Source: Methanomicrobia archaeon (lineage in GTDB: Archaea; Halobacteriota; Syntropharchaeia; Alkanophagales; Methanospirareceae). From it: DNA of 36,181 bases. The position numbers were made by a program, and so were the translations under genes. Position 1 is the first letter of the stretch, and each line of letters begins with the position of its first letter. The notes under the pieces are model-generated. The model was given only the letters and a program-made list of their open reading frames with translations, had not been told where the DNA came from and did not search any database. The stretch is from the NCBI GenBank assembly GCA_016930255.1, contig JAFGHB010000012.1, positions 1 through 36,181 on the forward strand. Direction: 5' to 3'. Below are positions 1-36,181 of the stretch, piece by piece.

Positions 1-1
1 A

Positions 2-1675
2 GGCCCTATTCGCGGTGCACTGATTATGGGTCGCTACTTGGACTCTGGAGAGATAGAGGATCTGGGAGAGACGACACAAGTGTCTCTCAGTGCGCACCGG
101 TTCGACGATTCGCAGTTACCTTCCGATTTTAAAGCGGCGGAATCATTTTTATCTGAAGATGCACATATCTTCATCCAACCACTGAGTGAAGAGTCTATTG
201 CGGGATACGCCCTGTTAGAGGACATTTACGGGCAACCCGCGCTTGTCTTGAAAGTGGATATGCCCCGGAGTATCTATGGGCAAGGCCAAGCCACTGTGAA
301 TTATTTTATCCTCTTGATTCTGGCAATAGGGCTTATGTTTAGCGTGGCGGTCCTGTTGTTCTTGAATAAGTTTGTACTCGCTCCGTTGAGCCGCCTTAGC
401 GATGGCGTTAGTAGCATAGGTGCAAGCAGTGACCTCTCACACCGAGTCCCCATATCGGGAAGAGATGAATTTTCGAAACTTGGCGGCACGATCAACGAGA
501 CCTTGGCCTCTTTAGAGCAGTCCCAAAGAGCACTGCAGGAGAGCGAGGAGAAATACAGTACATTCTTCAAAACCTCACGAGACCCCGTATTCATTACGTC
601 CAGAGATGGCAGATGGCTGGACTTTAATGAGGCTATGGTGGAGATTCTTGGTTATGAAAACAGGGATGAATTGATGAAGGTTAACGTGCCCGATTTATAC
701 GCGAATCCCGATGAACGGGGGCAGCATATCAAAACAATTGAAGAACAAGGCTTCTCAAAAGAATATCCGGTCAATTTACGACGAAAAGATGGTGGTATCA
801 TCAACACCCTTATCACGTCGGTTGTCAAAAAAGACGAAGCAGGGAACGTTATGGGCTTTCAAGGAACAATTCGGGACGTTACGGAACGCAAAAGATGGGA
901 AGAAGAACGAGCTCGGGCAGAAAAAAGGCAGTTACACCTTATCAAAGAATTGGAGCGCGTCAATGAAGAATTAAAGGATTTTGCGTACATAATTTCGCAT
1001 GATTTAAAGGCCCCTCTGCGCGCTATTACGTCGTTGGCTCAGTGGATATCGGAGGATTATGCGGATAAACTGGATAACGAGGGTAAAGAGCTGCTGGATT
1101 TGCTGATGAGTCGCGTGAAGAGAATGCACGCGTTAATTGACGGTGTCCTGGAATATTCACGAATCGGGCGCTTGGAAGAGGAAAAGAGTGAAGTGGATTT
1201 GAATACCCTTGTCTCAGGAGTAATTGACCTGATTCAGCCTCCTGAAACGATAGACATTGACATCGTCGACCAGTTACCGACCATTTACTGTGAGAAGACG
1301 CGGATGGAGCAGGTGTTCCAGAATTTACTGAGCAACGCCGTACGGTATATGGACGAGCCAGAAGGGAAAGTGAGGATTGGCTGCACCGAGGAGGACGGGT
1401 ATTGGAAGTTCAGCGTTGCGGATAACGGGCCGGGAATCGAGGAGAAATACTATAAGGACATCTTCCAGATGTTCCAAACTCTGAAACCGCGTGACGAAGT
1501 GGAGAGTACCGGTGTTGGTCTGACCATAGCGAAGAAGATCGTTGAGAGCCAGGGTGGTGAAATATGGGTGGAATCAAAAGTAGGCGAGGGTAGTACCTTC
1601 TTCTTTACCGTTCCTAAAGAGGCTGGAGGTGATAACCATGAGAAAGGACGTCTTGATACTCCTGGTAGAAGATGA
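2..1675 (+). CDS. CHASE4-HAMP-PAS sensor histidine kinase (5' end outside window)
   Basis: The reading frame is open back to base 2 (residues GPIRGALIMGRYLDS before the first ATG at 26), so the gene starts upstream of the window and ATG 26 is internal. The visible part begins inside a CHASE4-like extracellular sensor domain. A membrane helix follows (YFILLILAIGLMFSVAVLLF, about visible residues 93-112), then HAMP, PAS (about 175-290), a HisKA helix with phosphoacceptor histidine in SHDLKAPL, and a HATPase domain with N-box NLLSNAVRYM, G1 DNGPGIEE and G2 STGVGLTIAKK. Family knowledge: such kinases sense an external cue and phosphorylate a receiver. The response regulator downstream starts inside the last 38 bases, so the two genes are translationally coupled and probably partners. 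The ligand is unknown. Confidence 0.93.
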   Translation, partial: GPIRGALIMGRYLDSGEIEDLGETTQVSLSAHRFDDSQLPSDFKAAESFLSEDAHIFIQPLSEESIAGYALLEDIYGQPALVLKVDMPRSIYGQGQATVNYFILLILAIGLMFSVAVLLFLNKFVLAPLSRLSDGVSSIGASSDLSHRVPISGRDEFSKLGGTINETLASLEQSQRALQESEEKYSTFFKTSRDPVFITSRDGRWLDFNEAMVEILGYENRDELMKVNVPDLYANPDERGQHIKTIEEQGFSKEYPVNLRRKDGGIINTLITSVVKKDEAGNVMGFQGTIRDVTERKRWEEERARAEKRQLHLIKELERVNEELKDFAYIISHDLKAPLRAITSLAQWISEDYADKLDNEGKELLDLLMSRVKRMHALIDGVLEYSRIGRLEEEKSEVDLNTLVSGVIDLIQPPETIDIDIVDQLPTIYCEKTRMEQVFQNLLSNAVRYMDEPEGKVRIGCTEEDGYWKFSVADNGPGIEEKYYKDIFQMFQTLKPRDEVESTGVGLTIAKKIVESQGGEIWVESKVGEGSTFFFTVPKEAGGDNHEKGRLDTPGRR

Positions 1676-2060
1676 CCGCGTCGATGCAATGACGGTCAAA
1701 CGTGCTCTTAAAGACCTCAAGGTCACGAACCCGCTGGTTATCGTCTCCAACGGCGAAGAGGCATTAGCGTTCTTGCGAGATGCACAGAATGAACGACCCG
1801 GAATTATTCTCTTGGACTTGAATATGCCAAAGATGAACGGGATAGAATTCCTGAAAGTGGCAAAGCAGGATGCAGCGCTGAAGAGTATCCCGGTCGTCGT
1901 CTTAACCATCTCGCAGGAGGAGCAGGACAAAATTGACAGCTTTAATCTGGGTGTTGCCGGATACATGATCAAACCCGTTGACTACAAACAGTTTGTAGAA
2001 GTGGTAAGAACCATTGACTTATATTGGACCCTCAGCGAGTTACTTAACCAGGAGAAATGA
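1638..2060 (+). CDS. Stand-alone response regulator (Rcp1-like receiver)
   Basis: A 140-residue single receiver domain with no output domain. It shows the acidic pocket (VEDD, residues 10-13), phospho-acceptor Asp60 (LLDLNMP), Thr90 (VLTIS) and Lys112 (MIKPVD). ATG 1638 is chosen over GTG 1629 because a strong Shine-Dalgarno GGAGGTGA (1625-1632) lies five bases upstream of it. The gene overlaps the 3' end of the sensor kinase and ends four bases before the next kinase start, so all three form one operon. The size and conserved pattern resemble Rcp1-type receivers that shuttle phosphate between PAS/GAF kinases. Signalling by protein-protein contact rather than DNA binding is inferred. Confidence 0.93.
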   Translation: MRKDVLILLVEDDRVDAMTVKRALKDLKVTNPLVIVSNGEEALAFLRDAQNERPGIILLDLNMPKMNGIEFLKVAKQDAALKSIPVVVLTISQEEQDKIDSFNLGVAGYMIKPVDYKQFVEVVRTIDLYWTLSELLNQEK

Positions 2061-2064
2061 GCTA

Positions 2065-3546
2065 ATGAACAATGGGAGCTACAACGTTTTAGTAATTGAA
2101 GATGACCCAGTTGACCAGAGGGCGTTTCGGCGGTTTGTCAAAGGAAATGGCTCTCCCTATAATTACACAATTGCCGAATCAGTAGCAGAAGCGAAGAGTA
2201 TTTTGGCTGCCGAGAGATTCGATATAGTGCTTTCAGATTATTTGCTCGGCGATGGCACCGTATTTGATATATTTAACCTGAAAACCGATTTGCCTATCAT
2301 ACTCATTACAGGGGCTGGAGATGAAGAGATAGCAGTGAAAGCAATGAAATCAGGCGCCTATGATTACCTGATAAAGGATCTGGAGCAGAATTATTTCAAA
2401 GTTCTACCAGCTACGGTAGAAAACGCAATCAGCCGAAAAAAAGCGAAGGATGCACTACGGGAGAGCGAAGAGAAATACCGAACGTTAACGGAGAATATCA
2501 ATATTGGGGTTTATCGAAATACCGTTGGACCTGATGGTAGTTTTATCGAGGCGAATCCGGCGATGGTTAGAATGTTTGGCTATGAGAGCAAAGAAGAGTT
2601 CTTTGCAATAACGGTCGCAGATTTATATCAAAATCCAGACGATAGTACGAAGTTTAATGAGAAACTCTTACAGGAGCGATTTGTACGGAACGAGGAATTA
2701 CCGTTAAGGAAGAAGGATGGTACTCCCTTTATTGGTTCCGTCTCGGCAGTAGCAGCAGAAGATGGGGGCGGGGCAGTAATATTTTATGATGCCATTATCG
2801 AAGACATCACCGAGCGTAAAAAGGAGGAGAAAGAACGGGAGCGCATTCTTAAAGCGCTTGAAGCAAAGAACAAAGAGCTTGAGCGGTTCACCTATACGGT
2901 CTCTCACGACTTACGATCACCGCTTGTCACTGTACAGGGCTTCATTAGTATGCTCCAGACGGACTTGGAACAGAATGAGCGAGAGAAAGCGGAAACCGAT
3001 TTGAAGTATATATCAAACGCCGCTACACAGATGGACACACTGCTCAGTGACACTTTGCAACTCTCACGCATCGGTCGCGTGGCGAACCCGCCAGAGGACG
3101 TGCCGTTTGGTGAGATCGTTCATGAAGCACTGGAGCAGACCGCCGAGCAGATAAAATCGAGTGGCGCGGAAATCTCCGTGGCTGATGACCTCCCTACGGT
3201 TCACGTGGACAGAATGCGGATAGCCGAGGTGCTGGTGAACCTCATCGGGAATAGTATAAAATACATGAGCGATTCGGTGAGTCCAAAAATAGCGATCGGG
3301 CATCATAGAAAGGACAAAGAAGCCGTATTCTTTGTGAAAGACAACGGGATAGGAATAGACAAGAACCAGCACGAGAAGGTCTTCGAGCTGTTTTATAAGT
3401 TGGACAAGAATAGCGAGGGGACGGGTGCAGGGCTCGCGATCGTAAAACGAATAATCGAGGTGCATGGTGGTCGTATCTGGATCGAGTCAGAAAAAGGGAC
3501 GGGTTGCACGGTTTATTTCACAGTGCCCGTTGTGCGAACGAACTAA
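2065..3546 (+). CDS. Receiver-PAS-histidine kinase hybrid
   Basis: A soluble 493-residue kinase. The N-terminal receiver (about residues 7-125) has acidic residues E12/D13/D14 and phospho-Asp58 (VLSDYLLGDG). A PAS domain (about 140-265), a HisKA segment (YTVSHDLRSPL) and a HATPase domain (N-box NLIGNSIKYM, DNGIGIDK, GTGAGLAIVKR) follow. ATG 2065 is used because the SD GGAGA at 2051-2055 sits nine bases upstream. A longer in-frame start at 2014 would lie deep inside the preceding gene. There is no transmembrane segment. Together with its neighbours it suggests a phosphorelay: membrane kinase, single receiver, receiver-kinase. No DNA-binding output domain is visible in the cluster. Confidence 0.93.
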   Translation: MNNGSYNVLVIEDDPVDQRAFRRFVKGNGSPYNYTIAESVAEAKSILAAERFDIVLSDYLLGDGTVFDIFNLKTDLPIILITGAGDEEIAVKAMKSGAYDYLIKDLEQNYFKVLPATVENAISRKKAKDALRESEEKYRTLTENINIGVYRNTVGPDGSFIEANPAMVRMFGYESKEEFFAITVADLYQNPDDSTKFNEKLLQERFVRNEELPLRKKDGTPFIGSVSAVAAEDGGGAVIFYDAIIEDITERKKEEKERERILKALEAKNKELERFTYTVSHDLRSPLVTVQGFISMLQTDLEQNEREKAETDLKYISNAATQMDTLLSDTLQLSRIGRVANPPEDVPFGEIVHEALEQTAEQIKSSGAEISVADDLPTVHVDRMRIAEVLVNLIGNSIKYMSDSVSPKIAIGHHRKDKEAVFFVKDNGIGIDKNQHEKVFELFYKLDKNSEGTGAGLAIVKRIIEVHGGRIWIESEKGTGCTVYFTVPVVRTN

Positions 3547-3581
3547 GGGGGTTTGCTACGGGGCGCACCGTCATTGAATGC

Positions 3582-3593
3582 GCAGCTATAAAT
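3582..3593 (+). promoter_or_regulatory. TATA box for OB-fold membrane protein
   Basis: AGCTATAAATG lies about 25-30 bases before ATG 3617. Archaeal transcription normally starts about 25 bases after the TATA centre, which here falls within a few bases of the ATG, so the mRNA is probably leaderless or nearly so. No Shine-Dalgarno is visible. Confidence 0.5.
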
Positions 3594-3616
3594 GTGAAGA
3601 AGAAAAATCATAGCTT

Positions 3617-4276
3617 ATGGATGCCCTCGGGAAAATTGTAATCGCCTTTTCTTTAATGGGCGTGTGCGTCTTATACTACCTTTCATTAGTTGTAACGCCC
3701 CCGTTTGTACCCCTGGATGAGATCGCGCTCCATGAAGGGACGGTCGTACGCACAAGCGGGGTTATCACGGAGTTCAGTATTACAGAATCAGGCAATGTGC
3801 TCATAACACTGGAAGGAAACCAATCGGAGCTTCTCTTATTTGTCGATTCAGCGGATAAGGGTACTGAGCTGTTAGATCTGGGTTATGGCGATGAAATCGA
3901 AGTAGAAGGGAGCGTGCAGGTATACCGGGGCGAGTACGAGCTCATGGTTTCGGGAGCCGGCGTAAAGAAGGTGACGAATGAGCGCGATATAGCGTTTGTA
4001 TCTCAGGTAGCAGCGAATCCAGAGGAGTACGCAGGCAGAAGGATCCGTGTTGTCGGTTACGCCGAGGATGTTTACACGCACGTCTTTTATCTCCGCAATG
4101 AAGCCGGCACCCATCGAATGCGGGTGGCGCTCATGGACATCACAATTACAAACTCAGCGTTAGAAGAAGGGGACAAGGTAATTGCAGAGGGCGTGTTGTC
4201 GTATGATGCGGAGAACATGCGGTACGAGCTGAATGTGGTCGCGTTGCAGCCAGCGATCCTTGTGACAGAGTTGTGA
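3617..4276 (+). CDS. Membrane-anchored tandem OB-fold protein
   Basis: A 219-residue protein. One hydrophobic N-terminal helix (residues 7-28, IVIAFSLMGVCVLYYLSLVV) is followed by two beta-rich repeats of about 85 residues. Each has the OB-fold signature 'G.vvr.sGvI' then 'GD.i.veG.v..y.geyel' (residues about 40-120 and 130-215). The fold is that of tRNA_anti/NfeD-like OB domains. The helix probably anchors the OB domains on one face of the membrane. The function is not known; nucleic-acid or metal-complex binding would be a guess. It stands alone, separated from the kinase operon by 70 bases with its own TATA box, and converges on queD. Confidence 0.75.
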   Translation: MDALGKIVIAFSLMGVCVLYYLSLVVTPPFVPLDEIALHEGTVVRTSGVITEFSITESGNVLITLEGNQSELLLFVDSADKGTELLDLGYGDEIEVEGSVQVYRGEYELMVSGAGVKKVTNERDIAFVSQVAANPEEYAGRRIRVVGYAEDVYTHVFYLRNEAGTHRMRVALMDITITNSALEEGDKVIAEGVLSYDAENMRYELNVVALQPAILVTEL

Positions 4277-4284
4277 ACAGAGCG

Positions 4285-4647
4285 CTAATCAGACTCTACC
4301 ATCACCCACTTGTCTTTGCCTTCCCATATCCGTATGGAATGCAGCGTTACGCCCAAATTCGAGTCGTTCAACCGCTTCTCCAGCTCGACTTTGAGGAACA
4401 GAGCGATATTCTCGCTCGTTGGATACGAGATTACCTCGTTGAGGTACGTATGATCGACGAGTCCGATCACATCCTCGATTACCGCTTTGACATCCGCGAA
4501 ATCGGCCACACACTCGATATTCTCCTTCTTCGCGCCTTGCACGACGATATCCACTTTATACGTATGGCCGTGCAGGTTCTGGCATTTGCCGGGATGCAGT
4601 GAGAGCGCATGCGCAGCGCTAAAATCGGTTGTTACTCCTAATTTCAT
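4285..4647 (-). CDS. queD: 6-carboxytetrahydropterin synthase / PTPS family (QueD)
   Basis: A 120-residue protein with the 6-pyruvoyl-tetrahydropterin synthase signature: zinc ligands His13 (FSAAHAL), His26 and His28 (LHGH), and catalytic Cys22 in CQNLHGH. A conserved acidic residue lies in PTSENIA. Family knowledge: QueD converts dihydroneopterin triphosphate to 6-carboxytetrahydropterin, the entry to 7-deazaguanine synthesis. In archaea this leads to archaeosine in tRNA. The CxxxHGH spacing favours QueD over PTPS-III, but a pterin-cofactor role cannot be excluded. The ATG directly abuts GGAG with no spacer, and a TATA box lies 25 bases upstream, which suggests a leaderless transcript. Confidence 0.9.
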   Translation of the reverse strand: MKLGVTTDFSAAHALSLHPGKCQNLHGHTYKVDIVVQGAKKENIECVADFADVKAVIEDVIGLVDHTYLNEVISYPTSENIALFLKVELEKRLNDSNLGVTLHSIRIWEGKDKWVMVESD

Positions 4648-4667
4648 CTCCTTATCGATCCCCGCAG

Positions 4668-4700
4668 TTTTTAAAAAGCTGCTTTTTTTAAAAAGCTGCT
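4668..4700. repeat. Two tandem 17-bp TATA-like repeats in queD/rpl39e promoter region
   Basis: TTTTTAAAAAGCTGCT occurs at 4668-4683 and again at 4685-4700 (period 17). The AAAAAGC/GCTTTTT arms also form nested palindromes. The copy nearer queD is centred about 25 bases from the queD ATG on the minus strand and is therefore the likely TATA box for that gene. The second copy may be an alternative start or a regulator site. Confidence 0.6.
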
Positions 4701-4730
4701 GTTTACTCTACACTAACAATCGAAGTTTCT

Positions 4731-4742
4731 TTAATATTTAAA
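4731..4742 (+). promoter_or_regulatory. TATA box for the eL39-eL31-aIF6 cluster
   Basis: TTAATATTTAAATAA lies 33-43 bases upstream of the rpl39e ATG (4774). The predicted transcript start near 4762 leaves a leader of about 12 bases. Confidence 0.5.
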
Positions 4743-4773
4743 TAACTGTGATTGATGATAGTATAGTAGTACG

Positions 4774-4932
4774 ATGGCACGAGGGAAGAACACAGTAGGC
4801 AGGAAGATCAGGCTTGCAAAGGCAAACAGGCAGAACAGACGGGTTCCTGCATGGATAATGGTAAAGACAAGCCGCCGGGTGACCACGCATCCGAAACGGA
4901 GGCACTGGCGGAGGACAAAGCTAAAATTATAG
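4774..4932 (+). CDS. rpl39e: 50S ribosomal protein eL39
   Basis: A 52-residue very basic protein missed by a length cut-off. It starts [20 protein letters not shown] and carries the eL39 hallmark [16 protein letters not shown] followed by [12 protein letters not shown]. eL39 lines the lower part of the peptide exit tunnel in archaeal and eukaryotic large subunits. It is followed 18 bases later by eL31, the conserved euryarchaeal order eL39-eL31-aIF6. Length and motif match the family (about 50 residues). Confidence 0.96.
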
Positions 4933-4950
4933 TATAGTGGAGAGTCGAGA

Positions 4951-5220
4951 ATGGTAGAGGAAAAAGGCGAAGGAATAAACGAGCGGATTTATACAATACC
5001 ACTGCGAGCGGTAAAGAAAGCGCCGCGCTGGAAGCGGAGCAATCGAGCAATAACGTTGATACGCGAGTATTTAGTGCGACATACAAAAGCTGAGTATATT
5101 GTGTTGGATAGGACGATAAACGAGAAGGTGTGGGAGCGCGGCTCACAGAAACCTCCTTCCAGGATCCGCGTGAAGGTAACGGAAGAAGAGGACGTCATTA
5201 AAGCTGAACTTGTAGAATAA
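4951..5220 (+). CDS. rpl31e: 50S ribosomal protein eL31
   Basis: An 89-residue basic protein with the eL31 core: [23 protein letters not shown], then a helix [28 protein letters not shown], and the motif [15 protein letters not shown]. It is a large-subunit protein near the tunnel exit. ATG 4951 is close to the family N-terminus. It lies between eL39 and aIF6 in the expected order. Confidence 0.96.
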
Positions 5221-5237
5221 CTGAGTAAGGTATCGTG

Positions 5238-5981
5238 ATGAAAAAGCGAGGGGAGCACGAGACAAGAAGGCTCTTTAATGTTAATGGCAGCTCGTATATA
5301 GGGGTTTTCGCGACGTGTACGGAATCTCTGGTTCTTGTGCCTCCGCAGGTAGCGGATCGATTGGCTGCGGATCTGGAGCGCGCGTTGCAGGTGAAAGCGC
5401 TCAAGACGTTGATCGCAGAGACCTCGCTGGTCGGCTGTTTAGCCACTGGGAACTCGAATGGCTTCATTTTCTCGCCCTATATGCTGGACAGCGAGCTCCG
5501 GAGGCTCGAGGAGCTAACCAAGGCCGAGGGGTTGAGTCTGAACCTGAACAGGTTGTCTCGAAGTGACCCGATGAGCGCTGCGGGGAATATCATACTAGCA
5601 AACGATACGGTTGCGCTCGTGCATCCGCAGTTATCGGAGACGGCGATAGAGATCGTGAAGGACACACTGGGTGTGGAGATTTATACGGGCACAATAGGCG
5701 GTTTGAAGACCGTGGGCATGGCCGCGGTAGCGACGAACAGAGGCGTCTTAGCGCATAAAAACGCCACGTATGAGGAGCTGGAATTTTTGGAGGAGATCTT
5801 CGATTTGCCGGTTGCGATAGGGAGTGTTAATTTCGGCGTGCCGGTAATCGGTGCCGCGGTGCTCGCGAACACGAAGGGCTACGCTGCGGGGGATGAGACC
5901 ACGGGTGCGGAACTGGGACGGATCGTGGATGCACTGGGCTTTTATGAAGAACCGCCCGAAGAGGATTCTGTGCTCGATTGA
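5238..5981 (+). CDS. eif6: Translation initiation factor aIF6 (ribosome anti-association factor)
   Basis: About 247 residues matching the whole eIF6 pentein repeat fold, for example NGSSYIGVFATCTE, the SLVGCLATGNSNGF segment, NDTVALVHPQLSE, and TVGMAAVATNRGVLAHKNATYEELEFL. Family knowledge: aIF6 binds uL14 on the 50S subunit and blocks joining to 30S. ATG 5238 (SD TAAGG at 5226-5230) is preferred to GTG 5235. The N-terminus carries about ten extra residues (MKKRGEHETR) before the usual start of the first repeat. It is the third gene of the eL39-eL31-aIF6 cluster. The prefoldin and eL20 genes often found nearby are not present here. Confidence 0.95.
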   Translation: MKKRGEHETRRLFNVNGSSYIGVFATCTESLVLVPPQVADRLAADLERALQVKALKTLIAETSLVGCLATGNSNGFIFSPYMLDSELRRLEELTKAEGLSLNLNRLSRSDPMSAAGNIILANDTVALVHPQLSETAIEIVKDTLGVEIYTGTIGGLKTVGMAAVATNRGVLAHKNATYEELEFLEEIFDLPVAIGSVNFGVPVIGAAVLANTKGYAAGDETTGAELGRIVDALGFYEEPPEEDSVLD

Positions 5982-6009
5982 TAGCGAATGGATTCGGGGA
6001 TTAGATTGG

Positions 6010-6411
6010 CTATTTTTCCTCTTTTCTTGCTTCGGCAATTTTTTGAAACGCTGTTTTCATTAAATCCTCACTTTCCTGGATCTTTGCAAATGCTTCCCGC
6101 ATCAATTCGCTACCTTCTTCTATCGGCTTGAGCCAGGCTTCAAACAGGTCCTTCGCGCCGCCAAAGGGTTTAAGCAGCTCTTGAAACACCGCCACCGCTT
6201 CTTCCGGCGGATTGATCCAGTCTTTATATTTCCCTTCCGCTTCGCCTATTGGTCTAACCGTTGCCTCAAATGCGCTCTCCACGTCTTCAAACGGTTTAAG
6301 CAACTTCTGAAACTCCGTACTCGCAGCCTCGAAACGTTTACGCAGTTCTTGAAACGCTTTCTCCGCTTCATCAAACTTTTCAACCAATTTCTTAAACTCG
6401 CCTTCGTCCAT
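6010..6411 (-). CDS. Protein of eight 14-residue repeats
   Basis: A 133-residue protein. From residue 10 to the end it is an uninterrupted register of 14-residue units with consensus hxPFxEAxxxFxxh. Examples are VEKFDEAEKAFQEL (10-23), LKPFEDVESAFEAT (38-51), LKPFGGAKDLFEAW (80-93) and LKPIEEGSELMREA (94-107). Proline at position 3 recurs in five units. Fourteen is two heptads, so amphipathic helices kinked at each proline are likely. There is no signal peptide or membrane helix. The ATG at 6411 starts MDEGEF; a longer upstream start would add eight residues with no support. I know no function. The pattern suggests a lipid- or particle-coating or bundling protein, but that is only inference. 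Confidence 0.7.
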   Translation of the reverse strand: MDEGEFKKLVEKFDEAEKAFQELRKRFEAASTEFQKLLKPFEDVESAFEATVRPIGEAEGKYKDWINPPEEAVAVFQELLKPFGGAKDLFEAWLKPIEEGSELMREAFAKIQESEDLMKTAFQKIAEARKEEK

Positions 6412-6533
6412 ACTTCTACTAAGGGAAGGACACAAGATATATCTATGTGTATGCTAACGAGGCGGTGGCTATGGGGTACACAAAAGACCAGGAAAAAGCC
6501 GCCTCGTAATAGAAATAATGAGTAACTCTGTAG

Positions 6534-6926
6534 TTACGCCGGCACAAACTTCGTGCCGTAGTAAATTATTCCCCGCTCGCCCTCGTCGCCTAATTTCCTG
6601 AAGACCGCCCGCAGACGCATGCCAGTGTGCATCTCTTCGGGCTCGCAGATCACTTCAGAGAGCATGCGCGTGCCCTCGTCGAGATGTATAATCGCCAGAT
6701 TATAGGGTGTTCGCCGGTTAGGGCTCTTTGGCGCTTGATAAACCGTTGTGTAGGTGACCACCTCGCCAGTGCCCTTGAATTTATACGGTTCGATTATCCC
6801 TTTTCGCCTGCATTGCGGGCAGACGGTGCGAGGCGGGAAGAAGTAACTGCCGCAATTCGTGCAGCGCGTGCCTTCTAAATTATAGCGCGATTCCTGCCAC
6901 CGCCAGAACTTTGCCGTTGCCGCCAT
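6534..6926 (-). CDS. DUF35 Zn-ribbon/OB-fold protein
   Basis: A 130-residue protein. An N-terminal helix (AATAKFWRWQESRYNLEG) leads into a rubredoxin-like zinc ribbon with cysteines in CTNC and CPQC (about residues 22-40). A C-terminal OB domain (VVTYTTVYQAPKSP, YNLAIIHLDEGTRMLSEV) follows. Family knowledge: in archaea DUF35 proteins bridge acetoacetyl-CoA thiolase and HMG-CoA synthase and channel the intermediate in the mevalonate pathway. Those partner genes are not in this window, so the assignment to that complex is inference. The next gene on this strand is the clamp-loader subunit. Confidence 0.9.
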   Translation of the reverse strand: MAATAKFWRWQESRYNLEGTRCTNCGSYFFPPRTVCPQCRRKGIIEPYKFKGTGEVVTYTTVYQAPKSPNRRTPYNLAIIHLDEGTRMLSEVICEPEEMHTGMRLRAVFRKLGDEGERGIIYYGTKFVPA

Positions 6927-6953
6927 TTTAGCCTTTTACCTCTCTTACTCATT

Positions 6954-8009
6954 CTACCTCGTGATCATAAAAGACCTGAGCGCCACCGCCCGGGCCATTC
7001 TCGCGAACATTTCTTCTATGTGAATCATAGTATTAAAAGAAGTGCACAGGTTTAAATCCGTATCGCCTTCGTACACCACCAGCCGTGCAAAGAGGCTCGC
7101 GTCATCGTTCGCCGTTGCACGCAGCATCTTTTTCCGTAACGCTTCGTGTATCTCGACGAGCAGTTCCCTCCCACTTATGCGCTCCTCACGCATCAAGAAT
7201 TCCAACCGTGCGCGCAAATCTCGGTATCGGCCCGCGAACGCCAGATCGACCAGCTCCTCAGCCTTCCGCCGCTGGAAGAACGCATTCCGGGCAACGGCCT
7301 CTATCTGCTTCTTACCAAGCGTCGGTGCGGACAGCGCTGCAGCTTCCATGATCGTTATCGCAGCGCCTGTATCGCCACGCGCATAGTCTGCGAGCGTTTC
7401 TAAACCGCTATCCGTGATTGTTACGCCTTCTTTCTCTGCGATCGATCGCAACAGCGGCTCCAGCACACCGCTTTTATCCAGTGAGCGGAAGTGGAGGTTC
7501 AGGCATCGAGACCGAATCGGGGGAATGATGGCTGCGGGTTTCGTGGTGGCGAAGACGAATCTGCAGGTCCTGTTGCTCCGTTCCATAACCCGCCGTAACG
7601 CTTGCTGTATATTCCGGGGCAGTAAATCGGCGTTACTGAAGTATAAGAGTTTGAACCGGGCATTTATGGGTGCCAGCGCTGCGTATTCACGTATCATCTC
7701 CTTGAACATCACCACGCCGGATTTCTGCTCGTCATAAAAGAATTTGAATCGTTCATTCTCCTTCAGCCATTTCTTACCCTGCTCCACGAAGTCGGAGGTC
7801 TCGATATGCATGAGGTTCTCATCGTAGAACTCACCATACAGCTCCCTCGCAAGCGCATAGACCAGAGAGGTCTTACCCGATCCTTTGGGCCCCCAGAGCA
7901 GTAGATTCGGCGCTGTTCCTTCATTGACAAAACCCTGCAGCCGTTTCACCACTTCGTCATGCCCTACAATCTCCTCTAACCGCTTCGGTCTGTACTCTTC
8001 AGTCCACAT
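6954..8009 (-). CDS. Replication factor C small-subunit paralogue with degenerate Walker B
   Basis: A 351-residue AAA+ clamp-loader subunit. It starts WTEEYRPKRLEEIVGHDEVV (RFC box II), with Walker A GPKGSGKT at residues 40-47, QQALRRVMERSNRTCRF, and the arginine finger in IRSRCLNLHF. In the Walker B region, the usual DEAD is replaced by SNAD (125-128, in LLYFSNADLLP). The sensor-1 segment reads FVFATTKPAAI instead of the usual asparagine-containing form. Family knowledge: methanogens can carry two small RFC subunits, and clamp loaders tolerate ATPase-dead members. I infer a second, catalytically weak small subunit of the PCNA loader. No other RFC gene is in the window. Confidence 0.85.
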   Translation of the reverse strand: MWTEEYRPKRLEEIVGHDEVVKRLQGFVNEGTAPNLLLWGPKGSGKTSLVYALARELYGEFYDENLMHIETSDFVEQGKKWLKENERFKFFYDEQKSGVVMFKEMIREYAALAPINARFKLLYFSNADLLPRNIQQALRRVMERSNRTCRFVFATTKPAAIIPPIRSRCLNLHFRSLDKSGVLEPLLRSIAEKEGVTITDSGLETLADYARGDTGAAITIMEAAALSAPTLGKKQIEAVARNAFFQRRKAEELVDLAFAGRYRDLRARLEFLMREERISGRELLVEIHEALRKKMLRATANDDASLFARLVVYEGDTDLNLCTSFNTMIHIEEMFARMARAVALRSFMITR

Positions 8010-8028
8010 GACAACCGTTCTTCTAACT

Positions 8029-8604
8029 CTATCGCCTGCGTTCCTCGATCCGCGTAGCCTGGTTTAATGCGATCGCAAGGGCTTTGAAGATCGCTTCGAT
8101 CTTGTGGTGTTCGTTCTCGCCCTTTGCGGATACGTGAATAGTGAAGCTCGCATGCGTAGCGAAGGAATTGATGAAATGGGCGACGTTCTCCGTGCTCATA
8201 TCCTCCACTCGCTCGGTATCGAAGTCAGCCTCGAACACGACGTAGCTCCTGCCGACACCGCCGATACTCCCGGTGTCCACGGCACATTGCGCGATCGACT
8301 CGTCCATGGGCACGATTGCAGAGCCGAATCGAACAGTCTTCTCGCGATCTTCGGATTCCGCTTTTCCCAGCGCCTTTTTAAACGCTTCGCCCAGCACGAT
8401 CCCGGTATCTTCCATCACGTGGTGACTCAAGTCTCCCTCGGCCTTCACCACCAAATCGAAGAAGCCATGACGCGCAAACGTAGCGAGCATGTGGTCAAAG
8501 AATTTGATCGTGGTGCTTATGTCGTTCGTGCCCGCGCCATCGAGGTTCAACTCTACCCCGATCGCCGTCTCCTCCGTCCTCCGCTTTAAACGTGCCGTTC
8601 TCAT
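8029..8604 (-). CDS. hisB: Imidazoleglycerol-phosphate dehydratase HisB
   Basis: A 191-residue protein with the HisB metal-binding motifs: FDHMLATFARHG, GDLSHHVMEDTGIVLGEA and the C-terminal GENEHHKIEAIFKALA, plus VPMDES. It dehydrates imidazoleglycerol phosphate to imidazoleacetol phosphate in histidine synthesis. The length matches the archaeal monofunctional enzyme; there is no phosphatase domain. It follows 19 bases upstream of the RFC gene on the same strand. Other his genes are absent from the window, so the pathway is dispersed. Confidence 0.96.
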   Translation of the reverse strand: MRTARLKRRTEETAIGVELNLDGAGTNDISTTIKFFDHMLATFARHGFFDLVVKAEGDLSHHVMEDTGIVLGEAFKKALGKAESEDREKTVRFGSAIVPMDESIAQCAVDTGSIGGVGRSYVVFEADFDTERVEDMSTENVAHFINSFATHASFTIHVSAKGENEHHKIEAIFKALAIALNQATRIEERRR

Positions 8605-8650
8605 TTTGATCAGTCCTTATAACTGCTAGCTATGTTAGGTTAGCGATCGT

Positions 8651-8662
8651 TATATTTAAAAA
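8651..8662 (+). promoter_or_regulatory. TATA box for purC
   Basis: TATATTTAAAAA lies 37-48 bases upstream of the purC ATG (8699). It sits in the 94-base divergent region between hisB and purC and predicts a short leader starting near 8680. Confidence 0.5.
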
Positions 8663-8698
8663 TAGCTGGTGCACTTCTTATAGATAGATGAACGGCGT

Positions 8699-9472
8699 AT
8701 GAACGAAGCCAAATTCATAGGAAGAGGGAAAGCAAAGGATATTTACCAAAGACCAAACGGTGATATCGTTTTCGTGTTTACCGATCGCGTTACGGCGTTT
8801 GACGGCATAAAGAAGGCGGAATATAAGGATAAAGGCGCGATTTGCTGTCAGCTCACCTGCTTCTGGTTCGAGAAGCTCCAGGCAGCGGGGGTGAAAACGC
8901 ATTACAAGGAATACGTGCCGCCAAACATGTTAGTGGCAGAGGCCGTGAGTATTCTGCCGGTGGAGGTCATTGCGCGGAACTTCCTCTACGGCTCGTTATG
9001 GAAACGGTATAAGAACGGCGAGGTCGAGATAAGCAGCGAGTTTATTCCCGAGGGGGCCGATAAGCGCGAGGGCATGCCGCTCGCGAGAAGTTACGTGGAA
9101 TTCACGACCAAATTCGAGAAGGTTGATCGGCCGGTAATGGAGGCGGAACTCGTGGAGAACGGCTGGATGTCCGAAAGCGAGATAGCGCATCTCAAGCGCG
9201 AGACCGTACGGGTAGGAGAGCTCATGAGCGCTTATCTGGGCCAGAGGGGGATTATCCTTGCGGATTTCAAGGTGGAATATGGCCGGAGCGATAAGGACGG
9301 CGAAATACTCCTTGCGGACGAAGTAGGCACGCCGGACGGCTGCAGGTTCTGGGATAAGGATGCGTACGATAGTGAGGGTGAGATACTCAGTTTGGACAAG
9401 GACGTTTTTAGACAGGAAAAAGGCGATCTCTCAGAGGTTTATCGCGCGGTTTACAAGCGGATAGTGGAGTAG
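8699..9472 (+). CDS. purC: SAICAR synthetase PurC
   Basis: A 257-residue protein with the SAICAR synthetase pattern: GRGKAKDIYQ (ATP loop), FVFTDRVTAFDGIKK, VEVIARNFLYGSLWKRY, LARSYVEFTTKFEKVDRPV, and ILADFKVEYG then LADEVGTPDGCRFWDKD. It ligates aspartate to CAIR in purine synthesis. Start ATG 8699 is overlapped by the stop of a four-codon mini-ORF (ATG 8688, encoding MNGV, TGA 8700-8702), which could couple or dampen initiation. PurS, another purine gene, lies 7 kb away on the other strand. Confidence 0.96.
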   Translation: MNEAKFIGRGKAKDIYQRPNGDIVFVFTDRVTAFDGIKKAEYKDKGAICCQLTCFWFEKLQAAGVKTHYKEYVPPNMLVAEAVSILPVEVIARNFLYGSLWKRYKNGEVEISSEFIPEGADKREGMPLARSYVEFTTKFEKVDRPVMEAELVENGWMSESEIAHLKRETVRVGELMSAYLGQRGIILADFKVEYGRSDKDGEILLADEVGTPDGCRFWDKDAYDSEGEILSLDKDVFRQEKGDLSEVYRAVYKRIVE

Positions 9473-9509
9473 CTTCTTTTTGGTAAGCAAGTCCGGGTGC
9501 GGTGTACGT

Positions 9510-10205
9510 ATGAATAGGATCTATATCTTATATCACGGGTCGTTCGGTGAGCTGGTAACCGAGCATCTGGCCGCGAGCGGCTTTGCAGATCGGATTGTAT
9601 GCCTCTACGACCTCAAGGTCGCTTCTGTGTCGCTGGACGAGCCGGAGACGGACCTGCCAGAAGACTTACCGCTGTGCGAATGCGATCTGCTCCTGGTGCT
9701 GGGGATACTGCCGAAGGCCGGCGATCTTGTACCGATCATAGCGGAGAAGACGGGTGCGAAAGCGATCCTGTGGCCCATCGAAGATCCGAACCTGATACCG
9801 GAAGGAAAATATTCAATTGAAGCGGCGCTCACGGAGCGCGGCATACACGTCGAGTTCCCGGAACCGCTCTGCTCGCTGGAGACGAGCGATAATGACGAAA
9901 TCAGATCGTTTGTCGAAACGTTCGGCAAGCCGGAGTTAGAGCTACGCGTGAATGAGAAGAGTAAGCTCATCGAAAGTGTTACGGTTCTGAGAGATACCCC
10001 GTGTGGGTCAGCTTCGAAGATAGCTGAGAAGCTGGTAGGGCTGTCGTATGCGGATATGAAATCGCTCGAGGAGCAGATCGGGCAGATGCACGATAACGAG
10101 TGCGTGGCGTATATGGGTCCGGAGCGACCGATAATGCAGGAGGCGGGTAAGTTGCTGATCGAGGCGGTGAAGGGGGCTCTCGCAACAGACTCTAAGAAAA
10201 CTTAA
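9510..10205 (+). CDS. DUF166 family protein
   Basis: A 231-residue protein starting MNRIYILYHGSFGELVTEHL, which is the characteristic beginning of archaeal DUF166 proteins. It continues with LLLVLGILPKAGDLVPIIAEKTGAKAILWPIEDP, cut here as a description of the central Rossmann-like part, and a conserved cysteine segment TVLRDTPCGSASKIAEKLVG. Some DUF166 members are labelled thymidylate synthase-like in databases, but the biochemical role is not established. ATG 9510 is chosen because residues before it in the longer frame (from 9480) are not family-like. It sits 37 bases after purC in the same direction, so co-transcription is likely. Confidence 0.8.
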   Translation: MNRIYILYHGSFGELVTEHLAASGFADRIVCLYDLKVASVSLDEPETDLPEDLPLCECDLLLVLGILPKAGDLVPIIAEKTGAKAILWPIEDPNLIPEGKYSIEAALTERGIHVEFPEPLCSLETSDNDEIRSFVETFGKPELELRVNEKSKLIESVTVLRDTPCGSASKIAEKLVGLSYADMKSLEEQIGQMHDNECVAYMGPERPIMQEAGKLLIEAVKGALATDSKKT

Positions 10206-10469
10206 TAAAAACGGTTCCGCATAATGCTGTCATATCGAATATTCTAGAAGAAAAGCGATCGAAAAGTTTTTATGGTGATTTGCCATTTTTGTTCTCACCA
10301 TAAGAACGTATGGACAAAACAGAGGCAACAAGGGTGGAGAACAAGAAGCGCTCTGTGTCGTGATTACAGGTCTCGTATCGTAACTGCGGGATATTTCAAC
10401 GCTGAGACTCCGCAAGAGACGTTCGTGTGTAAATCTCCACCAGAACTCATCTAGATTGGAGAGAAAAAA
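10206..10469. other. Non-coding leader of the AT-rich cassette
   Basis: This 264-base stretch separates DUF166 from the three-gene cassette. It contains a TATA-like run (AAAAGTTTTTATGG, near 10262) and overlapping inverted repeats at 10271-10307. A weak 60-codon ORF here has no Shine-Dalgarno and no recognisable product. The last bases supply the SD (GGAGAG, 10458-10463) for the first cassette gene. Confidence 0.5.
10271..10307. repeat. Overlapping inverted repeats upstream of cassette
   Basis: TATGGTGA (10271-10278) pairs with TCACCATA (10295-10302). GTTCT (10291-10295) pairs with AGAAC (10303-10307) around a 7-base spacer. The position just after a TATA-like element fits an operator or RNA hairpin. 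The GTTCT/AGAAC motif recurs downstream of the cassette. Confidence 0.5.
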
Positions 10470-11006
10470 ATGCTAGGGGAATTCGTGCATAAAGATATAA
10501 TGTTGGATTGTTCTATTGATCGATTCGTTAGAATTGGCATTCCTAAACCATATGCAGAAATACTTCTCAACGAATTACATCTTTGCACAGGTAACTCAAA
10601 TTTCAAATTTGTGCTGACAACAGAGAGAGTTTTCGGGGATAACAACACAAAAGGTTTAGAAGAAGGTACTATCTCATGTTCAATCGGTAAAAGTACCTGG
10701 GAACCTCCAAGAGTGGTGGAAAATGGTGGAATTTGTATAGCTTTTCTCTTCTTCTCGAATGTTATGTCCATCAAATCATGGATGGCAGTCCCAAGAAGAG
10801 GAGGGGGGTATGATTATTTATGTCTGGATCTGCAAGATAGAAAGATTGTGGTGGAAGTAGGCGGAAGAACGGGCGAATATGGCGCTAAGAAAGATCTGAG
10901 TTATAAGAAGAATCGATTTCAACGTTTAGGAACAAGAACTGAGCCAACCTATATTTCATCAGTGGGTTTTAAGGAGGGTGAGCATATTGTCTATAAATAC
11001 AACTGA
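10470..11006 (+). CDS. Cassette protein 1: uncharacterised, possible PD-(D/E)XK-like core
   Basis: A 178-residue protein with SD GGAGAG seven bases upstream of ATG 10470. I do not recognise the family. The C-terminal half has a strand pattern YDYLCLDLQDRKIVVEVGGR, then a charged helix DLSYKKNRFQR. This is reminiscent of the D...hhhEhGG(R/K) core of PD-(D/E)XK nuclease folds, as in the tail of some DUF4143 ATPases. The likeness is weak and the usual E-x-K is not exact. The gene is AT-richer than the chromosome around it. The next gene starts inside its last 20-30 bases, so the two are translationally coupled. Confidence 0.6.
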   Translation: MLGEFVHKDIMLDCSIDRFVRIGIPKPYAEILLNELHLCTGNSNFKFVLTTERVFGDNNTKGLEEGTISCSIGKSTWEPPRVVENGGICIAFLFFSNVMSIKSWMAVPRRGGGYDYLCLDLQDRKIVVEVGGRTGEYGAKKDLSYKKNRFQRLGTRTEPTYISSVGFKEGEHIVYKYN

Positions 11007-11907
11007 TAAAAACGACTTAATTCGCAAATGCACTGAAAAATCGTGGTATGCGGTATCTGTACACAAAATGGCTGAGGGAACACAAAAACGGAAAAAAGCG
11101 AACGAACTAGGATATGATACAACTCGACTTATCCTAGAACTTCTCCGTATGGGTAATTCAGACATTGCGATAGAGATTAGTATGACCGCTATTCAAATGT
11201 TTTTTGATGGTCATAATTATCACCAAGTGCTATCATGCATTGGACGGTTGAGGGACTTATTTGAAGGGTCACGACTCGAAGAGGACGTAAGCTACTTTGA
11301 AACCTCTGCAGAAAAAGCTCTAGGAAAAACTGATACAAGAACAAAAGAGGACAGGATGGATATTTTATATAGCTTGGTTTGGGAAAAAGGTAGTATTGGA
11401 ACTTCAGATGCAATGAAGTTATATAGAGAGCGAACTCAAAAAACAATTAGTGAGCCAACCATTGTTTCTTACTGTAAGATGCTCAAAGTTGAGCAGAGAA
11501 TTCTCTCAGTTGGTGGACCTACAGGTAGACCTATTGAAATGTTCCCAAATAATTCAATTTCTCTGAATAGGGGGGGCACGTACGATAAGGTGAGCTTTTT
11601 TGAGGGGGTTTTAATGCCGAAAAGCAACTTATTCGAACCAATTTGGGATCTCCCGCATAGGAGAAATGCTCTCGTATACGAAGTTGAGAATGGGAATGAT
11701 CCTAGGGTTTTTGCATTAATTGAACCAGGCAAATCCATTCCTCCTAGATTTAGGGGTGGTATATCTGAACTGTCCCAAAAGTTGGTAGGTGTCGAAGGAC
11801 GACTGCACCCTATAAACTTAATGCCTGAATTTGGTTTCAAGCTTATCGCAGGCATAACTGATGCAGATTTCCTAACGGAATGCAAAGTACGACCAGTGGG
11901 CCTATAA
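10987..11907 (+). CDS. Cassette protein 2: helical N-terminus plus winged-helix-like middle
   Basis: About 306 residues, no recognised family. SD AAGGAGG at 10971-10977 touches GTG 10978, so TTG 10987, nine bases downstream, is the better spaced start; GTG 10978 remains possible. Residues about 40-120 are all-helical (ELLRMGNSDIAIEISMTAIQMF, TPR-like in character). Residues about 125-190 read like a winged helix (ILYSLVWEKGSIGTSDAMKLY, SEPTIVSYCKMLKVEQRILSV). The C-terminal third is beta-rich. It overlaps gene 1 and its TAA overlaps the ATG of gene 3 by one base, so all three are expressed as a unit. A DNA-binding adaptor role is inference. Confidence 0.65.
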   Translation: MSINTTDKNDLIRKCTEKSWYAVSVHKMAEGTQKRKKANELGYDTTRLILELLRMGNSDIAIEISMTAIQMFFDGHNYHQVLSCIGRLRDLFEGSRLEEDVSYFETSAEKALGKTDTRTKEDRMDILYSLVWEKGSIGTSDAMKLYRERTQKTISEPTIVSYCKMLKVEQRILSVGGPTGRPIEMFPNNSISLNRGGTYDKVSFFEGVLMPKSNLFEPIWDLPHRRNALVYEVENGNDPRVFALIEPGKSIPPRFRGGISELSQKLVGVEGRLHPINLMPEFGFKLIAGITDADFLTECKVRPVGL

Positions 11908-12659
11908 TGAGCGAACTGATTAAGACTGTGGGAATCAAGCGAGCATACTTAGCGCGTTTATACTCTTTGTGCTGTAACTTAGCCGTGAATGATGTCTCTG
12001 TATTTATAGCAAATAGAAATATTACTTTTGGAGGAATGAGCCCGATATCTTCGTTTGAACTGTCTATTCAAACTCTTGATAGAAATTTAGATGATTTTTT
12101 TGAACCCTCCTCTAAAGAGCGTGCCAACATCCAGTTTACAGTATCTAAAGACGATTTTTCTAAAATACTTGCTCCATTTTCAAAGAAAGGGGGGCCTGAA
12201 CAACCAAAGAAAGACACAGACATGGTTTCTTTAGAGATTAGGGAATCTGGCATAAGATTCCTTCAAAGTAAGTTTTACCATGAGAGTGAGGAAATTAAGG
12301 CGAAGGTAGGATATGGGGCGTGGATTCCTTTGCCAAGCGAAGCCTGGGAATTCTCTGTTTCTTCTGATATATTCTCAGAATACATTCATAGAATGACGGC
12401 ATCTGGTGGGCCAACGATTAAGTTTAAACAAGAAGGAAGTACGTTATGGGTTATTAGCGATGCCGGTAAGGAAAAGCTTCCATCGCAAGCATCAAGACCT
12501 CGTAACTGCGAGATAGATGTCAGCAGAATGACTTTAATGAAAGTAAAAACACAATTGAGTGATTATGAGGATGCTAAAGTGGGTGTCAGGGATTTCTTTT
12601 TGGTCATCGAAGGACAGTGGATGGAAGGCATTTGTAAATGGAAACTTGAGGCGATTTAA
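11907..12659 (+). CDS. Cassette protein 3: divergent PCNA-like clamp candidate
   Basis: 250 residues, close to archaeal PCNA (about 245). The alternation of strands and helices follows PCNA. The segment FTVSKDDFSKILAPFSKK then VSLEIRESGIRFLQSK resembles the end of PCNA domain 1 (F.v...els.iLk.a.. then l.l....l.i...). WEFSVSSDIFSEYIHRM then IKFKQEGSTLWVISDAGKE resembles the domain-2 repeat. The C-terminal pair CEIDVSRMTLMKVKTQL and FFLVIEGQWMEGICKWKLEAI resembles the last PCNA strands. These are pattern likenesses only; canonical PCNA residues are not conserved. Translation is coupled to gene 2 (TAATG). If correct it would be a cassette-specific clamp. Confidence 0.6.
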   Translation: MSELIKTVGIKRAYLARLYSLCCNLAVNDVSVFIANRNITFGGMSPISSFELSIQTLDRNLDDFFEPSSKERANIQFTVSKDDFSKILAPFSKKGGPEQPKKDTDMVSLEIRESGIRFLQSKFYHESEEIKAKVGYGAWIPLPSEAWEFSVSSDIFSEYIHRMTASGGPTIKFKQEGSTLWVISDAGKEKLPSQASRPRNCEIDVSRMTLMKVKTQLSDYEDAKVGVRDFFLVIEGQWMEGICKWKLEAI

Positions 12660-12862
12660 TATACATTTGAGTTTATTCTCTAAAAATGAGTGATTTTTTA
12701 TTCTTGTTCTGAGCAAATAGAACAAGATAGAACATTGTTCGTTTTTATTCAAAAGCATTGATTGGAAAGGCGAGTCACTTGTCAGTTATATAACAATTAT
12801 CAAATTTGTTGGTGCTACTACGCTATACCAAAAATAGAATTATTCCCTTGTAGAAGAAAGGC
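12660..12862. other. Non-coding region after the cassette
   Basis: About 200 AT-rich bases between two converging genes. It holds the palindromes at 12703-12740. Nothing else is recognised here. Confidence 0.5.
12703..12740. repeat. Palindromes downstream of cassette
   Basis: CTTGTTCT (12703-12710) pairs perfectly with AGAACAAG (12719-12726) around eight bases. A second palindrome GAACATTGTTC follows at 12730-12740. The same GTTCT/AGAAC core occurs before the cassette at 10291-10307. It may be a terminator hairpin, an operator or an element boundary. Confidence 0.55.
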
Positions 12863-14428
12863 TTAGAGATAATTCCTGAAATAAAGCTCACCAATGTACT
12901 TCTCGTGGAAGTTCTCCTCTTCTTCGAGTTTTATATGCTTGATCCTTTTGGCGATCGCCTCTGCCTCGTTCCGTTTGGTCTTTGATACCAAAGCTTGCCG
13001 TGCACCTTCGATCGCCGCATTCCCGATCTTTTCCACTTTATCGTGATCGATTCTCGGCAGGAGCCCGATGCGCATCGCATTCTCCACATTGATGAAGTAG
13101 CCGAACGCCCCGGCCAAGAAGACGCGGTCGATCGCATCGAGTTCGATCCCATACCGTTCCGTCAGAACTTTTATGCCCACTGATACAGCGGTCTTTGCCA
13201 GATTCAACTGATCTATATCCGATTCTGACAGACTGATCGTTTCTGTTATGTTAACCCCGTGTGTCGCGCCGTAGAACTTACCGCGACCGTTAATAATGTG
13301 TTTATCCAGGAGTTCAGCCAGCATGTCGATCAGGCCGGAGCCACAAACGCCAACCGGGGCTGCATTGCCGACCGTTGTATATTTGAGGTCCCCGTTCTCT
13401 ATTCGCACTTCTCGTATCGCACCGCAAACGCCGCAAATGCCGTGCGTTATGCTCCCGCCCTCGAATGCCGGACCCGCAGCGCAGGAGGTCGCAATCATCC
13501 TGTCCTTGTTGCCGAGCACGATCTCCGTGTTGGTGCCGATATCGATCGCCATGCGGATCTTCGCGCTTTTATACATCTCCGTCGCCAGCACGACAGCTAA
13601 CGTATCTGCACCGATAAAGCTCCCGATTAAAGGGAGACCGTAAACCGGCGCTTTTGGATTTACCCTGAGTCCGAGTTCCGCGGGCGTTTTATGTACCGCA
13701 TTCACACCCAAGGGCTCGTACGGGCTTATTCCCAGCGAATCGACCGGATAGCCAAAGAACAAATCGCGCATTACCGGATTGCCGACGATGACGATTTCGT
13801 AGACCTTTTCCGGGTCGGTCAGTTCAGCGATCATTTCGTTCACGGCGCTTCTGATCCCCCGCTCGAGTATCTCTCGCCCTTCTTTCGCGAATTCTATCCG
13901 CGAAATAACGTTATTCCCGTATTTCGTCTGCGGATTCTCACGCGCGTTGATCGAAGCCACTGCACCGGTTTCAAGATCCACCAGGTACATGGCAAGCGTG
14001 GTGGTGCCTATGTCAAGTCCGATGCCGTACAGTTCCCCCGCGTACGTGCCCACGTCGACCGAGTCGTACAACACCCGGTCTCCTTCGCGATGTACAAACG
14101 GCTCGACGGGGATTTCCCAGAAGTTCCCGGATTCCACAATGCAGTAAGCCCGTAGTGGTACGTGGACGAAGATTGGAGCGTTGGTATTCACAATTGTTGC
14201 CTGGCAGGCGAGTCTGTGCGTATCCTTGTGTGTGAATTTATGTTCGGTGTCCGTCTTCTCCGAGAGCGCGCCGGGGACGCTTTCTACTTCTACCACGCAT
14301 TTGCCGCATCGGCCCTCGCCGCCGCATGACGCATTTATACCGATCTCCAACTCCTGCAGATATGAGAGGATGGTCCTACCCTTAACAAGTTCTGCTTCTT
14401 TCTCGGCATCCTCGAAAATAATCTTCAT
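12863..14428 (-). CDS. RACo-type corrinoid activation protein (2Fe-2S + ASKHA ATPase)
   Basis: A 521-residue protein. The N-terminal plant-type [2Fe-2S] ferredoxin domain has Cys35, Cys41, Cys44 (SCGGEGRCGKC) and Cys75 (RLACQA). A linker and a DUF4445/ASKHA actin-like ATPase domain follow, with phosphate loops YGIGLDIGTTTLAMYLVD and MAIDIGTNTEIVLG, the C-rich ATSCAAGPAFEGG and GVCGSGLID, and VFLAGAFGYF. Family knowledge: RACo/RamA-like proteins use ATP to reduce Co(II) corrinoid proteins to active Co(I). The only corrinoid protein in the window is divergently encoded 64 bases away, so it is the likely client. RamA itself has a different, ferredoxin-type C-terminus, so RACo is the better name. 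Confidence 0.92.
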   Translation of the reverse strand: MKIIFEDAEKEAELVKGRTILSYLQELEIGINASCGGEGRCGKCVVEVESVPGALSEKTDTEHKFTHKDTHRLACQATIVNTNAPIFVHVPLRAYCIVESGNFWEIPVEPFVHREGDRVLYDSVDVGTYAGELYGIGLDIGTTTLAMYLVDLETGAVASINARENPQTKYGNNVISRIEFAKEGREILERGIRSAVNEMIAELTDPEKVYEIVIVGNPVMRDLFFGYPVDSLGISPYEPLGVNAVHKTPAELGLRVNPKAPVYGLPLIGSFIGADTLAVVLATEMYKSAKIRMAIDIGTNTEIVLGNKDRMIATSCAAGPAFEGGSITHGICGVCGAIREVRIENGDLKYTTVGNAAPVGVCGSGLIDMLAELLDKHIINGRGKFYGATHGVNITETISLSESDIDQLNLAKTAVSVGIKVLTERYGIELDAIDRVFLAGAFGYFINVENAMRIGLLPRIDHDKVEKIGNAAIEGARQALVSKTKRNEAEAIAKRIKHIKLEEEENFHEKYIGELYFRNYL

Positions 14429-14492
14429 TATTCTTCATTAGTTTGTTTGGCAACTAAAATCTTTAAAGCTTTCAGAATCCTTAGGGTATTCT

Positions 14493-15125
14493 ATGGGCGA
14501 TACTGGAGAGATAGTTGATGCGCTACTCGATACCACCAAGAGGCAAATAGAAGCGTTTTGCGAAGTGCGGCTGAACAACGGGACGAGTGCGTATGAACTG
14601 ATCGAAGAACTGTCCCAAGGCCTCCAGGAGATCGGGGAAGGCTACAGAGAGCGCTATTTCGATGCGGAACTGATGGTCTCCGGCTGGAACGCGAAGAAGG
14701 CGCTGGAGATTCTCAAGCCACTCTTTCATGAATGGCGGATAGGAGAAGCGAAAGGTAAGTTAGGTAAAATCGTTGTTGGCACGGTGAAAGGCGACGTGCA
14801 CGACATAGGGAAGGAGATCTTGACGATCATGCTCTCTGCTGCGGGTTTCGAGGTCATTGACCTGGGGATCGACGTGGATAAGGAAACGTTTGCGGATGCC
14901 GTCAAGGAGACCGGAGCGGATATTCTCGCACTGTCCGCCTTACTGACGACGACACGGGAGTATATGGCGGAGGTGACGGAGTATCTCAGGAGTTCGGGCC
15001 TGAACGTAAAGATAATGGTCGGCGGAGGTGCAGTCAACGCAGAGTATGCTGCTAAAATCGGTGCGGACGCCTACGGCAAAGACGCCGTTGAAGCGGTGAA
15101 GAAGGCGAAAGAGCTTTTGAATTAG
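14493..15125 (+). CDS. Corrinoid (B12-binding) methyltransferase protein, MtbC/MtaC-like
   Basis: A 210-residue protein. The N-terminal helical cap (residues about 1-85, ALLDTTKRQIEAF to LKPLFHEWRI) precedes a B12-binding Rossmann domain. The cobalt-ligand motif is DxHxxG as D101-x-H103-x-x-G106 (KGDVHDIGKE), with SALLTTTREYMAEV and MVGGGAVNAEYAAKIGADAYG. Family knowledge: these carry a methyl group between a substrate-specific methyltransferase and CoM or tetrahydropterin. No methyltransferase partner gene lies beside it, so the substrate cannot be named. It is divergent from the RACo gene, which fits joint regulation. Confidence 0.93.
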   Translation: MGDTGEIVDALLDTTKRQIEAFCEVRLNNGTSAYELIEELSQGLQEIGEGYRERYFDAELMVSGWNAKKALEILKPLFHEWRIGEAKGKLGKIVVGTVKGDVHDIGKEILTIMLSAAGFEVIDLGIDVDKETFADAVKETGADILALSALLTTTREYMAEVTEYLRSSGLNVKIMVGGGAVNAEYAAKIGADAYGKDAVEAVKKAKELLN

Positions 15126-15195
15126 CTTTTAGGAAAAGCCTACTATTCACCTGTATTTTTTGATAGCAGATCTAAATTGACGCTTCAGAACGCGG

Positions 15196-16575
15196 TTACC
15201 GGAACCATTTCTTGTACTCTTCATGCTCTTTTAGCGCTTCCGTCGCCCTTTCTCGTTCTTCTTGATGCCGTGTAAGGAATGCGAACATCAGCTCAGCAGC
15301 TTCCGCCTTGCACGCTTTGCACGTTCGTTTCCCGCTTTTGCAGTCTTCAAAAAGCTCTTTTATCTGGTCGTCGTCTTCGATGAGATGCGACATCAGTAAC
15401 TCGTAAATCGTGCATTCGTTCGGCAAGCCCCCGAGTTTCTTCTGCTCTTCTACGGTCACGCGACCGCCGGTTTTCGCTCGTTTCACTTTCTTCGCCGCCT
15501 CTTCCGGCGGCTCGGTGAGCGCAATGTGACTTTCAGGAACGCTTGAGGACATTTTACCGCCCGTTAAACCCTGCACGAACCGGTGATAGGTAGCAGCAGG
15601 TAAACAGAAGCCGTGGCCGCCGTATTCAAGCTCTACATCCCGCACTATTTCCTCGCTCGCTCGCATAGCGCGGTCAATTTCGCTTTCGTCGATGCCGAAG
15701 AGATCCATGTGGAGTTCGTAGATCTTTTTCTGACCTTCTATTCTCTTCGCTATCTCTTCTAGCGCGCCACTGTCCGCTAACGGGGCTTCGCCCCGTTGAC
15801 CACGAAAACCCTGTAAGGGTTTATTCTTCGCTCGTATGCTTATGTACGGCGTCCGATCGGTATGATACCGCTTCTCTATCATGAACATCCTCATTCGCGA
15901 AGCGATGTCCCGAGTTAGCCGGATATGCGGATCCTGGTCAACACCGACGGGAATAACTGTGGGTTTTGGGCCGCCGTATTGGTCGAGCTGCGGCTGCAGG
16001 ATATCCGCGTTCTGCACTAGCACACTAATCATGTGCGAGATGTTCACCTCGCCCTGGAACCCGTAGATCGCGCTTAGCTCGCTGAAGTTCACCGCCGTTC
16101 CGAGTTCAAATGCGAGATCACGCAGCTCTTTGGTTTCCGATTGGAAATATATGTGGCCTTTATCGATGTCAAAGCCTAACGCGACGAGGCTCACGATGTA
16201 TTCGTTCACGCCGGTATCCCGGCACTGCTGCCACGAAACGCCTCTGACCGAATGCGACTCCATATCCGCTATGCAGGCGAACGCATCGCCGCCCATGCGT
16301 TGATGCCAGATGATTTCGTCCATCACCATCTTGCCGCCCAGATGGACCCGTCCGGACGGCATGAACCCGCTCATCACGGCGAATGGGGTCCGCTCGTTCA
16401 TCGCACGCAACACGTCCTCGTAGCCACGATGTCCGACTATTATGCCCCTTCGCATATACAGATGCGGCTGCTCTATCTGGCCCAGTATATCTGTGAATCG
16501 TGAGATACCGAACTCGTCAAAGAGCCTCGAATAATCCTTTATATCCGCAACACCCCACGGGTCTATCTCTGCCAT
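15196..16575 (-). CDS. trpS: Tryptophanyl-tRNA synthetase
   Basis: A 459-residue class I synthetase. The HIGH-like motif is PSGRVHLGGKM (about residues 72-82), and the signature loop KMSSS lies in TGGKMSSSVPESH. IPVGVDQDPHIRLTRDIA and the archaeal/eukaryotic insert context (AKTGGRVTVEEQKKLGG) are present. The C-terminus carries a cysteine pair (TCKACKAEAAEL). The coding region contains an unusual in-frame insert of about 20 residues (LQGFRGQRGEAPLADSG) whose DNA folds into two perfect hairpins (see repeat at 15779-15822). The enzyme otherwise looks complete. Confidence 0.95.
   Translation of the reverse strand: MAEIDPWGVADIKDYSRLFDEFGISRFTDILGQIEQPHLYMRRGIIVGHRGYEDVLRAMNERTPFAVMSGFMPSGRVHLGGKMVMDEIIWHQRMGGDAFACIADMESHSVRGVSWQQCRDTGVNEYIVSLVALGFDIDKGHIYFQSETKELRDLAFELGTAVNFSELSAIYGFQGEVNISHMISVLVQNADILQPQLDQYGGPKPTVIPVGVDQDPHIRLTRDIASRMRMFMIEKRYHTDRTPYISIRAKNKPLQGFRGQRGEAPLADSGALEEIAKRIEGQKKIYELHMDLFGIDESEIDRAMRASEEIVRDVELEYGGHGFCLPAATYHRFVQGLTGGKMSSSVPESHIALTEPPEEAAKKVKRAKTGGRVTVEEQKKLGGLPNECTIYELLMSHLIEDDDQIKELFEDCKSGKRTCKACKAEAAELMFAFLTRHQEERERATEALKEHEEYKKWFR
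15779..15822. repeat. Twin-hairpin palindromic insert within trpS
   Basis: AACGGGGC (15779-15786) pairs with GCCCCGTT (15790-15797) around TTC. AAACCCT (15806-15812) pairs with AGGGTTT (15816-15822) around GTA. Both are perfect stems with three-base loops in one 44-base block, which is far from random for a coding sequence. It encodes a polar surface-type loop between the YISIRAKN strand and the following helix. It resembles protein-coding palindromic elements such as the Rickettsia RPE class. Confidence 0.7.
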
Positions 16576-16659
16576 CGCACTGATTGATTCTCCCCTCTCC
16601 TCGGTCTCCCCTCGTTACTTTGGATTTAGAAGTATTAAAGCTTGATTTTCCTCGCGCGG

Positions 16660-16944
16660 CTATTCGTCGCGTTGCACCACCTGGATATCGTAATCGTGTA
16701 TTACCGGATTGGCGAGGAGTTTTCGACACATCTCATCCACCTCGCGCTTCACCCTCTCTTCTTCGTCTACACCCGCGGTTTCTGTTCCCGTTCCCGGTTC
16801 TAGCGTGATTCGAAACGTTTTCATTGATTTAACGCCACGTACATCGTTAAATCCGAGCAGATGCAAGGCTTTTTTCGTGTTCTCCCCTTCAGGGTCTGCA
16901 ACGCCGCGTTTCAGCGTTATGGTCACGTCCACTTCGATGCTCAT
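16660..16944 (-). CDS. purS: Phosphoribosylformylglycinamidine synthase subunit PurS
   Basis: A 94-residue protein starting MSIEVDVTITLKRGVADPEG, with the PurS signature GENTKKALHLLGFNDVRGVK and MKTFRITLE. The C-terminal helix (VDEMCRKLLANPVIHDYDI) carries the classic ANPVIxDY motif. PurS bridges PurL and PurQ in the FGAM synthase complex of purine synthesis. The ATG at 16944 is preferred to an upstream start that adds four residues. PurL and PurQ are not in the window. A loop of acidic and threonine residues (TGTETAGVDEEERV) is slightly longer than usual. Confidence 0.93.
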   Translation of the reverse strand: MSIEVDVTITLKRGVADPEGENTKKALHLLGFNDVRGVKSMKTFRITLEPGTGTETAGVDEEERVKREVDEMCRKLLANPVIHDYDIQVVQRDE

Positions 16945-17151
16945 TTTACCAACCACTACCTGAGAAATGTAGATCTAGATTAAATTAGATTGACAATCGC
17001 GCTTTAAAAGCTTAGCCGCTTTCTTCTCCTGGCTGCACAAGGGTTATGAGCTGCCCGAGAAACCCATTTACCGTCCGTGCGCCGTCTAATTTCAGTCTCG
17101 CTGAGGCAAAAGTGAGCATTTTATAACACTTCTCTATCCTTAGTATAGGTA

Positions 17152-18009
17152 ATGCTCGAAATCGTGTACATCAGTGTTATAGTTAGTGTGCTCTGGTTCC
17201 TCTACATCTATCAGAAGGATGTATTCGAGCCGGAACCGTTCTGGAAGATCCTGCGAGCGGTGGCGTGGGGCGCGATACCTGCGGTGCTCTTTTCGTATCT
17301 CTTGGAAGCGTATGTCTTCTTCTGGGCCGGGATATTCAGTGCACCGCTCGTGGAAGAGGCGTGTAAGGGGATTTACGTGTATCGGATGCGGAAGGATCCT
17401 CTGTTAGAAGGCCCGATGGACGGGCTGGTGTATGGCGCGGCCGTGGCGATCGGGTTTGAAATCGTTGAAAATCTGCTTTACAGTTTCTCTACGGACTTTG
17501 GCATAGAGCTCGCGGCGGTACGGTCCATCGCGGTCGGGCATATTCTGTTCACGGGGCTCTTCGGCTTGATGGTGGGTGTGGCAAAGATCAGGGGGAAACG
17601 GCGCATGCTCGTTTACGGCTTTATCGGCGCGGTATTGATGCACTTTTCCTGGAACATGCTGGTCAGCGTGCACTGGGTATCCTACTTCATTCTTGTTCCG
17701 GTATTCATAATCATTCTCAAGCTGCTTGCGGATATAGCGTGGAAGTACGAAGTGGACGCGTATATCTCACCGCGCGACGAGATGGAGTATCGTGCATGGC
17801 GGTTCATTACTGACCATAACGGTGCGTCTACCCTTGCACTGGCCGAGGAACTCGGTATCGATCCGCACCGGACGGCATTGTTCATGAAGCGGATCGGCGG
17901 GAAATTCGATCGCGAACAGAAGCGATGGTTCCTGGCTGCAGCTGCTGCGGCGGCGCAGTCTGAGCGGGAGCTGGAGCCGGAAGATCAGATTGCGGAAGAG
18001 CACGAGTAA
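17152..18009 (+). CDS. PrsW-family intramembrane protease with C-terminal extension
   Basis: A 285-residue, multi-pass membrane protein. The PrsW glutamate motif is VEEACKG (E68, E69, K72). The second motif is GFEIVENLLY, followed by conserved histidines in VGHILFTGLFGLMVG and LMHFSWNML. These form the putative metal site of the CPBP/PrsW membrane protease clan. About seven hydrophobic segments end near residue 195. A soluble tail follows with a winged-helix-like stretch (EYRAWRFITDHNGASTLALA, ELGIDPHRTALFMKRIGG) and an alanine run. In bacteria PrsW cleaves an anti-sigma factor; the archaeal substrate is unknown. Confidence 0.88.
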   Translation: MLEIVYISVIVSVLWFLYIYQKDVFEPEPFWKILRAVAWGAIPAVLFSYLLEAYVFFWAGIFSAPLVEEACKGIYVYRMRKDPLLEGPMDGLVYGAAVAIGFEIVENLLYSFSTDFGIELAAVRSIAVGHILFTGLFGLMVGVAKIRGKRRMLVYGFIGAVLMHFSWNMLVSVHWVSYFILVPVFIIILKLLADIAWKYEVDAYISPRDEMEYRAWRFITDHNGASTLALAEELGIDPHRTALFMKRIGGKFDREQKRWFLAAAAAAAQSERELEPEDQIAEEHE

Positions 18010-18067
18010 GACGCGATCGCGATCGCGCGGACGAATCGTAACCCTGCTGTTACTTATCCTACCCCCT

Positions 18068-18607
18068 CTATCCAAATCTCGTACCATAGATTTTCCTGGG
18101 AAACGCGCCCTGTGCGAACTCTACCTTCTTTTCGCCCTTCACCAGCTCTTCAGATGCGTACGCCTCGATGACTTCACCGACGAACAGATTTTTATCGCCC
18201 GTCTCGATCTCCTGGTTCACCACACATTCCATCCATGCAACACACTCCGCGATAACCGGCGCTTTTACCCTGCGTGCCGGCTGCGGCGTCAAGCCAGTCT
18301 CTTTGAATTTATCGACCTCAGAGCCCGAGTGGAACCCGCAATAGTAGACCTTCGGCTCCAGCGCTTTGGGCGGTACATTCACCACAAATTCCTGCGTGCG
18401 TTCGATTAACCTACAGGAATACGCCGCTCGACCGATAGCGCAGGCGATGAGCGGCGGCTCCTTCGAGACGGGCATGCAGAAGCTGATCGCGACGATGTTC
18501 GCTTTGCCTTCGAGGTCACCGCAGGTGATCAAGTAGTGCCTCATCGGCCACAAATACTCAAGGTATTCGACGTCGGTTTTCATTTTTCGGGGCATCAGTT
18601 TTTCCAT
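18068..18607 (-). CDS. Flavin reductase-like FMN-binding protein
   Basis: A 179-residue protein of the flavin reductase-like (PF01613-type) split-barrel family. Typical features are RHYLITCGDLEGKANIVAIS, the strand ACAIGRAAYSCRLIERTQEFVVNVP, and HSGSEVDKFKETGLTPQPA with a downstream VNQEIETGDKNLFVGEV. In methanogens such proteins bind FMN and act in redox transfer; the partner is not evident. Start ATG 18607 (MEKLMPRKM); an internal ATG at residue 5 is also possible. It converges on the PrsW gene. Confidence 0.9.
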   Translation of the reverse strand: MEKLMPRKMKTDVEYLEYLWPMRHYLITCGDLEGKANIVAISFCMPVSKEPPLIACAIGRAAYSCRLIERTQEFVVNVPPKALEPKVYYCGFHSGSEVDKFKETGLTPQPARRVKAPVIAECVAWMECVVNQEIETGDKNLFVGEVIEAYASEELVKGEKKVEFAQGAFPRKIYGTRFG

Positions 18608-18698
18608 TTTGTATAACGTTCCGTGATTTTACGTGTGAGGCTTTTGAGCTGGTGAAAAACCGCAAAAACTGTAGCGTATGAGGCTTTTGAAACGAGCA

Positions 18699-19520
18699 TC
18701 AATGTTTGAGTTCATAGCTATTAAGCTTGATATAGCTCTTTGCATCTTCAAGAGCTTTTACGCCACACATATTGATAAATGTACAGAACCTCTCTGCGAT
18801 GTTTTCTAGTTTATCGATGTTTTTGTAGTCTTTGGGCGGTCGCTGCCGCCAAGGAGTTTTTGGTTGTGGTGTAAGTATTATCTCCTCCCAAGGGGAAACA
18901 AACGATTGTCTCACCTTATCCCCTTTCATTCCTAACTTTTCAAAGAACCCGGGAGGTGGATCGTTTCTCGCCCGGCCTCCCTCAAATATCGCTGAACGGT
19001 GCTTAGACACATCGTGTTGGTCAGCAATGGTGCCAATCAACTTTCGATTTTCTTTCCAGTAACTTTTCAAGGAGGGGAAATAGGTATCATATCCTTTGAG
19101 TCCGTACCACCACCTCTTCTGGGATGGTTTTCCTAAGATGTTTTGAGGGGATGTTTTCTTTAATTTCTGTTCATTAGTGACATCCAAGAATTGGGTTGAA
19201 CATTTAATGTACCCAAGAGCATTTAGTGCAAAAACCATACATTCAATTGCTGAGTCCATATTGAAAAGAATTGATGATAGATGATACTCTGCCCTCTGAA
19301 TACTATTCATAAATGGCACAGGTAACGCCCAAGAATGGACTGCATGATAGTTAATTTGGACACCAAGGACTCGCGCATATAATCCATACAGCCCGCCTCG
19401 AAAGTGATTGAACCAATCACCTCTGTCACCCAAATTATATTTTTGGTCTGCTAGCAATGCAAAGTCATCCAAAGCTTCATATGATGACAAGTCAAATGCT
19501 AGTGTGTATTCAGTAGACAT
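18699..19520 (-). CDS. Uncharacterised helical protein of the HNH cassette
   Basis: A 273-residue, mostly helical protein with SD GGAG eight bases before its ATG. I do not recognise a family. Conserved-looking blocks are FRGGLYGLYARVLGVQINYH, the helix SILFNMDSAIECMVFALNAL, and a polar motif QHDVSKHRSAIFEGG. The last recalls HEPN-like domains with a charged H...KHR motif, but an R-x4-6-H signature is not clear. It is AT-rich like its two upstream neighbours and ends the operon HNH nuclease - zinc protein - this gene. Confidence 0.6.
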   Translation of the reverse strand: MSTEYTLAFDLSSYEALDDFALLADQKYNLGDRGDWFNHFRGGLYGLYARVLGVQINYHAVHSWALPVPFMNSIQRAEYHLSSILFNMDSAIECMVFALNALGYIKCSTQFLDVTNEQKLKKTSPQNILGKPSQKRWWYGLKGYDTYFPSLKSYWKENRKLIGTIADQHDVSKHRSAIFEGGRARNDPPPGFFEKLGMKGDKVRQSFVSPWEEIILTPQPKTPWRQRPPKDYKNIDKLENIAERFCTFINMCGVKALEDAKSYIKLNSYELKH

Positions 19521-19541
19521 TTTTTTACTCCAATTATTACC

Positions 19542-19772
19542 TCATCCTTCGGGTCTCTTTTTCTCTCTGCTCATACGCTCGATATTCATATCAGCTAGCT
19601 TATGAGCTACTTCTCGTCCATTCTCTAAATAGTATACCTGCTCTCTACAACGCCATTCATTTTTTCCGTTTTTGACCTCTATAACCTTTACCACGGGCTT
19701 AATTTTTCCACACTTTGAGCAAGACCCCATTCGACATTCTACTGGCTCGAATATTTTAAATCTAGTAGCCAT
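19542..19772 (-). CDS. Small four-cysteine (zinc-ribbon-like) protein
   Basis: A 76-residue protein. The ATG at 19772 is chosen because AAGGTGAT stands just upstream; the longer frame upstream overlaps the nuclease gene and lacks a ribosome site. Cysteines lie in CRMGSCSKC and WRCRE, enough for one zinc site. The charged C-terminus (ADMNIERMSREKKRPEG) is basic. It follows the HNH gene by 11 bases and precedes the 273-residue gene by 21. Function unknown; nucleic-acid or protein binding within the cassette is inferred. Confidence 0.6.
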   Translation of the reverse strand: MATRFKIFEPVECRMGSCSKCGKIKPVVKVIEVKNGKNEWRCREQVYYLENGREVAHKLADMNIERMSREKKRPEG

Positions 19773-19783
19773 TTTATCACCTT

Positions 19784-20323
19784 CTAAGAAGTAGAATTTA
19801 TTTTTCCGGGATTCACTTTTCTGATTTTTATCCTTTCGGTGCAGAGTTTTTCCCAAAGAGGTATTAGAGCATCAAGGAAGCCCTCGGGCAAGCTACTAAT
19901 AATATTTCCTTCAGAGTCAAGATATTCAATTGGCAATAAAGCAGTAGCTTTAAACCTAAAGGATGAACCTGGGCGATCTGAAATATAAATAGTCTTTTTT
20001 ATCCATCTAAAACACAACCCTTCCACATCTTTTGCCCTGAACCGCAAGCCGCCATCTTCATTGATCTCACCAAACTTAATACCGAGTTGCCACAAGCAAG
20101 GTACCAAAAGCCAAAAGGTCAAACCATTTAACTGGTGCGTCACGGCATGGCACTTCCCACAAAGCGTTTGTAAATTTTCTTCGTTGTCAGTTCCACCAGT
20201 GTATCTCGGAACTATGTGGTGAGCGTGCACCACTTCGTTCGTTGCACCACAGTTTTGGCACGTATAATTGTCCCGCACATAAATCTTGCGCCTTAATTTA
20301 TCCCAATTATCAGAGTTATTCAA
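19784..20323 (-). CDS. HNH endonuclease family protein
   Basis: A 179-residue protein. The N-terminal HNH domain (residues about 8-62) has zinc cysteines CQNC and CGKC and the catalytic block VVHAHHIVPRYTGGTDNEEN. The remaining 110 residues are unrelated to HNH and unassigned. The start is TTG at 20321-20323, seven bases after a perfect AAGGAGG on the minus strand (20331-20337). AT-rich composition and a downstream pair of unknown genes suggest an acquired defence or mobile cassette; that role is inference. Confidence 0.85.
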   Translation of the reverse strand: MNNSDNWDKLRRKIYVRDNYTCQNCGATNEVVHAHHIVPRYTGGTDNEENLQTLCGKCHAVTHQLNGLTFWLLVPCLWQLGIKFGEINEDGGLRFRAKDVEGLCFRWIKKTIYISDRPGSSFRFKATALLPIEYLDSEGNIISSLPEGFLDALIPLWEKLCTERIKIRKVNPGKINSTS

Positions 20324-20460
20324 TATTTCACCTCCTTGGAGAGGTCCGAAATGTACGAGCCTTCTATAAAATATTAGGATCTAAGAGTAAATAAACCATG
20401 TGCTTACACACATAACCATGGCTCTCTAAACATTCACACGCCGTGGTTTTCGATTATCCA
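20324..20460. other. AT-rich intergenic region upstream of HNH cassette
   Basis: It carries the Shine-Dalgarno of the HNH gene and, on the minus strand, a TATA-like stretch (ATTTACTCTTAGATCC region, near 20380). No coding signal is seen. Confidence 0.35.
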
Positions 20461-20706
20461 TCAATCTTCCAGCGTCGATATATCGCCAACGTCCATCCCG
20501 AGCTCCTGCGCCTTGAGCACGCGCCGCATGATCTTCCCGCTCCTTGTCTTGGGAAGCGACTCCACGATCTCTAATTCATCAGGCACTGCTAACGCGCCCA
20601 ACTCGCGCCTGACGTGAAGCTTGATATCCGTTATCAAATTCTCTGAATGGTTCTGACCCTGCTTGACGATGAGGAACCCTTTGATGCTCTCGCCTTTGAG
20701 CTCGTG
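20461..20706 (-). pseudogene. C-terminal remnant of AMP-forming acetyl-CoA synthetase
   Basis: An open frame of 81 codons without a start codon. It encodes the end of an acetyl-CoA synthetase: HELKGESIKGFLIVKQG, the lid region VRRELGALAVPDELEIV, the catalytic-lysine motif SLPKTRSGKIMRRVLKAQEL and the terminal GDISTLED. The first 500 or more residues are missing. Immediately upstream is the TAG stop of aroB' (20707-20709), in the same frame. The intact coding style (no frameshift inside the fragment) suggests a recent truncation or rearrangement breakpoint. Translation alone is unlikely. Confidence 0.9.
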
Positions 20707-21885
20707 CTATTTCTCGATCACCATCTCCTCCACAGCCATGCCGAAGTGCCGTGCTGATTCCGTAACGTGCACGAGCACCTCGTCGCCCACTTTCAAATCG
20801 ACCACGGAAATCGGCCTGTCCGTACCCATTAACTTTATCGTCTCCGCGTTCTGGAGAATGATACTGCACGGTCTCGTCTCGCCCTTGCCCTCACCAACGT
20901 CAACCTCGGCTTCCACGAGCATCAGCGGTCGCTTCTCTATCTTCACTCTGCCAATGACCGCTTTGCGCGCACTTCCTGCTGCGCTCACTATGAGCACTTC
21001 ATTACCGGACTTCAGTTCCGAGAGATACTTCGTCTTCTCGCCCACGAGCGCGTACGCGTAGACCGCACCCGCATTCACTCTGAACGGTCGCGCCGCAACG
21101 TACGGGCTCTCTTCTGATTCCGAATGCACGAGGAAGAGCACAAACGACTGCGAGCCCACGAGCATTCCCTCGCCGCGCACCATCAACGAGCAGGTATCCA
21201 CGCAGACACGGTCGCCCATTTCCAGTTCTGACACGTTCGTTATCCGCGCGGTTGTTAGCGGCACAGTGCCCGCGGCGCTCTCGTCACGGATCTCCACCGC
21301 TCTCTTCAGCTCCGAGACGTCGTCCGTATCAATAAGCACGCCGTCAGCGCCGTACTCCAGCGTCTCCAGTGCCGTCCTCGTCTCTTCCGCGGTCTGCACA
21401 CCCGCGATCACCTTCGCGTCCTTATGCTGCAGTTCCGCAATGATATTCTCCAGCGGGATGATCTTCCAGTCCTTCCCGATAACCATCACGTAACTGCTGT
21501 GATCCGCAATACTCACGGCAAAACGCTCATAAGCCTTGCCGCTTAGCTCTACATAACCCGCAGTGGGCTTACTACCCGAAGTACGCTTCAACGCGCCCAC
21601 GACGCGCGATTCGCTCAGGTCCGATGGGAGCGGTAGTGTGCCATCGCCTTCACTCCGTTTACCGTAAACGAGCATATCCGCCTCCTCGCCGTCCGCTTCG
21701 GATTCGTTCACGTGAGCAGCGATCGTGATGCGACCCAACTCCCGCACCTTTGCAACGTCCTCGGCTTCTACAAGCACACCGTCAACGCCGGATTCCAAAC
21801 CCGCGGTAATCCGTGCCTTACGCACCGCCCATGCGCCCACATCAGCATCAGCCTTTATCCAGATCTCTTTTTCCTTTGCGCTCAT
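20707..21885 (-). CDS. aroB': 3-dehydroquinate synthase II (AroB')
   Basis: A 392-residue protein of the archaeal DHQ synthase II family. Seen are KEIWIKADADVGAWAVRKARIT, ALETLEYGADGVLIDTDDV, GDRVCVDTCSLMVRGEGMLV with GSQSFVLFLVHSE, RPFRVNAGAVYAYA, and the end RHFGMAVEEMVIEK. It converts ADH (made by AroA') to 3-dehydroquinate with NAD, replacing the E4P/DAHP route. The ATG at 21885 (MSAKEKEIW) is preferred to an upstream start giving a lysine-rich extension. The AroA' gene lies upstream on the same strand, 183 bases away, so the two enzymes of the pathway are adjacent. Confidence 0.94.
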   Translation of the reverse strand: MSAKEKEIWIKADADVGAWAVRKARITAGLESGVDGVLVEAEDVAKVRELGRITIAAHVNESEADGEEADMLVYGKRSEGDGTLPLPSDLSESRVVGALKRTSGSKPTAGYVELSGKAYERFAVSIADHSSYVMVIGKDWKIIPLENIIAELQHKDAKVIAGVQTAEETRTALETLEYGADGVLIDTDDVSELKRAVEIRDESAAGTVPLTTARITNVSELEMGDRVCVDTCSLMVRGEGMLVGSQSFVLFLVHSESEESPYVAARPFRVNAGAVYAYALVGEKTKYLSELKSGNEVLIVSAAGSARKAVIGRVKIEKRPLMLVEAEVDVGEGKGETRPCSIILQNAETIKLMGTDRPISVVDLKVGDEVLVHVTESARHFGMAVEEMVIEK

Positions 21886-22068
21886 CCTCAGCCCCACTCT
21901 CTCTTTTCGTTTCTCTTTTCTCTCTTCCTTCCTTTCTTTAACGTAACAATTCAACTGAGACTACGGAGATTAAAAAGACCTCTTCCTTCTTTCTGCTCTA
22001 CCGTTACCGTAAAACATAACTATCCTAACCAATGCCGTTTGTGCTCGCGTAAGTAAGTAGGTAACCGC

Positions 22069-22893
22069 TCACTTCAGAATCTCCATCGCTTCTGTCGCTG
22101 AAAAGCCTTCGTGTACGACCTTACTCATTGCTCTCGTTATGTTTGCCGGGTTCTTATGCTGGAATACGTTCCGCCCGATCGACACACCCGAGGCACCTGC
22201 CGCGATAGCATCCTCGACCATCTTCAACACCTCTGCGTCCGTATTCGCCTTTGGCCCGCCTGCGATGATCACGGGCACCGGACAGCCGCTTATTACCTCC
22301 TTGAAGGAATCAGGATCGCCGGTATAATTCGTCTTGATAACGTCCGCGCCAAGTTCAGCACCGACACGGGCCGCATGCATCACCAACTCCGGGTCGTGCT
22401 CGTTCTTTACCTTCTTACCGCGCGGATACATCATGGCCAAAAGCGGCATGCCCCACATCTCGCATACCATCGTCATTTCTCCCAGCGCCTCGAGCATCTC
22501 CGCCTCGGTATCCGCACCCACGTTCACGTGCATTGAGACCGCATCCGCGCCTAACCGAATCGCCTCTTCTACCTGAGCCACGACCACTTTGTTCAAGGGA
22601 TCCGGGCCCAGCGATGTGCTTGCAGATAAATGAATGATGAGCCCGATGTCCTTACCATAGCCTCGATGGCCTGCGATTACAATCCCTTTATGCAGTAGAA
22701 CCGCGTTTGCTCCACCTTCGGCTACGCCATTCACCGCGCTCCTCATGTCCGTCAACCCGCGTATAGGCCCTGATGTCACACCATGGTCCATAGGAACGAT
22801 AACACTGCGACCACTTTTCCGATCGACGATCCGTTCCATCCGTATGCTCTTCCCTATACCCATCTGTTCCATTCTCTCTCTTATGCTTGTCAT
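22069..22893 (-). CDS. aroA': 2-amino-3,7-dideoxy-D-threo-hept-6-ulosonate synthase (AroA')
   Basis: A 274-residue class I aldolase of the archaeal fructose-bisphosphate aldolase/ADH synthase family. Blocks include [50 protein letters not shown], the Schiff-base lysine region [14 protein letters not shown], and phosphate-binding VIIAGGPK and [15 protein letters not shown]. Adjacency to aroB' favours ADH synthase over a glycolytic aldolase. SD GGGGGGA precedes ATG 22893. A 59-codon ORF and a clear TATA region lie upstream. Confidence 0.93.
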
Positions 22894-22921
22894 TTCGTCC
22901 CCCCTCTTCTCTTCTACCTAC

Positions 22922-23101
22922 TTACCTTTCTCCTATCCCTCTATCCCTCATATACTCCATTATGTTCCACAATTCACCGTTAGCCTTATTTATACTAATT
23001 AATCGTATAGTTCCCAGACTTATAGGCGCGCCTACCTCCTTGTACCGTGTACCACTCTTTCTGGTTCTCTTCTTCCAGCAGTAGCTTCGCTTTATGGTCA
23101 T
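22922..23101 (-). CDS. Possible small basic protein upstream of aroA'
   Basis: A 59-residue ORF starting MTIKRSYCWKKRTRKSGTRY and ending IMEYMRDRGIGER. The ATG lies about 14 bases after the transcript start predicted from the TATA box at 23137-23144, and the stop is 28 bases before aroA'. The position makes translation plausible. No family is recognised and the SD (GAGACGAGAAG) is weak. It may instead be a leader without a functional product. Confidence 0.35.
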   Translation of the reverse strand: MTIKRSYCWKKRTRKSGTRYKEVGAPISLGTIRLISINKANGELWNIMEYMRDRGIGER

Positions 23102-23122
23102 CTTCTCGTCTCGATGTTCATT

Positions 23123-23152
23123 AATGTACGTTGGAGTATATAAATGTACGTT
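23123..23152. promoter_or_regulatory. TATA box bracketed by 10-bp direct repeats (aroA' promoter)
   Basis: AATGTACGTT occurs at 23123-23132 and 23143-23152, exactly 20 bases apart (two helical turns). Between and overlapping them is TATATAAA (23137-23144), a TATA box for minus-strand transcription. This is the geometry of an archaeal regulator binding one DNA face around the TATA box. The regulator is unknown. Confidence 0.5.
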
Positions 23153-23302
23153 TCTGGGTGCCGTGGGATGCGGCCGCTTCAATGTCGTGAAACAGCCACG
23201 TAAGAACAAAACCGTTACACGTGCTACGGTCGGTAAACGGGCGTTATTTCAGTCGCGTAGAGCACTCTCCGATTAAATCAAGTGCATCTTTCCTCGTTAC
23301 TA

Positions 23303-24076
23303 TCACTCATCTACAGCGGTCCAATAAACGAGTGAAACAGAAGCATTTTTGTATGCGACAATTCTGCTTTCCGCTGGGAAATATTGAATCGGGAAGATAT
23401 GAACTGTTACAGTTCTGACTTGCAAATGAGTATCAAGGTCAATTTCAACAGCCTCGTGATAAGCATATTCTTTTCCGGGGTATGGCTCAATCGAGGCGTA
23501 TGTTTCATTGTTAATAGTGTGTGGAGGAGGCGTAAAATTGCGCCAATAATCCCGATCAGCACCACCTGCTATCACTGGCGGTTGTGCAGGTTCTATAAAA
23601 ACGTTATCTATCTCGAGAGGATTGCTGAAGTTAACACTTACCGACTCTACCTCGGAATTTTTTGGAATTTCAAATATTGTAATGATGTACGGAACCTCTG
23701 GTTTACCAATATCAGACAAGTAGTTAACATCATCGGTCATGGCGACCTCAAATCCGATATCCGCAGGGGTTAGATTGGAAATACTTGGATATAATAACCC
23801 TGCCAGTGCAGGCGTGGCATCAAAGTTTTGATGGATTTCCTGCGTTACCAGTGTTGGAGGGGTTACTTCTGGTGGAGGCGTTGGAGATGGTGGAGGCGTT
23901 AGGTTTGGTGTTAGGCTTGGTGTAGGGGAAGGCGCTGGGCTTGTCGTTAGAAAAGGCGTTGGACTCGGTGTTACAGTCGCATTATTAGATACCTCCTCAA
24001 CGCAGCCTGATAATATCGTGGCTAGCAACACCACGGACACTACCACTATTATTATATCCCTGTTCACGTTATTCAT
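23303..24076 (-). CDS. Lipoprotein with gingipain-propeptide-like domain
   Basis: About 257 residues. A signal peptide (IIIVVVSVVLLATILSGC) ends in lipobox LSGC, followed by VEEVSNNATVTPSPTP and a long Thr/Pro-rich spacer (about 50 residues). The folded part has a pattern like the N-terminal propeptide of C25 peptidases: PEVPYIITIFEIPKNSEVES, a Tyr/Pro stretch, then VRTVTVHIFPIQYFPAESRI and ASVSLVYW. The catalytic domain is missing. ATG 24076 touches the SD GGAG; GTG 24067 in frame has better spacing. It overlaps or abuts the lipoprotein gene upstream and is probably co-translated. Confidence 0.75.
   Translation of the reverse strand: MNNVNRDIIIVVVSVVLLATILSGCVEEVSNNATVTPSPTPFLTTSPAPSPTPSLTPNLTPPPSPTPPPEVTPPTLVTQEIHQNFDATPALAGLLYPSISNLTPADIGFEVAMTDDVNYLSDIGKPEVPYIITIFEIPKNSEVESVSVNFSNPLEIDNVFIEPAQPPVIAGGADRDYWRNFTPPPHTINNETYASIEPYPGKEYAYHEAVEIDLDTHLQVRTVTVHIFPIQYFPAESRIVAYKNASVSLVYWTAVDE
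23955..24009. repeat. 55-bp exact direct repeat, copy A
   Basis: The segment encoding the lipobox cysteine and VEEVSNNATVTPSPTP of the second lipoprotein is identical over 55 bases to 25132-25186. Identity extends through synonymous positions, so it reflects recent duplication or gene conversion, not selection on the peptide alone. Confidence 0.9.
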
Positions 24077-25250
24077 CTCCTTTTGGTGTTGACTCGGTGG
24101 TGAAGCTCCATGTGATAGTTTCATATGGTGCACAATACTCCTCACCGCACTGAAGCGGCTCAGTCCTATTCAAGCCAAAAGTGACAGTGACGTTGTAGTC
24201 GGTATTGGGTTGAAGAGGTTCAAAGGGGTAAAATGAGTATTTTTGACTGTCTATCCCCACAGATTCCTTTTCGGCGTGGCTCATTTCTACACGAGGCACG
24301 ATTTCCAATTTCACCACTTCTGGTGGTATCCATCGTGAGAATTGCACGGAAATATCGGTGTCAATTGATATATTGCTCCCGGTGGGAAAGGCTTCTTCCA
24401 CGCGTTGTGGAAGAGGGACAATGCCATATCCCAATGGTTTAAGGGACTGGTTATAGGGATAGGTGAGGTCGAGAGGAATAGTGAAGTTTGGACCCCCCGG
24501 GTATGCTAGTATCGTTTCGGGTTCCGGTTGTGGACTATAAGGCGCCGGTGATGTGAGTAGTGTTGGTGGTGGCGTCACCCAAGTCATGTTTTGCGTTGGA
24601 GTAACATTCAATTGACGTGCTGGAGCTGGGCCTTCGGTTGTGAATAATGCTTCACTTATCCAAGCGGTATTTTCCCGTACAGCGACATAAACATAATCCG
24701 AATCCCCTAGTCGTCCGTACCGTGTACCTTCTTGCGTGAATACATCATACCCCGCGGTGGCGGTAATTGTCCAATTTCCTATTTCAACAGATTTTACTAC
24801 AGCACTGAATTCTACTCTACCTTTTGGATATTCATATTCTTCACACAAACGATCATATTCTGGATCAGATCTATTCGGGCGTGGATGTTTACGTTTCTCC
24901 TCTTCTGGCACAATAATATCTCCAGCCCAAGTGAGGTTGCCACCCACTAAAACCAGCCCTTCTGGCAATTCGATTTGAGCCATCATATTAGATGCATCAT
25001 TAACCGATGTTATTGCACATCTTAAGTCAGCCGTCTCATTCAACGCAGGTGCGTTGGAAATAGATAAAATCACCTCCATTCCCGTAGATGGCACTGATGG
25101 TGGTGGTTTTTCCGATGTGGGCGTCGCGCTTGGCGTTGGACTCGGTGTTACAGTCGCATTATTAGATACCTCCTCAACGCAGCCTGCTAACAATACCGCT
25201 GCGATCAACAACGCAGATAAAAATAACATTAATCCTTTATTTTTGGTCAT
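24069..25250 (-). CDS. Lipoprotein with SbsA/Big_5-like Ig domain
   Basis: A 393-residue protein. The signal peptide (LMLFLSALLIAAVLLAGC) has lipobox LAGC, then the same VEEVSNNATVTPSPTP as its neighbour. A beta-rich domain with ITATAGYDVFTQEGTRYG (about residues 55-200) and a Pro-rich spacer follow. The C-terminal Ig-like fold has SNISIDTDISVQFSRWIPPE and PLQPNTDYNVTVTFGLNR to ITWSFTTEST, the pattern of bacterial Ig-like Big_5 domains in S-layer proteins. It is predicted to be membrane-anchored and exposed outside the cell. The ligand is unknown. Confidence 0.78.
   Translation of the reverse strand: MTKNKGLMLFLSALLIAAVLLAGCVEEVSNNATVTPSPTPSATPTSEKPPPSVPSTGMEVILSISNAPALNETADLRCAITSVNDASNMMAQIELPEGLVLVGGNLTWAGDIIVPEEEKRKHPRPNRSDPEYDRLCEEYEYPKGRVEFSAVVKSVEIGNWTITATAGYDVFTQEGTRYGRLGDSDYVYVAVRENTAWISEALFTTEGPAPARQLNVTPTQNMTWVTPPPTLLTSPAPYSPQPEPETILAYPGGPNFTIPLDLTYPYNQSLKPLGYGIVPLPQRVEEAFPTGSNISIDTDISVQFSRWIPPEVVKLEIVPRVEMSHAEKESVGIDSQKYSFYPFEPLQPNTDYNVTVTFGLNRTEPLQCGEEYCAPYETITWSFTTESTPKGDE
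25132..25186. repeat. 55-bp exact direct repeat, copy B
   Basis: Partner of 23955-24009. It encodes the mature N-terminus of the first lipoprotein. The two copies are 1,177 bases apart, one per lipoprotein gene. Confidence 0.9.
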
Positions 25251-25428
25251 AGCACAACATCACCTTCTCTTACCGCCTCTTTTCTACACGTAAATTAAGT
25301 AAACATAAAAACTTTTCGGGTGCTTCTGCGCCGAAAAATCAGAGAGCACAGGCCAACTGTCGACTAACTGGCAGGCTGTCGGAATAAGAACAAGAAAGGA
25401 AAAGGCGATCCAAAATCTAAACGTTACG

Positions 25429-26862
25429 TTACACCAACGCCTCTTCGAGCTCCGCTATCGGCACCCGCATCTGCTTCATCGAGTCACGTTCGCGCACCGT
25501 CACCGTACCCTCTTCCAGCGTCTCGTAATCGATCGTAATGCAGTACGGCGTGCCGATCTCGTCCTGACGGCGATACCGCTTGCCGATACTGCCGGACGTA
25601 TCGTATTCGACGGGTAATGATGCATCCCGGAGCTGCTCGAACACCTCTCTCGCCTTGCTCTTCAACTCCTCGCGGTTGAACAAGGGAAACACCGCCGCTT
25701 TTATCGGTGCTATATCGCTTTTGAATCGCAATACTTTCCTCGTTTCCTTCTCCAACTGCTCTTCATCATAAGCACTCTCCAGCAGCGCGTAAATGATCCG
25801 ATCGAGGCCAAAAGAAGGCTCTATGACGTGCGGGACGACCTTCCCTGATTCCGTGCGCACTCGCAGGTCCAGATTCAGAGAAGCTGCATGCGCCGACAGG
25901 TCGTAATCGCCACGATCCGCAATACCGACAATCTCCATCCACCCGTACTTATCACTCAGGAACTCGGCGTCCCAGCAATCGGTGGCATAATGCGCCATCT
26001 CATCACGATGATGCTGTCTGAGATGCAATCGATCGCGTGGAAGTCCAAGGCTCTCCAAGAACTCATTCACGCGCGCCACGTGATAGCCCAGATACGCATT
26101 CGCGATTATGCCCCGACTAACCGCATCTCCTGCGCTCGTCTCCTCCGGTTCGCCCTCGCTCGGCACGATCCGCAGCTTCCTGTCCTTTACGTCCTCAAAT
26201 CGCGGATGGTTGTCCTTCTCTGCGGGATCCACAAAGAGCTCCACCTCGGCCATGGTGAACTCACGCAGTCGAATAAGGCTCTGTCGTGGCGAGATCTCGT
26301 TCCTGTAAGCCTTCCCTATCTGCATGATGCCAAAGGGCAATTTATCGCGGTTGAACTTGAGCAATCGCTGGAAATTGATGAACATGCCCTGCGCGGTCTC
26401 CGGTCTCAGATAGCCCTCGCTTTTTCGGATCGTCTGCTCGTCGCCTTCACTCTTGGTCACGCCTATTCGCGTCTGGAACATCAAATTGAACTCGTCAGAC
26501 GCTTCCAGCTCACCGCCGCATTCTGGGCAGGTCGCATCTACATTTATGGTGTCATCCACACGAAAAATGGCCTTGCAGCGTTTACACGCCATCGTGGGGT
26601 CGGTAAAGCACTCCAAGTGCCCTGAAGACTCGAAGATGGCTCGCGGTGCTATGGTCGTCGTCTCAATCTCGTGAAAGCCTTCTCGGCGGTAAAAATCACG
26701 CCATTTCTGCTCTACGCGCCTCTTCAACATCGCACCTAACGGCCCGTAATCGTAGAAACCCGCCGCACCACCGTAAATTTCAAACGCCCGCCATATGAAG
26801 CCACGCCTACGCGCAAGCTCTTCTGTTTCATCCTTCCGTCTTTCTTTATCTGCTCCCACCAT
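25429..26862 (-). CDS. glyS: Glycyl-tRNA synthetase (archaeal/eukaryotic alpha2 type)
   Basis: A 477-residue class II synthetase. It has AAGFYDYGPLGAMLKRRVEQ (motif 1 region), a zinc site CKRC/CPEC (about residues 92-118), RPETAQGMFINF, motif 2 FGIMQIGKAYRNEISPRQ with LREFTMAEVELF, and motif 3 IEPSFGLDRIIYALL. The C-terminal anticodon-binding domain is EVFEQLRDASLPVEYDTSGS with GTPYCITIDYETLEEGTVTV. It is slightly short because the usual insertions are reduced. A decayed duplicate of its last 90 codons or so lies at 35.88-36.08 kb. Confidence 0.96.
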   Translation of the reverse strand: MVGADKERRKDETEELARRRGFIWRAFEIYGGAAGFYDYGPLGAMLKRRVEQKWRDFYRREGFHEIETTTIAPRAIFESSGHLECFTDPTMACKRCKAIFRVDDTINVDATCPECGGELEASDEFNLMFQTRIGVTKSEGDEQTIRKSEGYLRPETAQGMFINFQRLLKFNRDKLPFGIMQIGKAYRNEISPRQSLIRLREFTMAEVELFVDPAEKDNHPRFEDVKDRKLRIVPSEGEPEETSAGDAVSRGIIANAYLGYHVARVNEFLESLGLPRDRLHLRQHHRDEMAHYATDCWDAEFLSDKYGWMEIVGIADRGDYDLSAHAASLNLDLRVRTESGKVVPHVIEPSFGLDRIIYALLESAYDEEQLEKETRKVLRFKSDIAPIKAAVFPLFNREELKSKAREVFEQLRDASLPVEYDTSGSIGKRYRRQDEIGTPYCITIDYETLEEGTVTVRERDSMKQMRVPIAELEEALV

Positions 26863-27039
26863 CGCTCCTGTCTAATTGCTCCCGTTCTTTAAAAAACAGT
26901 AAGGTAAATAAGAAACTGTGAAGTGCTCTCTTGTCGAGTAGCACTCGCCACTTCTTGAGATTGAAAATCTGGTGGGTTCACCAATAAGCCAAATCGAGCG
27001 GCTCAGAAAGTCCTGCTACGACGCACATCCATCGCCTTT

Positions 27040-27903
27040 CTACAATAAAATCCGCAGAATATCTCGATCGATGAGCATCCCGATCAATTTCCCTCGTGCG
27101 GACACAACAGGGAGCTGGTCGAACCGGCCTTCACGCATCTTCTGCGCACACGCACTCACGCCGAAATTACGCGTCGCCGTAACGACATCCTTCACCATCA
27201 CGTCCTTTACCTGCTTATCCGGCAATCGTATCCGCGATACACTGTAATACAATTTCATCGTATCTCGCATCCCATCCAATGACCACTGATCGTCATCAGA
27301 GCCTAAAGACAGGTCAGAACGGCTCATTCCTTCTTCTATCACCGCAGCATTTATCAAATCCTGATCGGTTATCAATCCCGCCAGTTCTAACGCGGAATTG
27401 AGCACCGGAACCGCTTTCACCTTCGCCAGCTCCATTAATCTCCCTGCAACTGCTAACGGCATCTCATCCCACAGTGCGACGGTCTTATTTCTTACATACT
27501 CGCTTACTGAGGTCTTATCGTCCCACGTCGCTATTTCCCTAATGAAATCAGCAACGGTTACGAGCCCCACGAGTTTTCCCTCATCCACCACCGGTAAACG
27601 ACGGATTCCATGCGAACGGATAACCTTGGCAGCCTCTGCAATGGTCGTATCGGGGCTAATAAGAATGGGATTCCGGGTCATGAGCAATGCTACCTGCTCC
27701 TCAGTCGGGTTTCGCAACAGATCTTGTCGCGTAACGACGCCTACTACGTTCCCCTCCTTAACCACGGGAACGCCCGAGATGTAGTTCTCCTTGCACGCCT
27801 CCAGTACATCCTCTCTCGTTCCCGGCACGGTCACGTACGCGACGTCCCCCACCATTATGTCCCGTATCGTCATCCGCTCACGTTCGTCTTGCGTTTTCGT
27901 CAT
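27040..27903 (-). CDS. Four-CBS-domain protein
   Basis: A 287-residue protein made almost entirely of four CBS motifs. They start near TIRDIMVGDVAYVTVPG, ALLMTRNPILISPDTTIAEA, VSEYVRNKTVALWDEMPLAV and VKDVMVKDVVTATRNFG. Each ends in a GVPVV/RLPVV/AVPVL/QLPVV strand with a following G.vt..D segment. Paired CBS modules bind adenosyl ligands. A stand-alone protein like this is a regulatory subunit whose partner is unknown. Its ATG overlaps the stop of the upstream EF-like gene by four bases, so the two are coupled; aIF5A is next upstream. Confidence 0.9.
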   Translation of the reverse strand: MTKTQDERERMTIRDIMVGDVAYVTVPGTREDVLEACKENYISGVPVVKEGNVVGVVTRQDLLRNPTEEQVALLMTRNPILISPDTTIAEAAKVIRSHGIRRLPVVDEGKLVGLVTVADFIREIATWDDKTSVSEYVRNKTVALWDEMPLAVAGRLMELAKVKAVPVLNSALELAGLITDQDLINAAVIEEGMSRSDLSLGSDDDQWSLDGMRDTMKLYYSVSRIRLPDKQVKDVMVKDVVTATRNFGVSACAQKMREGRFDQLPVVSARGKLIGMLIDRDILRILL

Positions 27904-28172
27904 TCCGCTTCTAGTATTTTGTAAACGGCATCATGGGGCCTTACCGTACCTTTCACCTTCAGCCCGATTGCCTGCCCCCGAGTAGCCGTCTCCACCTTAG
28001 TGTTATCTATCTCCATCGACTCGACCACCTGCTCAAACGAAGTTGTTGCCCCTTCTACTCGTATTCTATCCCCTACACTTATATCGTCACTCAGTTCCAC
28101 CACGACCACGCCTATCTTCGAGAAGTAATGTGTAATTTTTCCTATTAGCTTCTTCTCAGCCACGGCATCCAC
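27900..28172 (-). CDS. EF-Tu domain-2-like small protein
   Basis: A 90-residue beta-barrel protein: KLIGKITHYFSKIGVVVVEL, DISVGDRIRVEGATTSFEQV and GQAIGLKVKGTVRPHDAVYK. This matches a small archaeal family annotated as translation elongation factor-like, corresponding to domain 2 of EF-Tu/EF-1 alpha without the GTPase. Position between aIF5A and a CBS protein supports a translation-linked role, but the function is unknown. Confidence 0.85.
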   Translation of the reverse strand: MDAVAEKKLIGKITHYFSKIGVVVVELSDDISVGDRIRVEGATTSFEQVVESMEIDNTKVETATRGQAIGLKVKGTVRPHDAVYKILEAE

Positions 28173-28198
28173 CTCATTCGGTTTATACTATCCTTTAT

Positions 28199-28576
28199 TT
28201 ATACTATCTTGTACTTGCCTTCATAATGTAAAAAAGGTATCTCCTTGCCAGGCTCAATCCGGTCCTGCATGTCCTCCGGTATCTTTAGCTCAATTGTCGA
28301 GTAATCCTCCAGGTCCATAATCTGCGCGGTCTCCCCCATAAGCGCAAGCACCTGGCCAGTCTTTCGCTCTATGATTGGCACATAGATCTTCGTCGTAACC
28401 GGATGAACTGCCGTTCGCTTCTGCGAATCAAATACGCCAATCGCTTCCATCCTCGCTTTTGCCGCTCCGTGCTTACCCGGCTTTGAACTCGTTATGCTCA
28501 TGATCGTGCATGGCTCGTCATCTATGATAACATACTTACCTTCCTTCAACATCCTTACCTCTGTCAGTTCCTTCAT
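28199..28576 (-). CDS. eif5a: Translation initiation factor aIF5A
   Basis: A 125-residue protein. The hypusination loop is SSKPGKHGAAKARMEAIG, with Lys35 the modified lysine. The N-terminal KOW-like barrel (EGKYVIIDDEPCTIMSI) and the C-terminal OB domain (IPEDMQDRIEPGKEI) are complete. eIF5A rescues stalled ribosomes, mainly at proline-rich stretches, and this genome region encodes several Pro-rich proteins. It heads a three-gene operon (aIF5A, EF-like, CBS). Deoxyhypusine synthase is not in the window. Confidence 0.96.
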   Translation of the reverse strand: MKELTEVRMLKEGKYVIIDDEPCTIMSITSSKPGKHGAAKARMEAIGVFDSQKRTAVHPVTTKIYVPIIERKTGQVLALMGETAQIMDLEDYSTIELKIPEDMQDRIEPGKEIPFLHYEGKYKIV

Positions 28577-28656
28577 GTTTTATTCCACACCCGCTTTTCG
28601 CCCTTCTTTCCGCTCCTTTTCGTGTGTATCCTTTCTTACACTTATGCCTGCGATAA

Positions 28657-28666
28657 ACTTATAAGT
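28657..28666. promoter_or_regulatory. Palindromic TATA element between aIF5A and CNNM gene
   Basis: ACTTATAAGT is a perfect palindrome and contains a TATA box readable on both strands. For the plus strand it predicts a start at about 28685, just before the SD of the CNNM gene. For aIF5A it would give a leader of about 60 bases. Confidence 0.45.
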
Positions 28667-28706
28667 ACCGAAAACATAAAGTTGATTGGAGGGAGTAAAG
28701 AACAAG

Positions 28707-29711
28707 GTGGCGTGGCTCATCCTAAAGATTGTGGCTCTCTGTGTGCTTTTGCTCCTGTCAGGATTCTTCTCTGGCTCTGAAACCGCGCTCATCCGGATAG
28801 GAAAGCTAAAAGCCAGATCGCTGCTCAAAAGAGGCGTTAAAGGCGCTGATATCGTCCAGAAACTGGTAAACGAGCCTGAAGTTATGCTCACCACCGTGCT
28901 CATTGGGAACAATATCGTTAACATTGGAGCGTCCGCATTGGCTACTTCCATCGCCATCGAGTATTTCGGCGATCTCGGCGTCGGCATTGCCATCGGTGTG
29001 ATGACCTTCTTAATCCTCACGTTTGGCGAGATCATGCCCAAGACCTTTGCCGTGCACCACGCCGAGCGATTTTCCATCGCGGTTTCGAAGCCGCTGGAGA
29101 TATTGATTTTTGTCTTGCGACCTCTTGCAGCGGTTCTTTCAGTAATAACACACGCTTTTGGGAAGCTCTTCGGTCTGAAGATGCAGCAGAGCAAACTGAT
29201 CTCCGAGGAGGAGGTGAGGTCGCTGCTCGATATAGGCGAGGAGGAAGGGGCGATAGAAGAGGACGAAAAGCAGATGATGAAAGGTGTGCTCAAGCTGGAT
29301 TATATAAACGTAAAGAACGTAATGACCCCGAAGGAAGATATGATATGTCTCGACGTTAATCAAACTGTGGATTCTGCAGTAGAGTTAATAAAAAAACATG
29401 GCTATTCAAGAATTCCGGTATTTGAAAAGACAAAGAACAATATTGTAGGGATATTATACGCGAAGGACTTGCTGATAAAGGAGAGTGAGAGCACTAGTTC
29501 GCTCATGAAACTGATGAAACCTGCTCATTTTGTAAAGGAAACAGCACGGGTAGATGACCTCCTTAAGGAATTTCGTGAGGGTAAGTTCCACATCGTAATT
29601 GTCGTGGATGAAGAAAAGAAAACAAGCGGCTTGGTTAGCCTTGAGGACCTTCTGGAAGAGATAGTAGGAAGTATATACGACGAATACGACGTGAAAAAAA
29701 CAAAGAGCTAA
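28707..29711 (+). CDS. CNNM/CorC-family membrane protein (DUF21 + two CBS)
   Basis: About 334 residues. The N-terminal DUF21 domain has hydrophobic segments ILKIVALCVLLLLSGFFSGS, VMLTTVLIGNNIVNIGASAL, GVGIAIGVMTFLILTFGEIM and a proline-terminated PKTFAVHHAERF. A helix and two CBS domains (VKNVMTPKEDMICLDVNQTV and LMKPAHFVKETARVDD) follow. The C-terminal CorC_HlyC domain is absent. Family knowledge: CNNM/CorC proteins transport Mg2+ or Na+. GTG 28707 is chosen because GGAGGGAG (28688-28695) stands 11 bases before it. A TTG at 28686, which would be leaderless, is the alternative. Confidence 0.9.
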   Translation: MAWLILKIVALCVLLLLSGFFSGSETALIRIGKLKARSLLKRGVKGADIVQKLVNEPEVMLTTVLIGNNIVNIGASALATSIAIEYFGDLGVGIAIGVMTFLILTFGEIMPKTFAVHHAERFSIAVSKPLEILIFVLRPLAAVLSVITHAFGKLFGLKMQQSKLISEEEVRSLLDIGEEEGAIEEDEKQMMKGVLKLDYINVKNVMTPKEDMICLDVNQTVDSAVELIKKHGYSRIPVFEKTKNNIVGILYAKDLLIKESESTSSLMKLMKPAHFVKETARVDDLLKEFREGKFHIVIVVDEEKKTSGLVSLEDLLEEIVGSIYDEYDVKKTKS

Positions 29712-29755
29712 AAATAAGGGGAATAAGATTAGATCGTATGACGACAGGTAGAAAC

Positions 29756-29842
29756 CTACTTCTTATATCTCATCCTCTTCCGTCTCTTCTTCAACTTGTG
29801 TTTCCGCATCTTTGCGACCTTTCGCTTCTTTCCGCAGGGAAT
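29756..29842 (-). CDS. 28-residue basic protein, probable AUU start, AURKAIP1/COX24(mS38)-like
   Basis: A reading frame on the minus strand encodes (M)PCGKKRK, then VAKMRKHKLKKRRKRMRYKK and stop TAG. No ATG, GTG or TTG begins it; the frame is closed upstream by TGA two codons before ATT (29840-29842). A strong Shine-Dalgarno GGTGGTGA (29849-29856) stands exactly six bases before ATT, so AUU initiation is the simplest reading. The sequence closely follows the tiny bacterial/mitochondrial ribosome-associated family recalled as MPSGKKRK..KM..HK.KKR. An internal ATG would make 17 residues and has no SD. Such peptides bind rRNA near the decoding site in mitoribosomes; the archaeal role is inferred. 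Confidence 0.65.
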   Translation of the reverse strand: MPCGKKRKVAKMRKHKLKKRRKRMRYKK

Positions 29843-29848
29843 TTGAAC

Positions 29849-29856
29849 TCACCACC
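29849..29856 (-). promoter_or_regulatory. Shine-Dalgarno deciding an AUU start
   Basis: GGTGGTGA on the minus strand differs from the consensus GGAGGTGA by one base and has a six-base spacer to ATT. A GTG inside the SD itself opens an acidic 29-codon frame, but it has no usable spacing. Confidence 0.55.
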
Positions 29857-29964
29857 TTTCTTATCTTTTAGTCCTTTCTCTTATTAAGTACTGTAATTAC
29901 ATTATTTTAAAATGCATAAATATCTTAGTAGTGTGTGTGAGGAAAAGATTGGGAAGGAGATGAG

Positions 29965-30897
29965 ATGGGGAGGATAGAGCGGCCGCCAGGTTGGATATTG
30001 AAATACAAGGAACGGGTAGAGAAAGAGGAGATAACCGTGGATGAGATTCTCGAGGAGGAGAACAAGATACGAGAGACACCAATCAAAATATCCTCGGTGA
30101 CACGGGCGATAAATGCCATGGGTCTTCCTATTACCGGATTGCGAAGCGAGAAGCGAGGCAAAAGTGAAGGAGAAGGGATAGAAGGAGAAGCGGAGGGAAC
30201 GTTCACGCCGGGCGGGACGTCGGAGGGGATAGAACGAGGCCCCGGATGGCTGCAGATATACCATGAGCGGATAAAGAACGGCACTATAACCGTCGAGGGG
30301 ATTCTCGAGGAGGAGAACAAGATACGTGCAGAGCCTATAAAGATAGCAACGGTTAAGAGAGCGGTGAATGCCATGGGCTATCCCATTAGCGGGATGCGCA
30401 GCGAGCTACCGGACGCGCTGACAGAGGGAGGCGCTGAGGGCACAGTTGAAACGGGCGGAGCATCCACGGGTGCCGAGAAAGGACCTGGTTGGCTTCGGAA
30501 ATATCGTGAGCGGATAGAAAGAGAGGAGATAACCGTAGATGAGATACTCGAGGAGGAAAACAAGATACGCACGGTGCCTATCAAGAGATCGTCGGTGACT
30601 CGCGCGGTAAACGCCATGGGCTATCCCATTAGCGGGATGCGCAGCGAGCTACCGGACGAGCTAACGGAAGGAAAAGAAGGAGTGAAACCAAAAAAAGCAG
30701 GCAGGGCAGAAGCGGTTGCGTATTCTTCTACTATTGGTAAACTATCAGAATCGACGCTGAAGCGATTTAATGCGATTAAGAAGAGCTGGGAGGCGGACTT
30801 GGATAAACCTCTGCAGAATGACTATTTTGTCAATATTCTCCTCGCGTTAGCCAAGCTTGCTGAGTATGGTAAGTCACTCGCGCCCGTGAAGAGCTAG
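29965..30897 (+). CDS. Triple-repeat protein (three ~53-residue modules)
   Basis: A 310-residue protein; SD AAGGAGATGAG precedes ATG 29965. Three modules at residues 7-62, 92-147 and 173-228 share P-G-W-L..Y.ERI, EEITVDEILEEENKIR, PIK.SSVTRAVNAMGYPISG and MRSEL. They are separated by Gly/Glu/Thr-rich linkers of about 28 residues. A distinct C-terminal segment (about 255-310) has a helical STLKRFNAIKKSWEADLDKP and NDYFVNILLALAKLAEYG. The modules have the length and helix-turn-helix rhythm of a small DNA-binding domain, but I cannot name a family. Repeats 2 and 3 share 46 identical bases, so duplication is recent. The mfnD gene follows 11 bases later. Confidence 0.8.
   Translation: MGRIERPPGWILKYKERVEKEEITVDEILEEENKIRETPIKISSVTRAINAMGLPITGLRSEKRGKSEGEGIEGEAEGTFTPGGTSEGIERGPGWLQIYHERIKNGTITVEGILEEENKIRAEPIKIATVKRAVNAMGYPISGMRSELPDALTEGGAEGTVETGGASTGAEKGPGWLRKYRERIEREEITVDEILEEENKIRTVPIKRSSVTRAVNAMGYPISGMRSELPDELTEGKEGVKPKKAGRAEAVAYSSTIGKLSESTLKRFNAIKKSWEADLDKPLQNDYFVNILLALAKLAEYGKSLAPVKS
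30370..30415. repeat. 46-bp exact direct repeat, copy A
   Basis: It encodes the end of module 2 (AMGYPISGMRSELPD) of the triple-repeat protein. It is identical to 30613-30658, a period of 243 bases or 81 codons. Confidence 0.9.
30613..30658. repeat. 46-bp exact direct repeat, copy B
   Basis: It encodes the end of module 3 of the triple-repeat protein; partner of 30370-30415. Module 1 is clearly more diverged (LPITGLRSE), so modules 2 and 3 arose or were homogenised last. Confidence 0.9.
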
Positions 30898-30908
30898 AAC
30901 AGCAGAGC

Positions 30909-31832
30909 ATGAAGATTCTGGTTGCCGAGTATGCAGTAGGCGGAGGCGAGGAGAGTGAATCGCTGTTACGAGAAGGTAAAGCGATGCTGTCAACGCTCAA
31001 AGCAGGCTTTGAGCGGACGGGGCATGAGGTGGTCTATCCAGAAGCGGAAGCCGATTTCGGGGCTGCAGTGGAACGGCTCTCGAAGGAAAGCGATGCGGGC
31101 ATCGTTATTGCTCCGGACGAGGAGTTGTACTCGCTTACACGGCTTTTAGAATCAAATACAGCTAATTTGGGCTGTCCTTCTGAGTTTGTCAAGATATGCA
31201 CGGACAAGCTGCGTACATCAAAATTGTTACACGCAGAAGGGATACCGGTGCCGAGAGTTGTAGCCGTGGAAGAAGTAGAAACGGCAAACGAGACCAGGTA
31301 CGTAAGTAAGCCGCGGTACGGCTGTGCATCGGAGGGCGTCTTCATACTGAATGGGGCTAACTGTCACGAAGTTCTGTCATCCTACGGGAGTTCTGACTAT
31401 ATCATCACGGACTTCATACGCGGCGAGGACCTAAGCAGCAGTGTAATCGCGGGAAAAGCCTCCGTATTGCCGCTTACGATAAACAAGCAATTTATAAGAG
31501 CGGATGGCAAACGGCTGCGATACGAAGGCGGCTACGTGCCTTATTCTCTAGGACAAGAAGCGGATCGCGAGCTAATGAGCATAAGTGAGCAGGTGGTAAC
31601 CGCGCTCCACGGCGCAGGCTACGTGGGGATAGATTTCGTACGGGCAGAAGGCGAAAGAACGGCATACGTCGTTGACGTCAACCCACGACCCACCACGTCT
31701 ATCGTGGGAATCGCGAAGGTCTTGAAGAATTATGAAGTGGCCGATTTGATGCTCCGCGCGAAGTTCGGAACGTTGCCTGCGGCGGACGACGTAAAAACCG
31801 AAGGGCGTTTTGTGATTAACCATTTTAAATAA
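30909..31832 (+). CDS. mfnD: ATP-grasp ligase, tyramine-L-glutamate ligase type (MfnD)
   Basis: A 307-residue ATP-grasp enzyme: MKILVAEYAVGGG at the start, CTDKLRTSKLLHAEGIPVPR, the ATP-binding VSKPRYGCASEGVFIL, the EDLSSSVIAG loop, and the metal/ATP site YVVDVNPRPTTSIVG. Family knowledge: MfnD joins glutamate to tyramine in methanofuran synthesis, and the start MKxLVxEYAxGGG is typical. It therefore points to a methanogenesis-type C1 pathway. It lies in a run of same-strand genes with a JAMM protease, RibL, NikR and proteasome genes. Other ATP-grasp specificities cannot be ruled out by eye. Confidence 0.88.
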   Translation: MKILVAEYAVGGGEESESLLREGKAMLSTLKAGFERTGHEVVYPEAEADFGAAVERLSKESDAGIVIAPDEELYSLTRLLESNTANLGCPSEFVKICTDKLRTSKLLHAEGIPVPRVVAVEEVETANETRYVSKPRYGCASEGVFILNGANCHEVLSSYGSSDYIITDFIRGEDLSSSVIAGKASVLPLTINKQFIRADGKRLRYEGGYVPYSLGQEADRELMSISEQVVTALHGAGYVGIDFVRAEGERTAYVVDVNPRPTTSIVGIAKVLKNYEVADLMLRAKFGTLPAADDVKTEGRFVINHFK

Positions 31833-31893
31833 TTTATCAGCTCCTCAGAAAATATCTCTTTAACGAGTAGTGCCTGATCAGACGGGTGTAAAG

Positions 31894-32322
31894 ATGCGTA
31901 AGGTCGAACGAATTGTAGGAATAGCAAAGGACACGCTGGAATTCATTCTGGAAGTGAGTAAATCGAGCCATCCGCGGGAGTTCATCGGGATGCTGTGCGC
32001 TGATGACGATCTTATCACCGACATTTTCTTTCTTCCCGGTACGATCTCCTCAGATGAAAAAGCGATTATGCGACTGAATATGATGCCACTGGGGCTTCGC
32101 TACGCGGGCTCGGTACACAGCCACCCGCATCCGGGGTCGACGAGACCGTCACGGCAAGACTTGCTGATGTTCTCCAAGACCGGCAATTGCCATATCATTG
32201 TATGCTATCCCTACGAACTGGCGGACTGGCGATGTTATAATGCGAAGGGCGAGGAGCGGAAGTTGGAGCTAGTAGTGCGGGAGTTGGAGCACGAGGGAAT
32301 AGGAGAAGAGCAGCTATGGTGA
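31894..32322 (+). CDS. JAMM/MPN+ metalloprotease-like protein
   Basis: A 142-residue JAB1/MPN+ domain. The upstream glutamate is in PREFIGML, and the zinc motif is SVHSHPHPGSTRPSRQDLLMF (H-x-H-x(10)-D with the conserved Ser), here described in parts. Archaeal JAMM proteins remove ubiquitin-like SAMP modifiers or process related substrates. It lies near the proteasome beta subunit three genes downstream. ATG 31894 (SD GGGTG) is preferred to GTG 31870. It overlaps RibL by seven bases. Confidence 0.9.
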   Translation: MRKVERIVGIAKDTLEFILEVSKSSHPREFIGMLCADDDLITDIFFLPGTISSDEKAIMRLNMMPLGLRYAGSVHSHPHPGSTRPSRQDLLMFSKTGNCHIIVCYPYELADWRCYNAKGEERKLELVVRELEHEGIGEEQLW

Positions 32323-32765
32323 GGGTATTGGCGACGGGAACGTTTGAGCTACTTCATCCTGGGCATGTGCTCTATTTGGAGGAGGCAAAGAAGCTGGGTG
32401 ACGAGCTTTTTGTCATTGTTGCGCGGGATGCCACTGTGAAGCAGCGAAAAAGAACGCCGATTATACCCGAGGAGCAGCGGTTGCGGATGGTTTCCGCGTT
32501 GAAGGTCGTGGACCGGGCGATGCTGGGTAGCGAACGGGATATGTATGAACCTTTATATAATATCAAACCGGATATTATAGCATTAGGTTATGACCAGGCC
32601 TTCAATGAAAAGGTACTGGAAGAGGAGCTAAGAGAACGAGGCTTTCATTCACAGATTATTCGTATAAGGAAGCATAATTCAAATGCCTTCTGTAAGGCCG
32701 AGGCGATAATAAACAGGATATTGGAATCAGCGGAGGAAGGAAGATGGAAGAAGAGCGGGGATTAA
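32316..32765 (+). CDS. ribL: Archaeal FAD synthase RibL
   Basis: A 149-residue nucleotidyltransferase: VRVLATGTFELLHPGHVLYL with HPGH at residues 14-17, VIVARDATVKQRKRTPIIPE, and LGYDQAFNEKVLEEEL with KHNSNAFCKAE toward the end. RibL transfers AMP from ATP to FMN to make FAD and is specific to archaea. It starts inside the JAMM gene (7-base overlap) and ends inside nikR (22-base overlap), so the three are translationally linked. Confidence 0.94.
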   Translation: MVRVLATGTFELLHPGHVLYLEEAKKLGDELFVIVARDATVKQRKRTPIIPEEQRLRMVSALKVVDRAMLGSERDMYEPLYNIKPDIIALGYDQAFNEKVLEEELRERGFHSQIIRIRKHNSNAFCKAEAIINRILESAEEGRWKKSGD

Positions 32766-33166
32766 CTCGAATAGGGGTGTCGTTACCCTCAAATCTGTTG
32801 AAGAAATTTGACACGATAATACGGGGTCGGGGGTATTCGTCGCGGTCCGAAGGGATTCGTGATGCGATCAGAGCCTATATCGTGGAGTACGAGTGGATGG
32901 AGCGCGAATCAGGCGAGGAGATCGGGACCGTAACCTACATCTACGACCACGACCAGAGGGGTTTAGGCGATGAGTTAACCGAAGTTCAACATCGTTATTT
33001 GGATATGATAAAATCGTCGACACACATTCACCTAGATCACGAGAATTGCTTTGAGGTCGTGGTGATTCAGGGCGATGCGAGGAAGATAAAGGCGTTGGCG
33101 GAGAATATAATGAGTTTGAAAGGGGTAAAACACGTGAAGTTGACAACAACACATGGAGGAATATAA
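32744..33166 (+). CDS. nikR: Nickel-responsive regulator NikR
   Basis: A 140-residue protein. The N-terminal ribbon-helix-helix domain (TRIGVSLPSNLLKKFDTIIR, YSSRSEGIRDAIRAYI) precedes an ACT-like domain. Nickel ligands are H83, H94, H96 and C102, with spacings 11, 2 and 6 that match E. coli NikR H76/H87/H89/C95 exactly. The SD GGAGG precedes ATG 32744. As a repressor it would control nickel uptake, needed for F430 and hydrogenases; the transporter genes are not here. Confidence 0.96.
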   Translation: MEEERGLTRIGVSLPSNLLKKFDTIIRGRGYSSRSEGIRDAIRAYIVEYEWMERESGEEIGTVTYIYDHDQRGLGDELTEVQHRYLDMIKSSTHIHLDHENCFEVVVIQGDARKIKALAENIMSLKGVKHVKLTTTHGGI

Positions 33167-33169
33167 ACA

Positions 33170-33805
33170 ATGGACATAATGGATCAGGTAAAGAAAGGAA
33201 CGACGACTGTGGGTTTAATCTGCGACGATGGTGTCGTGCTGGCGAGCGAGAAGAGGGCGACAATGGGCTCCTTTATCGCTTCTAAAGCGGCGAAGAAGAT
33301 CTATCAGGTGGATGACCGACTGGGTGTAACAACGGCCGGCGTGGTAGGCGATGCGCAGGCTTTGATCAGAATGATGTCTGTGGAAGTGAAACTGTACAAG
33401 ATACGGAGAGGGGAGCCGATGACAGTAAAAGGAATGGCGACGCTGCTCTCCAACGTGATGAACGGTCAGCGGTACTACCCGTATATCGTGCAACTCCTGT
33501 TAGGCGGTATAGACCGAAATGGAGCGCATGTATTCTCGATAGACCCGTTTGGTGGCAATACGGAGGAGAAAGAATTAGCAGCCACCGGTTCCGGTTCGCC
33601 CATCGCTTATGGTGTGCTGGAAGATCGATACTCGCCGGGGCTGTCGCTAGAAGACGGGATTGCACTCGCGATACAGGCATTGCATTCCGCAATAAGGCGT
33701 GACAGCGCCTCCGGCGGCGAGATGGAAGTGGTGGTGATAACCCCGGAGACGTATGAGACGTTAAGCGATGAGAAGGTAACAGAGATAAAAGCTTCTTTTA
33801 AATGA
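33170..33805 (+). CDS. psmB: Proteasome beta subunit (self-processed)
   Basis: A 211-residue protein. The first ten residues ([10 protein letters not shown]) are a propeptide removed to expose Thr11 as the nucleophile (GTTTVGL). Glu17 and Lys33 in mature numbering (ASEKRAT, AKKIYQV) complete the active site, and GVVGDAQAL and [12 protein letters not shown] fit. The SD GGAGG precedes ATG 33170, three bases after nikR. With the alpha subunit (not in window) it forms the 20S core. It is followed by aCPSF1, a conserved euryarchaeal neighbourhood. Confidence 0.96.
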
Positions 33806-33989
33806 ACCCTGGATTAAGTAGGGGCTCTGGTAGGTTTACGAATATAAGATGAGCTGAGCGTAAAATACTCGCACTGCTGAGGGGTCTCCTCCCCGAAATT
33901 GTAACAAACAAATAGATAGATAGCTAGATAGTTGGAGCATGTGGATGCAACATAGAACCGAAGAAAGAGATTAAGAAGAAGGATAGACA

Positions 33990-35876
33990 ATGCGGCCTGA
34001 AGAGAAGCTTTTAGACTTAAAGCGGAGAATAGTGCAGTTATTACCGGACACGGTGAGCATAACCGGCGTGGAATTTGAAGGGCCGGAGCTCGTCATTTAT
34101 ACCGAAGACACGCAGACGTTCGTAGACGACGGCGCGATCGTTCGAACGTTAGCGAAGGAATTGAAGAAACGGATCTCGGTGAGACCGAGCAGTAATATAC
34201 TGATGGATCCGGATAAGGCCGCAAAGGTGATTCAAGAGATTATACCGGACGAAGGCGGGATAAAAGATATTTATTTCGATATGGACAAGGCAGAGGTAAT
34301 AATAGAGGCGGAGAAGCCCGGATTGGTGATCGGCACGCGCGGTGCAACGCTGCGAGAAGTGGCAAAGGAGATCGGGTGGCGTCCGAACGTTATTCGCGCT
34401 CCGCCGATACAATCATCCACGATAAAGAGCATACGGCGGTATCTACGGGATGAGAGCGATTTCCGGAAAGACTTTCTGAAGAAAGTCGGCCGGCAGATAT
34501 ACCGTGACAAGACTAAAGAGGACGAATGGCTGCGTGTAACGACCTTAGGTGGCTGCCGTGAGGTAGGCAGGAACTCATTCATGCTTTCTACACCGGAGAC
34601 ACGGATTTTAATCGATTGCGGCGTGAGTGTGGGCTCAGAGGGGACGCCGTATCTATATGTCCCCGACGTATTACCGATCAGCGATCTAAACGCGGTGGTA
34701 ATAACTCATGCGCATCTTGACCACTCGGGCTTGGTGCCGCTGCTCTTCAAATATGGGTATGACGGGCCTGTTTACATGACCCAGCCAACGAGGGACCTTA
34801 TGGCGCTGCTGCTGCTCGATTATATCGAGGTATCAGCACGGGAAGGAAAGCGGATACCATATGAGTCGTCCTACATACGCGATACGATACGACATACGAT
34901 TCCGCTGAAGTACGGCGATGTCACGGATATAGCGCCCGATGTGAAGCTCACGCTGTACAATGCAGGGCACATACTGGGCTCTTCGATTGCCTATTTCCAT
35001 GCAGGTAAGGGGCTGTATAACGTTGCCTTTACCGGTGACATCAAGTACGAGCGCACGTTCCTCTTCGATCCGGCCTTCAACGGCTTCTCACGACTCGAGG
35101 CGTTGGTCATGGAAGCTACGTACGGCGGTATGAACGATATGCAACCGTCGAGACGTGAAGCAGAGCAGAATTTGAAGGATGTCATAGAGCAGACGATAGA
35201 GAAGGGCGGTAAAGTGCTCATACCCGCTTTCGCGGTCGGTCGTTCGCAGGAGGTCATGATCGCACTGGAAGGCCTGCAATTGGAGGTGCCGGTGTATTTA
35301 GACGGCATGATCTGGGAGGCAACGGCAGTCCACTCTGCATATCCCGAGTACCTCAACAAGAATCTCAAGAATTCTATATTCCAGGGGGAGAATCCGTTTT
35401 TGTCCGATATTTTCGTTCAGGTGGACGACGCGGAGAAGAGGCGGGAGGTAATAGAGGAGGACAAGTCCTCGATTATCCTTTCCACGTCAGGTATGCTCAA
35501 TGGCGGGCCGGTGCTCGAATATTTGAAAGGGCTGGCGAGCGATGAGCGGAATACGCTGGTCTTTGTGGGTTATCAGGCGGAAGGGACGCTTGGGAGACGG
35601 ATACAGAAGGGCTGGAACGAGATGCAGTTCTCCCATGAGGGCCGGCTGGAGACAATAAAGGTGGCGATGGACATAAGCACAATCGACGGCTTCTCAGGGC
35701 ATTCTGACCGCAATCAACTAGTGGAGTTCGTGAGGCGGATACGACCGCTGCCGTCCAAGGTGCTGTGCATGCACGGTGAGAACAGCAAGTGCATCGCGTT
35801 AGCAAGCGGGATACACAAGAAGCTCAGTATAGAGACGAGCGCGCCCATGAATTTGGAGACCATTCGGTTAGTATAG
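33990..35876 (+). CDS. aCPSF1 (KH-MBL-beta-CASP ribonuclease)
   Basis: A 628-residue protein (family about 635). Two N-terminal KH domains include EAEKPGLVIGTRGATLREVA (residues about 1-140). A metallo-beta-lactamase domain has THAHLDHSG (HxHxDH), GHILGSS and FTGDIKYE. The beta-CASP part has EATYGG, PAFAVGRSQEVM, and SGMLNGGPVLEYL, and it ends with DGFSGHSDRNQL and HGENSKC. Family knowledge: aCPSF1 is the archaeal 3'-end nuclease that completes transcription termination at U-rich sites. SD AAGGA precedes ATG 33990. It is separated from psmB by 184 bases, which contain a GATA-type microsatellite (33914-33931). Confidence 0.96.
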   Translation: MRPEEKLLDLKRRIVQLLPDTVSITGVEFEGPELVIYTEDTQTFVDDGAIVRTLAKELKKRISVRPSSNILMDPDKAAKVIQEIIPDEGGIKDIYFDMDKAEVIIEAEKPGLVIGTRGATLREVAKEIGWRPNVIRAPPIQSSTIKSIRRYLRDESDFRKDFLKKVGRQIYRDKTKEDEWLRVTTLGGCREVGRNSFMLSTPETRILIDCGVSVGSEGTPYLYVPDVLPISDLNAVVITHAHLDHSGLVPLLFKYGYDGPVYMTQPTRDLMALLLLDYIEVSAREGKRIPYESSYIRDTIRHTIPLKYGDVTDIAPDVKLTLYNAGHILGSSIAYFHAGKGLYNVAFTGDIKYERTFLFDPAFNGFSRLEALVMEATYGGMNDMQPSRREAEQNLKDVIEQTIEKGGKVLIPAFAVGRSQEVMIALEGLQLEVPVYLDGMIWEATAVHSAYPEYLNKNLKNSIFQGENPFLSDIFVQVDDAEKRREVIEEDKSSIILSTSGMLNGGPVLEYLKGLASDERNTLVFVGYQAEGTLGRRIQKGWNEMQFSHEGRLETIKVAMDISTIDGFSGHSDRNQLVEFVRRIRPLPSKVLCMHGENSKCIALASGIHKKLSIETSAPMNLETIRLV

Positions 35877-35881
35877 TATAA

Positions 35882-36085
35882 AGCAAGCAGCGGTTTTTCC
35901 TTTACGTACACAATTCATCGCGGTTGAGTTGAAGAGCAAGGCGTGAGAGAGAGGTGTTTGAGCAGCTCCGGGATGCATCGTTACCCGTTGAATACGATAC
36001 ATCAGGCAGTATAGGCAAGCGCTATCGCTATCAAGGCGAGTTTTAGGTGAAGCAGGTTCGCGTTCCAATAGAAACGCCACAAGGA
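35882..36085 (+). pseudogene. Decayed 3' fragment of a second glycyl-tRNA synthetase gene
   Basis: Bases from just after the aCPSF1 stop match the end of the intact glyS gene (25429-26862), reading the opposite strand there. The match includes REVFEQLRDASLPVEYDTSG and SIGKRYR (encoded at 35948-36030), where most differences are at third positions. It is broken by a four-base insertion (KSKA then TGA near 35944), an internal deletion of roughly 75-80 bases after RYRYQGE (near 36040), and a TAG. The final part VKQVRVPIE matches the glyS end MKQMRVPIAE. No start exists, so it is a relic. Confidence 0.9.
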
Positions 36086-36181
36086 ATTTTTTATGTTTTT
36101 GTTAAGTAAACTTTGAAACTACCCGGTATAAAGTGATGCTGGTATGGCTTTGATCCCTCTATGATACCTTTTAGTGTTGAA
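36086..36181. other. Non-coding window end
   Basis: AT-rich bases after the glyS relic. Nothing recognised. Confidence 0.3.

Follow-up and report, generated by a model that had tools for sequence, protein, structure and literature searches.

The bacterial protein bS22 and the mitochondrial protein mS38 (AURKAIP1/COX24) share one ribosomal site: known bS22 relatives sit under the P site, at h27/h44/h45, and P-site contacts have been described for eL41, bS22 and mS38 (PMC7005279). Overlooked bS22 genes are already known from bacteria, one of them GUG-started—that of Borrelia burgdorferi, which was missed by annotation and is an essential-gene candidate (PMC10618245). Non-AUG initiation is disfavoured by aIF1 (PMC6237735), and bacterial infC, the gene for IF3, retains an AUU start codon and thereby autoregulates (PMC5472188). 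Here we describe an archaeal bS22 gene that is probably translated from an AUU codon invariant across its family. In an incomplete literature search, we came across no earlier description of bS22 from ANME-1, of an archaeal AUU start that is conserved, or of one that an entire archaeal family retains.

The gene lies in a stretch of 36,181 nucleotides from a Methanomicrobia archaeon, analysed here as a whole (the window). The family of the source genome is taken to be ANME-1, a group of methane-oxidising archaea, on the basis of a grouping of genomes, not a tree; the genome encodes aCPSF1, which marks it as archaeal.

Gene, start codon and Shine-Dalgarno sequence

An earlier note on this DNA had proposed a basic 28-residue frame opened by AUU six bases after a strong Shine-Dalgarno sequence, without giving the strand. 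We found both elements on the minus strand, where a frame of 28 codons runs from 29842 to 29756, opens with ATT CCC TGC GGA AAG AAG CGA, ends at TAG and recurs in relatives. The locus has the following features.

29756..29842, minus strand: bS22 coding sequence, product (M)PCGKKRKVAKMRKHKLKKRRKRMRYKK, with ATT-started orthologues in 47 genomes
29840..29842, minus strand: putative AUU start codon, invariant in ANME-1
29758-29756, minus strand: TAG stop codon of bS22
29849..29856, minus strand: Shine-Dalgarno sequence GGTGGTGA, kept upstream of all ANME-1 orthologues
29913..29923, minus strand: probable TATA-like promoter motif ATATTTATGCA, from position and recurrence in relatives (sequence inspection)
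28686..29711, plus strand: gene for a CNNM/CBS-domain membrane protein, convergent neighbour (Pfam CNNM, E=2.3e-57; synteny)
28199..28576, minus strand: gene for the translation factor aIF5A, the next gene on the bS22 strand (NCBIfam IF-5A equivalog, E=4.2e-55; synteny)
29965..30897, plus strand: divergent gene without a clear Pfam assignment, conserved beside bS22 in most ANME-1

The spacer between GGTGGTGA and ATT is 6 nt long (GTTCAA), and the final three bases of GGTGGTGA form an in-frame TGA (29851-29849), so that just GTT and CAA separate this stop from ATT. The 16S 3' end was read from relatives as GGATCACCTCCT, the source bin being without a 16S match, and its predicted duplex with the bS22 Shine-Dalgarno site (-11.5 kcal/mol) is stronger than that of all 26 mechanically called open reading frame starts in the window (best, -10.6 kcal/mol). 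The TATA-like motif lies approximately 70–80 bases upstream of bS22. Apart from the Shine-Dalgarno sequence and spacer, no conserved leader was visible when the ANME-1 orthologues were compared. Judged from sequence, bS22 is a gene translated from AUU with a probability of roughly 0.9.

The gene stands alone, flanked by the divergent gene and the convergent CNNM gene. In several ANME-1 genera no CNNM gene was found between bS22 and aIF5A, and aIF5A follows bS22 by 11–300 nt; in one genus (g5) it comes directly after bS22 (11–25 nt), whereas in the genus of the window the convergent CNNM gene lies between them. The close adjacency of bS22 and aIF5A is probably derived, because CNNM also adjoins bS22 in Alkanophagales. 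At some loci the divergent neighbour (29965-30897) is matched several times over, which suggests that it occurs in tandem copies or contains internal repeats.

Identity of the peptide

By sequence, the ANME-1 peptide is bS22. A profile search of the PDB gave three significant matches, all of the bS22/AURKAIP1 type and aligned end to end—Borrelia bS22 (8fmw_V; the best, with a full-length alignment and a profile E=2e-7), 9i5v (an AURKAIP1/COX24-domain protein) and 7jil (Flavobacterium johnsoniae bS22)—and a fourth that was not significant (mS38 of 8a22, E=9.4). The length of 28 residues, mostly Lys/Arg, fits the bS22 range (approximately 28–33). The Borrelia and Flavobacterium proteins have the same length and match it end to end (MPCG/MPSG, KKRK, HK and KKR motifs), and the Borrelia gene was likewise overlooked by annotation and likewise has a non-AUG start (PMC10618245). 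Both are bacterial with start codons other than AUU, in contrast to the archaeal gene with its invariant AUU.

The earlier note had likened the peptide to AURKAIP1/COX24 (mS38), a resemblance that the PDB matches uphold, with bS22 as the more precise name. The basic domain of mS38 occupies the bS22 site of the ribosome, but mS38 is a far longer protein and the ANME-1 peptide is weakly similar to Pfam COX24_C (13.7 bits, below the cut-off of 23). The protein eL41, known from archaea (Pyrococcus abyssi) and from eukaryotes, differs in length, with 37 residues in archaea versus 28 here, and eL41 chains in the PDB were matched by neither the profile nor the single-sequence search. No eL41 above the PF05162 cut-off was found in the source genome or 58 relatives, in a search of low power that control archaea also failed. 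We infer the placement of ANME-1 bS22 in the ribosome from its sequence.

Composition alone might produce such a likeness in a chance frame, given a 28-residue sequence in which Lys and Arg abound and a modest E-value of 0.0016 when the single peptide was compared with the PDB (only the 8fmw_V, 9i5v and 7jil chains were matched). However, none of 200,000 composition-preserving shuffles reached any of the three PDB alignment scores, the profile E-value is as low as given above, and the frame is conserved across 14 genera with synonymous variation. A chance frame is thus exceedingly improbable, and we rejected it on the conservation pattern.

Conservation of the AUU start in ANME-1

A profile search recovered the peptide from 47 of 51 family genomes, from all 15 with a completeness of 90% or more and from all 14 genera, at 85–96% identity in nearly every genome. 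The codon preceding PCG (PRG in one genome) is ATT in each of the 47 orthologues, and recurrence at this identity, always with ATT, places the frame far beyond chance. When relatives were checked for loss of the frame or stops within it, the frame was kept and no stops were found. The earlier note had expected an archaeal member with a non-canonical start to go unseen by gene callers, and this protein of nearly all ANME-1 is one that gene finders do miss.

An in-frame NTG lies upstream of ATT in two of these genomes and an in-frame GTG in both genomes of Alkanophagales, which could point to a canonical start farther upstream. Against this, the remaining 45 ANME-1 genomes have no in-frame ATG, GTG or TTG between the upstream stop and ATT, and in six an in-frame stop immediately precedes ATT. 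An upstream canonical start is very unlikely and was rejected for ANME-1 as a whole; this ruling does not extend to Alkanophagales.

Third-base changes across the 47 genomes, which are approximate as minimum counts on the taxonomy and not on a dated tree, numbered zero in the start codon and 1–13 in each of the 25 degenerate codons (mean, 5.1). Codons 2–28 vary synonymously, as coding sequence does, with every one of the 25 degenerate third positions changed at least once. A single T to G change would turn AUU into AUG, and it was seen in none of the 47 genomes. The constancy of the start codon while degenerate third positions change argues for selection to keep AUU, and the AUU start is most likely selectively maintained in ANME-1.

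AUU does not seem to be a general habit of these archaea, given that ATG opens aIF1 in those ANME-1 genomes where its start is readable and that, among the 27 sites from a scan of strong Shine-Dalgarno sites in the source genome (GGNGGTGA N4-7 ATT), bS22 alone is clearly an ATT gene start and one other is ambiguous. At one site in that genome (L263; contig C57, match 10238-10253), GGAGGTGATTAAC-ATT opens a 501-aa frame (IIIKKIEMLNFGPYYG...GGTGQGKTS) that resembles an SMC/Rad50-type ATPase by eye, the ATT following the TAA of the frame before it by one base. This frame possibly represents a second ATT start, used by reinitiation, or it may start at an in-frame GTG three codons upstream.

Orthologues outside ANME-1

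The earlier note had asked whether orthologues start with ATG or ATT. Both occur, at the same position: ATT throughout ANME-1, and ATG or GTG in more distant archaeal orthologues, as follows.

Two genomes of another archaeal family (f12): ATG-PCGRKRKRAKMRKHK
Altiarchaeales: ATG-PCGRKRKIAKMRKHK, with ATG before PCG
Archaeal families f4 and f20: ATG
Archaeal family f17: mostly GTG

In the sister group Alkanophagales (two genomes), ATA precedes PCG and a Shine-Dalgarno-like GGGGTG lies six bases upstream. Their bS22 genes appear to start at ATA, which is less certain because both genomes have in-frame GTG codons inside the Shine-Dalgarno-like stretch. The simplest history is that AUG was exchanged for AUU or AUA in the common ancestor of ANME-1 and Alkanophagales.

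These comparisons also bear on the internal ATG at codon 12, present in 45 of 45 distinct ANME-1 sequences examined, from which a 17-residue peptide would be made. The Shine-Dalgarno sequence, however, lies six bases before ATT and not before codon 12, and codons 2–11 are conserved as protein. Some archaeal relatives and Borrelia bS22 have Ile in place of the internal Met, and in the outgroups an ATG or GTG start occupies the position of ATT. A check for orthologues starting at the internal ATG returned none, with Altiarchaeales and the two f12 genomes carrying ATG before PCG. We consider initiation at codon 12 highly improbable.

A wider search with a degenerate DNA pattern, the counts from which are lower bounds, indicated that bS22-type genes are widespread in Nitrospirota, Desulfobacterota, Sumerlaeota, Nitrospinota and others among the matches listed. 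Where the start was readable, the bacterial members among these matches (Nitrospirota, Desulfobacterota, Sumerlaeota and others) begin with ATG, GTG or TTG, and GTG starts recur in Thermodesulfovibrio-like lineages among the matches listed (GGGAGGTGATG-GTG type sites). In a 394-genome sample of the archaeal phylum, bS22 is otherwise patchy, a distribution in which loss and transfer are not separable from 28 residues. Viral contigs yielded no copy of the gene. One entry titled Candidatus Nitrosotalea (DYFG01000113.1) carries an ANME-1 bS22, and its title is probably wrong.

Proposed mechanism and meaning

We suggest that AUU is read by initiator Met-tRNA, with the strong Shine-Dalgarno sequence keeping the ribosome over the codon and offsetting its weak pairing, and that the initial Met, which precedes Pro, is probably cleaved off afterwards. 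The mature peptide would most likely fill the small-subunit pocket formed by h27/h44/h45 beneath the P site, the place that bS22, eL41 and mS38 take in other ribosomes. If AUU is under selection in ANME-1, the weak codon would have a purpose, namely to make bS22 output depend on the strictness of start-codon selection. Feedback of the infC/IF3 style, with bS22 itself altering this strictness, would account for the use of AUU.

A bacterial parallel is infC, which likewise encodes a component of translation with a link to the P site and has long conserved AUU as its start codon, as bS22 has in all 47 ANME-1 genomes. Protein and domain of life are unrelated, however, and the feedback is established for infC (PMC5472188) whereas for ANME-1 bS22 it is hypothetical. 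We tentatively raise the possibility of an infC-like loop built from an unrelated protein, in which bS22 seated under the P site would adjust stringency and limit translation of its own AUU mRNA. Such a loop would date from the common ancestor of ANME-1 and Alkanophagales, at the exchange of AUG for AUU or AUA. We know of no organism in which an influence of bS22 on start-codon choice has been proven.

The main rival arrangement, to which we give about even odds, is a real AUU-started bS22 whose output is simply low and steady, in keeping with ribosome number, the strong Shine-Dalgarno sequence offsetting the weak codon and no feedback operating. It competes only with the feedback part of our explanation and accounts for the invariant AUU, the strong Shine-Dalgarno sequence and the lack of any further conserved leader. 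Yet AUG with a weaker Shine-Dalgarno sequence would suffice for low output, and family-wide AUU combined with a strong Shine-Dalgarno sequence hints that the codon itself matters.

The bS22 gene of ANME-1 shows that conserved genes escape gene callers restricted to ATG, GTG and TTG. The ribosome of ANME-1 likely gains an unannotated bS22, and the protein is extended into several archaeal groups. Placed on a decoding-region protein of the ribosome, AUU would make synthesis respond to start-codon stringency, possibly as the archaeal equivalent of infC control. ANME-1 bS22 would offer a natural, testable handle on the role of bS22, eL41 and mS38 in initiation.
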